Shown: piece after piece, positions 1 to 64,000 of the stretch | How positions within the stretch are numbered: the stretch's first letter is position 1 | Layout: each line of letters begins with the position of its first letter | NCBI RefSeq assembly: GCF_014337195.1 | Contig: NZ_CP060634.1 | Span: 1,922,001-1,986,000, forward strand | Direction: 5' to 3' | From: Qiania dongpingensis | Lineage (GTDB): Bacteria; Bacillota; Clostridia; Lachnospirales; Lachnospiraceae | DNA length: 64,000 bases | The notes under the pieces: generated by a model | What the model saw: the letters and a program-made list of their open reading frames with translations, nothing else | Told to the model about the DNA's origin: nothing | Databases searched by the model: none | Position numbers and translations under genes: made by a program

Positions 1-380
<380 letters not shown>

Positions 381-474
381 GGTGGTTTAGGAAGGCTTTG
401 ACAGATGGATGACAATGTGCAGTTTTGAAGGTATGGGAAGGCCGGAAGGTGGGCAGACTAACCTTCAGAGATGA

Positions 475-546
475 TCCTCGATAGCTCAATGGTAGAGCAC
501 TCGGCTGTTAACCGAGTTGTTGTAGGTTCGAGCCCTACTCGGGGAG
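475..546 (+). tRNA. tRNA-Asn (GTT)
   Basis: A 72-nt cloverleaf. The acceptor stem TCCTCGA pairs with TCGGGGA. The anticodon loop CTGTTAA carries GTT. The T arm has GGTTCGAGCC, and G is the discriminator base. It is the first tRNA after 23S rRNA and is probably co-transcribed with the rRNA operon. Confidence 0.96.
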
Positions 547-579
547 CTTTAAGCTCCACGGAGTTTTAAAACAGCATAA

Positions 580-651
580 GGCTCCATGGTCAAGCGGTTA
601 AGACACCGCCCTTTCACGGCGGTAACAGGGGTTCAAATCCCCTTGGAGTCA
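580..651 (+). tRNA. tRNA-Glu (TTC)
   Basis: A 72-nt cloverleaf. The acceptor stem GGCTCCA pairs with TGGAGTC including one G-T pair. The anticodon loop CTTTCAC carries TTC. The T arm GGTTCAAATCC is present. It is the second tRNA of the rRNA-linked cluster. Confidence 0.96.
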
Positions 652-663
652 TTGATTTTATAT

Positions 664-734
664 GGCGACATAGCCAAGTGGTAAGGCAAAGGTCTGCAAC
701 ACCTCTATCGCCGGTTCAAATCCGGCTGTCGCCT
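664..734 (+). tRNA. tRNA-Cys (GCA)
   Basis: A 71-nt cloverleaf. The acceptor stem GGCGACA pairs perfectly with TGTCGCC. The anticodon loop CTGCAAC carries GCA, and the discriminator base is T, as usual for tRNA-Cys. It is the last gene before a terminator. Confidence 0.96.
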
Positions 735-741
735 CTAAGAG

Positions 742-774
742 GAACCCAGAAATAAAAATTTTCTGGGTTCTTTT
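742..774 (+). terminator. Intrinsic terminator of the rRNA-tRNA operon
   Basis: A perfect 10-bp stem (GAACCCAGAA at 742-751 with TTCTGGGTTC at 761-770) is followed by TTTT, eight bases after tRNA-Cys. It probably ends the rRNA-tRNA transcript. Confidence 0.9.
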
Positions 775-779
775 GTTAT

Positions 780-1639
780 ACAGGAAACAGTAGTTCTTTG
801 TACGTCAGCATTTTTCTAAGAAATTAAGAAATCTTTCGCAGAAAGTTCACGCTCCCTTTATATTTTTGTAGTATGATATAAAATACTTTTTGGAATCATT
901 TTAGTCAATTCCGATCAAGCTTCCGTTAAGCGCCGACAGAAGTTCCGGGCCGTCACGATTTCGGTTCGCTGGCGATGCAGGGGCCGCTTTGTCCCCGCTC
1001 CAGGAGTACCGCTCACATGTCAGCAAGAAATCTTTATGATTTCTTGCCTCCGGTTCGCTCAAAAACGGAATCGGTATTTCCGTTTCTGCCTCCCTCCGCC
1101 TGGGGAACACCGGCCTCTGCCCTGCGGCGCTCACCTTTAGGCCGGCCCGGAATCATTCTGCCGGTGCCCTGCCTGCCGCACCATTTCGAATGATTTCCGT
1201 TCTATCGATTCCAGAAAAGAATCGGATATCCACACGGCCTGCGCGTCTTACGGCTGCAGGCCGCGGTAAGCCACCCCAATGGCTTTCGAGGCAAACTAGC
1301 GCTTATTTCGGTGCGGAAAAATGAGCAGGAGGAACGATCCGATTCCATCGTAAGGCGAGCGCCGCAAAGGCGTTAGCAGGATCTTCCCGGCCGCAGGGAG
1401 GTAAAAACCGAATCTCATGCAGGTTTTTATTGGAATCTGACATGGAAAAATTTAGGTTTATCCATGTCAGTTGGAAAGGACCGACTGGAGGCCGCAAAGA
1501 TCCTGGTTACGGCTGCCAGCGAGCCGCCTGGATGGAATCGGATTTCCTCTTGACTTATAAATCAGACAAAGAGAGTTTGCTTAAAAGGTATTTAAAAGTA
1601 TTCTTAAAGAGATACAGTACGCGGAAGGGAGAGCGTCAG
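780..1639. other. Long non-coding stretch rich in inverted repeats
   Basis: No convincing gene lies between the tRNA terminator and the alarmone synthetase. The stretch has short hairpins: CAAGAAATC at 1024-1032 with GATTTCTTG at 1038-1046, AAACGGAA at 1063-1070 with TTCCGTTT at 1078-1085, and CTGACATGGA at 1437-1446 with TCCATGTCAG at 1461-1470. A larger imperfect palindrome spans 1336-1544. The motif GGAATC/GATTCC recurs. A possible weak promoter (TTCACG, 17-nt gap, TAGTAT) lies at 846-874. The short ORFs here have no recognisable product and no ribosome binding site. Confidence 0.6.
1336..1544. repeat. Imperfect ~209-bp palindrome
   Basis: The outer arms GATCCGATTCCATC (1336-1349) and GATGGAATCGGATT (1531-1544) are inverted and match at 13 of 14 positions. 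Inner segments around AGGATCTT (1378-1385) and AAGATCCT (1497-1504) continue the symmetry around centre 1440. A 10-bp hairpin sits near the middle. It could be a small non-autonomous element or a structured RNA. No target-site duplication was identified. Confidence 0.55.
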
Positions 1640-2281
1640 ATGACAAACGAGCAGTATTACGAACTCATCGTTCCTTATCAGGATGCGCTGAATTTATTAA
1701 TGGCCAGACTTGATGTGCTGAATCACTCGATATATAGCACAGATGTTCCAAAGCCGATTCACAATATACAGTTCAGGATAAAAAAGAAGCAGAGCATAGA
1801 GAACAAACTGGAAAGAAAGGGTATGAACGGAAGCTTCACTGCCGCCAAAGAAAATTTGCGGGATATAGCCGGTATTCGGGTCATTTGCTATTTTGTAAGG
1901 GATGTGGAGCAGCTGGTGGATAATCTGAGAGGACAGAGGGACCTGATCGTGATCCAGGAACGGAATTATATTCAGGACCCCAAATCCAACGGCTATCGCA
2001 GCTATCATATTATATTGGGAATTCCCGTTTATTATATGGAACGTACAGAGTATTATCCGGTGGAGGTTCAGATTAGGACGATCAGTATGGATTTTTGGGC
2101 GAGTATGGAACACCGGGTCTGTTACAAACAGGAGAGAAGAGACAAGCAGGAGATACAGGCTATGCTGAAGCAGTACGCAGAACTTTTGGGAGAAATGGAA
2201 AAGGGATTTGAACGGCTGAATAGTGAGGAGCTTGAGAAGTCTGCCAGTGGAACGGGGAACAGCGAAAAAGCTTCACAGTAA
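1640..2281 (+). CDS. Small alarmone synthetase, GTP pyrophosphokinase (RelQ/YjbM-like)
   Basis: The product is 213 aa, the length of stand-alone (p)ppGpp synthetases, which transfer pyrophosphate from ATP to GDP or GTP. It has the RelA/SpoT synthetase core: an NLRDIAGIRVIC strand, the substrate loop PKSNGYRSYH, and VEVQIRTISMDFWASMEH. There is no HD hydrolase, TGS or ACT domain. I chose ATG 1640 because GGAAGGGAG lies 8 bases upstream; an in-frame upstream extension to 1430 runs into the repeat region and is not protein-like. A weak promoter (TTGCTT, 16-nt gap, TATTCT) lies at 1577-1604. The 3' end overlaps the convergent regulator gene by 9 bp. A paralogue lies at 46697-47362. Confidence 0.9.
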   Translation: MTNEQYYELIVPYQDALNLLMARLDVLNHSIYSTDVPKPIHNIQFRIKKKQSIENKLERKGMNGSFTAAKENLRDIAGIRVICYFVRDVEQLVDNLRGQRDLIVIQERNYIQDPKSNGYRSYHIILGIPVYYMERTEYYPVEVQIRTISMDFWASMEHRVCYKQERRDKQEIQAMLKQYAELLGEMEKGFERLNSEELEKSASGTGNSEKASQ

Positions 2282-2929
2282 TATTGTGAATTCGTTTTTA
2301 TGATATAGTATCAGTCCATCGGCCTGCATTTTAGAGAGCTCTGCAGACAGAGCGCTTCGTTCCACGGAGAGATAGTCTGCCAGCTGCTGGCGGTTAAAAG
2401 GGATGGTAAAGGTATGGGTATGCTGTGAGGAAGCCTGAAATGACAGATAGGCCATGACTTTTTCCCGGGTGGATTTCTGGGTGATGTGATCCAGCTTCCT
2501 GGTCAGTGTCAGATTTTTTTCTGCCATGACGGAGAGGAGATTCCGGATCAGCCGCGTGTGAAAGGCACAGGCGGTGGGACAGGTGGTCAGGATCCGGTTG
2601 ATATCCAAGAACAAGATCTCAGACTTCTCGGCAGTGACTACGCTGATCAGCAGAGCTTCGGTCTGCATACAGGCGTACGCTTCGCCGAACAGCTGGCCGG
2701 GGCCGGCAGTCTCCATTATTCTTTTATTGCCCCATAAGTCCTCTTTTATAATATGGACCGCCCCTTTAAGGATAAGGCCGGCTGTGCGAATCGTGGAACC
2801 GGCGTAAAAGACGTATTCTTCTTTTTCAAATTTTTTAAGCACAGGGGAAAGGCATCCGAGCATGGATTCAGAGTCCTCCATGGAAATTCCCTGAAACAGA
2901 TCAGAATCAGACGGCAGATGAAAATTCAT
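2273..2929 (-). CDS. Crp/Fnr-family regulator, HcpR-like
   Basis: The 218-aa protein has an N-terminal cyclic-nucleotide-binding fold (about 1-120, with GPGQLFGEAYA) and a C-terminal winged helix (about 145-215, recognition segment FNRQQLADYLSVERSALSAEL). No N-terminal Fnr-type cysteine cluster is visible. The start at 2929 has AGAAGG seven bases upstream; a longer reading to 3109 would run through the promoter and operator. It is divergent from ferredoxin-hcp, the arrangement of HcpR, which controls hybrid cluster protein in response to nitric oxide in anaerobes. The HcpR assignment rests on context plus family, not a proven ligand. A TTGACT (2996-3001), 17-nt, TAAAAT (2973-2978) promoter reads into it with the palindrome just downstream, suggesting autoregulation. 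Confidence 0.85.
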   Translation of the reverse strand: MNFHLPSDSDLFQGISMEDSESMLGCLSPVLKKFEKEEYVFYAGSTIRTAGLILKGAVHIIKEDLWGNKRIMETAGPGQLFGEAYACMQTEALLISVVTAEKSEILFLDINRILTTCPTACAFHTRLIRNLLSVMAEKNLTLTRKLDHITQKSTREKVMAYLSFQASSQHTHTFTIPFNRQQLADYLSVERSALSAELSKMQADGLILYHKNEFTILL

Positions 2930-2948
2930 ATTTACCTTCTTTCGTTGT

Positions 2949-2972
2949 AAATCCAACAGACATGTTGGATTT
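2949..2972. promoter_or_regulatory. 24-bp perfect palindromic operator between hcpR-like gene and ferredoxin-hcp
   Basis: The arms AAATCCAACA (2949-2958) and TGTTGGATTT (2963-2972) are perfect inverted copies around GACA. The site lies just downstream of the leftward -10 and overlaps the rightward -35 position (a -10 TATACT lies at 2980-2985). One bound dimer could therefore control both divergent promoters. The Crp/Fnr regulator next to it is the obvious candidate ligand. Confidence 0.8.
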
Positions 2973-3037
2973 ATTTTATTATACTCATAGTACAAAGTCA
3001 AGGCTTCCAATAAACAAGTGTGATGGAGGAAGAAACA

Positions 3038-3643
3038 ATGATAAGAAAAATAATTCAGATAGACGAAAATAAATGCAATGGCTGCGGAATCTGTGCGAAA
3101 GCGTGTCACGAGGGCGCGATTGGAATGGCAGACGGAAAAGCGAAGCTCCTGCGGGAAGATTATTGCGACGGACTTGGTGATTGTCTACCGGCCTGTCCGA
3201 CTCAGGCGATTCGCTTTGTGGAAAAAGAAACGGCGGCTTTTTGTAAGGAAACCGATAATACGGAGAACCCCTGGCCGGTGCAGATAAAGCTGGCGCCGGT
3301 CCAGGCGTCCTGCTATGACGGAGCGGAGCTTTTGATAGCCGCGGACTGCACGGCATTTCGATATGAAAGATTCTACCGGGATTTTGTGAAGGGACGCGGG
3401 GTCCTGATCGGTTGTCCCAAATTGGACAAGGAGGACTATTCGGATAAGCTGACCGAGATTCTCCGGGAAAATAAGATAAAGAGTATCCAGATTATCCGGA
3501 TGGAGGTGCCCTGCTGTGGAGGGCTGGAACGGGCCGTGGAAAAGTCGGTCATACAAAGCGGTGCAAAGCTTCCCTGGCAGGTGGTCACGATCAGTGTAGA
3601 TGGAAAAATAAAAAGCATAAAGGAAGGAAAAGAAAATGGGTGA
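3038..3643 (+). CDS. 4Fe-4S ferredoxin-type protein linked to Hcp
   Basis: The product is 201 aa. Cys13, 16, 19 and 23 form a classical CxxCxxCxxxC cluster motif. A second set (Cys43, 49 and 53 in CDGLGDCLPACP) has a wider first gap. A C-terminal domain of about 130 residues has a PCCGGLE motif that could ligand another cofactor. The likely role is electron delivery to Hcp, inferred from the operon. The start at 3038 follows GGAGGAAG; an upstream GTG at 3020 overlaps that ribosome binding site. The stop overlaps the hcp start by 8 bp, indicating translational coupling. Confidence 0.86.
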   Translation: MIRKIIQIDENKCNGCGICAKACHEGAIGMADGKAKLLREDYCDGLGDCLPACPTQAIRFVEKETAAFCKETDNTENPWPVQIKLAPVQASCYDGAELLIAADCTAFRYERFYRDFVKGRGVLIGCPKLDKEDYSDKLTEILRENKIKSIQIIRMEVPCCGGLERAVEKSVIQSGAKLPWQVVTISVDGKIKSIKEGKENG

Positions 3644-5276
3644 GATGAAGATGAAAGAAAATCAGATGTTTTGTTATCAGTGTGAACAGACGGCAGGATG
3701 CGCGGGATGTTCCGGAAGCGCAGGAGTATGCGGGAAGACGGCGGATATAGCCGGGCTTCAGGATGAACTGACCGGCGCGCTCATCGGATTGGCTAGAGCA
3801 GCGAACGGAAATGAGCCCACAAAGCGTACAGACAGAGTGATGACGGAGGGATTGTTTGCTACGCTTACCAATGTCAATTTCGATGAGAAGGCATTGAAAG
3901 GGCTGATCGCCCGGGCCCATGAAGAAAAGGAACAGATGGTTCCGGAATGTGGGAAATGTGCTTCTGTCTGCGGACGAAACGGTGATTATGACATGAAAGA
4001 TCTGTGGCAGGAAGAGGAGGATATCCGTTCTTTGAAATCCCTTATATTATTTGGCCTTAAAGGAATGGCGGCTTATGCTTATCATGCCATGGTCCTTGGC
4101 TATGAGGACGAGACGGTCAGCCGGTTTTTCTATAAGGGATTATCTGCGGTGGGACAGGAAAAAACAATGGAAGAGCTTCTGCCTCTGGTGATGGAGACCG
4201 GGGAAGTAAATCTAAAATGTATGGAGCTTCTGGATAAGGCTAACACAGATACCTTTGGAGTTCCGGCGCCGGCGTCTGTCTCACTTTCCGTGGAAGCCGG
4301 TCCGTTTATTGTGGTATCCGGACATGACCTTTATGACTTAAAACAACTTTTGGAGGCGACAGAAGGGAAAGGCATCAATATTTACACCCACGGAGAGCTG
4401 CTTCCGGCCCATGCCTACCCGGAACTCAGGAAATACGGACATTTAAAAGGGAATTTCGGCACCGCATGGCAGAATCAGCAGAAAGAATTTGCGGATATTC
4501 CCGCGCCGGTATTGTTTACGACCAATTGTCTGATGCCGGTACGCGCGTCTTATTCTGACAGAGTCTTTACCACAGGCGTGGTATCCTATCCGGGAATGAT
4601 CCATATTGGAGAAGGAGAAGCAGAAAACGGAAAAAAGGATTTCACACCTTTGATCAAGAAGACTCTTGAGCTGGGCGGTTATAAGGAGACAAAAAAATTC
4701 ACAGGTATAAATGGAGGAAGTGAGGTAACCACCGGATTTGGGCACGGGGCGATCCTGTCTGCAGCGGATAAGGTGGTGGAAGCCGTGAAGTCGGGGACCA
4801 TACGGCATTTTTTCCTGGTAGGCGGATGTGACGGAGCCAGGGCAGGGAGAAATTATTACACGGAGTTTGTAAAGAAGGCGCCGGAAGATTCGGTGATACT
4901 GACTCTGGCCTGTGGAAAATTCCGGTTTAATGATCTGAATTTGGGTACAATAGGAGGGGAGAAGGACGGACTTCCCCGCCTGATGGATATGGGACAATGC
5001 AACGACGCATATGGTGCGGTCCGAGTGGCTGCCGCTTTGGCAGAGGCTTTTGAATGCGGCTTGAACGATCTGCCGCTGACCCTGGTCCTTTCCTGGTACG
5101 AGCAGAAAGCCGTCTGCATCTTGCTCACTCTTTTGTACTTGGGAATGAAGAAAATTTATCTGGGTCCTACGCTTCCCGCTTTTTTGTCCAAAAACGTTTT
5201 GAATTACCTGGTTGAAAACTATGATATACGGCCGATCAGCACTCCGGAAGAGGACCTTAAACAGATTTTGCAGTAA
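3636..5276 (+). CDS. hcp: Hydroxylamine reductase / hybrid cluster protein
   Basis: The 546-aa protein is full length for the family. The N-terminal cysteines 13, 16, 25 and 32 in MFCYQCEQT..GVCGK bind the [4Fe-4S] cluster. Hybrid-cluster ligand motifs follow: TTNCLMP, GGCDGAR, LACGKF and the glutamate in SWYEQKA. Hcp is a cytoplasmic protein reducing hydroxylamine and, physiologically, nitric oxide to N2O. It overlaps the ferredoxin gene by 8 bp and is presumably controlled by the palindrome at 2949-2972. No clear terminator follows before the nrdJ regulatory region. Confidence 0.96.
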   Translation: MGEMKMKENQMFCYQCEQTAGCAGCSGSAGVCGKTADIAGLQDELTGALIGLARAANGNEPTKRTDRVMTEGLFATLTNVNFDEKALKGLIARAHEEKEQMVPECGKCASVCGRNGDYDMKDLWQEEEDIRSLKSLILFGLKGMAAYAYHAMVLGYEDETVSRFFYKGLSAVGQEKTMEELLPLVMETGEVNLKCMELLDKANTDTFGVPAPASVSLSVEAGPFIVVSGHDLYDLKQLLEATEGKGINIYTHGELLPAHAYPELRKYGHLKGNFGTAWQNQQKEFADIPAPVLFTTNCLMPVRASYSDRVFTTGVVSYPGMIHIGEGEAENGKKDFTPLIKKTLELGGYKETKKFTGINGGSEVTTGFGHGAILSAADKVVEAVKSGTIRHFFLVGGCDGARAGRNYYTEFVKKAPEDSVILTLACGKFRFNDLNLGTIGGEKDGLPRLMDMGQCNDAYGAVRVAAALAEAFECGLNDLPLTLVLSWYEQKAVCILLTLLYLGMKKIYLGPTLPAFLSKNVLNYLVENYDIRPISTPEEDLKQILQ

Positions 5277-5299
5277 TGTGTCAAAACACCTCTTGCGTA

Positions 5300-5348
5300 A
5301 TACTACATATTGTGCTATCATTTTGAAGTGCGACAAAATGTAGTATGA
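5300..5348 (+). promoter_or_regulatory. Pair of NrdR-like boxes upstream of nrdJ
   Basis: Box 1 (ATACTACATATTGTG, 5300-5314) matches the NrdR box ACACTATATCTTGTG at 12 of 15 positions. Box 2 (ACAAAATGTAGTAT, 5333-5346) is a weaker match. Their centres are about 33 bp apart, close to three helical turns, as in known NrdR operators. They also contain the inverted repeat ATACTACAT/ATGTAGTAT. No nrdR gene lies in this window. Confidence 0.7.
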
Positions 5349-5365
5349 TTGAGAGGAGTGTCCGA

Positions 5366-7639
5366 ATGACGATCGAAGAATGGTTAGGAAAAGAAAATCA
5401 GCTGGGTATTGATATCTGGCAGAATAAATATTGTTATGAAGGGGAAGATTTTGATCACTGGATAGACAGGATAAGCAGCGGAAACAAGGACATAGCCCGC
5501 CTGATGAAGGAGAAAAAATTTCTGTTCGGCGGAAGAATATTGTCCAACCGCGGTCTGGAATACGTGGGAAGAAAAATCACACTGTCCAACTGCTATGTGA
5601 TCGCGCCCCCTAGGGATGAGATTGAAAGTATCTTTGACTGTGCAAAAAAGCTGGCCCGTACGTATAGCTACGGCGGAGGATGCGGCATTGATATCTCCGG
5701 GCTGAGTCCCAGAGGGGCACGTATCAACAACGCGGCCAGGGAGACTACCGGAGCGGTGTCTTTTATGGATCTGTATTCTCTGGTCACGGACCTAATCGGG
5801 CAGAATGGCCGCCGGGGGGCGCTGATGATCTCCATGGATTGTTTCCACCCGGATATCGAGGATTTTATTAAGTTAAAGACAGATCTCACGAAGGTGACGA
5901 AGGCGAATATTTCTGTCAGAATATATGATGAATTCATGGAAGCTGTGAAAGAAAATAAGCCGTATTATCTCCATTACACGAGAGAGGCCACTGGAGAGAA
6001 GATTGAACGGATGGTCAACGCCAGAGAACTGTTTCATCAGATCGCGGAGGCCAATTGGGATTATGCGGAGCCGGGGGCTCTGTTCTGGGACAGAATCTGC
6101 GGATGGAACCTGCTCAGCAATACAAAGGACTTTTCCTATGCGGGTGTAAACCCCTGTGCGGAGGAACCGCTGCCCGCCGGAGGCAGCTGCCTCCTTGGCA
6201 GCATGAATCTGGCCGAATTTGTAAAGGATCCTTTTACGCCGGAAGCGTCATTTGACTTTGACGGGTTCAAGCAGTGCGTGACCATTTGTGTCAGAGCGAT
6301 GAATGAGGTGCTGGACGAGGGGCTGAGCCTGCATCCGCTGGAGGAACAGCAGGAAAGTGTCCGTGACTGGCGCCAGATAGGTCTGGGCATTATGGGACTG
6401 GCGGACATGCTTGTGAAGCTGGGTGTGACCTACGGTGAGGAAGAGGCCATAGAGCTTTGTGACAAAATAGGCTTTGCGATGGCGGATACGGCCATTGCCT
6501 CTTCCGCGGCTCTGGCAAAGGAGTCAGGAGCATTTCCGAAATGCGTCACAGAGGAGATTATGGGAACCGCGTTTTTTGAGCAGAATACGTCCGAGCCTAC
6601 CAAGGAAATGGTGAAAAAATATGGGCTGAGGAATTCACAGCTTCTGACGATCGCTCCCACAGGAACCTTATCCACCATGCTGGGGATTTCCGGAGGGATA
6701 GAGCCTATCTATGCCATTTATTATGAAAGGAAGACAGAATCCCTCCATGGCAAAGACGTATACTACAAGGTGTATACGAAAATCGTGGAAAATTACATGA
6801 AGGATCACAAGATCACCGATGACAGTATGCTGCCGCCCTATTTTGTGACGGCTATGACACTGGATTATCGATCCAGGATCAACATGCAGTCCATCTGGCA
6901 GACGCATATTGACGCTTCCATCAGCTCTACGGTGAATGTACCGAAGCAATTTACGGTAGAGGAGACAGAATCGCTTTATCAGTACGCTTATGACAAGGGC
7001 CTTAAAGGAATCACGATTTTCCGTGATGGCTGCCAGCGGGCCGGAATCCTGTCCACAGATGTGCCGGAGGAGTCCAAGGGAGCCGTTGCCGGAGAAGGGC
7101 TGGAACGCGGTGAGATTATTCTGGTGAATGATGACGTCATCGGAAAGAAGCGGAAGCTGATCACCGGATGCGGAAGCCTCCACTGTATCGCTCTTTTTGA
7201 CCCTTATACGGGAGCTCTGCTGGAGACCTATCTCAGCAAAGGAAGTACGGGAGGCTGTAATAATTTCATGATCGGCTTGTCCAGAATGATCTCCATCAGC
7301 GCACGAGGCGGCATTGATATTTATACAATTATCGATCAGCTGAACTCTACAGGCTCCTGTCCTTCCTATACCGTAAGGCGAGCGACGCAGAAGGATACCA
7401 GCAAGGGCTCCTGTTGTCCAATGGCTGTGGGAAACGCGCTGTTAGATATGTACAATGAGGTGCAGGAAGAATTGGCGAAGCAGGGAGAAAGCGCCAGCCA
7501 TGTGCCGCCCAAGGCTCCGAAGCCCCAGGCGGTGAAAAGCACCAACCAGAAGATCCGCTGCCCGGAATGTGGAGAACCGCTTGTTTTTGAGGGCGGCTGC
7601 AACATCTGCAAAGGCTGCGGATGGAGCGGATGCTTCTGA
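5366..7639 (+). CDS. nrdJ: Adenosylcobalamin-dependent (class II) ribonucleotide reductase
   Basis: The 757-aa protein reduces ribonucleotides to deoxyribonucleotides using a B12-generated thiyl radical, without oxygen. Visible family features are the N-terminal FGGRILSNRG and LSNCYV segment (substrate cysteine), the NPCAEEPLP active-site loop at about residue 260, TGTLSTMLG near 430, and a C-terminal CPECG..CNICKGCGWSGC zinc-ribbon-like tail with redox cysteines. Start 5366 has GAGAGGAG seven bases upstream; the in-frame ATG at 5345 lies inside the second NrdR box. Its use fits an anaerobic lifestyle and implies access to cobalamin. Confidence 0.95.
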   Translation: MTIEEWLGKENQLGIDIWQNKYCYEGEDFDHWIDRISSGNKDIARLMKEKKFLFGGRILSNRGLEYVGRKITLSNCYVIAPPRDEIESIFDCAKKLARTYSYGGGCGIDISGLSPRGARINNAARETTGAVSFMDLYSLVTDLIGQNGRRGALMISMDCFHPDIEDFIKLKTDLTKVTKANISVRIYDEFMEAVKENKPYYLHYTREATGEKIERMVNARELFHQIAEANWDYAEPGALFWDRICGWNLLSNTKDFSYAGVNPCAEEPLPAGGSCLLGSMNLAEFVKDPFTPEASFDFDGFKQCVTICVRAMNEVLDEGLSLHPLEEQQESVRDWRQIGLGIMGLADMLVKLGVTYGEEEAIELCDKIGFAMADTAIASSAALAKESGAFPKCVTEEIMGTAFFEQNTSEPTKEMVKKYGLRNSQLLTIAPTGTLSTMLGISGGIEPIYAIYYERKTESLHGKDVYYKVYTKIVENYMKDHKITDDSMLPPYFVTAMTLDYRSRINMQSIWQTHIDASISSTVNVPKQFTVEETESLYQYAYDKGLKGITIFRDGCQRAGILSTDVPEESKGAVAGEGLERGEIILVNDDVIGKKRKLITGCGSLHCIALFDPYTGALLETYLSKGSTGGCNNFMIGLSRMISISARGGIDIYTIIDQLNSTGSCPSYTVRRATQKDTSKGSCCPMAVGNALLDMYNEVQEELAKQGESASHVPPKAPKPQAVKSTNQKIRCPECGEPLVFEGGCNICKGCGWSGCF

Positions 7640-7674
7640 GGCCGGCTGTGACAAAATCAGATGAGTGTTGAGAA

Positions 7675-7709
7675 CGGCGGTGCCTGCACTATTTGTGCAG
7701 GCGCCGCTG
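7675..7709. terminator. Hairpin between convergent nrdJ and P-type ATPase genes
   Basis: CGGCGGTGCCTGCAC pairs across a TATTT loop with GTGCAGGCGCCGCTG. The stem covers the stop codon of the ATPase gene. There is no long T-run on either strand, so it is a weaker terminator candidate that may serve both directions. Confidence 0.5.
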
Positions 7710-10325
7710 TATGAATTTTACCAGTTCCATGATCGGGATGATCACGACGGCCAGGGCCATGGAAAGTCCGTATTCGGCCAAAGTGATATGGGTGAAGCCG
7801 AAAGCGTTCCGCAGGAAGGGGACATAGATCACAGCGGTCGTACAGAGGAAAGACAGCGCCATTGCGCCCCAGAGGAATATATTATGTCCATGTATCCGGA
7901 ACACAGAAGCTCTTCTGGATCTCATGTTAAAGGAATGAAAGATTTCCACCATGGATAAGGTCAGGAATGCCATTGTCATGCCGTCGGCACTGGCAGCGAT
8001 CTCAAGCCGCCCGGATTCGACATAGTGCCCGATGAAATAAGCGGACATGGTCAGCAGGGTTATCAGGACACCCTGGAAGGCTACGTCAAAGCCAAGGCCG
8101 CCTGCGAAGATTCCGTCATCCGCGCTTCTGGGAGCACGTTTCATGATATCCTCTTCTTCGTGTTCCATGCCGAGAGCCAGGGCGGGGAAACAGTCGGTGA
8201 TCAGGTTGATCCAAAGCAGGTGGACCGGCTTAAGGATGGTAAAGCCGAGGATGGTGGAAAAGAAAATGGCGAGTACCTCGGCCAGATTGGAGGACAGGAG
8301 GAACTGAATGGACTTGCGGATATTGTCGTAAATTCTTCTGCCCTCTCCCACGGCGGAGACGATGGTAGCAAAATTGTCGTCGGCAAGCACCATATCCGCT
8401 ACGTTTTTTGTCACATCTGTACCGGTTATTCCCATGCCCACGCCTATATCTGCGCTTTTAATAGAAGGAGCGTCGTTTACGCCGTCTCCTGTCATGGCGG
8501 TGATGCGTCCTTTGGATTTCCAGGCCTTTACAATCCGCACCTTGTGCTCCGGCTGGACCCTCGCATATACGGAGAAATGCTCCACATCCCGGAACAGCTC
8601 TTCATCGCTCATGTCGTTTAGCTGGGAACCGGTTATGGCCTCGCTGTCGTCCCGGAGGATGCCCAGCTGACGGGCGATCGCTACAGCGGTGTCCCGATGA
8701 TCGCCGGTGATCATGACGGGCCGGATGCCGGCGCTCTTGCATTCGGAGATTGCGTCCCGCACTTCGGGGCGGATGGGATCGATCATGCCGGATAATCCGA
8801 GATAGCAAAGCTCCTGTTCCAGAAATTCTGCATCGAAAGAGGCGGGAGAAGAATCCCATACGCGCATGGCTCCGCAGAGAACGCGGAGAGCCTGATCCGC
8901 CATATGCTTATTTTCCGAAAGAATTTCCTGGCGGAGGCTGTCGGTGAGGGGGATTTCCCGGCTGCCGTCCCACATGGACGTACAGCGCTTTAGTACCTCG
9001 TCGGGAGCGCCTTTGGTGTACTGCAGAATGGCGTGTTCCGGGGTCTTATGGACCGTTGACATCATCTTCCGCATAGAATCAAAGGGAGCCTCGCCTAAAC
9101 GGGGATATTGTTCCATAAGATCTGTTTTGGACAGCCCAAGGGAGAAAGCGTCATTTACCAGAGCACATTCTGTAGGCTCCCCGACAGCTTCATTCTGCTC
9201 ATCTAAAACAGCGTCGCTGCAGAGCGTCATGGCTTTGGCAAGCTCCGGGATATCTGCCGAGGAGTGCTCCACTACTGTCATCTTGTTCTGAGTCAGTGTG
9301 CCTGTTTTGTCGGAACAGATGATCTGAGTGCAGCCAAGGGTTTCCACGGCGGTCAGTTTACGAATGACGGCATTCCGCTTTGACATTCTGGTGACTCCCA
9401 TGGAGAGCACGATCGTGACCACTGCGGCCAGGCCCTCCGGGATGGCTGCCACAGCCAGGCTGACGGCTACCATGAACGTATCGAGCATCTTGGCTCCGGT
9501 GATATCCGGATAAGCGCGGAATACATCCAGTGCGAAGATAAAGAGACAGATTCCGATGACGAGGAAGCTCAGAACCTTGCTCAATTGATTCAGCTTTTTT
9601 TGAAGGGGAGTGAGATCATCCTTGGAATTGGTCAGCGCGTCTGCGATTTTTCCCATTTCTGTGTCCATACCGGTACCGGTCAGCACGGCGCGTCCCCGCC
9701 CATATACGATGGTGCTCCCCATATATACCATGTTCTTCCGGTCCCCAAGAGGGATGTCTTTTTCTGCTCCCAGATTCAGCGCGTCCGCGGTTTTATTGAC
9801 CGGTACAGATTCTCCGGTAAGGGCCGCTTCTTCCACTTTAAGGCTGGCGTTTTCTATGATCCTGGCGTCGGCGGGAACGGCGTCTCCGGCCTCCAGGATG
9901 ATCACGTCGCCGGGAACCAGCTCTTCACTTTTAATGGTTACCTGGCGCCCGTCCCGGACGACCTTTGAAGTAGCCGCCGCGATCTCTTGGAGAGCGGCGA
10001 TGGCTTTTTCTGCTTTATTTTCTTGAACAACCCCGAGGACAGCATTGATGATGACTACGGCCATGATAATGATGACATCGGTGAAGGACTCCCCGGAGTA
10101 GACTGCCGTAATGCCTGATACGACAGCGGCGGCTATGAGAATGATGATCATCGGATCGGCCAGTTCTTTAAAAAAGCGGGAGATGAGTGAAACTTTTTTG
10201 CCCTCTTTAAGCTTATTTGGGCCGGTTTCGGACAACCGCCGTCCTGCCTCGGCGCCGGTCAGGCCCTGTTCTGAGGTGTTCAGATCTTTTACGACTTGAA
10301 AAAATTCTGCTAAGTATGGTTTCAT
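7689..10325 (-). CDS. Calcium/manganese-type cation-transporting P-type ATPase (P2A-like)
   Basis: The 878-aa membrane pump has all P-type landmarks: LTGES in the actuator domain (about 180), the phosphorylation motif CSDKTGTLT with Asp339, KGAPD in the nucleotide domain, and TGDGVNDAP near 610. It has about ten membrane segments, including the PEGLAAVVT helix 4 that forms the cation site. The cation N-terminal domain is at 1-70. The start follows AGGAGG seven bases upstream. The family is usually annotated as calcium-translocating, but a yybP-ykoY manganese riboswitch in the leader suggests that Mn2+ export is a real possibility. Confidence 0.92.
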   Translation of the reverse strand: MKPYLAEFFQVVKDLNTSEQGLTGAEAGRRLSETGPNKLKEGKKVSLISRFFKELADPMIIILIAAAVVSGITAVYSGESFTDVIIIMAVVIINAVLGVVQENKAEKAIAALQEIAAATSKVVRDGRQVTIKSEELVPGDVIILEAGDAVPADARIIENASLKVEEAALTGESVPVNKTADALNLGAEKDIPLGDRKNMVYMGSTIVYGRGRAVLTGTGMDTEMGKIADALTNSKDDLTPLQKKLNQLSKVLSFLVIGICLFIFALDVFRAYPDITGAKMLDTFMVAVSLAVAAIPEGLAAVVTIVLSMGVTRMSKRNAVIRKLTAVETLGCTQIICSDKTGTLTQNKMTVVEHSSADIPELAKAMTLCSDAVLDEQNEAVGEPTECALVNDAFSLGLSKTDLMEQYPRLGEAPFDSMRKMMSTVHKTPEHAILQYTKGAPDEVLKRCTSMWDGSREIPLTDSLRQEILSENKHMADQALRVLCGAMRVWDSSPASFDAEFLEQELCYLGLSGMIDPIRPEVRDAISECKSAGIRPVMITGDHRDTAVAIARQLGILRDDSEAITGSQLNDMSDEELFRDVEHFSVYARVQPEHKVRIVKAWKSKGRITAMTGDGVNDAPSIKSADIGVGMGITGTDVTKNVADMVLADDNFATIVSAVGEGRRIYDNIRKSIQFLLSSNLAEVLAIFFSTILGFTILKPVHLLWINLITDCFPALALGMEHEEEDIMKRAPRSADDGIFAGGLGFDVAFQGVLITLLTMSAYFIGHYVESGRLEIAASADGMTMAFLTLSMVEIFHSFNMRSRRASVFRIHGHNIFLWGAMALSFLCTTAVIYVPFLRNAFGFTHITLAEYGLSMALAVVIIPIMELVKFIQRRLHK

Positions 10326-10398
10326 GAGAACCTCCTTTGAAATAATAAATGACGGACGCAGTTTCTTCCGGGAAATCGTTCTGAGAACTATCCTGCGG

Positions 10399-10437
10399 AA
10401 TAAAAATAAGACCTATCTGTTCCATAACAGATAAGTC
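10399..10437 (-). terminator. Riboswitch-controlled intrinsic terminator before the P-type ATPase
   Basis: On the minus strand GACTTATCTGTT (10437-10426) pairs with AACAGATAGGTC (10421-10410) around an ATGG loop and is followed by a T-rich run. The 5' arm includes CTTATC, the 3' strand of the aptamer P1 helix. Aptamer folding and termination are therefore mutually exclusive. Confidence 0.85.
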
Positions 10438-10515
10438 TCGTCATTTAGTACGAAGCCAGGAATGGGTTCCAGGGATGTTGGCTTCATCACGCGCCGCGCT
10501 GACTACTCCCTTATC
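10430..10515 (-). ncRNA. yybP-ykoY manganese riboswitch aptamer
   Basis: Read on the minus strand, P1 is GATAAG (10515-10510) with CTTATC (10435-10430). It encloses the conserved GGGAGTAG loop and, at the 3' side, ACGAGA. These match the yybP-ykoY consensus (AAGGGGAGUAG ... GCAAGACCUU), which binds Mn2+. P1 formation would sequester the left arm of the terminator, so ligand would switch expression on. It sits about 100 bases upstream of the P-type ATPase start, a typical association. Confidence 0.85.
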
Positions 10516-10692
10516 AAGAGGGATAACGATATTTCTTATTTTAGTGTGCTCATAATAGCACAAATTTATCCGGTTTACAAGGGATAAAATATAAAATTTC
10601 CAAGAAAAGGTTAAATTTTAGGATTGTTTACGAAAAGTTAATGGAAAGTCGGGAACAATAACCTTATAATAGTGACAGAAGGGTGGGATTAT

Positions 10693-12588
10693 ATGCTGAA
10701 GGAACAATTGGCTGTGATGGATTTATTGAAGAATTTGATTCGGGGAAATATGGAGAATATCAGCAAGGTGACATATACGCCGCAGAAACCGGCTTTTGAA
10801 GAGGAAGCTTTTTCTCAGCCGTTTCCAAGGATGACACCGGAATCCCAGGGAGTGCCTTCCCGGCGTCTGGCCGCGTTTTTTGAGGAATTGGCGGGAGACA
10901 GCAGGACGGACCTTCACCATGTGATGGTACTTCGCCACGGCAACGTCATAGGAGAAGCTGATGTTGCTCCGTATGGCCGCGATATGTGGCATGCGTCCTA
11001 TTCCATGTGCAAGACGGTCACGGGGATGGCCATAGGGATGCTGATAGAAGAAGGAAAGCTTTCATTGGAGGACAAGGTGCTGCATCTGCTTGACAGCAAA
11101 TCACTGCTTGCGGGGATACGGCAGAAGAATCTGAAGGTGGAGCATCTGCTGACTATGACGTCGGGAGTCACGTTTAATGAAACCGGGATCGTGTCAGGCG
11201 ACGACTGGACGGCCAGCTATCTGCAGGCGGGAGTAAAAGGGACGCCGGGTACGAAATTTGAATATAACAGCATGAACACATATATCCTGTCAGCCATCGT
11301 GACTAAGCTGACCGGTGAGAGTATGATGGACTATCTCCGCCCGCGTCTGTGGGAGCCGATGGGAATCACCCGGGTTTTCTGGGAAGCCTGCCCGAAGGGC
11401 ATCACAAAAGGAGGATGGGGACTTTTCATCGGGACCGAGGACGCGGCGAAGCTGGGGCAGCTTTATCTGCAGAAGGGAAATTGGAAAGGCAGGCAGCTGA
11501 TCCCGGAGTCCTGGGTGGAAACGGCGACCAGCAAGCATATGGATACGCCCGAGAGCATGGGGCCTTATGGATACGGGTATCAGGTCTGGATGGGCGGCCG
11601 TCCCGGAAGCTATACCTTTAACGGCATGCTGGGACAGAACATCGTGGTCTATCCGGATATCGATATGGTCGTAGCGGCCAACGCAGGAAGCGACGAGCTG
11701 TTTCAAAGCTGTGTGCTGTTAAATATTGTAAAGAAATATTTTGAAGAGGATTTTAAGCCGGGAGAGGAACTGCCGGAGGACCCCGCAGGACTCAGAAAGC
11801 TCCGGGATGTGGAAGATGGCCTTAGAAGAGACGGCAGAAAAGGCGTCCCGGGATTGGCGGGGACCGGCGGCCGCTATGGATGGAGAGCCGTCTCCTGCGC
11901 TTCAGGAAGTGGGATTCGAAGAAGCGGAAGAACACTGAAAAAGGGAAGTCTGGACGCCTGGAACCGGCCGAGGAAAAACGGCAGAGAAAATCATTTTCTG
12001 GAAGAAGAAAAGTTGAAGCGGTTGCTGGACGGCCGTGTATACCGGCTGGAACAGACCCATGTAGGCCTCAGTCCTTTGGTCCTTCAGGTATTCCATAACA
12101 ATTATACGGAAGGCATCCATTCTGTGGGATTTCATTTCGAAAATAAAAAATTTTATATTTCCATGGAGGAGGGCGGCCTGCTGCACCGGCTGGAAATTGG
12201 ATTTGGCAAAGCGGCCGTAACAGAAGTCTCTTTCCATGGCGAACCTTATCTTTTGGGAACAGAAGGGAAGTTCACAAGAGATGAGGACGGTTATCCTGTC
12301 CTGAAACTGGATATCGCGTTTCTGGAAGAAGCGGTGCGCCGGAAGATGAAGTGCTTTTTCAGAAATCACGGTGAAAATATAGAAATACATTGGGACGAGA
12401 CGCCGGGAGGGCGTATGATAAAAGAGGGGCTTGGCTCTCTTCTGAGCGATTCGCTTAAAAACGGCCTGATGGAAGCAATCCGGGATAAGCTGGGAGTGGA
12501 CCTGGCCGAGATCCTGGTGGACAGGACGATTCATCCGATCGTGACCGGGAGCTGCGCGCCGGAGAAGGCAGAATCAGAAGAAACGTGA
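10693..12588 (+). CDS. Serine hydrolase, beta-lactamase family (class C / EstB-like), with a possible internal frame anomaly
   Basis: The 631-aa protein has a beta-lactamase-fold domain (about 40-360) with the nucleophile motif SMCK in HASYSMCKTVTG, the YNSMN (YxN) motif and a late GxxGQN segment. There is no obvious signal peptide or membrane segment. The C-terminal 200 residues form an unassigned beta-rich domain. ATG 10693 follows GGGTGGG; GTG 10672 lies at the expected transcription start of TATAAT 10665-10670. The linker at about 11815-11990 is Arg/Gly-rich in this frame, while the +1 frame reads an acidic, normal-looking segment ending at a stop near 11938. Two compensating indels are possible. 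The substrate is unknown. Confidence 0.82.
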   Translation: MLKEQLAVMDLLKNLIRGNMENISKVTYTPQKPAFEEEAFSQPFPRMTPESQGVPSRRLAAFFEELAGDSRTDLHHVMVLRHGNVIGEADVAPYGRDMWHASYSMCKTVTGMAIGMLIEEGKLSLEDKVLHLLDSKSLLAGIRQKNLKVEHLLTMTSGVTFNETGIVSGDDWTASYLQAGVKGTPGTKFEYNSMNTYILSAIVTKLTGESMMDYLRPRLWEPMGITRVFWEACPKGITKGGWGLFIGTEDAAKLGQLYLQKGNWKGRQLIPESWVETATSKHMDTPESMGPYGYGYQVWMGGRPGSYTFNGMLGQNIVVYPDIDMVVAANAGSDELFQSCVLLNIVKKYFEEDFKPGEELPEDPAGLRKLRDVEDGLRRDGRKGVPGLAGTGGRYGWRAVSCASGSGIRRSGRTLKKGSLDAWNRPRKNGRENHFLEEEKLKRLLDGRVYRLEQTHVGLSPLVLQVFHNNYTEGIHSVGFHFENKKFYISMEEGGLLHRLEIGFGKAAVTEVSFHGEPYLLGTEGKFTRDEDGYPVLKLDIAFLEEAVRRKMKCFFRNHGENIEIHWDETPGGRMIKEGLGSLLSDSLKNGLMEAIRDKLGVDLAEILVDRTIHPIVTGSCAPEKAESEET

Positions 12589-12589
12589 C

Positions 12590-12624
12590 AAATAAAAGTA
12601 CCTGTAGAAATCCTACAGGTACTT
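12590..12624 (-). terminator. Intrinsic terminator of the small helical protein gene
   Basis: On the minus strand AAGTACCTGTAG pairs with CTACAGGTACTT around a short loop, followed by TTATTTG. The stop codon TAG of the leftward gene lies in the stem. On the plus strand it may also end the serine hydrolase transcript, but with a poorer T-run. Confidence 0.8.
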
Positions 12625-13044
12625 CCTTAATTCGTCCATCAGACTTTGTTCCAAACGGATGATATTTTCGGATATTTTTTTTGCGCTCTTGTCGGCAGAC
12701 GCATATTGGTTCAGATATTTGCTTATGGATTTAATCCCCATGTTGCAGCCGTCTGTGACCATGGAAGCAATCTTTTTGTCCGAATCGTCCAGCATGAGTT
12801 TTACGCTTGTCATGACCCACGCGGAAGTTTTTTCCATGGGACCCAGGTCTCCGGAGGGCTCTCCGCCTTCATTCAGCATAGAATGAAGCTTATCGCCGAA
12901 GCTTACATGGGCGTCCCTGTATTTTTCCAGGCTCTCCCGGAATTCCTGGTTATGGACGGAAGGAAGGACCTGGTTGATGGTCTCTACCGCCATTTTGGTG
13001 CCTGCGTCACATTCATTTAACAGCTTTTTCGTATCTTCGTTCAT
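12613..13044 (-). CDS. Small helical-bundle protein (PA2169/DUF2383-like), function unknown
   Basis: The 143-aa protein is predicted to be almost all alpha-helical, with charged amphipathic helices and no membrane segment or signal peptide. Residues 1-60 resemble the ferritin-like four-helix proteins of the PA2169/DUF2383 type, but I do not see a clear metal-binding EXXH pair. The start at 13044 follows AGAGAGGT; 13086 is an in-frame upstream alternative without a good ribosome binding site. It is divergent from perR and close to rubrerythrin, so a stress role is a guess only. Confidence 0.6.
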   Translation of the reverse strand: MNEDTKKLLNECDAGTKMAVETINQVLPSVHNQEFRESLEKYRDAHVSFGDKLHSMLNEGGEPSGDLGPMEKTSAWVMTSVKLMLDDSDKKIASMVTDGCNMGIKSISKYLNQYASADKSAKKISENIIRLEQSLMDELRKYL

Positions 13045-13187
13045 AGATGATACCTCTCTTCCATAAAATAGATTTCTGGGGCACAATGTTTTCCTGCCGC
13101 CAATTTATCTGCTCTCTGATACTGTACTTAGTATGTGTCGGAGCCGCCGATTTATCCGCGGCAGATAAAATCATGGTCAGAAAAGCC

Positions 13188-13216
13188 TTGACAGTATGGA
13201 TAGTGCCGGATATAAT
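13188..13216 (+). promoter_or_regulatory. Consensus sigma-A promoter of perR
   Basis: TTGACA (13188-13193) and TATAAT (13211-13216) are perfect hexamers with a 17-nt spacer, 43 bases before the perR start. Confidence 0.9.
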
Positions 13217-13221
13217 AAAAA

Positions 13222-13236
13222 CAGTAGCAATTATTG
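13222..13236. promoter_or_regulatory. Putative PerR operator upstream of perR
   Basis: CAGTAGCAATTATTG matches 12 of 15 positions of the site in front of rubrerythrin (13693-13707) and has the 7-1-7 layout of Fur/PerR boxes. It sits just downstream of the -10, where binding would block transcription, so autorepression is likely. Confidence 0.7.
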
Positions 13237-13258
13237 TTTTTGATTTGGAGGAGCTGCC

Positions 13259-13678
13259 ATGAAAACTTTGAAATACAGCCGACAGCGTGAGAGTATCAAG
13301 GAATTTCTTGCTACGCGCAAAGATCATCCCACGGCGGATACGGTCTATGTGAATATCCGCCAGCTGTACCCCAATATCAGCCTCGGAACAGTATATCGGA
13401 ATTTATCCCTTCTGGCTTCCCTTGGCGAGATCTGCAAGGTATCCTGCGGAGACGGAGTAGAGCATTTCGATTCGAATACGGAGCCCCATTATCATTTTAT
13501 CTGCCGGGAATGCGGCTGCGTGCAGGATGTGCCGCTGGATCCGCTTAATGACCTGGATAGGATGGCTTCCAACCGGTTCGAAGGTACGATAGAAGGGCAT
13601 ACGACGCTGTTTTTTGGAACCTGCAGAAACTGTACTGAAAAAGTACAAAAAACTCTTGACAAAAGAGAAGCGATATGA
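13259..13678 (+). CDS. perR: Fur-family transcriptional regulator, PerR-type peroxide sensor
   Basis: The 139-aa protein has an N-terminal winged helix (TADTVYVNIR..SLGTVYRNLSLL) and a C-terminal dimerisation/metal domain. Two CxxC pairs (CREC and CRNC) make the structural zinc site. HFD and PHYHF supply regulatory-metal ligands, as in PerR. The ribosome binding site is GGAGGAG. The promoter is consensus, and its own operator overlaps the start region. Next to it is reverse rubrerythrin, a peroxide scavenger, which supports PerR rather than Fur or Zur. Its 3' end contains the rubrerythrin -35. Confidence 0.9.
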   Translation: MKTLKYSRQRESIKEFLATRKDHPTADTVYVNIRQLYPNISLGTVYRNLSLLASLGEICKVSCGDGVEHFDSNTEPHYHFICRECGCVQDVPLDPLNDLDRMASNRFEGTIEGHTTLFFGTCRNCTEKVQKTLDKREAI

Positions 13679-13684
13679 TATCTT
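13656..13684 (+). promoter_or_regulatory. Rubrerythrin promoter inside the 3' end of perR
   Basis: TTGACA (13656-13661), a 17-nt gap and TATCTT (13679-13684) make a good promoter whose -35 is within the last perR codons. Confidence 0.8.
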
Positions 13685-13692
13685 ATCAATAA

Positions 13693-13707
13693 CAGTAATA
13701 ATTACTG
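13693..13707. promoter_or_regulatory. Perfect 7-1-7 PerR-type operator before rubrerythrin
   Basis: CAGTAAT-A-ATTACTG is a perfect palindrome with the geometry of the PerR box (TTATAATnATTATAA). It sits 8 bases after the -10, a position suited to repression. Confidence 0.8.
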
Positions 13708-13757
13708 ATATTGAAAAAGCAAAAAGATAAAAATAAATCAGAAAAGGAGAAAAGAAA

Positions 13758-14300
13758 ATGAAAAAATTTGTATGTGATGTATGCGGTTATGTATGGGAAG
13801 GCGAAACTGCACCTGAAAAATGTCCTCAGTGCGGAGCACCCGCAAGCAAGTTCTCAGAGCAGAAGGGTGATATGACTTGGGCAGCAGAGCATGTAGTAGG
13901 CGTTGCACAGGGTGTCAGCCAGGATATTCTGGATGATCTGAGGGCGAACTTCAACGGAGAATGCTCTGAGGTCGGTATGTATCTGGCGATGGCCAGAGTT
14001 GCACACAGAGAAGGATATCCGGAGATTGGCCTTTACTGGGAGAAAGCAGCTTATGAAGAGGCAGAGCATGCCGCTAAATTCGCTGAGCTTCTGGGCGAAG
14101 TGGTCACCGACAGCACCAAGAAGAATCTGGAGATGCGTGTTGCAGCAGAAAACGGCGCGACAGCAGGAAAGTTTGACCTTGCCAAGAGAGCAAAGGCCGC
14201 TAACCTGGATGCTATCCATGATACCGTACATGAAATGGCCAGAGACGAAGCCCGTCACGGCAGAGCGTTTGAAGGTCTCTTAAAGAGATACTTCGGTTAA
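13758..14300 (+). CDS. Reverse rubrerythrin (rubredoxin domain first)
   Basis: The 180-aa protein reduces hydrogen peroxide (and oxygen) in anaerobes. An N-terminal rubredoxin-like Fe(Cys)4 site ([15 protein letters not shown], residues 5-30) is followed by a ferritin-like diiron domain with ligands in [17 protein letters not shown] and DEARHGRAF. This domain order is the reverse of classical rubrerythrin and is typical of clostridia, where PerR controls it. The ribosome binding site is AAAGGAG. Codon use is markedly biased, suggesting high expression. A strong terminator follows. Confidence 0.95.
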
Positions 14301-14374
14301 TCAGACTACTCCCTCCTTACCTTGATAAATCTTGAAAAAGAAACGGAAGCCCGCGTGATGAGCGGATATTCCGG

Positions 14375-14410
14375 AAAAAGACAGCAGGTCCCACACCTGC
14401 TGTCTTTTTC
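14375..14410 (+). terminator. Intrinsic terminator after rubrerythrin
   Basis: AAAAAGACAGCAGGT pairs with ACCTGCTGTCTTTTT around CCCAC; the T-run is part of the stem. Confidence 0.9.
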
Positions 14411-14494
14411 GCTTCATAAAATCTAGGTGTTAAATTGGATTTATGTTACAATAGAGACAGAAAACCATGGAAGCACAGGAAGGGAGAAGAATTA

Positions 14495-16099
14495 TTGCCT
14501 GTTATTTTACTTCTAGTCACAGTTATAATCATTGCCTGCATACTATTGAATCATTTGTCCAGCCGTCTGGGGATACCGATGCTGCTTGGTTTCATCCTTT
14601 TGGGGATGTTCTTCGGGTCGGACGGCGTACTGAAGATCCCCTTTGACAACTATGGATCTGCAGAGCAGATATGCTCAGTCGCGTTGATATTTATCATGTT
14701 CTACGGGGGATTTGGGACTAAGTGGAGCGAAGCAAAGCCGGCGGCGGCCAAAGCGATTCTTTTGTCAACAGCCGGAGTCGTGATGACCGCCGGAATAACG
14801 GGGGCGTTTTGTTATTTTGCGCTGAGGATGAAACTTCTGGAGAGTCTTCTGATCGGCGCGGTCATCAGTTCCACAGACGCAGCGTCGGTGTTTTCCATAC
14901 TGCGTTCCAAGCGGCTCAACCTGAAAGACAACACGGCGTCTTTGCTGGAGGTGGAGAGCGGGAGCAACGATCCATTTTCTTATATGCTGACCATGACGGT
15001 GCTATCCATTATGAGCGGGACGGCGGAGACGGGCGGAATCGCTTATATGCTGTTCGCGCAGATTGTGTATGGGCTTCTGGGAGGTGCGGTGATTGCGCTC
15101 CTGGCCCTTTGGTTTCTTAAAAATTTTCATTTTGCCACAGAAGGGTTTGATACGATTTTTGTCGTGGCGGTGGTCCTCCTGGCATATGCGGCTCCGGCGG
15201 CCATAGGAGGAAACGGATATTTGAGCGCTTATGTGGTGGGAATTCTGCTTGGAAACGGGCCTTTGAAAAATAAAAAGGCCCTGGTACATTTTTTTGACGG
15301 GATTACCGGCCTGATGCAGATGCTGATATTTTTCTTGCTCGGCCTTCTGGCGTTTCCGTCCCAGCTTCCGGGAGTCGTGCTTCCGGCACTTCTGATCGCG
15401 CTGTTCCTGACTTTTGCTGCCCGTCCGCTGGCTGTGTTTGCCATAATGACGCCGTTTCGCTGCCGTCTGAATCAGCAGCTTCTCGTGGCGTGGTCCGGGC
15501 TTCGAGGAGCGGCTTCCATTGTGTTTGCGATCATGGCGGTAGTGAGTCCGGGAGCCATCAGCATGGATATTTTCCACATTGTATTTTTTATCGTCCTGTT
15601 TTCTATTTTATTCCAGGGCTCTCTGATCCCTCTGGCGGCCAGGAAGCTTGGAATGATCGATGAGCATGCCAATGTGCTGAAGACCTTTAATGACTATACA
15701 GAAGAGGTGCCGGTCCAGTTTATTCAGTTCACCATAAAGGAGGGGCATCCGTGGGAAGGAAAGGCAATCTGTGATATTCTGCTTCCTCCGGATACACTGC
15801 TGGCGCTTCTGACGCGGAAAGAAGAGCAGATCGTGCCGAAGGGGGATACGGTGCTCCTCGCGGGAGATGTGCTGGTCCTGAGCGCAAAAGCTATGTCTGC
15901 GGCCGACGGAATCCGTCTGACGGAGCTGCCTGTGAGCGAGGACTGCGGCTGGGCTGGAAAAAAGGTGGCGGATGTAGTACTGGAACCGGGGAAACTGATC
16001 GTAATGATCAGAAGGCAGGAAAAGGTGATTATCCCCAGCGGCGGTACGGTACTGAAGGAACGGGATGTACTGGTCATAAACGGACCGACAGAGGAATGA
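14495..16099 (+). CDS. Potassium/sodium-proton antiporter, CPA1 type with RCK C-terminal domain (NhaP2/CvrA-like)
   Basis: The 534-aa protein has about 12 membrane segments in the first 400 residues (Na/H exchanger fold, SSTDAASVFSILR in the core) and a cytoplasmic TrkA-C/RCK_C domain at about 420-534. It exchanges K+ or Na+ for protons; the ion cannot be settled from sequence. I chose TTG 14495 because AGGAAGGGAG lies 8 bases upstream; the in-frame ATG at 14435 lies in the likely promoter (TACAAT near 14450) and would add a charged, non-conserved extension. Confidence 0.88.
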   Translation: MPVILLLVTVIIIACILLNHLSSRLGIPMLLGFILLGMFFGSDGVLKIPFDNYGSAEQICSVALIFIMFYGGFGTKWSEAKPAAAKAILLSTAGVVMTAGITGAFCYFALRMKLLESLLIGAVISSTDAASVFSILRSKRLNLKDNTASLLEVESGSNDPFSYMLTMTVLSIMSGTAETGGIAYMLFAQIVYGLLGGAVIALLALWFLKNFHFATEGFDTIFVVAVVLLAYAAPAAIGGNGYLSAYVVGILLGNGPLKNKKALVHFFDGITGLMQMLIFFLLGLLAFPSQLPGVVLPALLIALFLTFAARPLAVFAIMTPFRCRLNQQLLVAWSGLRGAASIVFAIMAVVSPGAISMDIFHIVFFIVLFSILFQGSLIPLAARKLGMIDEHANVLKTFNDYTEEVPVQFIQFTIKEGHPWEGKAICDILLPPDTLLALLTRKEEQIVPKGDTVLLAGDVLVLSAKAMSAADGIRLTELPVSEDCGWAGKKVADVVLEPGKLIVMIRRQEKVIIPSGGTVLKERDVLVINGPTEE

Positions 16100-16106
16100 T
16101 CCGAAA

Positions 16107-16130
16107 AGGCGGGGCCATTGGGCCCCGCCT
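16107..16130. terminator. Bidirectional terminator between antiporter and AEC transporter
   Basis: AGGCGGGGCC and GGCCCCGCCT form a perfect 10-bp GC-rich stem around ATTG. TTTT follows on the minus strand and a short T-run follows on the plus strand. Confidence 0.8.
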
Positions 16131-16137
16131 GAAGTTT

Positions 16138-17073
16138 CTATAGAAAGGATGTCAGGAAAAATACCAGCGGTATGGTGAGAAGGCTGGCGATGGTAGTCAC
16201 AAAGATGGAAGCGGAGGCGTAATCCTCATCCAGATGATATTGGTGGGCTACGCTGGTGGTAGAAGCCATGACCGGAGTGGAGCAGATGACAGTCAGCAGA
16301 ATGGTCTCAGTCTCCGGCAGGAACCGGCTGGCAACGGCATATACCAGCACAGGCGCGAATATCATACGGACGAGGATCAGGCTGAAAATATTTTTAAGCA
16401 TTGCGGTTGATTTAAGGCTGATGAAACAGAGGCTTGCCCCCAGGTAGATAAGCGCCAGTGGGGTGCTGCAGTTTCCAATGGAAGCGAGGGTATCGCTTAT
16501 GAAGGAAGGAACCGGAAGCTTAATGGAAGTCACGATCAGCCCGAGCAGGATGGAGATGATGACCGGATTGACGAGGTTTCGGAAACCAGAAGACAGTCCT
16601 CTTTCTTTTGTATAGGTAAAGAAGACGATGCCCGCGCTCCACATAAAGATGGTATCGACCGCCGCGCAGATGGGTATGTACTGACGCCCCTCACCGGTGG
16701 CGAACAGCACCATCAGCAGAGGAATGCCGATGAATCCATAGTTGCCGCCCAGATGACAGCCGCGGTGAATATTGGCCAGGGGATATTTCATATGGCATAC
16801 TCGGGAGGAGAGCCAGCCGAGCAGCATCAGAAGGAGGTAAGAAGATACCTGACCGACGATGACAGGGACATAATGCCCCAGGGAAGCGAAGGTGGTCCCG
16901 TTTTCATACATAAGAGAAAATGACAGGCATGGCATGATCACCTTTATGATGAAAGGCGGGAATAAGGAGATATTCTCCTTTGTTATGACGCCGATCTTTG
17001 CGATTAGCACGCCAATACACATGAGCAGGAAAAAACTGCCCATTTTGGGCAGAATGCTGAAAAAGTAATCCAT
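16138..17073 (-). CDS. AEC family transporter (auxin efflux carrier / malate-type permease)
   Basis: The 311-aa protein has about ten hydrophobic segments arranged as two five-helix halves around a polar loop at about 150-170. Members export or import small organic acids; no substrate can be read here. The start follows AGAGG eight bases upstream. The HAD phosphatase gene lies just upstream on the same strand (18-bp gap), so the two are probably co-transcribed. Confidence 0.85.
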   Translation of the reverse strand: MDYFFSILPKMGSFFLLMCIGVLIAKIGVITKENISLFPPFIIKVIMPCLSFSLMYENGTTFASLGHYVPVIVGQVSSYLLLMLLGWLSSRVCHMKYPLANIHRGCHLGGNYGFIGIPLLMVLFATGEGRQYIPICAAVDTIFMWSAGIVFFTYTKERGLSSGFRNLVNPVIISILLGLIVTSIKLPVPSFISDTLASIGNCSTPLALIYLGASLCFISLKSTAMLKNIFSLILVRMIFAPVLVYAVASRFLPETETILLTVICSTPVMASTTSVAHQYHLDEDYASASIFVTTIASLLTIPLVFFLTSFL

Positions 17074-17091
17074 GAGACGAACCTCTTTTCT

Positions 17092-17907
17092 TTACCATTC
17101 TTGTTGGATAAGTCTTTCAATGGCAAGGGCGGCACCGTCTTTGTCGCAGGTGTCTGTCACGTGCTGAGAAAGCTCCATGATGCAGGGCTCCGCGTTGCCC
17201 ATGGCAATCCGGCGTCCGGCAAAGCGGAACATGGAAATATCATTGATGCTGTCGCCGATGACAGCCGTTTCTTCCGGAGAAATATTTAATGCCTGGCAGA
17301 GCACAGCGAGGCCATGGCCCTTGGAGGCCGTGGGACTGTTGAGCTCGATGTTGTCCGGGCCGGAGGCCGACACCGTCAGGGGACAGCGGGATGTGAGCCT
17401 GGCTGTCAGAGCGGCTTTTTCAGACGGAGCGAACAGGATGGCGAATATCTTTTCTACATCTGTCTTTTCCGCAGCTATATAGTCGGCCAGATTATCAACG
17501 CTGCTGCGCAGGAAATAGTCGGTGCTTCCATACCGCGCCACGATGCGCGGATCTGCAGTCTTCAGGTTGGTGCTGCTTCCGTTTAAATGAACGGAGGGCT
17601 GTACGTCGTATTCTTCCAGCAGGCGGAGTATTTCCACGCTCTGCCGCCAGGGTATCAGATCGGTATACATACTGGTCCTGCTTCTGCCGTCCAGGATATT
17701 GGCTCCGTTGGAAGTCAAAAAATAGGAAAATTCTGTTATATCCAGGACTTCCGCCGGTATATCCCTGTAGGAACGCCCTGTGGCGGGAACCACGAGAATG
17801 CCGTTTTTCCGGGCATCCGATACGGCGGAACGGGTCCTGCCGGTAATGGAGCGGTGATCAGACAGGGCAGTTCCGTCCAGATCCAAAGCTATCAGTCTGG
17901 TTGCCAC
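17092..17907 (-). CDS. HAD-superfamily phosphatase, Cof type
   Basis: The 271-aa protein starts with the HAD motif DLDGT (LIALDLDGTALSD). It has SNGANI (motif II region) and ends with the motif IV GDSINDISMF, with a C2B-type cap between, as in Cof/YidA sugar-phosphate phosphatases. I chose the GTG at 17907 because GGAAAGGACG lies upstream and the conserved start follows at once; the reading frame extends to 18159 but that part overlaps the livK promoter. The substrate is not predictable. It precedes the AEC transporter. Confidence 0.85.
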   Translation of the reverse strand: MATRLIALDLDGTALSDHRSITGRTRSAVSDARKNGILVVPATGRSYRDIPAEVLDITEFSYFLTSNGANILDGRSRTSMYTDLIPWRQSVEILRLLEEYDVQPSVHLNGSSTNLKTADPRIVARYGSTDYFLRSSVDNLADYIAAEKTDVEKIFAILFAPSEKAALTARLTSRCPLTVSASGPDNIELNSPTASKGHGLAVLCQALNISPEETAVIGDSINDISMFRFAGRRIAMGNAEPCIMELSQHVTDTCDKDGAALAIERLIQQEW

Positions 17908-18036
17908 GTATTCACGTCCTTTCCAAGTGGATATCTGATATTTTGAAGTTGTTCCGTTTCCATTCTGTATCTTATCACAACTCAGGTGCGGTTTCCACAG
18001 GATTTCAAAAAAATCCAATGAAAAAGGAATTATATC

Positions 18037-18065
18037 TTGACAGTAGAAAGAAAGGGCAGTATTAT
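18037..18065 (+). promoter_or_regulatory. Promoter of the liv operon
   Basis: TTGACA (18037-18042), exactly 17 nt, and TATTAT (18060-18065), 46 bases before livK. Confidence 0.88.
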
Positions 18066-18110
18066 TAGAAACGACATTCGTCTTTCTGGGAGAGACAATT
18101 AGGGAGGAAT

Positions 18111-19295
18111 ATGAAAATGAAAAAGAAAAAAATCTTAAGCTTGATCCTGGCGGCTGCAATGGCAGTGACGGCCTTTGCAGGATGCGGAAAGAAAGAATCT
18201 ACGAAAAATGAAGGCGGCAGCTCCGAAGGGAGCGCAGTATTCAAGATCGGCGGCACAGGTCCTCTGACGGGTGACGCGGCTATCTACGGGACGGCAGTTA
18301 AGAACGGCATGGAGCTGGCAATCAAGGAGATCAATGAGGCCGGCGGTATCAACGGCGCGCAGGTCGAATACAAATTTGAAGACGACGAAGCAGACGCTGA
18401 AAAGGGCGTAAACGCTTATAATACCTTGAAGGACTGGAAAATGCAGATGCTGATCGGGACGACTACCTCCGGCGCCTGCGAGGCGGTTGTGGCAGAGAGC
18501 CACAACGACAACCTGTTCCAGATCACCCCTTCCGGAACATCCATTAATTCCGTGAAGTATGACAACGCGTTCCGTATGTGCTTCTCCGATCCCGCACAGG
18601 GTACGGTTTCCGCACAGTATATTGCGAAAAACAATCTGGCGAAGTCGATCGCGGTCATTTACAACAGCGGAGATACTTATTCCAACGGCATTTATGAGAA
18701 CTTTGCAAAGGAAGCGAAGAACCAGGGCCTGGAGATCGTGGCAGCAGAAGCGTTCACATCTGAGAGCAACAAGGATTTCTCCGTACAGCTTCAGAAAGCA
18801 AAAGATGCCGGAGCAGAAATGGTGTTCCTTCCGATGTATTATACGGAAGCTTCCCTAATTCTGGCAAAAGCAAAGGAAATGGGCTATGCGCCGACCTTCT
18901 TTGGCTGTGACGGCATGGACGGCATTCTCACTCTGGAGAACTTCGATACTTCTCTGGCAGAAGGGCTGATGCTGCTGACACCGTTCTCAGTGGACGCGGA
19001 AGATGAAAAGACTCAGAACTTTGTAAAAGCATACAAGGATGCCTATGGCGAGACCCCGAACCAGTTCGCTGCGGACGCTTATGATTCTGCATATGTCATT
19101 AAGGCGGCGGCAGAAAAGGCCGGGATCAAGCCGGATATGAGCGTGACCGAAATCGGAGACGCAATGAAGAAGGCAATGACGGAGATTGAATTTACCGGTC
19201 TGACCGGAACCGGCATTACCTGGGGCGAAGATGGCGAGCCTACCAAGGAGCCGATTGCAGTGAAGATTGAAAACGGCGCATACGTTTTCATGTAA
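18111..19295 (+). CDS. livK: Branched-chain amino acid ABC transporter, substrate-binding lipoprotein
   Basis: The 394-aa lipoprotein has a signal peptide with lipobox FAGC (Cys25), an acidic linker and a Peripla_BP_6 fold (IGGTGPLTGDAAIYG at the start of the mature domain). It captures leucine, isoleucine, valine or a related ligand at the cell surface for LivHMGF. The ribosome binding site is GGGAGGA. Codon use suggests strong expression. A hairpin between it and livH probably lets this subunit be made in excess. Confidence 0.93.
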   Translation: MKMKKKKILSLILAAAMAVTAFAGCGKKESTKNEGGSSEGSAVFKIGGTGPLTGDAAIYGTAVKNGMELAIKEINEAGGINGAQVEYKFEDDEADAEKGVNAYNTLKDWKMQMLIGTTTSGACEAVVAESHNDNLFQITPSGTSINSVKYDNAFRMCFSDPAQGTVSAQYIAKNNLAKSIAVIYNSGDTYSNGIYENFAKEAKNQGLEIVAAEAFTSESNKDFSVQLQKAKDAGAEMVFLPMYYTEASLILAKAKEMGYAPTFFGCDGMDGILTLENFDTSLAEGLMLLTPFSVDAEDEKTQNFVKAYKDAYGETPNQFAADAYDSAYVIKAAAEKAGIKPDMSVTEIGDAMKKAMTEIEFTGLTGTGITWGEDGEPTKEPIAVKIENGAYVFM

Positions 19296-19309
19296 AATAC
19301 AGTAAAGGC

Positions 19310-19352
19310 GAGGGTGTCTCGAAAGTATGACTTTGGGACACCCCTTCTTTCA
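19310..19352 (+). terminator. Intercistronic attenuator between livK and livH
   Basis: GGGTGTC (19312-19318) pairs with GACACCC (19337-19343), extended by CGAAAG/CTTTGG pairing in the loop, and is followed by a CTTCTTTC tract. Partial termination here would raise livK over the membrane genes. Confidence 0.75.
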
Positions 19353-19378
19353 TTTACGAAAAGTCTGGAGGAGGGCGA

Positions 19379-20260
19379 ATGAGTTTCTTATCCTATTTAA
19401 TCAACGGAGTCAGTTTGGGAAGTGTATATGCGATAATCGCACTGGGATATACCATGGTTTATGGTATCGCCAAGATGCTGAATTTCGCGCATGGAGACAT
19501 TATCATGGTAGGCGGCTATGCGGCTTTTCTGGCTATGGTAAACGCCGGATTGTCTCCTCTGATCGGCGTACTGGTGTCCATTGTGGTATGTACGCTGCTG
19601 GGCGTTGTGATCGAAAGAATCGCATATAAGCCCTTGCGGATGGCCCCGCCCCTCGCGGTGCTGATCACGGCCATCGGCGTCAGCTATTTCCTGCAGAATC
19701 TGGCGCTTCTTCTGTTTGGAGCAGATACAAAGACATTTAAGAGTGTGATTTCCTTTAAGGGAATTTCCCTGGCGGGCGGCGCTCTGCAAATTTCCGGCGT
19801 GACCATCGTGACGATCGCAGCCTGTATCCTGATCGTGGTGGGACTCAGCCTGTTCATCAACAAGACGAGGGCCGGCCAGGCTATGCTCGCGGTGTCTGAA
19901 GACCGGGGAGCGGCGCAGCTCATGGGAATCAATGTGAATAAGACCATAGCGCTCACCTTTGCCATCGGTTCTGCCCTGGCGGCCATAGCAGGCGTGCTTC
20001 TCTGTTCGGCTTATCCGTCCCTGAATCCCTATACCGGAGCGATGCCCGGGATCAAGGCTTTCGTGGCGGCGGTATTCGGTGGAATCGGTTCCGTACCTGG
20101 GGCCATGGTAGGCGGCATCCTGCTGGGTATTATAGAGATTTTGGCCAAGGCTTATATTTCATCTCAGCTGGCTGATGCGATCGTATTTGCCATGCTGATC
20201 ATAATCCTGCTGGTGAAGCCCACCGGGATCTTCGGCAAGAAAATTCAGGAAAAGGTGTAA
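19379..20260 (+). CDS. livH: Branched-chain amino acid ABC transporter permease LivH
   Basis: The 293-aa inner-membrane protein has eight or so hydrophobic segments, the N-terminal LGYTMVYGIAKMLNFAHGD signature of LivH, and the RAGQAMLAVSED cytoplasmic coupling loop. It forms the translocation channel with LivM. Ribosome binding site GGAGG; 12 bp before livM. Confidence 0.95.
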   Translation: MSFLSYLINGVSLGSVYAIIALGYTMVYGIAKMLNFAHGDIIMVGGYAAFLAMVNAGLSPLIGVLVSIVVCTLLGVVIERIAYKPLRMAPPLAVLITAIGVSYFLQNLALLLFGADTKTFKSVISFKGISLAGGALQISGVTIVTIAACILIVVGLSLFINKTRAGQAMLAVSEDRGAAQLMGINVNKTIALTFAIGSALAAIAGVLLCSAYPSLNPYTGAMPGIKAFVAAVFGGIGSVPGAMVGGILLGIIEILAKAYISSQLADAIVFAMLIIILLVKPTGIFGKKIQEKV

Positions 20261-20271
20261 GGAGGGGCGAG

Positions 20272-21339
20272 ATGAGACATTTGCAGAAAACGACGAAAAG
20301 TAATTTCATCACTTATGGCATCGTGATCCTGACTGCGGTCATCATTCAGGTCCTTTCCTCCGCGGGCGCTATTTCCAGCCTTATTGGGGGACTTCTGGTG
20401 CCGCTCTGCGCTTATATGATCCTGGCCATCTCCCTGAACCTGGTAGTGGGGATCCTGGGCGATCTGAGCCTGGGGCATGCAGGTTTTATGTGCGTGGGGG
20501 CTTTTGCCAGCGCGTTCTTTTCTAAAATGACGGTAGGGACGATGCCCGACGGTCTTAGGTTTTTCTTTGCGCTTTTGATCGGCGCGGCGGCGGCAGGCTT
20601 ATTCGGGATCCTCATCGGCATTCCGGTCCTGCGTCTGCGCGGGGATTATCTTGCCATTGTGACGCTGGCTTTTGGGGAAATTATTAAAAATGTTATCAAT
20701 GTGTTTTTCATCGGCAGGGACAGAAACGGGCTGCATTTTTCCATGAAGGATTCCGTAGCGCTTAATCTGGACTCCACCGGCGAGGTCATCGTGAACGGCC
20801 CCCAGGGAATCAACGGGACTCCAAAGGATTCCACGTTTCTGATAGGCATGCTCCTGCTTTTGATCGCGCTGATCATCATATTGAATCTGATCAATTCCAG
20901 AGCGGGCCGGGCGATCATGTCCATAAGAGACGACAGGATCGCGGCGGAATCCATAGGCATCAATATCACGAAATTCAAGCTCATGGCATTTTCCATATCC
21001 GCGGCTCTGGCGGGAGTGGCAGGCGTTTTGTACGCTCATAACCTGTCGTCCCTGGTGGCGTCGCCCAAGAGTTTTGGCTATAATATGTCCATCATGATAC
21101 TGGTATTTGTGGTGCTGGGCGGTATCGGAAATATACGGGGCTCTTTGATCGCGGCGTTTATCCTGACCCTGCTTCCGGAGATGCTCAGAGGGCTATCCAA
21201 TTACCGTATGCTGATCTATGCTATTGTCCTGATTCTGATGATGATCTTTAACTGGAGCAAGGGAGGCGGCCGCCTGAAAGAAATGCTGGCGGAACGTCTG
21301 CGCGGACTCAGAAAACCCCGTACAAAGGAGGTTAAGTGA
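20272..21339 (+). CDS. livM: Branched-chain amino acid ABC transporter permease LivM
   Basis: The 355-aa permease shows the SLGHAGFMCVGAF motif and the coupling segment RAGRAIMSIRDD typical of LivM, with a short basic C-terminal tail. Ribosome binding site GGAGGGG. It is the second channel subunit. Its stop nearly abuts livG, whose ribosome binding site lies in the livM end. Confidence 0.95.
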   Translation: MRHLQKTTKSNFITYGIVILTAVIIQVLSSAGAISSLIGGLLVPLCAYMILAISLNLVVGILGDLSLGHAGFMCVGAFASAFFSKMTVGTMPDGLRFFFALLIGAAAAGLFGILIGIPVLRLRGDYLAIVTLAFGEIIKNVINVFFIGRDRNGLHFSMKDSVALNLDSTGEVIVNGPQGINGTPKDSTFLIGMLLLLIALIIILNLINSRAGRAIMSIRDDRIAAESIGINITKFKLMAFSISAALAGVAGVLYAHNLSSLVASPKSFGYNMSIMILVFVVLGGIGNIRGSLIAAFILTLLPEMLRGLSNYRMLIYAIVLILMMIFNWSKGGGRLKEMLAERLRGLRKPRTKEVK

Positions 21340-21340
21340 T

Positions 21341-22099
21341 ATGGCGCTGTTAGAGGTAAAAAACCTGGGCATTTCCTTCGGAGGCCTCCGCGCGGTAAAT
21401 GCGTTTGAGGTAAAAATAGAAAAAGGTCAGCTGTACGGGCTGATCGGTCCAAACGGAGCCGGCAAGACGACGATCTTTAACCTTTTAACGGGCGTATATA
21501 AGCCTACGGAAGGGATCATAAAGCTGGACGGGGTGGATATAACCAGAAAGAAAGCCATCGAGATCAATAAGGCGGGCATTGCCCGAACCTTTCAGAATAT
21601 CAGACTGTTTAAGAACCTTTCCGTATTGGATAACGTGAAGGCAGGTCTGCACAATAATTATTCCTATTCTACCATTGAAGGGCTTCTGCGGCTTCCGCGG
21701 TATTTCAAAGTGGAAAAAGAGATGAATGAAAAAGCCATGGAGCTTTTAAAGGTGTTTGATCTGGACAAAGAAGCTGAATATAAAGCATCCAACCTTCCCT
21801 ACGGGAAACAGAGAAAGCTGGAGATTGCCCGGGCGCTTGCCACGAATCCCAAGCTGCTTCTTCTGGATGAGCCGGCGGCGGGCATGAACCCCAATGAGAC
21901 GGAAGAACTGATGCAGACGATCAAGTTTGTCCAGAAAGAGTTTGAGATGACGATTCTGTTGATAGAACATGATATGAAGCTGGTAAGCGGTATCTGTGAA
22001 GAAGTGACAGTCTTAAATTTCGGTGAGATCCTCTGTCAGGGCGAGACAAAGGCTGTTCTGAACGATCCGCAGGTGATCACAGCATATCTGGGTGAATAG
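21341..22099 (+). CDS. livG: Branched-chain amino acid ABC transporter ATP-binding protein LivG
   Basis: The 252-aa ATPase has Walker A GPNGAGKTT, a signature region reading LPYGKQRKLEIARAL (a normal LivG variant of LSGGQ), Walker B LLLLDEPAAGMN and H-loop EHD. It energises LivHM import. Ribosome binding site AAGGAGG. Confidence 0.95.
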   Translation: MALLEVKNLGISFGGLRAVNAFEVKIEKGQLYGLIGPNGAGKTTIFNLLTGVYKPTEGIIKLDGVDITRKKAIEINKAGIARTFQNIRLFKNLSVLDNVKAGLHNNYSYSTIEGLLRLPRYFKVEKEMNEKAMELLKVFDLDKEAEYKASNLPYGKQRKLEIARALATNPKLLLLDEPAAGMNPNETEELMQTIKFVQKEFEMTILLIEHDMKLVSGICEEVTVLNFGEILCQGETKAVLNDPQVITAYLGE

Positions 22100-22111
22100 G
22101 AGGAGCAGGAC

Positions 22112-22822
22112 ATGGCATTGCTGGAGGTTAAAGATTTACAGGTATATTATGGCATGATTCAGGCTCTGAAAGGGATTTCCTTTGAGGTAGGCCAGGGGGA
22201 GGTCATAGCGCTCATTGGCGCCAACGGAGCGGGGAAGACCACCACTCTTCACGCTGTCACCGGCCTGCTTCCGAAGAAAGCGGGGACGGTCACGCTGGGC
22301 GGCAGGGATATTACGAAAATCCCTCCCCATAAAATAGTAGAGATGGGCATGGCTCATGTGCCGGAAGGCCGGCGGGTGTTCGCGCACCTTTCTGTGTACC
22401 AGAATCTGAAGATGGGAGCCTATATCAGAAGAGAGAAGGAAGAATTCAGCCGCAACCTGGAGATGGTCTATCAGAAATTTCCGCGTCTGAAGGAACGGCG
22501 CAATCAGCCGGCAGGGACTCTGTCAGGCGGAGAGCAGCAGATGCTGGCCATGGGGCGGGCGCTGATGTCCCAGCCGAAGATTCTTTTGATGGATGAGCCC
22601 TCCATGGGACTTTCTCCTATCTTTGTGAACGAGATATTTAAGATCATTGAAGAAGTGAGCGCTGCCGGCACCACCGTGCTCTTGGTGGAGCAGAATGCGA
22701 AAAAGGCGCTGTCCATAGCAGACCGGGCATATGTTCTGGAGACTGGAAATATCGTACTAAGCGGCAATGCCCGGGAGCTTTTAAACGATGAATCCATAAA
22801 GAAAGCATATTTAGGTGAGTAA
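22112..22822 (+). CDS. livF: Branched-chain amino acid ABC transporter ATP-binding protein LivF
   Basis: The 236-aa ATPase has Walker A GANGAGKTT, signature LSGGEQQMLAMGRAL, Walker B ILLMDEPSMGLSP and the usual LLVEQNA H-loop region in which Gln replaces His, normal for LivF. It pairs with LivG. The ribosome binding site is GGAGGAG. Confidence 0.95.
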   Translation: MALLEVKDLQVYYGMIQALKGISFEVGQGEVIALIGANGAGKTTTLHAVTGLLPKKAGTVTLGGRDITKIPPHKIVEMGMAHVPEGRRVFAHLSVYQNLKMGAYIRREKEEFSRNLEMVYQKFPRLKERRNQPAGTLSGGEQQMLAMGRALMSQPKILLMDEPSMGLSPIFVNEIFKIIEEVSAAGTTVLLVEQNAKKALSIADRAYVLETGNIVLSGNARELLNDESIKKAYLGE

Positions 22823-22835
22823 AGGGGGCTTGGCC

Positions 22836-23453
22836 ATGGAGAAAGTGGTTATTACCATTGCGCGGCAGTATGGAAGCGGCGGAAAGACCATCGGAAAGAT
22901 GCTGGCAAAGGATATGGGGATTCCTTTTTATGACAGAGAGGTGCTGGAAATGGCCTCGGAGGACAGCGGAATCCATGTACGGCTTTTCGGGGCCGCGGAT
23001 GAAAGGCTGAGACCGTCTGCAAAGCTCATGGGAGCCAAGGTCTACCGCGGAGAGCTGATCGAGCCGGAGGACAGAGATTTCATATCCAATGACAATCTGT
23101 TCAACTATACGGCAAAGACCATCAAGAAGCTGGCGGAGGAGCAGTCCTGTGTCATCATCGGACGCTGCGCGGATTTTATATTAAAAGATTTCCCCAATGT
23201 GGCCAGTGTGTTTGTCCATGCGCCGGAGGAGTTCTGTCTGGAGCAGGCGATGGAGCGGAACAGTATGACTATTAAGGAAATGAAAAAATTTATTGAGCGC
23301 ACCGATAAGTACAGAGGAGATTTTTATAAGCATTATACCGGCCATGAATGGCAGGATCTGCGAAATTACGACCTGTGCCTGAACAGTGGAAAACTGGGAT
23401 TTGAAAAATGTGTAGAGGAGATCAAAGCATATTTGAGGGTCCGTTTTTCATAA
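22836..23453 (+). CDS. Cytidylate kinase-like family protein
   Basis: The 205-aa protein begins ITIARQYGSGGKTIGKMLA, a P-loop of the cytidylate-kinase-like family (AAA-type NMP kinase fold). Residues IIGRCADFIL and a lid-like ERTDKYRGDFY follow. It is not the housekeeping Cmk; members occur often in Lachnospiraceae beside transporters and have no settled substrate. ATG 22836 follows AAAGGGGG; a GTG at 22815 overlaps livF. It is probably co-transcribed with liv and ends the operon before a terminator. Confidence 0.78.
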   Translation: MEKVVITIARQYGSGGKTIGKMLAKDMGIPFYDREVLEMASEDSGIHVRLFGAADERLRPSAKLMGAKVYRGELIEPEDRDFISNDNLFNYTAKTIKKLAEEQSCVIIGRCADFILKDFPNVASVFVHAPEEFCLEQAMERNSMTIKEMKKFIERTDKYRGDFYKHYTGHEWQDLRNYDLCLNSGKLGFEKCVEEIKAYLRVRFS

Positions 23454-23520
23454 AGGACTGTCCTGCGGCAGGAGATCAGTAAAAAAGGATGACGGCGGCG
23501 GAAAAATGAGTTATGATAAG

Positions 23521-23548
23521 AGGGGACTGTGAGGAACAGTCCCCTTTT
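23521..23548 (+). terminator. Intrinsic terminator after the liv operon
   Basis: AGGGGACTGT pairs with ACAGTCCCCT around GAGGA and is followed by TTT. Confidence 0.85.
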
Positions 23549-23590
23549 CGATATTTTTGAACAAGGTATGATTGGATGAGGAGGGATTTC

Positions 23591-24295
23591 ATGGCATCTT
23601 TTGTGGAGCTGGTACATGTGAAAAAAACCTACCGGATGGGGGAAGTGGTCATTAAAGCAGTGGATGATATGAGCTTTTCCATCGAAAGAGGAGAATTCGT
23701 GGTGGTAGTGGGGCCCAGCGGCGCGGGGAAGACCACCGTATTGAATATACTGGGAGGCATGGATAAGGCGTCTGAGGGTCGGGTGCTGGTGGACGGAACG
23801 GACGTGGCGGCATTTGATAATAAAAAGATGACCAGATTCCGCCGGGAAGACATCGGCTTTGTATTTCAGTTTTATAACCTGGTACAGAACCTGACCGCAC
23901 TGGAGAATGTAGAGCTGGCGCTCCAGATATGCAAGGATCATCTGGATGCGGAGGAGATTCTGAAGGAAGTAGGATTGGGAGAACGTATGGATAATTTTCC
24001 GTCTCAGCTTTCAGGCGGTGAGCAGCAGCGGGTTTCCATAGCCAGGGCGCTGGCCAAGAATCCGAAGCTTCTGCTGTGTGATGAGCCGACGGGCGCTTTG
24101 GACTACCAGACCGGAAAATCCATACTGAAGCTTTTGCAGGACACCTGCCGGGAAAGGGGAATGACCGTGATCGTCATAACGCATAACTCTGCGCTGACTC
24201 CCATGGCCGACCGGGTGATCAAGATAAAGAACGGCCGTGTATCCCGAATTACGGTAAACGAGAATCCAACTCCTGTCGAAGACATAGAGTGGTAA
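23591..24295 (+). CDS. ABC exporter ATP-binding protein (LolD/MacB/FtsE-like)
   Basis: The 234-aa ATPase has Walker [10 protein letters not shown], signature [15 protein letters not shown], Walker [13 protein letters not shown] and H-loop THN. The sequence [19 protein letters not shown] is typical of the MacB/LolD class. It pairs with the FtsX-type permease 31 bp downstream. ATG 23591 follows AGGAGGG; an in-frame ATG at 23576 overlaps that ribosome binding site. Confidence 0.92.
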
Positions 24296-24326
24296 AAAAC
24301 AATAGATAACTGGAGATGTCAGATAG

Positions 24327-27300
24327 ATGAAACAGGCACAGCGGAAAGATTTTTTTGTGGAGATCAGGAGGAGCCTGAACCGATACCTTTCGATTTTATT
24401 CATTGTCGCTTTGGGCGTGGCGTTTTTTTCCGGGGTACGGGCGACAGAGCCGGATATGCGGCTGTCGGTGGACGCGGTAGCCGACGAGTCTAATTTCATG
24501 GACTTTCGAATTTTGTCCACCATGGGCCTGACGGAAGGGGATCTGGAGCAGATCCGCCGGATACCGGGAGTTACGGCTGCAGAGGGCGAATACTCTTTGG
24601 ACGCACTCTGCCATTATGGGGAAAAGGAGCTGGTCCTCCATGTCTCTTCCATGCCGCAGAATATCAATAGAGTGAACATAAAAGAGGGGCGCCTTCCGGA
24701 AAAAAGAGGCGAGTGTTTTTTGGATGAACAGCTTTTAGTCAGCACAGATTATGAGCTGGGAGATCAGATCACACTGTATTCTGGGACAGACGATCCTCTT
24801 TCAGATACGCTTAAAACGGAGACTTATACCATCGTTGGGATTGGCTCGAGCCCTTATTATCTGAATTTTGACAGAGGAAATTCTTCCATTGGGAACGGAG
24901 ACATCAAGGGTTTCCTGATGGTGACGGAGGAGGATTTTTCCCTTGATGTCTACACGCAGATATATGCGGCCGCGGACGGCCTGGACGGTTTTGTGACTGC
25001 CGGAGGAACGTACCAGGATGAGGCAGAAAAGATAGCGGACGCAATCGAGGATATAGCGGGCGAGCGGTGCGGAATCCGCCTGGAGGAGATTCGGGGAGAC
25101 GCACAGGAGGAAATTGGCAAAGCAGAACAGAAACTGCAGGAAAAAGAAGAGGAGGCGGAGCAGAAGCTGCGGGATGCGTGGCTTAAGATCGAGGACGGAG
25201 AGAATGAACTCGAGGACGGACGGGATAAAATAGCGGAGAACGAAGAGAAGCTTCGGGATGCGGAGAATGTTCTTTCTGTAAATGAACAAAAGCTAGTGGA
25301 CGGAAAAGCGCAGCTTAAATCAAACGAGCAGAAAGCAGCGGACGCAAAAGCGCTTTTGGCTGAAAAACAGGAGGAAATCCAGAGCTCCAGGGAAAGGCTG
25401 GAGGCAGCGAGAGAAGAGCTGGAGGCTGGAAAAAGCCTGGCCGGAGAAGGACGGGCACAGCTGGAGGCTGCTAGGGAGGAGCTGACGGCCAAAGGCGAGG
25501 ATTTGAAAGCCGGATGGGAAGGATATGAGAGCGGCATGGCGGACGCAGAGTCCTCTCAGGCAGCTTTGGATATCCAGAGAGGAAAATTGGAGGAGCTGCG
25601 CGCGGGTCTGGAGGCGGCAGGCCTGAATCCGGAAGAGAACGAGGAATATCTTCTGGGAAAACAAGCGCTGGATGCGAACCAGACGAAGCTGGACGGAGTT
25701 TTAAAGTATCTGGACGGGGTAAAAGCTGAACTCACTGACCTTCAGAGTCAGTATGACCAGGGAATGGCAGCTCTGGAGGGGAAAGAAGCAGAGCTGTCTG
25801 AAAAAGAGGCCGCTTTGGCTGCTGCAGAGGCGGAAATCCAGAATGGAGAAGCACAGGTACAGGATGGAGAGGCAGCGCTTTTGGAGCTTCAGAACGCAAT
25901 CAAGACCGGAGAACAGGGGATTTCAGACGGACGTCAGGAGATAGCCAACGGAGAGGCTGCTCTGGAAGAAGGGCGCCAGGAGATAGCAGACGGGAAGCGG
26001 CAGCTGGAGGAAGCGAAGGAGAAGCTGTCCGACGGAGAAACAGAGCTTCAGGAGGCAAAGGCCGAGTATGAAGACGCGAGAGACGAGGCCGATGAGAAAA
26101 TTGCCGATGCCAGATCAGAGATCGAGGAAGCGAAAGCAGCCCTGGAGGATTTGGAAGAACCGGAATGGTATGTGCTGGACCGGAAGTCAGTTCAGTCTTA
26201 TGTGGAGTTTGACAATGATACAAAAAGGATTGGGGCGATCGGAAAAGTATTTCCAGTGATTTTCTTTCTGGTGGCTGCTTTGGTGAGTCTGACCACCATG
26301 ACCAGAATGGTGGAGGAAAAGAGGACGGAGATCGGCACCATGAAGGCGCTGGGCTACAGCACCTTATCCATAGCCTCCAAATATATTTTATATGCGCTTT
26401 CTGCCAGCCTTCTGGGGAGCATAGCCGGATTTCTCGTAGGAGAAAAGCTGCTTCCATGGGTTATCATCACCACATATAAGATTCTCTATGGGAACCTGAG
26501 CATTATCCGGATACCGTATAATTGGGGATACGCTCTTGGAGCGACTGCTATTGCGGTGATCTGCACCACAGGAGCGACTCTGGCGGCCTGCTATAAAGAA
26601 ACGCTGGCGATGCCTTCTCAGCTGATGCGCCCGGTTGCGCCCATGAAGGGGAAGAAGATCCTTTTGGAACGGATACGCCCTCTGTGGCGTCACATGAATT
26701 TCAGCCAGAAATCCACACTTCGGAATTTGTTCCGATATAAAAAGCGTCTTTTGATGACCGTATTCGGTATCGGCGCCTGTATGGCTCTGCTGATCGTCGG
26801 ATTCGGATTGAGGGATTCAATCTACACAGTGTCTGACGGTCAATACGGAGAGCTTTGGCTTTATGATGCGTCGGCCAGTATCGTGACGGATGGAGAACAG
26901 GAGGAAAAAGAAGCCTTTTATGAGGATATGGACAGGGACGAGAACATATCGGAGTATCTGGGAGCCTACACGGCGTCTATGGATGGGGAAGCAAACGGTG
27001 TAACGAAAGCCGTCAATCTGGTCGTACCGGAAGATCTGGAACGGTTTCCGGACTTTTTCGTGCTGAGGGACCGGCTGAGCGGAGAAGGATATACATTGGA
27101 TGATGAGGGAGCGGTCATCAATGAAAAGCTGGCGAAGCTTTTGGACATCCGGGAAGGAGATTCTTTTTATCTGAAAGAAAGTGACACCAGCAGGGTTTCA
27201 GTTAAGGTCTCGCATATCACAGAGAATTATGTGTATAATTATATTTATATGTCTCCGTCCTTATATCGGCAGCTGTATGGCAGGGAAGCAGAATGCAATA

Positions 27301-27839
27301 CGGAATATCTGAAGCTAAAGGACGCGCAGGAAGAGAAAGGCCGTGAGCTGTCAAAACGCCTTTTGGAGCATGAAGCAGTGTCCGGTGTCGTACTGGTATC
27401 CGATATGAACAAGACGATCATGGATATGCTCGGAAGCCTGGATACGGTCGTCTGGGTCCTGATAATCTCAGCCGGGCTGCTGGCCTTTGTCGTCCTGTAT
27501 AACCTGAATAATATCAATATCACGGAACGAAAGCGGGAGCTGGCCACCATTAAGCTGCTTGGCTTTTATGATCTGGAGCTGGCCTCTTATGTGTACCGGG
27601 AAAATGTGCTTCTGACGTTCATCGGTATCGCGGCAGGCGTTTTCATGGGAAATATACTTCACCGCTTTGTTATTGAGACCGTAGAAGTAGATCTGATCAT
27701 GTTCGGCCGTGCGGTGCATCCTCTGAGTTATCTCTGGGGGATTGTCCTGACGCTGCTGTTCGCGTTTCTGGTCAACGCCGCCATGTTTTATAAGCTCAGA
27801 AAGATTGATATGGTAGAATCCCTCAAAAGTGTGGAATAA
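24327..27839 (+). CDS. FtsX-type ABC permease with a very long extracytoplasmic coiled coil
   Basis: The 1170-aa protein has one membrane segment near the N terminus (about 20-40), a MacB-like periplasmic-type domain, then a coiled coil of some 360 residues (about 255-615) built from repeats of the form LxDGxxELxDGxxE. The first FtsX block (three segments, about 635-765) contains EEKRTEIGTMKALGY. A second FtsX half includes a segment near 805-825, an extracellular domain, and the final three segments (about 1035-1160). Together with the upstream ATPase it forms a mechanotransmitting exporter or envelope-remodelling machine, not a classical importer. The ribosome binding site GGAG is somewhat distant. 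Confidence 0.88.
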   Translation: MKQAQRKDFFVEIRRSLNRYLSILFIVALGVAFFSGVRATEPDMRLSVDAVADESNFMDFRILSTMGLTEGDLEQIRRIPGVTAAEGEYSLDALCHYGEKELVLHVSSMPQNINRVNIKEGRLPEKRGECFLDEQLLVSTDYELGDQITLYSGTDDPLSDTLKTETYTIVGIGSSPYYLNFDRGNSSIGNGDIKGFLMVTEEDFSLDVYTQIYAAADGLDGFVTAGGTYQDEAEKIADAIEDIAGERCGIRLEEIRGDAQEEIGKAEQKLQEKEEEAEQKLRDAWLKIEDGENELEDGRDKIAENEEKLRDAENVLSVNEQKLVDGKAQLKSNEQKAADAKALLAEKQEEIQSSRERLEAAREELEAGKSLAGEGRAQLEAAREELTAKGEDLKAGWEGYESGMADAESSQAALDIQRGKLEELRAGLEAAGLNPEENEEYLLGKQALDANQTKLDGVLKYLDGVKAELTDLQSQYDQGMAALEGKEAELSEKEAALAAAEAEIQNGEAQVQDGEAALLELQNAIKTGEQGISDGRQEIANGEAALEEGRQEIADGKRQLEEAKEKLSDGETELQEAKAEYEDARDEADEKIADARSEIEEAKAALEDLEEPEWYVLDRKSVQSYVEFDNDTKRIGAIGKVFPVIFFLVAALVSLTTMTRMVEEKRTEIGTMKALGYSTLSIASKYILYALSASLLGSIAGFLVGEKLLPWVIITTYKILYGNLSIIRIPYNWGYALGATAIAVICTTGATLAACYKETLAMPSQLMRPVAPMKGKKILLERIRPLWRHMNFSQKSTLRNLFRYKKRLLMTVFGIGACMALLIVGFGLRDSIYTVSDGQYGELWLYDASASIVTDGEQEEKEAFYEDMDRDENISEYLGAYTASMDGEANGVTKAVNLVVPEDLERFPDFFVLRDRLSGEGYTLDDEGAVINEKLAKLLDIREGDSFYLKESDTSRVSVKVSHITENYVYNYIYMSPSLYRQLYGREAECNTEYLKLKDAQEEKGRELSKRLLEHEAVSGVVLVSDMNKTIMDMLGSLDTVVWVLIISAGLLAFVVLYNLNNINITERKRELATIKLLGFYDLELASYVYRENVLLTFIGIAAGVFMGNILHRFVIETVEVDLIMFGRAVHPLSYLWGIVLTLLFAFLVNAAMFYKLRKIDMVESLKSVE

Positions 27840-27847
27840 ATACCGAC

Positions 27848-27886
27848 TTTACAAAGATTTTACATAAAGATGGTTTTGATTTGACA
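27848..27886 (+). promoter_or_regulatory. Pho-box-like repeats upstream of the Na/Pi cotransporter
   Basis: TTTACA at 27848 and 27859 and TTGACA at 27881 fall on an 11-bp phase (one position in between is degenerate), the pattern of PhoP boxes (TTHACA repeats) in Firmicutes. TATAGT at 27896-27901 could be the -10, without a well-spaced -35, as expected of an activated promoter. No phoPR is in the window. Confidence 0.5.
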
Positions 27887-27943
27887 TAAATTTTGTATAG
27901 TGGAAGATGAACGATTCTGATTACGTGAATGAGGGAGATCTTT

Positions 27944-29599
27944 ATGTCATTAAGCGATGTGAAACTATTATTTCAATTTGTCGGCGGCCTGGGCATGTTC
28001 CTCTATGGTATGAATATCATGGCGGACGGCCTTCAGAAAGCGGCCGGAGGCCGGATGAAGCGAATGCTGGGATATATTACGAATAACCGGCTCTTAGGCG
28101 TGCTGCTGGGCGCGCTGATCACTGCCATCATCCAGAGCAGCTCTGCGACCACGGTCATGGTCGTCGGTTTTGTCAACGCCGGGATTCTGAGTCTGTCCCA
28201 GGCGGTGGGCGTCATCATGGGCGCCAATATCGGTACTACAGTCACTGCGTGGCTGGTATCCATGAGCGAGTGGGGAGAGGTCATGAAGCCGGAGTTCTTT
28301 GCCCCTGTCCTCATCGGTATCGGGGCATTCATGCTTCTGTTTGCGAAAAAAGAACGCCAGAAGGAAATTGGAAGCATTTTGGTTGGCTTCGGCGTCCTGT
28401 TTATCGGGCTCAGTTTCATGTCCGGCTCCATAGAGCCCTATAAAGACGCGCCTGTGTTTGCTCAGATATTCACGGTGCTTGGAAGCAACCCGATCTTCGG
28501 CATCCTGGCCGGTGTAGTGGTCACCGGCATTATTCAGAGCTCCTCGGCCTCCGTCGGTATTCTGCAGACCTTGGCCATGAACGGAGTGGTCACCTGGAAT
28601 TCAGCCGTTTATATCACCTTGGGACAAAATATCGGTACCTGCGTGACAGCGCTGCTCGCCAGCGCCGGCGCCCATAAGACGGCAAAACGGGCGGCAGTCA
28701 TCCATCTGATGTTCAACGTAATGGGCGCGGTGCTGTTCGGCATAGTGATGTTCATCGTGTTCAGCCTGAACGGGAACTGGGCGGCGTCCACCATCAACAG
28801 TACGCAGATTTCCGTGTTCCATACCATATTCAACGTGACGAATACATTGATTCTGTTTCCTTTCGCAGGCAAGCTGGTATCCCTGTCCGGGAAGATCGTG
28901 CGGGAAAAGGTACAGGAACCGGAGGAGACGCTGGAGCAGAAGATCATGTCCCATCTGGATACCAGAATTTTGGAGAACCCCTCCTTTGCCATTGAGACCG
29001 CGAAGCGTGAGGTCGTCCGCATGGGAGAGCTGTCCCTCGATAATGTGAAGCTGGGAGAGAATGCGGTCCTTACAAACAATCAGGAATCTGTAGATAGGAT
29101 TTTTGCCCAGGAAAAGACCATAAATTTCATGGAGAAGGCGCTGACGGAATATCTGGTGAAGATTTCCAACCTCTCGCTGATGGAAGAGCAGTCAGAGCAG
29201 GTTAAAAACCTTCTCTATACGGTCAACGATCTGGAGCGTATCGGCGACCACGCGGAAAATATCGCGGAGCTGGCCGAGAGCAAGATTCAGGGAGATATCC
29301 AGTTTTCCCCCATGGGCCAGAAGGATCTGGAAACCATATTCTCCTATGCGGTGGGTTCTGTGGAGAACGCCGTATCGGCCAGAAGGAATGAGGATGCGGA
29401 AAGCATCCGCCAGGTCATCAAGTTTGAAGATCTGGTGGACAGCACAGAGGAAGATTTGAGGGACAAACATATAGCCAGGCTGGCGAACAATGAGTGCCGA
29501 GCTTCTCACGGCGTCATTTTCCTGGATATCATGGGAAATCTGGAGCGGGTATCCGATCATGCGTACAATATAGCCGGATATGTGAAGGATGAAATGTGA
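27944..29599 (+). CDS. Na+/phosphate cotransporter (NptA family) with PhoU-like C-terminal domain
   Basis: The 551-aa protein has two inverted repeats with the signature QSSSA (IIQSSSATTVM near residue 65 and GIIQSSSASVG near 200) and eight or so membrane segments. The C-terminal 210 residues (about 340-551) are a PhoU-like helical bundle with ERIGDHAENI and ERVSDHAYNI. It imports phosphate with sodium or balances cytosolic phosphate. Start 27944 follows GAGGGAG; the in-frame ATG at 27929 contains that site. Pho-box-like repeats lie upstream. Confidence 0.92.
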   Translation: MSLSDVKLLFQFVGGLGMFLYGMNIMADGLQKAAGGRMKRMLGYITNNRLLGVLLGALITAIIQSSSATTVMVVGFVNAGILSLSQAVGVIMGANIGTTVTAWLVSMSEWGEVMKPEFFAPVLIGIGAFMLLFAKKERQKEIGSILVGFGVLFIGLSFMSGSIEPYKDAPVFAQIFTVLGSNPIFGILAGVVVTGIIQSSSASVGILQTLAMNGVVTWNSAVYITLGQNIGTCVTALLASAGAHKTAKRAAVIHLMFNVMGAVLFGIVMFIVFSLNGNWAASTINSTQISVFHTIFNVTNTLILFPFAGKLVSLSGKIVREKVQEPEETLEQKIMSHLDTRILENPSFAIETAKREVVRMGELSLDNVKLGENAVLTNNQESVDRIFAQEKTINFMEKALTEYLVKISNLSLMEEQSEQVKNLLYTVNDLERIGDHAENIAELAESKIQGDIQFSPMGQKDLETIFSYAVGSVENAVSARRNEDAESIRQVIKFEDLVDSTEEDLRDKHIARLANNECRASHGVIFLDIMGNLERVSDHAYNIAGYVKDEM

Positions 29600-29624
29600 T
29601 TCAAACGGGAAATAAAGGAGAAAT

Positions 29625-30290
29625 ATGGAAGAGATCACATATAAAAGCTTAAAGGAATCAAAGAAGATCAAGGCATATATTGAACAGGGAGATGCGGTAC
29701 TGGGAGCCCTAGGCTTTACAGAGCACTCTGAAAAGCATGCGGTGAAGACAGCCGAAACAGCTGGAAAGATCCTGAAAGAGCTGGGATACGAAAAGCGGAC
29801 GGCGGAGCTGGCCCGGATCGCCGGATATCTGCATGATATTGGGAACTGTGTGAACAGGAACGATCATGCCCACAGCGGAGCCCTGATGGCTTTCCAGCTT
29901 TTAAGAGAGCAGGGAATGAACGCAGGAGAGATAGCCGTGGTGGTCAGCGCTATCGGGGAGCACGACGAACATACAGGGACGGCCGTGGACGCGGTGTCGG
30001 CCGCCTTGATCCTGGCAGACAAAACGGATGTAAGACGGAACCGGGTGCGGAACAAGATCAAAGAAACCTTTGACAAGCATGACCGGGTGAATTATGCCGC
30101 CAAATCTTCCAAGCTGGTGATCCAGGCGGAAAAGAGGGTAATCACCTTGAACATCGAGCTGGATGAAAGCATGTGCTCCATGATGGACTACTTTGAAATC
30201 TTCCTGCAGAGAATGTTGATGTGCCGCCGGGCCGCAGAAATGCTGGGCATGCGTTTTAAGGTGACTGCGAATGGAAGTAAGATCGTATAA
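29625..30290 (+). CDS. HD-domain phosphohydrolase
   Basis: The 221-aa cytoplasmic protein has the metal-binding HD pattern: EHSEKHA (about 37), LHDIGN (about 71), and a third His/Asp region in GEHDEHTG. The C-terminal third is unassigned. Substrates of such proteins are nucleotides or phosphate esters; none can be named. It follows the Na/Pi cotransporter by 25 bp with ribosome binding site AAAGGAG, so the two are likely co-transcribed, and it ends at a strong terminator. Confidence 0.82.
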   Translation: MEEITYKSLKESKKIKAYIEQGDAVLGALGFTEHSEKHAVKTAETAGKILKELGYEKRTAELARIAGYLHDIGNCVNRNDHAHSGALMAFQLLREQGMNAGEIAVVVSAIGEHDEHTGTAVDAVSAALILADKTDVRRNRVRNKIKETFDKHDRVNYAAKSSKLVIQAEKRVITLNIELDESMCSMMDYFEIFLQRMLMCRRAAEMLGMRFKVTANGSKIV

Positions 30291-30316
30291 CGGAAAACAT
30301 GGATAAGCGGCAGAAT

Positions 30317-30378
30317 CCGCGGGCAGATGGTCCGGTATCATTGAAAGATACCAGTCCATCTGCCCGCGGCTTTTTTTC
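30317..30378 (+). terminator. Strong intrinsic terminator after the HD protein
   Basis: CCGCGGGCAGATGG (30317-30330) pairs perfectly with CCATCTGCCCGCGG (30356-30369), a second small stem GGTATC/GATACC sits in the loop, and a seven-T run follows. Confidence 0.95.
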
Positions 30379-30498
30379 TTGGACTTGCGGGATAGAGATG
30401 GGAGAGGTATAATATATTTGTGATATTGACAGACGAATGACAGAAGTGCAAGTTATTTTGTGGACATAAAATAATAATTCTGGTATGAGGATGATGAT

Positions 30499-33024
30499 AT
30501 GAAAAAGAGACTGACCTGTCTATTTGTGGCAGTTATCATGATATTTATGAGCAGCGTCCATCCTGTCCAGGCTGCAAGGGCGCAAGGCGGAGACCGGGAA
30601 ACGGAAGCCGGGACGGGGCAGAACCAGGGGACCCGCACTGTACGAGTTGCTTATCCGATACAGGCTGGGCTGACGGATGTTGACGAACAAGGCAATTATA
30701 CTGGCTATACCTATGAATATCTGCAGGAAGTTGCACAGTATACGGGTTGGGATTATGAATTCGTAGAGGTACCAGGGGATATCAATGACAGTCTCTCTGC
30801 ACTGATGGAGATGCTGGAAAACGGTGAAATCGATCTGATGGGCGGCATGGTGTACAACGAAGCCACTGGTCAGATGTTTGACTATTCCAGTCAAAGCTAT
30901 GGTGTGAGAGAAACGGTGCTCCAGGTACTCTATGATACGGTTGATAATAAACTGATCAATTCCCAAGTTGAACAGAGTTTCCGGATCGCGGCTCCGATTA
31001 CGGCGAAACAGACTAGGGCGGAGCTGGAAGATTTTTGTGAGATGAATCTGGTCACGCCGGAATACGTGGACTGTGTTTCTGTTGAGGAACAGCTTCAGGC
31101 GCTGAAAGATGGCCGGGCGGATATGATGGTGAATTCCAGCATGAATTATATTGAGGGAGTCAAAACGGTGGCGAGATTTTCTCCGAAGCCCTTTTATTTC
31201 GTGACGACAAAGGGAAAAAACGCAGAACTGTTGGATGAACTGAATGCCGCGATGATGAATATTGAACAGGTGAATCCGTATTTTTCCAATATGCTGTATG
31301 AAAAATACTTTTCCTATTCAGAAGAAAAGCTGGTACTGAGTGACGAGGAGGAGCGGTATGTGGAGCATACCGGACCATTGAGGGTCGGAGTTCTGAGTGG
31401 GCAGGCTCCTTATCAATACCAGAAGGAGGACGGATCCCTGGGAGGAATCTCCATCGACCTGCTGGACTATGTAACAGAAAACACCGGTCTTAAATTTGAG
31501 TTCGTATGTGTGGATACGCCAGAAGAATTGTATGAGAGATCGGAAAAAAACGAGATCGATCTTGTGGCGGGTATGCCCTATGACTATGATCTGGCTAAAG
31601 AACGGCATCTGTCCATGTCACAGGCATACGTATCCTCTCAATACGTGATCCTAATGAATGAAAAATGCAGTGAAGATGATATCGGGAGCGGAACTCTGGC
31701 GCTGACGTCCTCGGGGTATTATGGGGGAGAGCATGAAGGAGAGGTGGCATATTATAACAGCACCGATGAATGTATCAGGGCGGTAGCCAAAGGAAAAGCA
31801 GATTATACATGTGTTGACGCCTATACGGCCCAGTATTTTGTCAACCTTCCCCAGTATGCGAACCTGAAGCTGATACCCCAGGCATATAAATCCAGGGAGA
31901 TATGCTTTGGTATCGTAAAGCCCGGCCCCCAGGAGCTGATTTCCGTTTTGAACAAGATCATCTTGCTGATACCGGAGGAGGAGATGCAGAAGATCCTAAT
32001 CCGAAATACGGTACAAAAGCAGTCCTTTTCTGTCCAAAGCTTTATCAAGGCGAATCCTCTTGAAACCATAGGGCTGGTCGCTGGGATTTTAATGCTCATT
32101 ATCTTGTTCCTGCTGTACTTTCTTCGACAAAGAGCGCGCATGAGCAAACAGATGGCGCTGGAGCTGAAAAAGCATTTTCGGGTATACGGTCTGGTGAACG
32201 AATATTTCCTGGAATACAGTTTTCGGGATAATAAGACGATCGTCTCCGCACCATCGAAGGAAAGCAGCCGTCCCCGTCTGATCGTATATGACCACAACAA
32301 GGCGGAGAGCAATGAGGACGAAGAAAAGCAGAAAGAGATTTTCTACAAGATACTCAGCTCTTGTGACGATGGAGTGCATGAGCTTCAGCTGTATTTTGAA
32401 GGGGGCTGTCACTGGGTACGGATAGCCGTTGAGACGGTGTTCGACGGAGAGACGCCGGCGTATACCCTCGGAAAGCTTAATATAATTGATGAGGAAAAGC
32501 AGGAAAAGGACATTCTGCTTCAGAAAGCGCAGCTGGACAGCCTGACGCATATCTATAATTCAGAAACGCTCCGAAAACAGATAGAGGAGGCCCTTGCGGC
32601 CCTGCATGAGGGAGAAAGAGGGGCGCTCCTGCTGTTCGATGTGGATAATTTTAAAAATGTAAATGATACATACGGGCACATGCAGGGCGACTGGGCGTTA
32701 ATTCAGGTGGCGGAGCTTTTGAAAGTAAGCTTCCGTTCCAATGATATTGTCGGAAGGCCGGGAGGAGATGAATTCACCGTCTATATGAATTCCATCAAAA
32801 ACCGTCAGATACTCATGGATAAGTGCCAGTTCCTGTGTGAAAAGGTGCGCGAACTGAAGCTAGAGGACGGAAAAGGGCTGACGATCAGTCTGGGCGCGGT
32901 CCTGGCCAGCCGCGGCGATACTTATGATGAGCTGTATACACGGGCGGATAAAGCTTTGTATCAGGCAAAGGAAAAAGGCCGTGACCGGTATCAGATTTGG
33001 GAGACAGATACGGAAGACAAATGA
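30499..33024 (+). CDS. Membrane diguanylate cyclase with tandem extracellular solute-binding domains
   Basis: The 841-aa protein has a signal peptide (ends near VQAARA), two tandem SBP_bac_3-type solute-binding domains (about 50-270 and 290-505), one membrane segment (about 520-545), a linker or PAS-like region, and a C-terminal GGDEF domain. The active-site GGDEF is intact near 755, and an RSND I-site lies five residues upstream, so c-di-GMP synthesis with product inhibition is expected. It probably senses amino acids or similar small ligands outside. It is a single-gene unit between terminators. Confidence 0.93.
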   Translation: MKKRLTCLFVAVIMIFMSSVHPVQAARAQGGDRETEAGTGQNQGTRTVRVAYPIQAGLTDVDEQGNYTGYTYEYLQEVAQYTGWDYEFVEVPGDINDSLSALMEMLENGEIDLMGGMVYNEATGQMFDYSSQSYGVRETVLQVLYDTVDNKLINSQVEQSFRIAAPITAKQTRAELEDFCEMNLVTPEYVDCVSVEEQLQALKDGRADMMVNSSMNYIEGVKTVARFSPKPFYFVTTKGKNAELLDELNAAMMNIEQVNPYFSNMLYEKYFSYSEEKLVLSDEEERYVEHTGPLRVGVLSGQAPYQYQKEDGSLGGISIDLLDYVTENTGLKFEFVCVDTPEELYERSEKNEIDLVAGMPYDYDLAKERHLSMSQAYVSSQYVILMNEKCSEDDIGSGTLALTSSGYYGGEHEGEVAYYNSTDECIRAVAKGKADYTCVDAYTAQYFVNLPQYANLKLIPQAYKSREICFGIVKPGPQELISVLNKIILLIPEEEMQKILIRNTVQKQSFSVQSFIKANPLETIGLVAGILMLIILFLLYFLRQRARMSKQMALELKKHFRVYGLVNEYFLEYSFRDNKTIVSAPSKESSRPRLIVYDHNKAESNEDEEKQKEIFYKILSSCDDGVHELQLYFEGGCHWVRIAVETVFDGETPAYTLGKLNIIDEEKQEKDILLQKAQLDSLTHIYNSETLRKQIEEALAALHEGERGALLLFDVDNFKNVNDTYGHMQGDWALIQVAELLKVSFRSNDIVGRPGGDEFTVYMNSIKNRQILMDKCQFLCEKVRELKLEDGKGLTISLGAVLASRGDTYDELYTRADKALYQAKEKGRDRYQIWETDTEDK

Positions 33025-33030
33025 CAAAAG

Positions 33031-33069
33031 GCTGCCGCGCTGAGTGATCAGTGCGGCAGCTTTGTTTTT
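33031..33069 (+). terminator. Intrinsic terminator after the diguanylate cyclase
   Basis: GCTGCCGCGCTGA pairs with TCAGTGCGGCAGC around GTGA, followed by TTTGTTTTT. Confidence 0.93.
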
Positions 33070-33079
33070 CTCTGCTCTT

Positions 33080-34201
33080 TTATATCTGCTGAATAAATTC
33101 ATCAATATAATACAGAGCGCTGCCAACAGCGGCTGCCTCAAACCCTTTGGAGGAGGCCTTGATGTACGAGCCGTCGGTTGGGAAAGTAGAACGGGCGCTC
33201 ACCAGCTCCTTCAGCCTTTCAATGTATGGTTCCAGATAAATTCCTACGTATCCGCCCAGGATCAGATCACAGTCCAGAGACATGTTGATATTATTGATCA
33301 ATATGGATAAATTCTGGAGATAGACGTCAAAGCACTGACGAAATGCTTCATTTCCGTTTTTAAGGCCCTCGAAAAAAGCGGCCAGATTATCCCCCGCCAT
33401 GGTGGAGAGAAGCTTGGCATTTAAATAGGCATCGGAGCAGCCGATTTTCCCGCAGTAGCAGGGAAGTCCATTGGGGTCCAGGGTGACATGGCCGAATTCG
33501 GCGCTTCGGTTGGATACGCCTAAGTAGGTCTCGCCTCCCATTAAGATAGATCCGCCTACCGTATTGCTGAGTGAGAGATAAGCGATGGTGTCAATGTCAG
33601 AACGGCCCCAGAATTCGGCCAGTCCGCCGCAATTGGCGTCGTTGTACAGGGTATAGGGGAACGGAATATACGGTCGGATGCATTCATAGAAGTTCCCGGG
33701 TACAGGAAGGGAAGACTGGAAAATATAAGTCCCGTATTCCGTGATGATTCCCGGTATGGAGATTCCGATTCCGAGCACCCGGTCCGGACTTACTCCAGAG
33801 GCTTTTAAAAATTCGGATATCTCAAGACTGACTTCCCGGTAGCTTTCCTCCGTCCCTTTGATCTGGTAGTGTTTTCTTGGCATACTATGGATCACGCAGC
33901 CGTTCAGGTTCACAAGGACCATGGAGATATGGTTCAGGGTGATATCCAGTCCGAGAGCGACTTTAGCGTCCGGCACGATGGAAAAGCCTGTGGCTTTGCG
34001 CCCGACGCTTGAGGCCAGGGCCCCGTTTTCCATGATCAGCCCGGCGTTTTTCAGATCCTGAAGGTTTTGACTGATGGTGGGGAGACTCATGTGAAGTTCA
34101 TACGCAATCTCCTGTTTTGAAATCTTATTCCGGCCAGCAATGAGCCGGAATATTTTATTTCGATTGTACTGCTTAATGTTGGCGGTATTGATCGGTGCCA
34201 T
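33080..34201 (-). CDS. ROK-family transcriptional repressor (XylR/NagC type)
   Basis: The 373-aa protein has an N-terminal winged helix (about 12-70, KISKQEIAYELHMSLPTISQNL) and a C-terminal ROK fold with the zinc motif CYCGKIGC and the sugar-binding YNDAN. The kinase phosphate loop (normally DxGGT) reads LDITLNH, so it should bind a sugar without phosphorylating it. It is divergent from a polyol-type dehydrogenase and sugar importer, which it very likely represses via the palindromes between them. Confidence 0.9.
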   Translation of the reverse strand: MAPINTANIKQYNRNKIFRLIAGRNKISKQEIAYELHMSLPTISQNLQDLKNAGLIMENGALASSVGRKATGFSIVPDAKVALGLDITLNHISMVLVNLNGCVIHSMPRKHYQIKGTEESYREVSLEISEFLKASGVSPDRVLGIGISIPGIITEYGTYIFQSSLPVPGNFYECIRPYIPFPYTLYNDANCGGLAEFWGRSDIDTIAYLSLSNTVGGSILMGGETYLGVSNRSAEFGHVTLDPNGLPCYCGKIGCSDAYLNAKLLSTMAGDNLAAFFEGLKNGNEAFRQCFDVYLQNLSILINNINMSLDCDLILGGYVGIYLEPYIERLKELVSARSTFPTDGSYIKASSKGFEAAAVGSALYYIDEFIQQI

Positions 34202-34221
34202 AATATCTCCTTTTATTTTGT

Positions 34222-34244
34222 TTTTATAAAATTATTTTATAAAA
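34222..34244. promoter_or_regulatory. Tandem TTTTATAAAA operator near the ROK gene
   Basis: Two self-palindromic TTTTATAAAA copies (34222-34231 and 34235-34244) are separated by three bases, about 20 bp before the ROK start. They share the core of the palindrome at 34392-34411, suggesting autoregulation. Confidence 0.7.
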
Positions 34245-34345
34245 TAACTTGTTATTAGTTTAACATATTTCGGGGGAAATGCAATCAAAATTCAGCTCTT
34301 TAATATAATGGATGGTCATTTTGCCCATAAAAATATATATTTCAG

Positions 34346-34374
34346 TTGACAATTTGGAAATATTATACTAATAT
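34346..34374 (+). promoter_or_regulatory. Promoter of the dehydrogenase-ABC operon
   Basis: TTGACA (34346-34351), 17 nt, TAATAT (34369-34374). The 20-bp operator lies immediately downstream. Confidence 0.8.
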
Positions 34375-34391
34375 GCTAATATATTATATAA

Positions 34392-34411
34392 AATAGTTTT
34401 ATAAAACTATT
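34392..34411. promoter_or_regulatory. Perfect 20-bp palindromic operator
   Basis: AATAGTTTTATAAAACTATT is a perfect palindrome centred about 20 bp after the expected transcription start. It has the same TTTTATAAAA core as the two sites near the ROK gene. Confidence 0.8.
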
Positions 34412-34459
34412 ATAGTAAAAGCATTTGCGAAATGTCAACAGGAAGAAAGGGATAAGAAA

Positions 34460-35494
34460 ATGAAAGCAGCGTATTTGGAAAAGCCGATGGAAATCGTGAT
34501 AAGAGACAACGCGGATGTTCCGGTGCCGGGCCCGGAGGAAGCGCTGGTGAAAGTGGAGTACTGCGGAGTGTGCGGTTCGGACGTTCATTTTTATAAGGAT
34601 GGGCATATCGGAGATGTGACGGCGCCTCCATCATTTATCTTGGGACACGAAGTGGCCGGTACGGTTATGAAGGTGGGAAATCTGGTGAGTGGGCTCCGGC
34701 CGGGGGAACGGGTCGCACTGGAGCCTGGCTATCCCTGCGGTACATGTGAGCTTTGCAGGAGCGGCAAATACAATCTCTGCCGGTCCGTCCGCTTTTTTGC
34801 TGACCCGCCTACACAGGGGGCCCTTCAGGAATATGTGGTCCATCCGGCGGGAATGTGCTACCCGCTTCCGAAATCTGTGTCCACAGAGGAAGGGGCTTTA
34901 GTGGAACCCTTGGCGGTGGGACTTCACGCCGCGGGTCAGGGAAATGTCACATTGGGTGACCGCGTGCTGATCTTGGGCGGCGGCTGCATCGGCCTGGTGA
35001 CCTTATTGGCGGCGAAAGCGCGGGGAGCATCGGAGATTGTGGTGGCGGATTTGTTTGAGAAGCGTCTGGAAGCTGCGAAACGTTTGGGAGCAAACGGCAT
35101 TATTAACGCCGGAAAGGAAGACGTGGCGGCCAGGGTGAAAGAAATCTTTGGAGAACGGGGAGCCGATGTGGTATTTGAAACGGCAGGATCGGCAGCGACC
35201 ATTGGCGAGGCGCCGTTTTTTGTGAAGAGGGGCGGTACGGTGGTACTCGTGGGAATGGCGGCGGAGAGCACGATCAACTTTAACTTTTCTCAGATCATGG
35301 TGAAAGAAGTTACGATCAGATCTGTATTTCGCTATCGAAATCTGTATCCTGTGGCGATTGCGGCGATTGCCAGCGGCTCCATCGATGTGAAACCGATCGT
35401 CACCCATTATTTTTCTTTTGACGACAGCGACGCGGCTTTCCGAACTGTGGTGAAAGAAGCGAAGGATGTTATTAAAGCGGTCATCCGGTTTTGA
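34460..35494 (+). CDS. Zinc-dependent medium-chain dehydrogenase, sorbitol/xylitol-type
   Basis: The 344-aa cytoplasmic NAD(P)-dependent enzyme oxidises a polyol or sugar alcohol. It shows the catalytic-zinc residues Cys (CGVCGSDVHFY) and GHE (LGHEVAG), the four-cysteine structural zinc lobe (CGTCELCRSGKYNLC) and a Rossmann GGGCIGL. PLAVGLHA is typical of the sorbitol/xylitol dehydrogenase branch. The ribosome binding site is GGAAGAAAGG. It is first in an operon with a ribose-type ABC importer under the ROK operator, so it likely performs the first oxidation of the imported compound. Confidence 0.88.
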   Translation: MKAAYLEKPMEIVIRDNADVPVPGPEEALVKVEYCGVCGSDVHFYKDGHIGDVTAPPSFILGHEVAGTVMKVGNLVSGLRPGERVALEPGYPCGTCELCRSGKYNLCRSVRFFADPPTQGALQEYVVHPAGMCYPLPKSVSTEEGALVEPLAVGLHAAGQGNVTLGDRVLILGGGCIGLVTLLAAKARGASEIVVADLFEKRLEAAKRLGANGIINAGKEDVAARVKEIFGERGADVVFETAGSAATIGEAPFFVKRGGTVVLVGMAAESTINFNFSQIMVKEVTIRSVFRYRNLYPVAIAAIASGSIDVKPIVTHYFSFDDSDAAFRTVVKEAKDVIKAVIRF

Positions 35495-35520
35495 CGGCCG
35501 GACAGAAAGCAGGTGTGGAA

Positions 35521-37017
35521 ATGAGTGAAGAGATCAAGCTGGAACTAAGAAACATATCAAAATCTTTTCCGGGAGTAAAAGCGCTGGATCAAGTGAGCTT
35601 TCGGCTGAAAAAAGGTACGACACATGTACTCTGCGGAGAAAACGGAGCCGGGAAATCCACTCTGATGAAAATTCTGGACGGAATATACCGGCAGGACGAA
35701 GGGGAGATTTATATCGACGGCAGGCCGGTCCAAATAAAGAGTCCGGTGGATGCAAGGGCCAACGGCATTGCCATGATCTTTCAGGAACTTTCTTATGTGC
35801 CGGATCTGACTGTGGCGGAAAACGTTTATTTGGGCAGCTGGACGATGAAGCGGAGGGGAAAAATCGATTGGAAAACGATACGGAAGAATACGGAAGCGCT
35901 TCTGACGCAGGAGGGATTTCCGTATTCTCATGACACGCTTTTGAGGAGCCTGAGCGTGGCGGACATTCAGCTGATCGAAATACTGAAAGCGGTATCCTTT
36001 GACGCCCAGGTATTGATCATGGACGAGCCGACCTCTTCCATATCAGATAAGGAAGTGACGTTCTTGTTTGATAAAATTGAACAGCTGAAAAAACGGGGAG
36101 TCAGCATCATTTATATTTCTCATAAGATGGATGAAATTTTTAAAATAGCTGATGAGATCACGGTTCTTCGGGACGGGGCGGTAGTAGGGACGAGAAATGC
36201 CTCGGAGGTTACGATTGACCAAGTGATTGAGATGATGGTCGGGAGGAAGCTGGAGAATCAGTATCCGAAAACAAAAGTCCCGGTGGGAGAAAAGGTCCTG
36301 GAAGTAAAGGGGTTCTGCTCGCCTGGAATATTCAAAAATATTTCGTTTGATGTCAGAGCGGGAGAAATCGTAGGATTCGCGGGGCTGGTTGGCGCGGGCC
36401 GGACAGAAGTGATGAACGCGGTCTTCGGAATGGATCCTCATACAGAAGGAGAGGTGTACATAAAAGGAAAGCCGGTGCAGATCAGGCACGTATGGCAGGC
36501 AATCGCCCACGGGCTTGCGATGGTGTCGGAGGACCGGCGGCAATACGGCATTGTACCGGTAAGGAACATTATAGAAAATACCTCCCTGGCTTCGCTGAAA
36601 AAATTCTTTTATAAAGGGCGCTGCCACAAACGAAAAGAAAAGGAGAAGGTACGGGAGGTCTGTGAACGGATGAATGTTAAAACTCCGTCGCTGGAAACAA
36701 AGATCGAGAACCTTTCCGGCGGAAACCAGCAAAAGGTGATCTTGGCGAAGTGGATGCTCTGCAGCCCGGACGTACTGATTATGGATGAACCGACTAGAGG
36801 GATCGACGTGGGGGCTAAGAGTGAAATCTATCAGCTGATGGAAGAATTTGCCCGGGATGGAAAGGGGATTGTCATGGTGTCCTCGGAGCTTCCGGAACTG
36901 ATCGGCATGTGCGACCGGATTTACGTAATGCATGAAGGAGTAATCACGGGATGTCTGGACAAAGAGGAATTTTCTCAGGAAGCTATTATGAATTTCGCAG
37001 TAAAGACAGCAGGGTGA
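35521..37017 (+). CDS. Ribose-type sugar ABC transporter, ATP-binding protein (RbsA family)
   Basis: The 498-aa duplicated ATPase has a canonical first half (Walker A GENGAGKST, Walker B LIMDEPTSS) and a second half with the family-typical degenerate Walker A GLVGAGRTE, a late LSGGNQQKVILAKWM signature and MDEPTRGIDVG. It energises the permease downstream. Start 35521 follows AGGTGTGG; an earlier TTG at 35491 overlaps the dehydrogenase stop. Confidence 0.93.
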   Translation: MSEEIKLELRNISKSFPGVKALDQVSFRLKKGTTHVLCGENGAGKSTLMKILDGIYRQDEGEIYIDGRPVQIKSPVDARANGIAMIFQELSYVPDLTVAENVYLGSWTMKRRGKIDWKTIRKNTEALLTQEGFPYSHDTLLRSLSVADIQLIEILKAVSFDAQVLIMDEPTSSISDKEVTFLFDKIEQLKKRGVSIIYISHKMDEIFKIADEITVLRDGAVVGTRNASEVTIDQVIEMMVGRKLENQYPKTKVPVGEKVLEVKGFCSPGIFKNISFDVRAGEIVGFAGLVGAGRTEVMNAVFGMDPHTEGEVYIKGKPVQIRHVWQAIAHGLAMVSEDRRQYGIVPVRNIIENTSLASLKKFFYKGRCHKRKEKEKVREVCERMNVKTPSLETKIENLSGGNQQKVILAKWMLCSPDVLIMDEPTRGIDVGAKSEIYQLMEEFARDGKGIVMVSSELPELIGMCDRIYVMHEGVITGCLDKEEFSQEAIMNFAVKTAG

Positions 37018-37039
37018 TAAATGATTGGGAGGATGGACG

Positions 37040-38014
37040 ATGGAGATGCAAAAACCGAAAAGGGATTTTCATAAAATTTTGAGTAGGTACAGTCTGGTTC
37101 TGATACTAGTCGTATTTATGGCAGTCTGTGCCATAGCCAATAAACACTTTTTAAAACCCGACAACTTATTGAATGTGGCAAGACAGCAGTCAGTCATCCT
37201 GATTATCGCGTTTGGCGAGATGCTGCTCATCACCGCGGGCCTGCTGGATCTGGCGGCCGGCGCCGTAGTAGCCTTGGCCGGCGTTCTGGCGGTATCCGCC
37301 TATCATGTGACTCACAGCATCGCAGCGACCTTTGCCGTAGCGATCGGGGTATCTGTGGTCTGTAATCTGCTCAGTGGATTTATGGTGACGAAATTCAGGA
37401 CGCCCCCATTCATTGCGACCCTTGCCATCCAGACGATGGCCAGAGGAGCCGCGCTTTTTTATACCGACGGTCAGAACATCTATGACCTGGGGAAATTTAC
37501 GGTAGTCGGACAGGGGAGCTTTCTGGGAATCCCGATACCCGTCATCATTATGCTTGTCACCTTTGCCGTAATCTTTTATCTGACAAACCACACAAGGATG
37601 GGCCGTTCCATTTACGCGATTGGGGGAAATGAACAGGCGGCCAATGCTTCCGGAATTAAAGTAAAGTCTGTGAAAATGAAGACGTATGCCATCCATGGCA
37701 TTTTAGTCGGTATTGCAGCCGCTGTTTTTGTATCAAGAGTAAACGGCGCTATGCCGAACGGAGCTCAGGGATATGAATTCGACGCGATGACTGCCACGAT
37801 CATAGGCGGGACCAGCTTTTCCGGCGGTGTAGGATCGGCTTTCGGTACAATGATCGGCGCGTTCATCGTGGGCTTTTTAAGCAATATCATGAACCTGATA
37901 TCTGTCAATTCCTATATCCAGCAGATTGTAAAAGGCGTGATCATTGCAGGCGCGGTCATATGGGATCTTTATTCCAAGGAGAAAAAAACCTACAAAAAGG
38001 GCTCTAAGGGATAA
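37040..38014 (+). CDS. Ribose-type sugar ABC transporter permease (RbsC family)
   Basis: The 324-aa protein has about eight to ten membrane segments, the LLDLAAGAVVALAG segment and the GRSIYAIGGNEQAANASGI coupling loop typical of RbsC. It lies between the ATPase and the binding protein of the same operon. Start 37040 follows GGGAGGATGG; an in-frame TTG at 37025 overlaps the ribosome binding site. Confidence 0.93.
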   Translation: MEMQKPKRDFHKILSRYSLVLILVVFMAVCAIANKHFLKPDNLLNVARQQSVILIIAFGEMLLITAGLLDLAAGAVVALAGVLAVSAYHVTHSIAATFAVAIGVSVVCNLLSGFMVTKFRTPPFIATLAIQTMARGAALFYTDGQNIYDLGKFTVVGQGSFLGIPIPVIIMLVTFAVIFYLTNHTRMGRSIYAIGGNEQAANASGIKVKSVKMKTYAIHGILVGIAAAVFVSRVNGAMPNGAQGYEFDAMTATIIGGTSFSGGVGSAFGTMIGAFIVGFLSNIMNLISVNSYIQQIVKGVIIAGAVIWDLYSKEKKTYKKGSKG

Positions 38015-38047
38015 GCAGATACAACCACTTAAAAAGGAGGAAGAAAA

Positions 38048-39109
38048 ATGAAAAAATTGTTGGCAGTATTGATGGCAGTATGTATGGTCCTATCTATGTC
38101 AGCCTGCGGGGGCGGTGACAAGAAGGAAACAAAAGCGGTATCTGGGGAGACGAAAACGGAGGCGGGAAGTACAAAGGAAGCATCTGACGGGGAAACGTAT
38201 AAGGTGGCGTTTATTTCAAGAAACATGGCGGACAGCTTTGCCGCCAGAATCGCAAAGTCTATGGAAGAGGAATGGGAGGCGAATTACAAAGACCTGTTCA
38301 CTCTGGATATCCTGGATGCGGAATCGGACAGTGCAAAGGAAAATACTCTGATTGAAACCTGTATCACAAAGGAATACGACTGTATCATTATCCAGCCAAA
38401 CGACGGAGATCTGCAGCTTCCTTATGCTCAGAAGGTTGTGGACGCAGGGATCAAATGTATTACCACGAACGCCGGCATCCGTGAGGTGGAGGGCGGTTCC
38501 TGGATCGACGCAGATCCTTATGATCAGGGTCGGGTCCTCGCTGAACTGGCCGTAGAAAAAGCGCCGGAAAACGCTAGAGTGGTCATCCTTTCCTGTAATC
38601 CCGGGAACCTTCACACAGAATCCAGGCTGAAAGCGTATAAGGACATTTTTGTAAAACAGCGCCCGGACTGCGAGATCCTGGCGGAGAAAATCACCGACCG
38701 CGCGGATGAAGGCACCTTTATGGCGACTATGGAGGACTGGGTACAGTCCTATGGAAAGATTGATGTAGTGCTCACCATCGGCGATGCGCTGGCCATGTCC
38801 TGTTACGAGGTAGTAAAGGACAATCCCGATTACAAGGACATCCAGACATACGGGGTAGACGCGGTGCCCGAGGCACTTCTGGCCATTAAAAAAGGTACTT
38901 ATACGGCGACTGTGATGCAGAACACAAAAGAGCTGGCAGAGAAGAACCTGGCGGCAGCAGCCAGACTCTTAAAAGGAGAAGACGAAGTGATCGAGGAGTC
39001 CATTGATACGATTCTGATCACAAAAGACAACGTGGATGAATACATCGACTTTTATATTGAACAAGGAGCGCTGACTCAGGAAGAAGTGGATGAAGCAATG
39101 AAGAATTAA
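38048..39109 (+). CDS. Sugar ABC transporter substrate-binding lipoprotein
   Basis: The 353-aa lipoprotein has lipobox SMSAC (Cys20), a short charged linker and a Peripla_BP_4 fold. It delivers the substrate to the ribose-type permease. The dehydrogenase suggests a polyol or pentose-related ligand, but no specificity residue can be read safely. Ribosome binding site AAGGAGG; last gene of the operon, followed by a terminator. Confidence 0.92.
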   Translation: MKKLLAVLMAVCMVLSMSACGGGDKKETKAVSGETKTEAGSTKEASDGETYKVAFISRNMADSFAARIAKSMEEEWEANYKDLFTLDILDAESDSAKENTLIETCITKEYDCIIIQPNDGDLQLPYAQKVVDAGIKCITTNAGIREVEGGSWIDADPYDQGRVLAELAVEKAPENARVVILSCNPGNLHTESRLKAYKDIFVKQRPDCEILAEKITDRADEGTFMATMEDWVQSYGKIDVVLTIGDALAMSCYEVVKDNPDYKDIQTYGVDAVPEALLAIKKGTYTATVMQNTKELAEKNLAAAARLLKGEDEVIEESIDTILITKDNVDEYIDFYIEQGALTQEEVDEAMKN

Positions 39110-39126
39110 AATATTTTAACAGAGGA

Positions 39127-39162
39127 CTGCCGCACCATGTGATTGGTGCGGCAGCCCTTTTT
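39127..39162 (+). terminator. Intrinsic terminator after the sugar operon
   Basis: CTGCCGCACC (39127-39136) pairs with GGTGCGGCAG (39145-39154), followed by CCTTTTTT. Confidence 0.92.
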
Positions 39163-39203
39163 TGATGCCGTGGAATAGAATCAGTTCCTGCAGCGGATGA
39201 ATA

Positions 39204-40460
39204 TCATTCGTGTCTCAGCGCATCGATGGGGTTCAGATTGGCTGCCTTAAAGGAAGGAATAATTCCAAATATAAGGCCGATCAAGGTGGAAAATACCACG
39301 GACACTACAATAGCCGGGATGCTGATAGCCACCGGAGCCTGGGACAGGCTCGAGATGATGTAGGCCAGGCCGATGCCTGCGCCAATTCCCAGGATACCGC
39401 CCAGGCCGGTCAGTACTGCGGCTTCGGTCAGGAACTGTCCGAGGATACGAGTCTTTCTGGCGCCCAGAGCCTTTTTCAAGCCGATCTCCCGTGTACGTTC
39501 TGTGACAGAAACCAGCATGATGTTCATGACGCCGATTCCGCCAACCAGCAGGGAGATACTGGCGATCCAAATCAGCTGTCTGTTGGTCGCCGCGCTGAGT
39601 TCCTGAAGCTTATTGGCCTGCTCGAGCAGATCCTCGCCCTTATATTTTATGGTCTCGTCCGATACATATAAATAGCCGTTCAGGATGTCGGAGGCTTTTT
39701 CACCGGCGGCGGTCATGTCATCGGTACTGGCGGCGCGGACCACCAGGTTCTGGGGTTCGCCGTACTGATAAAGGACCGGCCAGATGGCGTCGGGGACACA
39801 GACCAGGCCGCTGGAGTAGTTGGAGGCATAGCGCTCATAGTCCTCCAAAGAATTTATGACCGGTTCAAAACCGGCCTTCTGTCCAATCAGTCCAATCACC
39901 GTGAACGGTTCACCTTTAATCTCGACAGTCTTGCCGATGGGATCTTCTCCCTGAAACAAATTGGACGATGCCGTTTTGTCCAGCAGCACTACCTTCCGGC
40001 TGTCGGTAAAATCCTTGTCGGTGAAGCCGCGGCCTTTGGTGATCTGATATCCATAGACGTCCAGGTAATGATTGTCTATACCCACGATATTGCCTCCGGT
40101 AAGAGTCTGTGAACCGTTGAAGACGGCACTGTACTCGTTCCGCGTGTAGTAGAGAGAGGCCTCAATGACCTCAGACAAACCGAGAATCTCTTCACGGACC
40201 TCAGGGGTGATAACGGGTACTCCGTCCGGCGGACTGGTATAAGTGAGATCCATTGGCCAGTCTCCCTGATATAGCTGTATTTTCACCGCGTTGTTTCCGG
40301 CGCCGACCAGATTTTGCTTGATCTGTTCATTGGTGCCTTTGATCGTGGACACGATGGCGATGATGGAACCGATGCCGATGATGATGCCCAGCATCGTCAA
40401 AAAGGAACGGAGCTTATGGGCCCAGATTCCCTGAAAGGATAATCGTATATTTTCTAACAT
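39204..40460 (-). CDS. MacB-like ABC permease
   Basis: The 418-aa membrane protein has one N-terminal segment (about 20-42), a MacB periplasmic core domain, and three C-terminal segments with TERTREIGLKKALGA, the FtsX/MacB signature. Like Gram-positive members it lacks a fused ATPase. It is the last gene of a leftward four-gene operon with two adaptors and an ATPase. Ribosome binding site AGGAGGAGG. Export of peptides or other toxic compounds is the usual role. Confidence 0.9.
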   Translation of the reverse strand: MLENIRLSFQGIWAHKLRSFLTMLGIIIGIGSIIAIVSTIKGTNEQIKQNLVGAGNNAVKIQLYQGDWPMDLTYTSPPDGVPVITPEVREEILGLSEVIEASLYYTRNEYSAVFNGSQTLTGGNIVGIDNHYLDVYGYQITKGRGFTDKDFTDSRKVVLLDKTASSNLFQGEDPIGKTVEIKGEPFTVIGLIGQKAGFEPVINSLEDYERYASNYSSGLVCVPDAIWPVLYQYGEPQNLVVRAASTDDMTAAGEKASDILNGYLYVSDETIKYKGEDLLEQANKLQELSAATNRQLIWIASISLLVGGIGVMNIMLVSVTERTREIGLKKALGARKTRILGQFLTEAAVLTGLGGILGIGAGIGLAYIISSLSQAPVAISIPAIVVSVVFSTLIGLIFGIIPSFKAANLNPIDALRHE

Positions 40461-40471
40461 GGGTCCTCCTC

Positions 40472-42343
40472 CTACATTCCATAGTTATAAAGCGAGTCAA
40501 CGGATTCCGTCTTGGCGCCTTCTTTCACGTCTTTGCCGTATGGGAAGGCAATCTCATCCTCCATATTCAGACCGGATTTGATCTCGATGCTTCCGTAGAC
40601 GATTTTTCCGGCTTCAATATACTGCTTGGTGAGCAGGCCGTCTTCGCCCTTTTTATAGACATAGTATTGATTCCCTTCCTCCCGGACGAACGCCTGGGAG
40701 AGATAAAGGACGTCCTCAAAGGAGGGAGTCCCCATGCCCTCTACGGATAAATCTACGCCTTCGCCGTTCTGCAGCTCCGCGTCTCCCTTGATGACGGCAG
40801 TAAAAGGATAATAGGACATGTTGGGATTTCCGTTGCCATAGCCGTTTCCAGATGCGGGAGAATTGCTCACACTTGTAATAGTAGCGTCGTATGTCATTCC
40901 GGAGTTCCAGGAGGTCACTGAGACCGACATACCCTTGGCGATTTTCTCCAGAGATGTCTCGGCCACAGAGCCTGTGATATAAAACCCTTCTTCTCCGGTG
41001 ACAGTGATGAGAGGAGAATTTTCCAGCTTGGCGGTCTCCTCGTCCAGTACAGATTTTACCGTGCCGTCCACCGTGCTGGCAATCACGCCGTCGTCCATTT
41101 TTTTCTGAAGCTGTTTAAGTTCCAGCTCCGCCGTCCGTTTATCAAGGCTGAGAGATTTAAGAGAATCTTCTTTTTCCTTGATCTGTTTCTGCAGCTCTTC
41201 CTTAGTGGGGCCGGTGGGGACGTTGATATCAGGAACATCGATGTCCGGACCGTCAAATCCGGGATCGTCAGGAATGTCCGGGTCCTCCGGCTCATCCGGA
41301 TTTAGATTCTTTCCGTTTAAGGTCCAGGAGTAAAGGATACGGGCCGGATTATCCACATGATCGACCACATCAAAGACTGAAACAGTCTGGTTCTCCAGGG
41401 CGGCAGAAAGGAAAGAAGCGTCCGCCGAAGCTCCGGGAGCACAGAGGAACCGGTAAGGGGAAGCTTCAGAGCCGTCGGCCGTCTCTGCATTATAGGGGAT
41501 GGATTCTGCCGTGATCTCATCATAGATCGTCTGTCCGCGGAGTTCATCGGGGAATTCTGTGCCTATGGAGGGCTGGACCAATTCCATAATAGTTTCAAAG
41601 TTCATTTCCCAGGAGCTTATGACCTTGGTGGGAAGCTTGCCGTCATCTACCGTATCAAATATGGAGACGGTCTTTTCTTCCAGCGCCTTTTTCAGGTATT
41701 CCCTGCTGATGGATACAGAAGTTTTTCCGTTTTCGGGAAATACATAGTACCGGAAGGGATCCTCCGCTGTTCCGGTTCCCTTATAGGGGACGGATTCCGG
41801 TGTGACAGAGCCGTATACATTGCCCTGCAGAGGCTCTGGTTCCTGGTCGGAAGAGGGTTCCGTGGGACCGGTGGGGTCCGTGGCGGAGGAGGCCAGAGCC
41901 ATGCCCGAAAGCGGGTTCGGAGAGGCGAACGCTACCGGCTTTGTCTTCCGCAGCTGGTCCAGCTCCGCCTGGACATTCTGGATATTCAAGCCGATACCGT
42001 CTATCTGCATCTGTTTCATCTCCAGCTCCAGAGAAACAAGAGATGTATCATAGGCGATCAGAGGATCGCCGGTCTTTACGGTATCCCCTTCTTTCACATA
42101 TATTTGAGTGATGATCAGAGATTCATCATACCGGATTTCCTGATTCATGTTGGTTGTGACATTCCCGTAGGGGGAGATATCGGAATTGTTGTCCCAGTAG
42201 CCCTGATTCATAGCGCTGGCAGGAGCCACCTGCACCGGCTTTCCGCTGTGCTTTACCGCATAGAAGATGCCGCCGCACGCAAGGACGACTACGAGAAGGA
42301 CTGAAACCAGGATGATAATGAGTTTTTTCCTGGAGGATCTCAT
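40472..42343 (-). CDS. MacA/HlyD-type adaptor with a duplicated inserted domain
   Basis: The 623-aa protein has one N-terminal membrane anchor (about 8-30) and a split lipoyl/barrel core. Two helical arms (about 103-132 and 380-415) form a coiled-coil hairpin. The hairpin tip, normally short, holds some 240 residues, including two similar units of about 70 residues (178-250 and 276-345; shared pattern S[VI]PY..PYRF/PFRY..TVS[IV]FD.VD..W) and a Pro/Asp-rich linker. ATG 42343 follows GAGGAGGG and overlaps the ATPase stop by 4 bp. It is much longer than a usual MacA (about 370 aa). Confidence 0.85.
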   Translation of the reverse strand: MRSSRKKLIIILVSVLLVVVLACGGIFYAVKHSGKPVQVAPASAMNQGYWDNNSDISPYGNVTTNMNQEIRYDESLIITQIYVKEGDTVKTGDPLIAYDTSLVSLELEMKQMQIDGIGLNIQNVQAELDQLRKTKPVAFASPNPLSGMALASSATDPTGPTEPSSDQEPEPLQGNVYGSVTPESVPYKGTGTAEDPFRYYVFPENGKTSVSISREYLKKALEEKTVSIFDTVDDGKLPTKVISSWEMNFETIMELVQPSIGTEFPDELRGQTIYDEITAESIPYNAETADGSEASPYRFLCAPGASADASFLSAALENQTVSVFDVVDHVDNPARILYSWTLNGKNLNPDEPEDPDIPDDPGFDGPDIDVPDINVPTGPTKEELQKQIKEKEDSLKSLSLDKRTAELELKQLQKKMDDGVIASTVDGTVKSVLDEETAKLENSPLITVTGEEGFYITGSVAETSLEKIAKGMSVSVTSWNSGMTYDATITSVSNSPASGNGYGNGNPNMSYYPFTAVIKGDAELQNGEGVDLSVEGMGTPSFEDVLYLSQAFVREEGNQYYVYKKGEDGLLTKQYIEAGKIVYGSIEIKSGLNMEDEIAFPYGKDVKEGAKTESVDSLYNYGM

Positions 42344-43029
42344 GCCAATCCCTCCTCTCTGCATTCACTGCTCAGGATACCGTCCCGGATGTGTACCGTC
42401 CGTTTGGCGTGAGCCGCAATTTCGGAATCATGAGTGATCATGATGACTGTCATGCCTTCGGCATTCAGCTGCTCGAACAAATCCATGACCTGGAGGCCGG
42501 AGGCGGTGTCCAGTGCGCCGGTGGGTTCGTCGGCCAGCAGGATTGAAGGCTTGGTGACCATGGCGCGGGCGATGGCCACGCGCTGTTTTTGGCCGCCGGA
42601 TAGCTGGGTGGGCTTAAAGTCCATACGGTCCTCCAGACCCACCTTGGCCAGAGCCAGAGCCGCCCGCTCTTTTCTCTCTTTTCGTGATACTCCCGCATAG
42701 AGAAGAGGCAGCGATACATTGTCCAGTGCACTCTGTCTGGGAAGAAGATTAAAGCTCTGGAACACGAATCCAATCGAGCGGTTGCGGACTCTGGACATTT
42801 CTTTGTCTTTGTGGTGCAGCAAATCGCTGCCATTCAGACGGCAGCTGCCGGAGGTCGGCGTGTCCAGACATCCGATGATATTCATGAGGGTGGTTTTTCC
42901 GGAACCGGAAGGCCCCATGATGGCCACGTACTCGCCCTCTTCCACATGAAGAGTCACATCCTTTAGCACGGGAACCACCAGCTTGCCCTGGATATAATCC
43001 TTGTAAATATGGTCAAGTTCTAAAATCAT
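42340..43029 (-). CDS. MacB/LolD-type ABC ATPase
   Basis: The 229-aa ATPase has Walker [10 protein letters not shown], signature [15 protein letters not shown], Walker [13 protein letters not shown] and H-loop THD. It overlaps both neighbours by 4 bp (ATGA), so the operon is tightly coupled. It powers the MacB-like permease. Confidence 0.94.
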
Positions 43030-44369
43030 GGTGTTTCCTCCATTTCCTGTGAGGGGGAACCGTCGGCGGAATCATCGCCCTCAGGAACGTTGTTCATGGC
43101 GCCGCCTGCTTCACCGTCCATACCGCCGATCACACCATTTTCTTCACCGCCGGGCAGGAATTCCATATCACCGCCGGAATTGCCCTGGGGCATTGTACCG
43201 TCATTTTTATACACAGCCGCGCCTTTTTTGCAGTCCTCGCTGGGCCAAACGATATAATCGGATGCCTTGAGGCCGTCCAGTATCTGATAGGTATCCATCT
43301 CCTCGTCGTGGTCCCCAAGGGATACAGGACGTTTTTCCAGCTTCCCGTCTGAGCCCGCGGCCCATACATAGGGATCTCCGTCATCTCGAACGATATAAGA
43401 GCTCATCAGCCACATGCCGTCCTTTTCCTCTCCTTGTCCCAAATTCGGCTCCAGGTATACATGCTGGCCAAGCATCAGACCGTCGCTGGAATCCAGCGTC
43501 ACATAGAAGGGATATTTGGTGGCCTGTGCGCCGGTATCGGAACCGGAAGAAACTGCCATGCCGTCGCCGCTTCCGGTGATGGGCTTTTCTGTGTCAATGG
43601 TATCCACAGTGCCGGACCAGATCAGGGAATCGTCTACTCTGGAGTGGACGATGACAGGCATGCCCACATAGAAATTACGCATGTTCTGCTCGCTGATGCT
43701 TCCCTTTACCCGATACTTTCCGACGGCCAGGATGCTCATGAAAGCCTGCTGCTCGCCGGTGTAGCTGTCATACGTCGGGTTTTCATTGATTTCCTGTACG
43801 ATACCCGCGATGGTAGAGTTCACGACAGCAGACTCGATGGATTTCTGCAGCCTTCCCATTTCTAACTCCTTGACCTTGTAATTATACTCTTCCTGCTTCA
43901 CATTAGTCTGGAGTTCCTGGATCTGAGTGGTAAAAGACAGCTGTTCGCTGGAAGGTGCGTTTTTCTTTTCTTTTGTGAGGGTTTCAATCTGGGCGTTCAG
44001 CGTATCGATGCCGTTGGAGATTTTTTCCAGTTCCAGCTGCGCCTGCTCCAGCTTCATGCCCATATCTTCTGTATCATATTGAAAAAGAGGAGTGCCGACT
44101 TCTACGGACTGGCCTTTTTCCACAAATATCTCTTTGACGGTCTGTTCCGACTCCAGACGGATTTTCAGCGTGTTCTGAGCTTCGATCACTCCGGCAAATC
44201 GGTTTTGTGTACCGAGGCCGGTGCCTGTCAGCATACCGACAGAATCGGCGTACAAAGCTGCCTCGTCGTCTCCGCCCGGCTTATTGGAGGCGGTGACTCT
44301 CCAGATGACCAGCCCGGCTATGACAGCCAGCAAAACGACGCCGATGCCTATGATGACTTTCTTTTTCAT
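43026..44369 (-). CDS. HlyD/MacA-type efflux adaptor
   Basis: The 447-aa protein has an N-terminal membrane anchor (4-24), a biotinyl/lipoyl half-motif near EKGQSVEVGTPLFQYDTE, a coiled-coil hairpin (about 105-180) and a beta-barrel domain. The C-terminal 60 residues are Gly/Asp/Glu/Met-rich and look unstructured. It is the first gene of the leftward operon, so the system encodes two different adaptors. The ribosome binding site is GGAGG. Confidence 0.88.
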   Translation of the reverse strand: MKKKVIIGIGVVLLAVIAGLVIWRVTASNKPGGDDEAALYADSVGMLTGTGLGTQNRFAGVIEAQNTLKIRLESEQTVKEIFVEKGQSVEVGTPLFQYDTEDMGMKLEQAQLELEKISNGIDTLNAQIETLTKEKKNAPSSEQLSFTTQIQELQTNVKQEEYNYKVKELEMGRLQKSIESAVVNSTIAGIVQEINENPTYDSYTGEQQAFMSILAVGKYRVKGSISEQNMRNFYVGMPVIVHSRVDDSLIWSGTVDTIDTEKPITGSGDGMAVSSGSDTGAQATKYPFYVTLDSSDGLMLGQHVYLEPNLGQGEEKDGMWLMSSYIVRDDGDPYVWAAGSDGKLEKRPVSLGDHDEEMDTYQILDGLKASDYIVWPSEDCKKGAAVYKNDGTMPQGNSGGDMEFLPGGEENGVIGGMDGEAGGAMNNVPEGDDSADGSPSQEMEETP

Positions 44370-44749
44370 ATATATCCTCCATTTACCATACTTTCCTATA
44401 GTTTACCAGAACAAAAAGAATATATAAATTGAAAAATTATTAAGATTCCTTAATTAATTATGATTGTCCGTATAATCTGTATTTTTTTGTTCCGAAAAAT
44501 GGCGTAGGACTGCTTTTAAAAGAGGTAAAATGAAATCGATTGTATTTTTGAAAATGTGAAAAGATAATTATATATATGAATAATTTTCAATAAATACTTT
44601 TTATTGAGTGATGAATGAAATCGTTTTCTGTAGATTTTTCCACTGATTATGATACAATGGAAATATGGCGGTGAATTTATGACAAAAATATCCGAAAATA
44701 TGCCGGCCGGCCGCCGGGGCCGATTTTTCAAGAGAAGGGAAGGTCAGAC
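44370..44749. other. AT-rich divergent regulatory region
   Basis: This 380-bp stretch separates the leftward efflux operon and the rightward nitroreductase. It has short symmetries: ATTAAG/CTTAAT at 44439-44454 and CAATAAA/TTTATTG at 44588-44606. A candidate -10 TACAAT for the nitroreductase lies at 44653-44658 with no clear -35. I see no gene. Confidence 0.5.
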
Positions 44750-45607
44750 ATGGATGTGGAAAAAATGACACAGGAAGAAATCAAAGGTTTGTTTGAACGG
44801 ACAGAGGAAGAGCTTTTGTCCATGGATGAAGTGGAATTCCGGGCTCGTTTTCGGGAACGGTGCCACCACACGATGGAAATTCAGCTGTATGAGTGCGCCT
44901 ACAGAAATAAAGCGTTTCCGGCCAAGCAGCTTGAAACTGCAAAAAAATATCTGCGGATATGGGAGAAAAGGGGACTTTCCCATGAATTTCCTGAATATCG
45001 TTATGTGAATAAACTATTGGAGTTCGCCGGTATCCTGATGGAGGGCGAAAATCTGGATTTGTCTGAGTATGAGCCGAAGTGGCTGACGGAAGAAGAGATA
45101 CCAGTATTTGAACGTACATTATACGAACGCCGTTCGGTCCGCCACTGGGATATCTCCCGGAGGGTTCCCGACGAGATCATCGATAAAATACTGAAAGCGG
45201 GACTATGGGCGGCCCATGCCTGCAATCTTCAGTCTATCCGGTATCTGGTGGTCCGGGAGGAGTCGGAACCTGGGCTTTTCAGAGGAAGTGACATACCGGG
45301 AGGACCTGTGCATATCGTACTTCTCCAGGACATGAGAAATTACCGCGGGAATCAGGCCATGCCGGAATATAATCAGCTGCTTGACTGCGGGGCCGCTGGT
45401 CAGAACATTGTTTTGGCGGCTCATGCTTACGGGCTGGGCGGTACATGGCTGACCTTTAATCCCAAGATGCGCAGGCGCCTGACAGAACGGTTTCAGATTC
45501 CGGAGGAGATACGGGTGGTGACTTATGTGGACGTAGGGTATCCGGAACAGTCCCCCTTCCCTCCTCTTCGCCTGGAACCGGAGGACGCCACATTCGCAAG
45601 AATCTGA
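44750..45607 (+). CDS. Nitroreductase-family FMN oxidoreductase
   Basis: The 285-aa protein has a nitroreductase domain at about 120-280: FMN-binding RRSVRHWD, AAHACNLQS and a late GLGGTWL. The N-terminal 110 residues are a charged helical extension without a recognised fold. It would reduce a quinone, nitro or other electron acceptor with NAD(P)H. Ribosome binding site AGGGAAGG. It is monocistronic by spacing (about 150 bp to the next gene). Confidence 0.85.
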   Translation: MDVEKMTQEEIKGLFERTEEELLSMDEVEFRARFRERCHHTMEIQLYECAYRNKAFPAKQLETAKKYLRIWEKRGLSHEFPEYRYVNKLLEFAGILMEGENLDLSEYEPKWLTEEEIPVFERTLYERRSVRHWDISRRVPDEIIDKILKAGLWAAHACNLQSIRYLVVREESEPGLFRGSDIPGGPVHIVLLQDMRNYRGNQAMPEYNQLLDCGAAGQNIVLAAHAYGLGGTWLTFNPKMRRRLTERFQIPEEIRVVTYVDVGYPEQSPFPPLRLEPEDATFARI

Positions 45608-45685
45608 CGGCAGAAGGGCCGGAACCTAGATGGAAGCCGGAAGGGATTTCCGACATAGAAACTCCGTGGAATTCAGGCCGGAAGA

Positions 45686-45714
45686 TTGCCATCATGGAAA
45701 AATAATGCTATGAT
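45686..45714 (+). promoter_or_regulatory. Promoter of the S1-protein operon
   Basis: TTGCCA (45686-45691), 17 nt, TATGAT (45709-45714), 47 bases before the S1-domain gene. Confidence 0.75.
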
Positions 45715-45760
45715 GGATATAACAATCAAACAGCAAAAACATGAACCGGGAGGGAGACCA

Positions 45761-46672
45761 ATGGAAGAACGTATGGAAACAATGGATGATTACAAAAAGG
45801 AGCTGGATGCCTCCTTTAAAAGGGTGGAAGAAGGGGATATCCTGACAGGGACAGTGATCGGTATCGGCGAGGATGAGATCACGCTGGACCTTCAGTCCTA
45901 TACAGAGGGGATAATTACGAAAGATCATTACAGCAATGACCCTGACTGCGTATTGAAGGAGACGGTACAGATGGGGGAAGAAGTGACGGCGACAGTCCTT
46001 AAGACTGATGATGGACACGGACACATCCTTCTGTCTAAAAAGGAAGCGAATGATATTCTGGCCTGGGAGAAGATGGAACGGTGCTTCGAAGATAAAAGCA
46101 CGCTGCAGGTCAAAGTGGACGGAGTTGTGAAGGGCGGCGCTGTAGCGTATGTGGAAGGCATCCGTGGCTTCATCCCGGCGTCCAAGCTGGACAGCTCGTA
46201 TGTGGAGAATCTGGAAGAATGGCTTGGACGGGAGCTGGAAGTACAGGTCATTACAGTGGACAGAGAGGCGAAGAAGCTGGTTCTTTCCGCCAGGGAATTG
46301 GCATACGCCAGAAAAATGGCAGAGAAGCAGAAAAAGATCGCATCCTGTGAAGTTGGGGCAGTTTCAGAAGGTGTGGTTGAATCCATTCAGAATTATGGGG
46401 CGTTTGTTAAGCTTGACAACGGGGCGACAGGACTTCTTCATGTGTCGCAGATCAGTGATAAACGGATTAAATCTCCTTCAGCGGTATTGAGCGTAGGACA
46501 GCGTGTGACGGTAAAGATCACTGCCCTCAAGGACGGGAAGCTGAGCTTGAGCATGAAAGCGCTGCATGATGTGACGGAGCCGGAGGATACGGCGGCCGGC
46601 GCGGAGTATACAGAAGACGGTCAGGCCTCTACCAGCCTGGGAGCTTTGCTGAAGGGCTTTAAACTGGATTAA
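45761..46672 (+). CDS. S1 RNA-binding domain protein (RpsA-like)
   Basis: The 303-aa protein has three S1/OB repeats (about 20-90, 105-180 and 195-268). The last is the most canonical (GVVESIQNYGAFVKLDNGATGLLHVSQIS). Firmicute RpsA-like proteins of this size bind mRNA or ribosomes but are not the full six-repeat S1. Start 45761 follows GGGAGGGAG; an in-frame extension to 45686 reads through the promoter. It is followed by an alarmone synthetase 24 bp downstream, probably in one transcript. Confidence 0.9.
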   Translation: MEERMETMDDYKKELDASFKRVEEGDILTGTVIGIGEDEITLDLQSYTEGIITKDHYSNDPDCVLKETVQMGEEVTATVLKTDDGHGHILLSKKEANDILAWEKMERCFEDKSTLQVKVDGVVKGGAVAYVEGIRGFIPASKLDSSYVENLEEWLGRELEVQVITVDREAKKLVLSARELAYARKMAEKQKKIASCEVGAVSEGVVESIQNYGAFVKLDNGATGLLHVSQISDKRIKSPSAVLSVGQRVTVKITALKDGKLSLSMKALHDVTEPEDTAAGAEYTEDGQASTSLGALLKGFKLD

Positions 46673-46696
46673 ATCCTGACGCCGGGGGAGGAAGCT

Positions 46697-47362
46697 ATGG
46701 CAATACCCGAATTACCAAAGGAATATGATCAGCTGGACCAATGGAAGACGCTGATGTTTTTGTACAGCTCAGCTCTTCAAGAGGTCCAGACCAGGATCAA
46801 CATCTTGAGCGATGAATTTCATCATATCAACCACTATAATCCCATTGAACACGTAAAAGCCAGGATCAAGACGCCGGAGAGCATCGTGAAGAAACTAAAG
46901 CGCCTGGGATTCGAGGCTACCATCGACAATATGTATAGGGAGCTTCATGATATCGCCGGCGTGCGGATCATCTGCTCCTTCACATCTGATATCTATTATT
47001 TGGCGGACGCCATTTCCAGGCAGAATGATGTGAACGTGCTGATGGTCAAGGATTATATTGCCAATCCGAAGCCCAACGGCTACCGCAGCTACCACATGGT
47101 CATTTCCGTACCGATTTATTTGTCCAGCGGGCAGGTGGAGATGAAGGTGGAGATACAGATACGGACCATAGCCATGGACTTCTGGGCCAGCTTAGAACAT
47201 AAGATCCATTACAAGTTTGAAGGGGCGGCTCCGTCCCATATGCGTGAGAACCTGAAGGAATGTGCCGATATGGTGGCGCTTCTGGATGAACGGATGATGG
47301 CTCTCAACGAGTCTCTGCAGGAGGCCGGGGAACCGGAAGACGACAGCCGGGAGCAGCCATAG
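46697..47362 (+). CDS. Small alarmone synthetase, GTP pyrophosphokinase (second copy)
   Basis: The 221-aa stand-alone (p)ppGpp synthetase has RELHDIAGVRIIC, the loop PKPNGYRSYH, and EIQIRTIAMDFWASLEHK. There is no hydrolase or regulatory domain. It shares these motifs with the copy at 1640-2281 but differs in both termini. The ribosome binding site is GGGGGAGG. It lies in a run with an S1 protein, an RmlD-like reductase and a symporter, with gaps of 27 bp or less. Confidence 0.92.
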   Translation: MAIPELPKEYDQLDQWKTLMFLYSSALQEVQTRINILSDEFHHINHYNPIEHVKARIKTPESIVKKLKRLGFEATIDNMYRELHDIAGVRIICSFTSDIYYLADAISRQNDVNVLMVKDYIANPKPNGYRSYHMVISVPIYLSSGQVEMKVEIQIRTIAMDFWASLEHKIHYKFEGAAPSHMRENLKECADMVALLDERMMALNESLQEAGEPEDDSREQP

Positions 47363-47388
47363 CGGAACTCGCGGAGAGAGGAGACAAT

Positions 47389-48246
47389 ATGAGCAATTTG
47401 CGGGTGTGGATCGCAGGGGCCAAAGGACAGGTGGGCTCCGCGATATACAAGATGCTTCATGAGGACGCCGAGATGGAAGTCCTGACCTCTGACATGGATG
47501 TGGATATCACCAGTCTGGAAACGGTGATTTCTTTTGCCAACATGAACCACCCGGACGTTGTGATAAACTGCGCCGGGATGACGGACCTGGCCGCCTGCGA
47601 ACGGAATGTGGAGGCGGCATACCGGGTAAACGCTCTTGGGGCGAGGAATCTGGGAATCGCGGCGAGAAAGATCAACGCGAAGCTGATTCATATCTCTACG
47701 GATGATGTGTTTGACGGTACGGCACAGCATCCTCTGACGGAGTTCGACCGTGTGAATCCCAAGACCGTATATGGAAAATCCAAACTGGCCGGAGAAATGT
47801 TCATTCGGGAATTGGTGCCAAAACACATGGTGGTGAGAAGTTCTTGGATTTATGGGAATACTAAGAATAACTTTGTCAGTTATATTCTGGAAGGACTGCT
47901 CACGGAGGATACGATTTTTGTGCCTACGGATCAGATAAGCACCCCGACAAGCGCTGCGGATCTGGCCGACTTCATCGTAAAGCTGGTGGATTCCGCGGAA
48001 TATGGGATTTATCATGCTTCTTGTGAGGGCATGTGCAGCCGTTATGAATTCGCCAAGGAGATTGTGAGATTATCCGGGAAAGCCGTCAATATTGAACCGC
48101 TGGCAGCCGGAGAAAATCCGTCAGTTGTGAACAGGCCCAGATATACACTGCTCGATAATTTTATGCTCAGGGTCTCCGGCATCTATGAGATGCCCCATTG
48201 GAAGGTTTCCCTGGAGAAGTTCATGTCCGGGAGGGAGAAGGAGTAA
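47389..48246 (+). CDS. RmlD-like sugar-nucleotide reductase (SDR family)
   Basis: The 285-aa protein has an N-terminal Rossmann motif (GAKGQVGSAI), catalytic Ser/Thr (HISTDDVFDG) and YGKSKLAGE (YxxxK), as in dTDP-4-dehydrorhamnose reductase RmlD. No rmlABC genes are nearby, so a true dTDP-rhamnose role is unproven; many such orphan homologues exist. Ribosome binding site AGAGGAG. The symporter ATG follows directly after its stop. Confidence 0.85.
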   Translation: MSNLRVWIAGAKGQVGSAIYKMLHEDAEMEVLTSDMDVDITSLETVISFANMNHPDVVINCAGMTDLAACERNVEAAYRVNALGARNLGIAARKINAKLIHISTDDVFDGTAQHPLTEFDRVNPKTVYGKSKLAGEMFIRELVPKHMVVRSSWIYGNTKNNFVSYILEGLLTEDTIFVPTDQISTPTSAADLADFIVKLVDSAEYGIYHASCEGMCSRYEFAKEIVRLSGKAVNIEPLAAGENPSVVNRPRYTLLDNFMLRVSGIYEMPHWKVSLEKFMSGREKE

Positions 48247-49515
48247 ATGACGGAAAAGAAGAAGCAAACGGGGCTTACCACAAAGATATTTATCGGACTT
48301 TTGCTGGGGGCTCTGGCAGGCGTTCTTCTTCATTATCTCGTCCCTAAAGGATACGTCAGGGATACCGTGCTTGTGGGAGGTGTATTCCGGGTGGTGGGAG
48401 ACGGCTTTCTGCGCCTGATGCAGATGCTCGTAGTTCCCCTTGTTTTCTGTTCCCTGGTCTGCGGAAGCTCCGCCATAGGCGATACTAAGAGCCTCGGAAA
48501 GGTGGGAGTCAAAACCCTCCTGTTTTATCTGGCGACGACGGCGCTGGCCATTACGGTGGCGCTGATGATCGGAAACCTGATAAATCCGGGGCTCGGCCTG
48601 GATATATCGGAGCTGCAGTCTGTGGAAGTCGCTCCGGTTGAGCCGGTCTCGGCGGCAGATACTCTTCTGGGCATCATACCCAAGAACCCGGTACAGGCCC
48701 TGGCGGAAGGGAATATGCTTCAGATCATCGTGTTCGCGCTGATTGTGGGCATCATCCTGGCGAAGCTGGGAGAGCGGGCGGACGTGGTGTCCAATTTTAT
48801 TTCCCAGTTTAATGATGTGATGCTGGAAATGACTATGATGGTGATGAAGGTAGCGCCGGTGGGAGTGTTCTTTCTGGTTGCTAAGACTTTTACCAATATT
48901 GGCTTCGGAGCATTTGCCCATCTGCTTAAATATATGGCGGGAGTCATGCTTGCCCTTCTGATCCAGTGCTGTGTGGTCTATATGGTGATGCTTAAAGTAT
49001 TCACCGGGGCGAGTCCCGCTAAATTCCTGAAAAAATTTATCCCGGTCATGGGTTTTGCCTTTTCCACGGCGACATCCAACGCGACAATCCCGCTCTCCAT
49101 TGATACGCTGGCAAAAAAAATGGGGGTGACAAAGCGGATCTCTTCTTTTACGGTTCCACTCGGAGCGACGATCAATATGGATGGAACGGCTATCATGCAG
49201 GGCGTGGCAGTCGTATTTGCGGCGCAGGCTTTCGGGATTCCCATGGGGATCCGGGAATATGCGATGGTAATCGCGACAGCCACGCTTGCGTCCGTAGGGA
49301 CTGCAGGCGTCCCCGGCGTGGGTCTGGTGACGCTCACCATGGTATTTACCTCCGTGGGCCTTCCGGTGGAAGCCATAGGGATCATCATGGGAATCGACAG
49401 GATTCTGGATATGAGCAGGACGGCGGTCAATGTTACCGGAGATGCCGTATGTACCACGATTGTCGCTCATCAGTCGGGAGGGTTTAATAAAGAGATATTC
49501 AACGACATGGCATAA
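48247..49515 (+). CDS. Dicarboxylate/amino acid:cation symporter (DAACS family)
   Basis: The 422-aa membrane transporter has eight segments and two hairpins. Its signatures are STATSNATIPL (hairpin 1 serine-rich motif) and INMDGTAIMQG (NMDGT, cation site). It imports glutamate, aspartate or C4 dicarboxylates with Na+ or H+. The downstream glutamate dehydrogenase and malic enzyme make glutamate or malate plausible substrates. It starts at the base after the RmlD-like stop with AAGGAG inside that gene, so translation is coupled. Confidence 0.92.
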   Translation: MTEKKKQTGLTTKIFIGLLLGALAGVLLHYLVPKGYVRDTVLVGGVFRVVGDGFLRLMQMLVVPLVFCSLVCGSSAIGDTKSLGKVGVKTLLFYLATTALAITVALMIGNLINPGLGLDISELQSVEVAPVEPVSAADTLLGIIPKNPVQALAEGNMLQIIVFALIVGIILAKLGERADVVSNFISQFNDVMLEMTMMVMKVAPVGVFFLVAKTFTNIGFGAFAHLLKYMAGVMLALLIQCCVVYMVMLKVFTGASPAKFLKKFIPVMGFAFSTATSNATIPLSIDTLAKKMGVTKRISSFTVPLGATINMDGTAIMQGVAVVFAAQAFGIPMGIREYAMVIATATLASVGTAGVPGVGLVTLTMVFTSVGLPVEAIGIIMGIDRILDMSRTAVNVTGDAVCTTIVAHQSGGFNKEIFNDMA

Positions 49516-49532
49516 AGAAGATTTCATATATG

Positions 49533-49564
49533 CAGGGGGAGCCGGGCTTGGCTCCCCTGTTTTC
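49533..49564 (+). terminator. Intrinsic terminator after the symporter
   Basis: CAGGGGGAGCC pairs with GGCTCCCCTG around GGGCTT, followed by TTTT. Confidence 0.9.
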
Positions 49565-49685
49565 TGACTACTAAAATTTTAGAACGGAAATGTACTTTAG
49601 AAACTATAGTTCCGGGCTTAGTTTTTTAAAATTCTTTTGTCAAAGTTCCCCAATTTGATGTTTTTTTCCGAATACAAAAAGGGTG

Positions 49686-49714
49686 TTGACAGTCTTGGCT
49701 TCATGAGAAATAAT
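49686..49714 (+). promoter_or_regulatory. Promoter of glutamate dehydrogenase
   Basis: TTGACA (49686-49691), 17 nt, AATAAT (49709-49714). The leader of about 75 bases has a small hairpin (CGCTACA with TGTAGGCG at about 49731-49752). Confidence 0.8.
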
Positions 49715-49793
49715 GAGGATAGATGGCGACGCTACATGGGGGTGTAGGCGATACCGAACTCAAAGATTTTTCAAGAAAAAGGAGGATTTCGTT

Positions 49794-51050
49794 ATGGGTA
49801 AGTATAATCCTTACGACAACGTGCTGGCAGTAGTAGAAAACGCAGCAAAGGTTTTAGGATACAAAGAGAGCGACTATGAAGCACTTAAGTATCCCGAGAG
49901 AGAATTAAAGGTTTCTATTCCGGTACAGATGGATGACGGCAGTGTTAAGGTGTTTGAAGGCTTCCGTGTTCAGCACTCCACCAGCCGCGGGCCGGCTAAG
50001 GGCGGCGTTCGTTTCCATCCGAATGTAAACCAGGATGAAGTAAAGGCACTTGCGGCATGGATGACATTCAAATGTGCCGTAGTCAATATTCCTTATGGCG
50101 GTGCAAAGGGCGGCGTTATCTGTGACCCTACTGTTTTGTCAGAAGGAGAGATGAGAAGGATCACCAGAAGATTTACCGCTATGATCGCTCCCATCATCGG
50201 GCCGGATCAGGACGTTCCCGCTCCCGACGTAGGAACCAACCCCAAGGTTATGGGCTGGATGATGGATACATATAGTATGTTAAAGGGACATTGTGTTCCC
50301 GGTGTAGTGACAGGTAAACCCATTGAGATCGGCGGCGCTCTTGGACGTAGCGAAGCTACCGGACGCGGTGTCATGATCACTACCAAGAATACTCTGGCTA
50401 AGCTGGGCATGGAAATGGCCGGAACGTCAGTTGTAGTACAGGGCATGGGCAATGTAGGAAGCATCTCCGCTAAGCTGCTCCATGCGGAAGGCATGAAAGT
50501 GATCGGCGTCAGCGACGTATCCGGCGGCCTTTACTGCAAGGACGGTCTGGATATTCCTGGAATCCTGGAATATCTGAAGACACCTAAGGCTCTTCTGGAA
50601 GGCTACAATGCTCCTGGAGTTGAGCATATCGCCAATGAAGCTCTTCTGGAGCTTGAGACGACTGTATTGGTACCCGCGGCGCTGGAAAACCAGATTCACG
50701 GCGGCAATGCAGATAAATTAAACTGCAAGATCATCATCGAAGCTGCCAACGGCCCTACAACCGTAGAAGCTGATGAGATTCTTAAGAATAGGGGTATCCT
50801 CCTGATTCCCGATATTCTCGCAAACGCAGGCGGCGTAGTTGTATCCTACTTTGAATGGGTACAGAACATCCAGTCCATGTATTGGACAGAAGAAGATGTG
50901 AATAAGAGACTGAAAGAAATCATGGACCGTGCTTTTGAAGCTGTTTGGGATATTGCAAAGGAAAATGGCGTAGAACCCAGGATCGGAGCGTATCTCATCG
51001 CGATCAAGAGAACCGTTGAAGCTAAGAAGCTGAGAGGCATCTGGCCGTAA
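49794..51050 (+). CDS. gdhA: Glutamate dehydrogenase (Glu/Leu/Phe/Val dehydrogenase family)
   Basis: The 418-aa enzyme interconverts glutamate and 2-oxoglutarate plus ammonia. It has the substrate-site PYGGAKGGV (catalytic Lys at about 100-110), the DVPAPDVGTN segment and the Rossmann GMGNVGS. The length and sequence type fit the clostridial hexameric form; NAD or NADP preference is not certain. Codon use is strongly biased, suggesting high expression. Ribosome binding site AAGGAGG; the frame continues upstream to 49713 but that includes the promoter. Confidence 0.94.
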   Translation: MGKYNPYDNVLAVVENAAKVLGYKESDYEALKYPERELKVSIPVQMDDGSVKVFEGFRVQHSTSRGPAKGGVRFHPNVNQDEVKALAAWMTFKCAVVNIPYGGAKGGVICDPTVLSEGEMRRITRRFTAMIAPIIGPDQDVPAPDVGTNPKVMGWMMDTYSMLKGHCVPGVVTGKPIEIGGALGRSEATGRGVMITTKNTLAKLGMEMAGTSVVVQGMGNVGSISAKLLHAEGMKVIGVSDVSGGLYCKDGLDIPGILEYLKTPKALLEGYNAPGVEHIANEALLELETTVLVPAALENQIHGGNADKLNCKIIIEAANGPTTVEADEILKNRGILLIPDILANAGGVVVSYFEWVQNIQSMYWTEEDVNKRLKEIMDRAFEAVWDIAKENGVEPRIGAYLIAIKRTVEAKKLRGIWP

Positions 51051-51103
51051 TGCGGTGATACCGTAATTTTCATAAGACATCTACATATTCAACATATTAC
51101 CTC

Positions 51104-51140
51104 ATAATAGGGCTGGCCGTCAGGCCGGCTCTATTATATT
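51104..51140 (+). terminator. Intrinsic terminator after glutamate dehydrogenase
   Basis: ATAATAGGGCTGGCC pairs with GGCCGGCTCTATTAT around GTCA; a short T-rich run follows. Confidence 0.85.
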
Positions 51141-51249
51141 GAAGAAAACGGAAAATATTGTCGATGAATTACTGATTTTAAATGACCGGCGGGATGGACA
51201 AGGATCATAAATCCGTGTTAAGATTCTCTTTATAAGAAAGGAACTATAT

Positions 51250-52350
51250 ATGAAGACATGGAAGATCATTGCGAAGGTGTTTGGAATATTGCTGCTGCTT
51301 TTGGCAGTGGCAGCGGGAGGCTACGTGGCCTATATGCAGTTTCAGTATTATCGGATAGAGGATAACCAGGAAATTGACACAGAGAATAACCGGGCTGAAA
51401 AGCTCCGGACAGGCGTGCCCTATACCATTATGACCTATAACATCGGATTCGGGGCATATTCCCAGGACTATTCCTTTTTCATGGACACCGGTGAAATGCT
51501 GGACGGCACAAAGACTACAGGAAAGTCCTCCCGGGCAGAATCCAGGGAGGAGGCCATGACTAATACGGAGGGCAGCATCGGACTTCTGAAGCAGGGGAAC
51601 ACAGATTTTATGTTTGTGCAGGAAGTGGATGAAAAGGCCACCAGAAGCTATCAGATCGATCAGGTGCAGATGCTCCGGGACGCATTCCCGGAATATGGTT
51701 CTGCTTTTGCGTGTAATTTTCACAGTGCATATCTGTTTTATCCTCTGTTGGAGCCGCATGGAGCCGTCAAAGCGGGCATGCTGACCTTTAGTAAATACCA
51801 GATAGCAGAAAATACCAGAAAGCAGTTTCCGGTGGATAATTCCTTTTTTACCAAGTTTACGGATTTGGACAGGTGTTTTATGATCAGCCGGATTCCTTTG
51901 GAAGACGGCAGAGAATTATTGCTGATACAGGTTCATCTCAGCGCTTATGATAAGGGAGGAAAGATTCGGACGAAGCAGCTGGAAACCCTGAATCAGGTGC
52001 TTAAGGAGGAAAGGGAAAAGGGGAATTATGTGATCGTGGGCGGCGATTTTAATCATGATATCGCCGGTTCCATAGATACCTTCCCCACAGAACAGAAAAT
52101 ACCGGAATGGGTATATCAGCTGGATGACTCGCAGCTGGCGGAGGGATACCACTTTGTCGTGGCTGATAACGCTGGGGAGGTGCCCAGCTGCCGCGGGGCG
52201 GATATTCCGTATGAGAGGGGAGTCACTTACACGGCCATAGTGGACGGGTTTATTGTTTCCGACGGGGTTTTGGCAGCGGCGGAGAATCTGGATGCACAGT
52301 TCAGTTTTTCGGACCATAATCCGGTGAAAATGACATTTACTCTCGATTAA
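51250..52350 (+). CDS. Membrane-anchored endonuclease/exonuclease/phosphatase family protein
   Basis: The 366-aa protein has an N-terminal signal anchor (about 7-30) then an extracytoplasmic EEP domain. Visible motifs are MTYNIGFG (metal Asn), FVQEVD (catalytic Glu), IQVHLSA, GGDFNHD (metal Asp/Asn) and the final SDHNPV (catalytic Asp-His). Such surface proteins cleave phosphodiesters (nucleic acid, sphingomyelin or inositol phosphates); which one is not decidable. A clear AAAGGAA site precedes the start. Confidence 0.87.
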   Translation: MKTWKIIAKVFGILLLLLAVAAGGYVAYMQFQYYRIEDNQEIDTENNRAEKLRTGVPYTIMTYNIGFGAYSQDYSFFMDTGEMLDGTKTTGKSSRAESREEAMTNTEGSIGLLKQGNTDFMFVQEVDEKATRSYQIDQVQMLRDAFPEYGSAFACNFHSAYLFYPLLEPHGAVKAGMLTFSKYQIAENTRKQFPVDNSFFTKFTDLDRCFMISRIPLEDGRELLLIQVHLSAYDKGGKIRTKQLETLNQVLKEEREKGNYVIVGGDFNHDIAGSIDTFPTEQKIPEWVYQLDDSQLAEGYHFVVADNAGEVPSCRGADIPYERGVTYTAIVDGFIVSDGVLAAAENLDAQFSFSDHNPVKMTFTLD

Positions 52351-52382
52351 ATGACAGGCTGTATAAAAACTCTGTTAAGTTG

Positions 52383-52411
52383 TTGATTCCTCGGAAAGAA
52401 TATGCTATAAT
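52383..52411 (+). promoter_or_regulatory. Promoter of malic enzyme
   Basis: TTGATT (52383-52388), 17 nt, TATAAT (52406-52411). The leader is about 90 bases. Confidence 0.82.
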
Positions 52412-52508
52412 CTAACAGGTTGGTTTTGTCAATTAATTCACAATGCCAAAGCTGTTTATTCACTGCTATTTATAGAAAGCATGAGAGAGAAAAGGAGAAC
52501 TAACAACT

Positions 52509-53684
52509 ATGGATTACGCAAAAGAATCCCTGCGCCTCCACGCTGAATGGAAGGGCAAAATTGAAGTAGTAGCTACAGTGCCGGTTGAGACGAAGGACGA
52601 TCTGTCCCTGGCCTATACCCCCGGTGTCGCACAGCCCTGCCTGGAGATCCAGAAGGATGTTGAAAAGAGCTATGATCTGACACGCCGTCACAATATGTGT
52701 CTGGTGGTGACGGATGGAACCGCCGTTCTTGGCCTGGGCGATATCGGCCCGGAGGCAGGCATGCCGGTCATGGAAGGAAAGTGTGTTCTGTTTAAAGCCT
52801 TTGGAGATGTGGATGCGTTCCCCCTCTGCATCAAAAGCAAGGATGTGGATGAGATCGTAAATACGATCTACCTGATCTCCGGCTCCTTCGGAGGAGTGAA
52901 TCTGGAGGACATTGCCGCTCCCAGATGCTTTGAGATTGAGAAGAAGCTGAAGGAAAAATGCGATATCCCGATTTTCCATGACGATCAGCATGGAACTGCG
53001 ATTATCACTCTGGCGGGCCTCAACAATGCCATGAAGGTAGTCGGAAAGAAAAAAGAGGATGTGAAGATCGTGGTCAACGGCGCCGGAGCTGCGGCTATTT
53101 CCATCACCAAGCTTCTGCTGTCCGACGGCTATAAGGACGTCATCCTGTGCGACAGGAAGGGCGCGATCTATGAAGGTCGCAAGGAAGGAATGAATCCCAT
53201 TAAGGAAGAGATGGCTCAGCTCACCAACAAAGACAAGAAGGCGGGCTCCCTGGCAGATGTACTTTCCGGCGCAGATGTGTTCATCGGCGTATCAGCTCCC
53301 GGCGTGCTGACCACAGAGATGGTGAAGACCATGGCAAAGGATGCGATCATCTTTGCCTGCGCGAACCCTACTCCGGAGATTTTCCCGGAGGATGCGAAGG
53401 CCGGCGGAGCTAAGGTCATTGCCACTGGAAGAAGCGATTTCCCCAACCAGGTAAACAATGTGCTGGCATTCCCCGGCGTATTCCGCGGAACCTTTGACGT
53501 CCGCGCGAGGGACATCAATGATGCCATGAAGATTGCGGCGGCCAATGCCCTTTCCAGTCTGATCTCCGATGAAGAGCTGTCACCGGAGTATATCATTCCC
53601 AAGGCCTTTGACAAGAGAGTCGGTCCCGCTGTGGCGAAGGCAGTTGCCCAGGCCGCGAGGGAAAGCGGTGTAGCGAGGCTGTAA
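52509..53684 (+). CDS. NAD(P)-dependent malic enzyme (short bacterial type)
   Basis: The 391-aa enzyme decarboxylates malate to pyruvate. It has the N-terminal Tyr motif SLAYTPGVAQPC, the catalytic Lys region FPLCIKSKDVDE, the metal site FHDDQHGTAI and the nucleotide fold NGAGAAAI. It lacks the phosphotransacetylase-like extension found in longer homologues. The ribosome binding site AAAGGAG is 11 bases away. It is monocistronic, followed by a terminator. Confidence 0.95.
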   Translation: MDYAKESLRLHAEWKGKIEVVATVPVETKDDLSLAYTPGVAQPCLEIQKDVEKSYDLTRRHNMCLVVTDGTAVLGLGDIGPEAGMPVMEGKCVLFKAFGDVDAFPLCIKSKDVDEIVNTIYLISGSFGGVNLEDIAAPRCFEIEKKLKEKCDIPIFHDDQHGTAIITLAGLNNAMKVVGKKKEDVKIVVNGAGAAAISITKLLLSDGYKDVILCDRKGAIYEGRKEGMNPIKEEMAQLTNKDKKAGSLADVLSGADVFIGVSAPGVLTTEMVKTMAKDAIIFACANPTPEIFPEDAKAGGAKVIATGRSDFPNQVNNVLAFPGVFRGTFDVRARDINDAMKIAAANALSSLISDEELSPEYIIPKAFDKRVGPAVAKAVAQAARESGVARL

Positions 53685-53730
53685 TTCTTTTGGAGGAGCA
53701 CAGATTCAAATAAAATAAATAGAAATATAA

Positions 53731-53762
53731 AAGAAGCGTCTGAAAAGGCGCTTCTTTTTTTA
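53731..53762 (+). terminator. Intrinsic terminator after malic enzyme
   Basis: AAGAAGCG pairs with CGCTTCTT around a 10-nt loop and merges into a T-run. Confidence 0.88.
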
Positions 53763-53897
53763 CTTTCGAACAGATATTAGATAAAGATATAAAAATACTA
53801 TATTTTTTCCAAAAATTGTCATATTGTAGTCGGATTGTGGAGGCTTTATACTTGAATCAATCAAAATATAACAAATATTTGAAAGGGGGATAAGGAT

Positions 53898-55130
53898 ATG
53901 CCAGGACCGGGAGCATTTTGGATTGGTGAGGAAGAAATCAACGAAGTAGTAGATGTTTTGAAAAGCGGACATTTATCACGCTATGGTAAGCTGGAAGACC
54001 CGAATTTCAGGCATAAAGTAATTTCTTTTGAGGAGGAATTCGCAAAGTTTTCGGGAGCCAGGCACTGTCTGGCTGTGTCCGGAGGAACCAGCGCCCTGAT
54101 CAACTGTCTGGTATCCATGGGAGTGGGGCCGGGAGACGAGGTGATCGTGCCGGGATATACGTTTGTGGCGACCATGTCTGCGGTTCTGTTTGCAAAGGCG
54201 ATACCGATTCTGGCGGAAATCGACGATTCCCTGACCATGGATCCGGATGATTTTGAGAAAAAGATCACACCGAGGACCAAAGCGGTTATCCCGGTACATA
54301 TGCTTGGAAATCCGTGCAGGATGGACAGAATCATGGAAATCGCCGACAGACATGGCATTGCGGTCCTGGAGGACAGCTGTCAGGCCTGCGGCGCCACCTA
54401 CAGGGGCCGTCCCGTCGGCTCATTCGGAAAGATGTCAGCGTTTTCCCTCAATATCTTCAAGACCATCACTGCAGGAGACGGGGGCATGCTGACCACGGAT
54501 GACGATGAATTGTTTACCAGAGCCTTTGCCTTTCATGACCAGGGCCATCTTCCTTACCGGGCCGGAGCGGAAATTGGCGGGCGGACTATCATCGGGATGA
54601 ACCAGAGGGTGAACGAGGTGAGCGGAGCGGTGGCATTGGCTCAGGTCCGCAAGCTGCCGCTGATCATCAGTACGCTCCGCAGGAATAAGGAAAGGCTGAA
54701 AAGCAGGCTGCAGGGCCTTCCGGGATTTAAGTTCCGTACCATCAATGATGAAGGGGAGTGCGGCACGATTCTGACACTGATCTTTGATACGAAAGAACTG
54801 GCAGATCGTTTCTGCAAGGAAGTGAACACAAAGGTGGTATATGAATCCGGATGGCACGTGTATGCCCATATGGAGCAGATACTTGGTAAATGCACTTCCA
54901 CCGCGTTTAAGTGTCCCTACGAATGTCCCGTTTATGGAAGGGAGGTCAGCTATACCTCTGATATGCTGCCGAAAACGGATGATATTCTCATGCGAAGCGT
55001 AAATATCAGCGTAGGTGTGGTCGACGCAGCGCTGGCTGCGGGATTTGGCGTCAATATAAACTCTACGGACGCGGAAATAGACAGAGCGGCGGACAAAATG
55101 GCGGAAGTCATACAAAAAATCAGTTTCTGA
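53898..55130 (+). CDS. DegT/DnrJ/EryC1/StrS aminotransferase, first of a tandem pair
   Basis: The 410-aa PLP enzyme has the substrate-aldimine Lys188 in NIFKTITAGDGG, the PLP phosphate-binding SGGTSAL at 60-66, and the Asp/Gln pair in VLEDSCQACGA. The family moves an amino group between glutamate and keto-sugars or keto-cyclitols. It lies directly upstream of a second DegT gene and an ABC sugar importer, with no nucleotide-sugar genes nearby, so a catabolic or salvage role (amino sugar or amino-cyclitol) is an inference. Ribosome binding site AAAGGGGG. Confidence 0.9.
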   Translation: MPGPGAFWIGEEEINEVVDVLKSGHLSRYGKLEDPNFRHKVISFEEEFAKFSGARHCLAVSGGTSALINCLVSMGVGPGDEVIVPGYTFVATMSAVLFAKAIPILAEIDDSLTMDPDDFEKKITPRTKAVIPVHMLGNPCRMDRIMEIADRHGIAVLEDSCQACGATYRGRPVGSFGKMSAFSLNIFKTITAGDGGMLTTDDDELFTRAFAFHDQGHLPYRAGAEIGGRTIIGMNQRVNEVSGAVALAQVRKLPLIISTLRRNKERLKSRLQGLPGFKFRTINDEGECGTILTLIFDTKELADRFCKEVNTKVVYESGWHVYAHMEQILGKCTSTAFKCPYECPVYGREVSYTSDMLPKTDDILMRSVNISVGVVDAALAAGFGVNINSTDAEIDRAADKMAEVIQKISF

Positions 55131-55161
55131 GAAAAGCTCTCGGAGAAAAGGAGAAAAAGGT

Positions 55162-56412
55162 ATGAATTTTAATGTCGGTATCGATTTTCTGATAAAAGAA
55201 AACCCGGTGGGTGCTATTTTCGGGGATGATGAGATCAATGCAGTCGCACGGGTGATGCGTTCCGGGAAAACCTTGGCTTATGGCGAGAACCGGGACCAGT
55301 TTGAGGCGGAGTTTGCGGAATATGTGGGCGCAAAACATTGTATCACCACATCCTCAGGTACGACAGCCCTGGATCTGGCGGTCATGATCCTCTGCTTAAA
55401 AGAAGGGGACGAGGTGATCTCCACTCCTCAAAGCTTCCGGGCTACCTATTTAAAGCTGGCAAGTAAAAATATCACCATCAAGTTCGCGGATGTTTTTCCA
55501 GATACCTTGAATATGGATCCGTCGACCATTGAGGATAAGATCACAGACAGGACAAGGGCTATCATGATTATGGACTATGCGGGCAACCCCAATGACATGG
55601 ACGCGATCATGGCGATCGCCAGAAAGCATGATCTGAAGGTAATAGAAGACGCCGCCCATGCTCCGGGCGCCAGCTACAGGGGGAGGAAAATAGGCTCCAT
55701 CGCGGATCTGACCTGCTTTTCCTTCCAGTCTTTAAAAAATATGTCCCTGGGCGGCGAAGGAGGCGCGGTCACAACGGATGATGACGAATTGGCGGCCGCG
55801 GCTCTGGAAATACGGGCGTATGGGATACTCGGTGAAAAAAAGGAAAGGGAAACGCCGTGTATCGGGCCTTATAAACCGTTAAAGCATATCTACGATCACG
55901 CCAGTTTTTCTTATACCCATGACTGGACTCACATCGACGAGATCGGCACTAATATGAGAATTACTGAAATGCAGGCGGCTATAGGCCTGGTACAGCTTGC
56001 GAAGCTGGATAAGTTCAATGAAATGAGAATTGCCATCGCGAAGAAGTATAATGAAGCTTTCAATCGGGTGGAGGGGCTTCGGACTTTAAAGATTGATCCC
56101 CAGGACCGCTGCGTATATCATTTATATCCGGTCTTTATCGATCCGGAGATTCTGGGAGTAGACCTGCAGGGCTTCATCGATTACCTGCAGTTTGAAAAAC
56201 GGATTCAGATCATCCTGCGATTCTTCCCGGCGACGGTTTCTGACTATATGGTCTACAAAGGACACAAGCTGGGGGAATCCCCCGTGTGTGAAAAGGTATG
56301 GTTTGAGCAGCAGGTCAATATCCCGATCAATCCCAAGATGACGGAGGTTGAGGTTGCCTATGTCATCAACAGCGTAGTGGAAGCGGCAGAACACTTCAAG
56401 TCAAATAAGTGA
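55162..56412 (+). CDS. DegT/DnrJ/EryC1/StrS aminotransferase, second of the pair
   Basis: The 416-aa PLP enzyme has Lys192 in QSLKNMSLGGEGG, SSGTTALDLAV at the phosphate site and IEDAAHAPGA. It is only distantly similar to its neighbour (different active-site loop, extra HDWTHIDEIGTNMRITEMQAA segment), so it is not a recent duplicate and probably acts on a different substrate or step. The ribosome binding site is AAAGGAG; gaps of 31 and 17 bp tie it to both neighbours. Confidence 0.9.
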   Translation: MNFNVGIDFLIKENPVGAIFGDDEINAVARVMRSGKTLAYGENRDQFEAEFAEYVGAKHCITTSSGTTALDLAVMILCLKEGDEVISTPQSFRATYLKLASKNITIKFADVFPDTLNMDPSTIEDKITDRTRAIMIMDYAGNPNDMDAIMAIARKHDLKVIEDAAHAPGASYRGRKIGSIADLTCFSFQSLKNMSLGGEGGAVTTDDDELAAAALEIRAYGILGEKKERETPCIGPYKPLKHIYDHASFSYTHDWTHIDEIGTNMRITEMQAAIGLVQLAKLDKFNEMRIAIAKKYNEAFNRVEGLRTLKIDPQDRCVYHLYPVFIDPEILGVDLQGFIDYLQFEKRIQIILRFFPATVSDYMVYKGHKLGESPVCEKVWFEQQVNIPINPKMTEVEVAYVINSVVEAAEHFKSNK

Positions 56413-56429
56413 GAGAGGTGATTTCATAG

Positions 56430-57929
56430 GTGGAGGAACAGGAATATGCTTTGAAGCTGGAAGGGATCAGGAAAAGCTATTATGGAGTGTATGCCCTGGA
56501 TAACGTGGATTTTGCAGTGAAAAAGGGGACGATACACGCTCTGATGGGTGAAAATGGAGCCGGGAAATCCACTTTGGTGAAAGTGATAGCAGGGGTGCAC
56601 CGGCCTGATGAAGGAAAAGTTATTCTGAAGGGGAAAGAGGTATCCTTCTCAAACCCCGGCCAGTCCATTGACCATGGCATCGCGATGATCTACCAGGAGC
56701 TGAACCCTATACTTGATATGACCGTGGCGGAGAATCTTTATCTGGGAAGAGAACCCATGAAAAAAAGAAACACAATCATAAATGATAAAAAAATGTACCG
56801 GGATGCGAGGGAACTTTTGGATAAGGTGTCCCTGGATGTGGACCCTAGGATGAATATGAGATTACTGTCCGTGGCTCAGCATCAGCTGGTGGAGATCGCG
56901 AAAGCGATCGACCGGAATGCGGAGCTGATTATCATGGATGAACCTACCTCTGCTTTGTCGGAACGGGAAATCGAAGGCCTGTTCCAAATCATGAGGGAGC
57001 TTAAGAACCAGGGGCGCACTATCATTTATATCAGCCATAAGCTGGATGAGGTCTTTCAGGTGTCGGATGAGGTCACAGTTCTGAGGGACGGGCATTATGT
57101 GGGGACATTCTTTACGCGGGAACTGGACAAAAACCAGCTGATAAAGAAAATGGTGGACAGGGAGCTGACGGAGATTTTTCCGGTTCGCAGGAAAAAACCG
57201 TCGGGCAAGATAAAGCTGTCCGTGGAAGGCTTATCCCGGAAAAATGAATTTGATAATATAAATTTTGAAGTTTATGAGGGAGAGATCCTGGGCATGGTGG
57301 GCCTCATGGGAGCGGGAAGGACAGAAATCGCCCAGGCCGTATTCGGATGCACAAGGCCGGACAGCGGCCGTATTCGGATAGATGGAAGAGAAGTGCATAT
57401 CCGGACGCCGAAGGACGCGGTGGAGCACCGCATGGGATTTGTGACAGAGGACCGGAAGCTGACCGGTCTTGTGCTCCCCATGAGCGTGAAGGACAACGTC
57501 ACTCTGGCGCACCTGGAGAAGCTCTGTACCGGCAGATATTTCATACGGAAAAAGGAAGAGAAGGAACTGGCGGAAGAATATGTAAAGAAACTCCGGACTA
57601 AAATTATGGGACTTGGGCAGCTGGTACAGAACCTTAGCGGCGGAAACCAGCAGAAAGTGGTGCTGGGGAAATGGCTGATGAATGTGCCGGAGATCCTGAT
57701 ACTGGATGAGCCTACAAGAGGAATCGATGTCGGAGCAAAATCCGAGATTTATCAGCTGATCGCGGACCTGGCGGACGCGGGAATCACGGTCATCATGATT
57801 TCCTCGGAAATGGAAGAAATTCTTGGATTATGTGACCGCATGGTGGTGTTTCACGAAGGACATAAAAGCGGAGAAGTGATGAGGGCAGACACCACGCAGG
57901 AACAGCTCCTGGAAATGGCGACGAGCTGA
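56430..57929 (+). CDS. Ribose-type sugar ABC transporter ATP-binding protein (RbsA family)
   Basis: The 499-aa duplicated ATPase is fully equipped: Walker A GENGAGKST, signature LSVAQHQLVEIAKAI, Walker B IIMDEPTSALS, H-loop YISHKLD, then second-half GLMGAGRTE, LSGGNQQKVVLGKWL and LDEPTRGIDVG. GTG 56430 follows GAGAGAGGTG. It forms an importer with the next two genes. Confidence 0.93.
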   Translation: MEEQEYALKLEGIRKSYYGVYALDNVDFAVKKGTIHALMGENGAGKSTLVKVIAGVHRPDEGKVILKGKEVSFSNPGQSIDHGIAMIYQELNPILDMTVAENLYLGREPMKKRNTIINDKKMYRDARELLDKVSLDVDPRMNMRLLSVAQHQLVEIAKAIDRNAELIIMDEPTSALSEREIEGLFQIMRELKNQGRTIIYISHKLDEVFQVSDEVTVLRDGHYVGTFFTRELDKNQLIKKMVDRELTEIFPVRRKKPSGKIKLSVEGLSRKNEFDNINFEVYEGEILGMVGLMGAGRTEIAQAVFGCTRPDSGRIRIDGREVHIRTPKDAVEHRMGFVTEDRKLTGLVLPMSVKDNVTLAHLEKLCTGRYFIRKKEEKELAEEYVKKLRTKIMGLGQLVQNLSGGNQQKVVLGKWLMNVPEILILDEPTRGIDVGAKSEIYQLIADLADAGITVIMISSEMEEILGLCDRMVVFHEGHKSGEVMRADTTQEQLLEMATS

Positions 57930-57964
57930 CGGGAACATAAGAATAAAGGGACGGGAGGAACAGT

Positions 57965-58948
57965 ATGGATCCTACAAATCATAATTCAAGAGAACTCGCA
58001 AAAGGCAAATATAAGCAAAGCCGGATATTCATGGCAAAGTATGGGATTGTGATCGCATTTGTCATATTCTGCCTGATACTGAGTATTTCCACCAGGGGAC
58101 GTTTTTTAAACATCGGAAATATCCTGAATGTTCTCAGGCAGGTGTCCATCAATGGAATTCTGGCGATCGGCATGACCTTTGTCATCCTCACCGGCGGGAT
58201 AGATTTGTCCGTCGGTGCCACAGTGGCCCTGTCCGGCTTTATCTGTGCCAGTGTTTATAAGGCGGGCTGGGGGATGCTTGCAGTATTCGCGCTGACTGTT
58301 CTGTGCGGAGGCCTGATAGGGCTGGTAAACGGCTATCTTGTGGCAAATCATTCTCTGGCGCCCTTTATCGTGACCCTGGGCGTACAGACCATGGTGAGAG
58401 GTTTTACGTATATTTATTCAGATGGAAAACCGATTTCACAGTTCACGGGTAATTTTGTGGAAATTGGTCAGGGCAGCTTCCTCGGCATTCCCATACCGGT
58501 CTGGATTTTACTGATCACCTTTTTGATCTCCTGTTTTATATTGTATAAAACTAAAATGGGACGGTATGTGTTCGCCGTAGGAGGTAACTTGAACGCGGCG
58601 CTTTATTCCGGTGTGAGGACTAAAAGCATCCTGCGGTTTGCGTACTGTTATTGCGGCCTGATGAGCGGCCTGGCAGCCGTGGTCCTGACATCCAGAGTAT
58701 CGGCGGCCCTGCCGCAGGCGGGACTGGCCTATGAATCTGACGCGATCGCTGCAGTGGTCATCGGCGGCACCAGCCTTTCCGGTGGGAAAGGAAGGCTCTG
58801 GGGTACCATAGTCGGAGTCCTGCTGATCGGGGTGATCACCAACGGACTGGACCTGCTCTCTGTTTCTTCCTATATTCAGCAGGTGGTGAAGGGAGCCATT
58901 ATCATCGGAGCCATATTGTTTGACAGGTTTACAAATCGGACGAATTAG
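57965..58948 (+). CDS. Ribose-type sugar ABC transporter permease (RbsC family)
   Basis: The 327-aa membrane protein has eight to ten segments, TGGIDLSVGATVALSG (RbsC signature) and GGTSLSGGKGRLWGT. It follows the ATPase by 35 bp. The ribosome binding site is GGGAGGAA. Confidence 0.93.
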   Translation: MDPTNHNSRELAKGKYKQSRIFMAKYGIVIAFVIFCLILSISTRGRFLNIGNILNVLRQVSINGILAIGMTFVILTGGIDLSVGATVALSGFICASVYKAGWGMLAVFALTVLCGGLIGLVNGYLVANHSLAPFIVTLGVQTMVRGFTYIYSDGKPISQFTGNFVEIGQGSFLGIPIPVWILLITFLISCFILYKTKMGRYVFAVGGNLNAALYSGVRTKSILRFAYCYCGLMSGLAAVVLTSRVSAALPQAGLAYESDAIAAVVIGGTSLSGGKGRLWGTIVGVLLIGVITNGLDLLSVSSYIQQVVKGAIIIGAILFDRFTNRTN

Positions 58949-58967
58949 CAGATAAGGAGGGTATTAA

Positions 58968-60044
58968 ATGAAAAAGATGAAAAAGGCAATGGCGCTCATC
59001 ATGTGTCTCGTCTTATGTACGGGAGCGCTGGCAGGCTGTTCGGGCAAGCCGACCGCCGCAAAGGAGACCACCGAAAAAGAAACTGCAAAGGCAGCACAGG
59101 ATGAAACGACGGCCGCAGAATCGCAGGGAGCTTCCGCGGTACAGAAAGCCGTGGAAAAGGCAGGGGATAAAGACCACATCGTGATCGGCACATCCATTTA
59201 TTTCATGACTGAATTCTGTGTGCTCATGGTAGAAGGAATGCAGGAGGAAGCGGAACGGCAGAATGCGGAACTGGTGGTACTGGATGCCAAAAACGACGCC
59301 TCGCTGCAGCTGAACCAGATTGAGAATCTGATCTCTCAGCAGGTGGACAGCATCATCATATCGCCCGTGAATTCGGACGCGGCGGAACCGGCCCTGGATT
59401 TATGTGAAGCGGCGGGGATTCCCATATCGGCAGTAAATATGACGATCACCACGGACCGGGATTACTATTATGTGGGGCCGAATGAGATCCAGGCCGGCGA
59501 GCTGGCGGCCCAGTGGCTGATCGACAATGTGGGAGAGGATGCCAAGGTCTGCATTATCCAGGGGCCCATCGGCTGTTCGGCGCAGATTTTCCGGGATGAA
59601 GGCATCTTTAACATACTTGATAAACATCCGGGGGTCGAGGTTCTGGCTATTAAGCCGGGGGACTGGAACCGTAATACCGCTGTTTCCCTGACGGAGAACT
59701 GGCTGACTACCTATGGAGATAAACTGGATGCGATCATTTCCCATGATGATGATATGGGCCTTGGAGTTGTGCGCGCTCTGCAGTCAGCCGGCAAATTGGA
59801 AGATGTGAAGGTGATCGCGTGCGCCGACGGGATAGAGGAGGCGTGTGAATCGGTAAAAGCAGGAGAAATGTCCGTCACCTTTTTCCAGGACGTGTTCCGG
59901 GAAGGGGAATTGTCCGTGGAAATGGCGGCGAAGCTGGCGCGCGGAGAAAAGATTGAGGAACAGCAGGTGCTGATCGACATGATTCCCACGGAAAAGGAGT
60001 ACGCGCAGGAACTGCTGGAGGACTACTACGGACCCAGAAAATAG
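58968..60044 (+). CDS. Sugar ABC transporter substrate-binding lipoprotein
   Basis: The 358-aa lipoprotein has lipobox LAGC (Cys24), a Thr/Glu/Ala-rich linker of about 45 residues and a Peripla_BP_4 fold starting at IVIGTSIYFM. It lacks a sequence hint for a specific sugar. Preceding aminotransferases suggest a nitrogenous sugar or cyclitol. Ribosome binding site AAGGAGG. It is followed by a hairpin and the two-component genes. Confidence 0.9.
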   Translation: MKKMKKAMALIMCLVLCTGALAGCSGKPTAAKETTEKETAKAAQDETTAAESQGASAVQKAVEKAGDKDHIVIGTSIYFMTEFCVLMVEGMQEEAERQNAELVVLDAKNDASLQLNQIENLISQQVDSIIISPVNSDAAEPALDLCEAAGIPISAVNMTITTDRDYYYVGPNEIQAGELAAQWLIDNVGEDAKVCIIQGPIGCSAQIFRDEGIFNILDKHPGVEVLAIKPGDWNRNTAVSLTENWLTTYGDKLDAIISHDDDMGLGVVRALQSAGKLEDVKVIACADGIEEACESVKAGEMSVTFFQDVFREGELSVEMAAKLARGEKIEEQQVLIDMIPTEKEYAQELLEDYYGPRK

Positions 60045-60099
60045 ACTATTACAAATATCAGACATGCGTTAATGGCTGATCGGCAGAAAGGAATAAAGG

Positions 60100-60130
60100 G
60101 CGAATGCTCCAAGTATTTTGGAGCACTCGC
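60100..60130 (+). terminator. Hairpin between the importer and the two-component genes
   Basis: GCGAATGCTCCAA (60100-60112) pairs with TTGGAGCACTCGC (60118-60130) with one mismatch. No T-run follows, so it is more likely a partial terminator or mRNA-stabilising hairpin than a full stop. Confidence 0.5.
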
Positions 60131-60176
60131 TCTTGACGTCGTTATATTAATAAGAACTATTTGAAAGGAGCCGCTT

Positions 60177-61775
60177 ATGCTGACAGTATTGATCTCAGAC
60201 GATGAGCCGGACGTGTGCCAGCTGATCGCACATTTAATAGATTGGCCGGCGATGGGCCTGGAGCTGGCAGGAATCGCCGTAAATGGCCTGGACTGCCTGG
60301 ATAAAATTAAACGCTTCCGGCCGGACATTGTCATTACAGATATCCGCATGCCCGGCCTGGACGGCCTGAATTTGATCCGGCAGGTTCACGAGAACGGGCT
60401 CCGGCCATATTTCATCATCATCAGCGGATACCGGCATTTTCAGTATGCGCAGCAGGCCATCCGCTATGAAGTAGAAGACTATCTGCTGAAGCCCATAGGA
60501 AAGGCAGAGCTCACCTACTGCCTGGAGAACATTGTCCGGAAGATACGGGCGAACCAGGAAAAAGCCTGTGCCGCCGAGGAAAAAGAGTTATTGTTCAAGG
60601 AAAGCAGGCAGCGGCTGCAGGGACATTTGGTGACGGTGCTTCTTCACCGGCCTGGCGCATGTGGTTCCATGGATATCCGGAGTCTGAACGAAACCTTTCA
60701 TACAGCATTTCAGGAAGGGGAGTTTCTGGCTGTTTGCATGCAGGCCAGCGGAGCAAAGGGAGTGACGGAGGAGGAGCTGGCGTCGGTTCTTAAATATGCG
60801 GAAAATACCGCGATTCGTATGCTGGCGGAGCAGAGGCTTAAGAATGTGCTGGCGGTCGACGGCTTCCGCTTGTTTGGAATCGTCAATTGTAATGCCGGAG
60901 AAGGTGCGGCTGCCCGAATGGCGCTTGGCACAGCATACCGTACGGCTCTGGCTTATATAAAAGACAGGAAGGACATTGCCCTATCCTGTGCCATCAGCCG
61001 TGGGGGAAAAGAACCGGAAGAATTTACACGCATGCTGAAGGAGGCCGGAGAAGGAGTAGATTATCAATTGGTATGGGATCCTGGACGGGCGGTCGATATG
61101 GAACAGGTTTCCGGTAGCTCCATGGATATGGAGGAAATCTGTCCTCTTCCGGTCAAACGGGATATCGAAAACACCGCCGCGGCTTTGGATATAGATAAGA
61201 TGTGCCGGGGAGTGGACCTTGTTTTCCGGGAATTCCGGAAATGGGAAGCCGGAAACCCCAGAATGCTGTTTGAGTTTTGCAGATATCTGGAGGACGCCAT
61301 AAGAAAGTCTTTGGAGAATAGCAAGATTTGTGAGAAAATACCGCCTGGGATTTTATGCTCCGGCGGGGTATCAGACCTAACAGAAATGAACCGCAGCGTT
61401 AAAGAACAGATCGGAGAATTGTTCGGACATCTGATTCAGGAAAGTGAATCCAATGGTAATCGGTCGGTGCGGACCGCGAAGCAATATATAAGCGAGCATT
61501 TTATGAAACCAGTCCGCCTGTCGGAGGTGGCGGAGCTGGTCCATATGAATGCCGCGTACTTCAGCACGGTATTCAAAAAAGAAACGGGAGAATCGTTCAG
61601 CGACTATGTCACAGGCCAGCGGATGGAAGCAGCAAAACGGTTTCTGCGGGGCAGCGATCTGCCGATCAGCGTGATAGCAGAAAAGGTGGGCTATACGGAG
61701 ACGGCATATTTCAGCAGGCTTTTTACAAAGGTCGTCGGAATCAAACCGTCACAGTACAGGAATCTTCATTCTTAG
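60177..61775 (+). CDS. YesN-type response regulator, REC plus AraC helix-turn-helix
   Basis: The 532-aa regulator has a receiver domain (about 1-120; acidic pocket SDDEPD, phospho-Asp55 in VITDIRMPG, Lys107-type LLKP), a long poorly conserved middle part (about 125-420) and a C-terminal AraC DNA-binding domain (about 430-530, HMNAAYFSTVFKKETGESF and TAYFSRLFTKVVGIKPSQYR). It likely activates the upstream importer and aminotransferase genes in response to the adjacent kinase. Ribosome binding site AAAGGAG. Confidence 0.92.
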   Translation: MLTVLISDDEPDVCQLIAHLIDWPAMGLELAGIAVNGLDCLDKIKRFRPDIVITDIRMPGLDGLNLIRQVHENGLRPYFIIISGYRHFQYAQQAIRYEVEDYLLKPIGKAELTYCLENIVRKIRANQEKACAAEEKELLFKESRQRLQGHLVTVLLHRPGACGSMDIRSLNETFHTAFQEGEFLAVCMQASGAKGVTEEELASVLKYAENTAIRMLAEQRLKNVLAVDGFRLFGIVNCNAGEGAAARMALGTAYRTALAYIKDRKDIALSCAISRGGKEPEEFTRMLKEAGEGVDYQLVWDPGRAVDMEQVSGSSMDMEEICPLPVKRDIENTAAALDIDKMCRGVDLVFREFRKWEAGNPRMLFEFCRYLEDAIRKSLENSKICEKIPPGILCSGGVSDLTEMNRSVKEQIGELFGHLIQESESNGNRSVRTAKQYISEHFMKPVRLSEVAELVHMNAAYFSTVFKKETGESFSDYVTGQRMEAAKRFLRGSDLPISVIAEKVGYTETAYFSRLFTKVVGIKPSQYRNLHS

Positions 61776-61784
61776 GAGGGGTAT

Positions 61785-62900
61785 ATGAAACAGAATTCCC
61801 GGCCGCAGACAGCGGCCATCCGGCTGTTATTCAGGTATATTATATATGGGATTGTATTTGCGGCGCCAGGCATCCTTCTGGGAGTGCATTTGATGGGAGA
61901 GACAGGCTATGGATACCGTGCGCTCCTTTTCGGCGGGATTTTGCTGGAAGTATTTGTTTATGCCTCGTATTTGCTTTTTGGATACCGGAATATTTACAAG
62001 GTACACCGTCAGATTGACGCTGCCCTTCGGGAGGTCTCTGAAGTTTCAGAAGGGATAGAAGGGGTGACCGGCGTGGACAGGATATGCAGGACCGTGGTAA
62101 GGCTGAACGGATATACAAATAAAAAGAACACACAGAAGATGCTGGTGAAGCAGGCGGAACTGAATGCCCTCCAAAATCAGATCAATCCCCATTTTTTGTA
62201 TAATACCTTGGAGTGTATACGAGGGAAAGCCATGGTACAGGGGGCGGAGCAGATCGCCAATATGACAGAAGCCCTTTCCGCGTTTTTCCGCTACAGTATC
62301 AGCATCCAGGAGAATCTTGTGACTCTGGAGCAGGAGCTACAAAATACGAAGAATTACTTCTTGATTCAAAAGTACCGGTTTGGGAACCGCTTTCACCTCC
62401 GGATTTTCTTGGTGGAGGAATCGGAAGCGGGTGAATATCTGATGCCGAAGATGACCCTGCAGCCCATTGTAGAAAACGCGATTTTTCATGGGCTGGAAAA
62501 AAGTGTTTCAGAGGGAGCGGTCACCATACGTGTGACGGCGACGGAAAAAAGGCTGATACTGGCAGTCCAGGACGATGGGATCGGAATTCCCGGACCGGTT
62601 CTTAAGGAGATTCAGGAATCTCTGAACGGTCTTAAGAAAGACCGGGGGGAGGAAGGAATGCACAGCGGAATCGCTTTATCCAATATAAACGAAAGGATCC
62701 ATCTCCATTTTGGATTCCGGTACGGTATCTCGATCAACAGTGAAGAAGGATTGGGAACGGAAATTACGATTACACTGCCGGCGGTAAAGAAAGCGGCCGG
62801 CGGCGCGGGAGACAAACGGCGGATGGAAGAGACGCTCGGGAGGGACGGCTATGAGGCGGGAACTTTTGCGGATGGAGCACATCACGAAGACGCAATTTGA
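61785..62900 (+). CDS. YesM/LytS-type histidine kinase with almost no extracellular domain
   Basis: The 371-aa kinase has two close membrane segments (about 17-38 and 46-66) joined by a loop of about 8 residues, a short linker, His136 in NPHFLYN (His_kinase domain) and a C-terminal HATPase_c (PIVENAIFHG, DDGIG, GTEITITLP). Typical YesM kinases carry a 200-300-residue extracellular sensor between the two segments; here it is absent. The 3' end overlaps the next gene by 50 bp. Ribosome binding site AGGAGGGG. Confidence 0.92.
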   Translation: MKQNSRPQTAAIRLLFRYIIYGIVFAAPGILLGVHLMGETGYGYRALLFGGILLEVFVYASYLLFGYRNIYKVHRQIDAALREVSEVSEGIEGVTGVDRICRTVVRLNGYTNKKNTQKMLVKQAELNALQNQINPHFLYNTLECIRGKAMVQGAEQIANMTEALSAFFRYSISIQENLVTLEQELQNTKNYFLIQKYRFGNRFHLRIFLVEESEAGEYLMPKMTLQPIVENAIFHGLEKSVSEGAVTIRVTATEKRLILAVQDDGIGIPGPVLKEIQESLNGLKKDRGEEGMHSGIALSNINERIHLHFGFRYGISINSEEGLGTEITITLPAVKKAAGGAGDKRRMEETLGRDGYEAGTFADGAHHEDAI

Positions 62901-64000
62901 TATCAAAATGCTGGATGACCTGACGCTGAACGTTTACAGCGGGGAGATATTAGGGGTATTAGGCCTGTCGGGTTCGGGAAAGACGCTGGTATCCCGTATT
63001 CTGGCCGGCAAAGATATTTCGTTCTCCGGCGACGTTTACGTTCAGGAAGAACCAGTTGAGGATTTCACGTCATTTATATGGAGGAAGGGGATTTTCTGTA
63101 TCTTGTCCGTAGACGGACTGGTGCAGGAGCTCTCCATCGCGGAGAATATATTCGTGATGCAGCCGGACGGGAGACCATATGAACGCGTCCGGACGAAAAA
63201 GATATGCAGGGAATCCCGGAAAATACTGGAATTCCTGCGCCTGGGGCATTTGAACCCACGGATTCCGGCTAAGAATCTTTCCCGATATGAGCAGTGTATG
63301 ATACAGGTGGCAAGGGCTTTGGTCGCCAAAGCGGAGCTGATTGTCATGGATACCATTTTTGAGGCTATGTCCCGTGAGGAACAGATAAAGCTGGAGCAGT
63401 CCATTTTTATGCTGCGGGACACCGGGATTGGATTTCTGATTACAAGCCGTTTCGGAGAATATCTGATTCCGGTATCGGACAGGATCGCCGTACTACGGGG
63501 CGGACATAATGTGAGGACCTTTTATCGGGAAGAGTTTTCCCAGGAGCGTCTTCTGCGGGTTATGCTGGGATTTCGCCATATTGATGCAGGCAATATGAAA
63601 GCAGAATCAGGACAAAAGGAGGTCCTGCGGTTTGAGAACACAGAACTTTACGGGCTGAAGGGATTTTCTCTTGCCATAAAGGAAGGAGAGGCGGTAGGCC
63701 TGTGGGAGCTTCAAAATGAGAGGAATATGGCATTATGCACGCTTTTGCTGGGAGAACAAAAGGGATACAGAGGGAAGATTTATTTGAAAGGAGAACCGTT
63801 CGTCCCCAGAGATATTCCCAGAGCAGTCAAAAGAGGAATCGGAGTCATCCGGAACGACCCGCTTAAAACGGGGCTGGTCCCTTCCATGACGGCGGCTGAC
63901 AACCTACTTATTCCTGCGGTCAGAAAAATCACAGGCGCAGTATTAAATAAAGGCATATATAAATTCATCAGATCAGAACATTCCGGCCTGCTGGAGGCTG
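62851..64000 (+). CDS. RbsA-like pseudo-ATPase next to the two-component genes (runs off the window)
   Basis: At least 383 aa, open at the window end. The first ABC half keeps Walker A GLSGSGKT (38-45). The Q-loop glutamine is missing (FCILSVDGL where relatives have a YQE), the signature reads LSRYEQCM instead of LSGGQ, Walker B ends MDTIF instead of MDEPT, and the H-loop histidine is Arg (TSRFG). The second half lost Walker A (GLWELQNERN) yet keeps the RbsA landmark GLVPSMTAADNL. ATP binding without hydrolysis is likely. No permease or binding protein follows within the window. It overlaps the kinase gene by 50 bp, and AGGGA is its ribosome binding site. Confidence 0.85.
   Translation, partial: MRRELLRMEHITKTQFDIKMLDDLTLNVYSGEILGVLGLSGSGKTLVSRILAGKDISFSGDVYVQEEPVEDFTSFIWRKGIFCILSVDGLVQELSIAENIFVMQPDGRPYERVRTKKICRESRKILEFLRLGHLNPRIPAKNLSRYEQCMIQVARALVAKAELIVMDTIFEAMSREEQIKLEQSIFMLRDTGIGFLITSRFGEYLIPVSDRIAVLRGGHNVRTFYREEFSQERLLRVMLGFRHIDAGNMKAESGQKEVLRFENTELYGLKGFSLAIKEGEAVGLWELQNERNMALCTLLLGEQKGYRGKIYLKGEPFVPRDIPRAVKRGIGVIRNDPLKTGLVPSMTAADNLLIPAVRKITGAVLNKGIYKFIRSEHSGLLEA

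Follow-up and report, generated by a model that had tools for sequence, protein, structure and literature searches.

UhpC, a paralogue of a membrane carrier, is the sensor for the kinase UhpB, and in the MalK-MalT and Pst-PhoU-PhoR systems importer ATPases report the state of transport to gene regulation. In BceAB-BceRS modules, as described in PMC7828314, an ABC transporter signals to an intramembrane-sensing kinase that has no outside domain, and the genes are adjacent. In CuaDSR of Ruminiclostridium cellulolyticum, as described in PMC10384115, the two helices of the kinase CuaS flank an outside domain of some 266 residues, and CuaS binds a binding protein; the same paper names XylFII-LytS as an SBP three-component system. 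The locus analysed here lies at the right end of a 64-kb stretch of Qiania dongpingensis DNA (the window, meaning the whole stretch of 64,000 nucleotides that was analysed), and brings together an RbsABC-type importer, an AraC-type response regulator, a short-loop YesM-type kinase and a degenerate RbsA paralogue, here called pseudo-RbsA. In the open-access literature, which was the scope of the search, we found no description of this module.

The locus and its degenerate ATPase

Six + strand genes, delimited by open reading frames and Pfam matches, occupy the right end of the window: an importer trio, then the regulator, the kinase and the pseudo-RbsA.

56430..57929, + strand: intact RbsA-type double-cassette ATPase of the importer (Pfam: two ABC_tran domains)
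57965..58948, + strand: RbsC-type permease (Pfam BPD_transp_2)
58968..60044, + strand: sugar-type substrate-binding, lipoprotein-like protein (Pfam Peripla_BP_4)
60100..60130, no strand assigned: 13-pair hairpin between the binding-protein gene and the regulator gene (pattern scan)
60177..61775, + strand: AraC-type response regulator, REC + HTH (Pfam Response_reg, HTH_18)
61785..62900, + strand: short-loop YesM-type histidine kinase (Pfam His_kinase + HATPase_c; two hydrophobic cores; structural model)
62851..64000, + strand: pseudo-RbsA, extending past the window end (motif losses; 490 aa at full length, P0001)
62962..62985, + strand: kept NBD1 Walker A of the pseudo-RbsA, residues 38-45 (motif at residue 38)
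63871..63906, + strand: kept post-Q-loop segment of NBD2 of the pseudo-RbsA, GLVPSMTAADNL, residues 341-352 (alignment; Asn in 24/24 pseudo-RbsAs)

The importer RbsA carries Walker A (GENGAGKS), the NBD2 LSGGN and both DEPT motifs, and with its own ATPase thus intact the window importer is, judged by sequence, not inactive. The best NCBIfam models for the permease and the binding protein were ribose permease and RbsB respectively, in each case with a score under that model's cut-off. The hairpin is a possible attenuator or operator, its role being unproven since such sites are no more numerous in the window than in shuffles. Immediately upstream of the importer, at 53898-56412, come two neighbouring genes for DegT/DnrJ-type aminotransferases, and these may point to a ligand such as an amino sugar or an inositol-like compound. 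The window also holds a second RbsABC-type importer (33080-39109; ATPase 35491-37014, permease 37025-38011, binding protein 38048-39106) accompanied by a ROK-family gene and a zinc alcohol dehydrogenase, and Pfam revealed no two-component genes among its scanned neighbours.

The pseudo-RbsA frame begins at 62851 and overlaps the end of the kinase gene (61785-62900) by 50 bases, as a preliminary description of this DNA had it. The full-length protein, P0001, is 100% identical across the 383 aa visible in the window. In NBD1 the Walker A motif is kept and the Q-loop Gln, the Walker B Glu and the H-loop His are gone; in NBD2 Walker A, LSGGN and Walker B have all been lost. Four of 21 catalytic positions, a set of our own choosing, are left. 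The preliminary description had listed the loss of the Q-loop Gln, Walker B Glu and H-loop His too, together with two items that are ordinary for RbsA: NBD1 of the intact protein itself has no LSGGQ and reads roughly LSxGEQQ, and its NBD2 Walker A has Arg in place of Lys. It is the loss of the NBD2 LSGGN and Walker B residues that eliminates the single canonical ATPase site, and of the RbsA/CUT2 catalytic site (NBD1 Walker A and B with the NBD2 LSGGN) Walker A alone is kept.

The fold is retained. Both ABC cassettes of the RbsA/CUT2 type are found in one chain and both are present in the AlphaFold model (pLDDT 86.4); the protein aligns over its full length with DppD, and the fold is common to RbsA. 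The segment GLVPSMTAADNL, put forward earlier as a surviving RbsA landmark, does align to the post-Q-loop segment GLVLPMSVKDNV of intact RbsA. The best NCBIfam score for the 383 visible residues was 147.7 bits against a cut-off of 689, a cut-off that the intact RbsA of the window, at 580.3, also fails to reach. No PDB chain matched this intact RbsA at 1e-40.

The pseudo-RbsA family and its linkage to kinase and importer

We assembled 24 pseudo-RbsAs, 13 from among the best 120 of 1370 protein-search matches and 11 full-length proteins from genome searches; P0016 and P0070 are weak members, and the partial pseudo-RbsA of locus L155 was excluded. Two further protein searches were considered through the best 120 of 846 and, for the kinase, the best 120 of 5394 matches. 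The losses proposed from the single protein recur throughout the family: 3-8 of the 21 catalytic residues are left, and the LSGGN of the composite site is absent in 24/24, with an NBD2 that has no Walker A. Since the same losses are seen in 24 proteins, the degeneration of the motifs goes beyond chance. Among the residues kept by all 24 are the Asn that follows either Q-loop (102 and 356) and Asp 433 of the D-loop. Two subgroups can be distinguished. The one that includes the window protein (n=13) has the NBD1 Walker A Lys in 13/13, and gene context within it is known for the window alone; the other (n=11, full-length) has the Walker A motif in none and Lys at that position in 2/11. Intact RbsA is conserved to 95% or more at 74 columns, over which the pseudo-RbsAs retain 23% for the 21 catalytic columns and 53% for the remaining 53, a comparison in which the conservation of the catalytic columns is partly by construction, because the 156 intact RbsAs were picked mostly for having the motifs.

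In a tree of 69 rows, for which 45 of the 156 intact RbsAs were taken, a 100/100 branch divides these 45 from all 24 pseudo-RbsAs; the program flagged long branches (P0070) and, within the window subgroup, a join that may be false. The pseudo group falls outside all 45 intact rows, cognate RbsAs included, and on this ground we rejected a recent copy of the neighbouring RbsA as its origin. Four close pairs gave dN/dS values of 0.06-0.13, somewhat higher than those of the neighbouring RbsA (0.04-0.06, two pairs) and of the kinase (0.02-0.08, four pairs); a fifth pair, L175-L176, gave no ratio because of saturated dS. The open frames span 467-501 aa and contain family-specific conserved residues. 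The branch from the intact RbsAs and the dN/dS values together argue that the pseudo-RbsAs are not the product of decay. The database name 'sugar ABC transporter ATP-binding protein', given to P0004 and P0103, thus covers a separate, probably non-transporting group too.

The hydrophobic cores of the window kinase, residues 9-41 and 45-67, bear out the two membrane segments and minimal loop described for it earlier, and the NPHFL motif is at 134. Its AlphaFold model, with helices at 7-38 and 42-89, has a mean pLDDT of only 67.8, a low confidence overall. The His_kinase and HATPase_c domains place it in the YesM type (PF06580), and it is 90% identical to a kinase named from Lacrimispora sp. NSJ-141 / Lientehia. 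In all 13 loci with the triad of regulator, kinase and pseudo-RbsA the kinase is of the short-loop kind: hydrophobic segments ahead of its kinase core are confined to about the first 96 residues, too little space for an outside domain. In L177 and L178, two loci compared because they have no pseudo-RbsA, the kinase does have an outside loop, of about 120 and over 200 residues respectively. Of the best 120 among 5394 kinase relatives, 119 show the histidine motif, in each case no later than residue 144, so YesM kinases of the short kind form a large class. Most of them have in common a conserved sequence following the second helix, roughly WIYxPYxExxKxLxLFxxGYTI and possibly a docking site; the window kinase is without it, which goes along with its different pseudo-RbsA subgroup. 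One relative, P0194 (638 aa), is a short kinase with its N-terminal part repeated in tandem, and this may be an assembly artefact.

Several searches returned few or no pseudo-RbsAs. A contig pattern scan yielded general ABC ATPases (80 loci kept, none of these above 40% identity), since one of its two patterns was Walker A. Profile A1 matched 50/391 class genomes, and the matched proteins in the 30 loci inspected all have LSGGN; L109 also contains a partial, motif-less frame that is part of the pseudo-RbsA of genome G384. In the phylum sample the same profile matched 5/398 genomes at 6 places, all of them intact RbsA. An N-terminal DNA pattern was found in 14/391 genomes, corresponding to 3 pseudo-RbsAs, 3 intact RbsAs and 8 without an RbsA-type frame; it occurred in 0/32 genomes in the family of G201, in 3/3 for the family of G101 and likewise for its order, with the same three genomes in both, and in 4/398 genomes of the phylum sample with no new pseudo-RbsA. 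Profile A4 matched 0/109 phylum genomes at 1e-85, in a draw without a positive control and with a threshold too strict for most of the window subgroup. No relative turned up on viral contigs. On plasmids the best rows for pseudo-RbsA were about 23% identical and labelled sugar ABC ATPases, and the kinase query yielded the Agathobacter rectalis locus L178.

The linkage of the three genes was approached from two sides. The DNA pattern gave three triad loci among 391 genomes, and a profile was built from their three kinases and the window kinase. At a threshold of 1e-85 it matched 8/167 genomes, the three known and five new, and all eight kinases (5/5 of the new ones) sit between an AraC-type regulator and a pseudo-RbsA. 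A pseudo-RbsA profile was applied to 79 genomes, hand-picked from larger ones and separate from the 167 as judged from genome numbering. It gave 16 matches in 12 genomes, namely 4 pseudo-RbsAs, 11 intact RbsAs and 1 mostly intact, and 4/4 pseudo-RbsAs lie directly after a short-loop kinase and its regulator. The triad, whose conservation the preliminary description had proposed as a check, is therefore found in 13 loci, with the order regulator, short-loop kinase, pseudo-RbsA in 12/12 loci other than the window; these are not all independent, three coming from one family and the pseudo-RbsAs of L152/L173 and L175/L176 being 96% and 76% identical. The kinase and pseudo-RbsA genes overlap or are spaced within about 25 bases in 13/13, and no intact-motif RbsA occupies the triad position in the loci examined.

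In 9/9 other loci with enough contig the triad is followed by an importer made up of an intact RbsA, an RbsC and a binding protein (the contig of L135 breaks off within RbsA, those of L154 and L155 before it), so that the ribose-type permease suggested as a partner is indeed a neighbour there, as it is in the window, where the importer lies upstream of the triad. The preliminary description had counted a second permease directly downstream against its idea; a permease does stand downstream in these 9 loci, but it belongs to a complete importer with its own intact RbsA. The kinase-side and pseudo-RbsA-side searches agree and the importer is adjacent, so the triad is a genuine and conserved arrangement that goes with an importer.

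The binding protein of the module in L175 (3568-5361, 598 aa) consists of two Peripla_BP_4 domains in tandem in one chain, and that of L176 (13260-14423), cut by the contig end, also has two matched Peripla_BP_4 stretches. Locus L177 (5521-10210) encodes an RbsA in which the NBD2 Walker B has Asn in place of Asp and the NBD1 Walker B Glu is followed by Ser in place of Pro; it adjoins an AraC-type regulator and the YesM kinase with the loop of about 120 residues, and no permease was found in the stretches scanned. This protein, from genome G187, looked half-degenerate and was excluded as a pseudo-RbsA because most motifs are kept and the kinase has an outside loop.

A proposed mechanism and its alternatives

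A worn-out copy of a transport ATPase is here paired with a kinase devoid of any outside sensor of its own, a pairing that points to the dead motor protein as the likely source of the kinase's signal. We propose an importer-linked sensing module of six genes, which stay together in several lineages, where the pseudo-RbsA on RbsC feeds the kinase its signal, and we give this explanation as a whole a probability of about 0.5. Of its parts, the pseudo-RbsA is probably the input partner of the kinase; that it reads the RbsC permease we infer more weakly, at slightly less than an even chance. The dead double cassette would dock on a share of the RbsC permease dimers, displacing the working RbsA. 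When a loaded binding protein engages such a permease, the pseudo-RbsA would move without powering transport, and this movement would pass to the kinase and lead to phosphorylation of the regulator, with importer expression probably going up. Perhaps, then, the importer doubles as a cell-surface receptor, the dead paralogue turning some permeases into non-transporting receptors that drive a sensor-less kinase, a reading that we hold tentatively. Such a use of a dead ABC ATPase as the signalling adaptor of an importer would explain the source of the signal for YesM kinases without an outside domain. Across 7 loci the post-Q-loop segments showed no locus-specific resemblance between a pseudo-RbsA and its own RbsA (p 0.37 and 0.47); the test, weak for so few loci and so deep a split, gives docking no support. 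Apart from two Asn and some further residues, conservation shows no clear advantage of the docking segments over the cores, with a mean identity of 0.16-0.24 in every segment.

An alternative is that the pseudo-RbsA is the receptor of some ligand in the cytoplasm, for example a nucleotide or a sugar phosphate, and controls the kinase with no permease contact, so that the system reads the result of import. The Walker A Lys of the window subgroup would fit nucleotide binding, the absence of locus-specific matching with RbsA is in line with this, and in L156 and L174 the regulator gene is closely preceded by sugar-kinase or ROK-type genes. However, the 11 full-length members of the other subgroup have no Walker A motif, and nucleotide sensing therefore cannot be the common job of these proteins; a complete importer is also always present where this could be judged. 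We consider a cytoplasmic ligand unlikely. A brake on import, with the pseudo-RbsA competing with RbsA for RbsC and the kinase sensing otherwise through its membrane helices, would agree with the fold shared with RbsA and with the shared operon in 9 loci, where the pseudo-RbsA is directly upstream of RbsA. Yet a plain brake explains neither why its gene overlaps or abuts the kinase gene in every triad locus nor why its presence tracks kinases without an outside domain, and we regard it as distinctly improbable.

Could the pseudo-RbsA be a working RbsABC-type transport ATPase with unusual motifs? ABC transporters with one degenerate site exist, and the window subgroup keeps its NBD1 Walker A, but so few catalytic residues are left across the family, with no LSGGN and no NBD2 Walker A, and every judged importer has its own intact RbsA, that this is very improbable; a working second ATPase was rejected on the motif evidence. 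To a decaying, functionless duplicate of RbsA, which would account for the lost catalytic motifs, we give scarcely any credence. The low dN/dS of the four close pairs, the long open frames with their conserved residues, and a split from the intact RbsAs that is old and not that of a recent neighbour copy all oppose a pseudogene, and that reading was rejected.

Comparison with described systems

The proposed module resembles BceAB-BceRS (PMC7828314) in the idea of a transporter-supplied signal and in its kinase, which has two membrane helices but lacks a sensing domain on the outside. It differs in that BceAB is active, of the exporter type and with a large outside loop, whereas the module here combines a binding protein-dependent importer of the RbsABC type with a dead ATPase paralogue that stands separately beside the kinase. 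The adjacent permease is a BPD_transp_2 protein accompanied by a Peripla_BP_4 binding protein, and not a BceB-type permease with a large outside loop. With CuaDSR (PMC10384115) it has in common a sugar importer, an AraC-type regulator, a two-helix kinase and an extra partner protein. The AraC-type regulator beside kinase and importer is that of an SBP three-component system, but the outside domain of the kinase is absent in 13/13 triad kinases, and the neighbour is a cytoplasmic pseudo-ATPase.

The L178 locus, on a plasmid of Agathobacter rectalis, encodes a binding protein, an RbsA-type ATPase, a permease, a regulator, a long kinase and two binding proteins, and has the same component genes in one Lachnospiraceae cluster. 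It differs in its long outside loop, in the two binding proteins after the kinase and in having no pseudo-RbsA; from the gene order, the cytoplasmic pseudo-ATPase of the triad occupies a place that in L178 is taken by a binding protein. As in UhpC-UhpB, the sensor would be a transporter paralogue, although UhpC is not an ABC ATPase. The ATPases of MalK-MalT and Pst-PhoU-PhoR are working transport subunits, and here a dedicated dead paralogue stands beside a working ATPase. The module would be a form of transporter-coupled two-component signalling, for which the mechanism given here is an unproven proposal.
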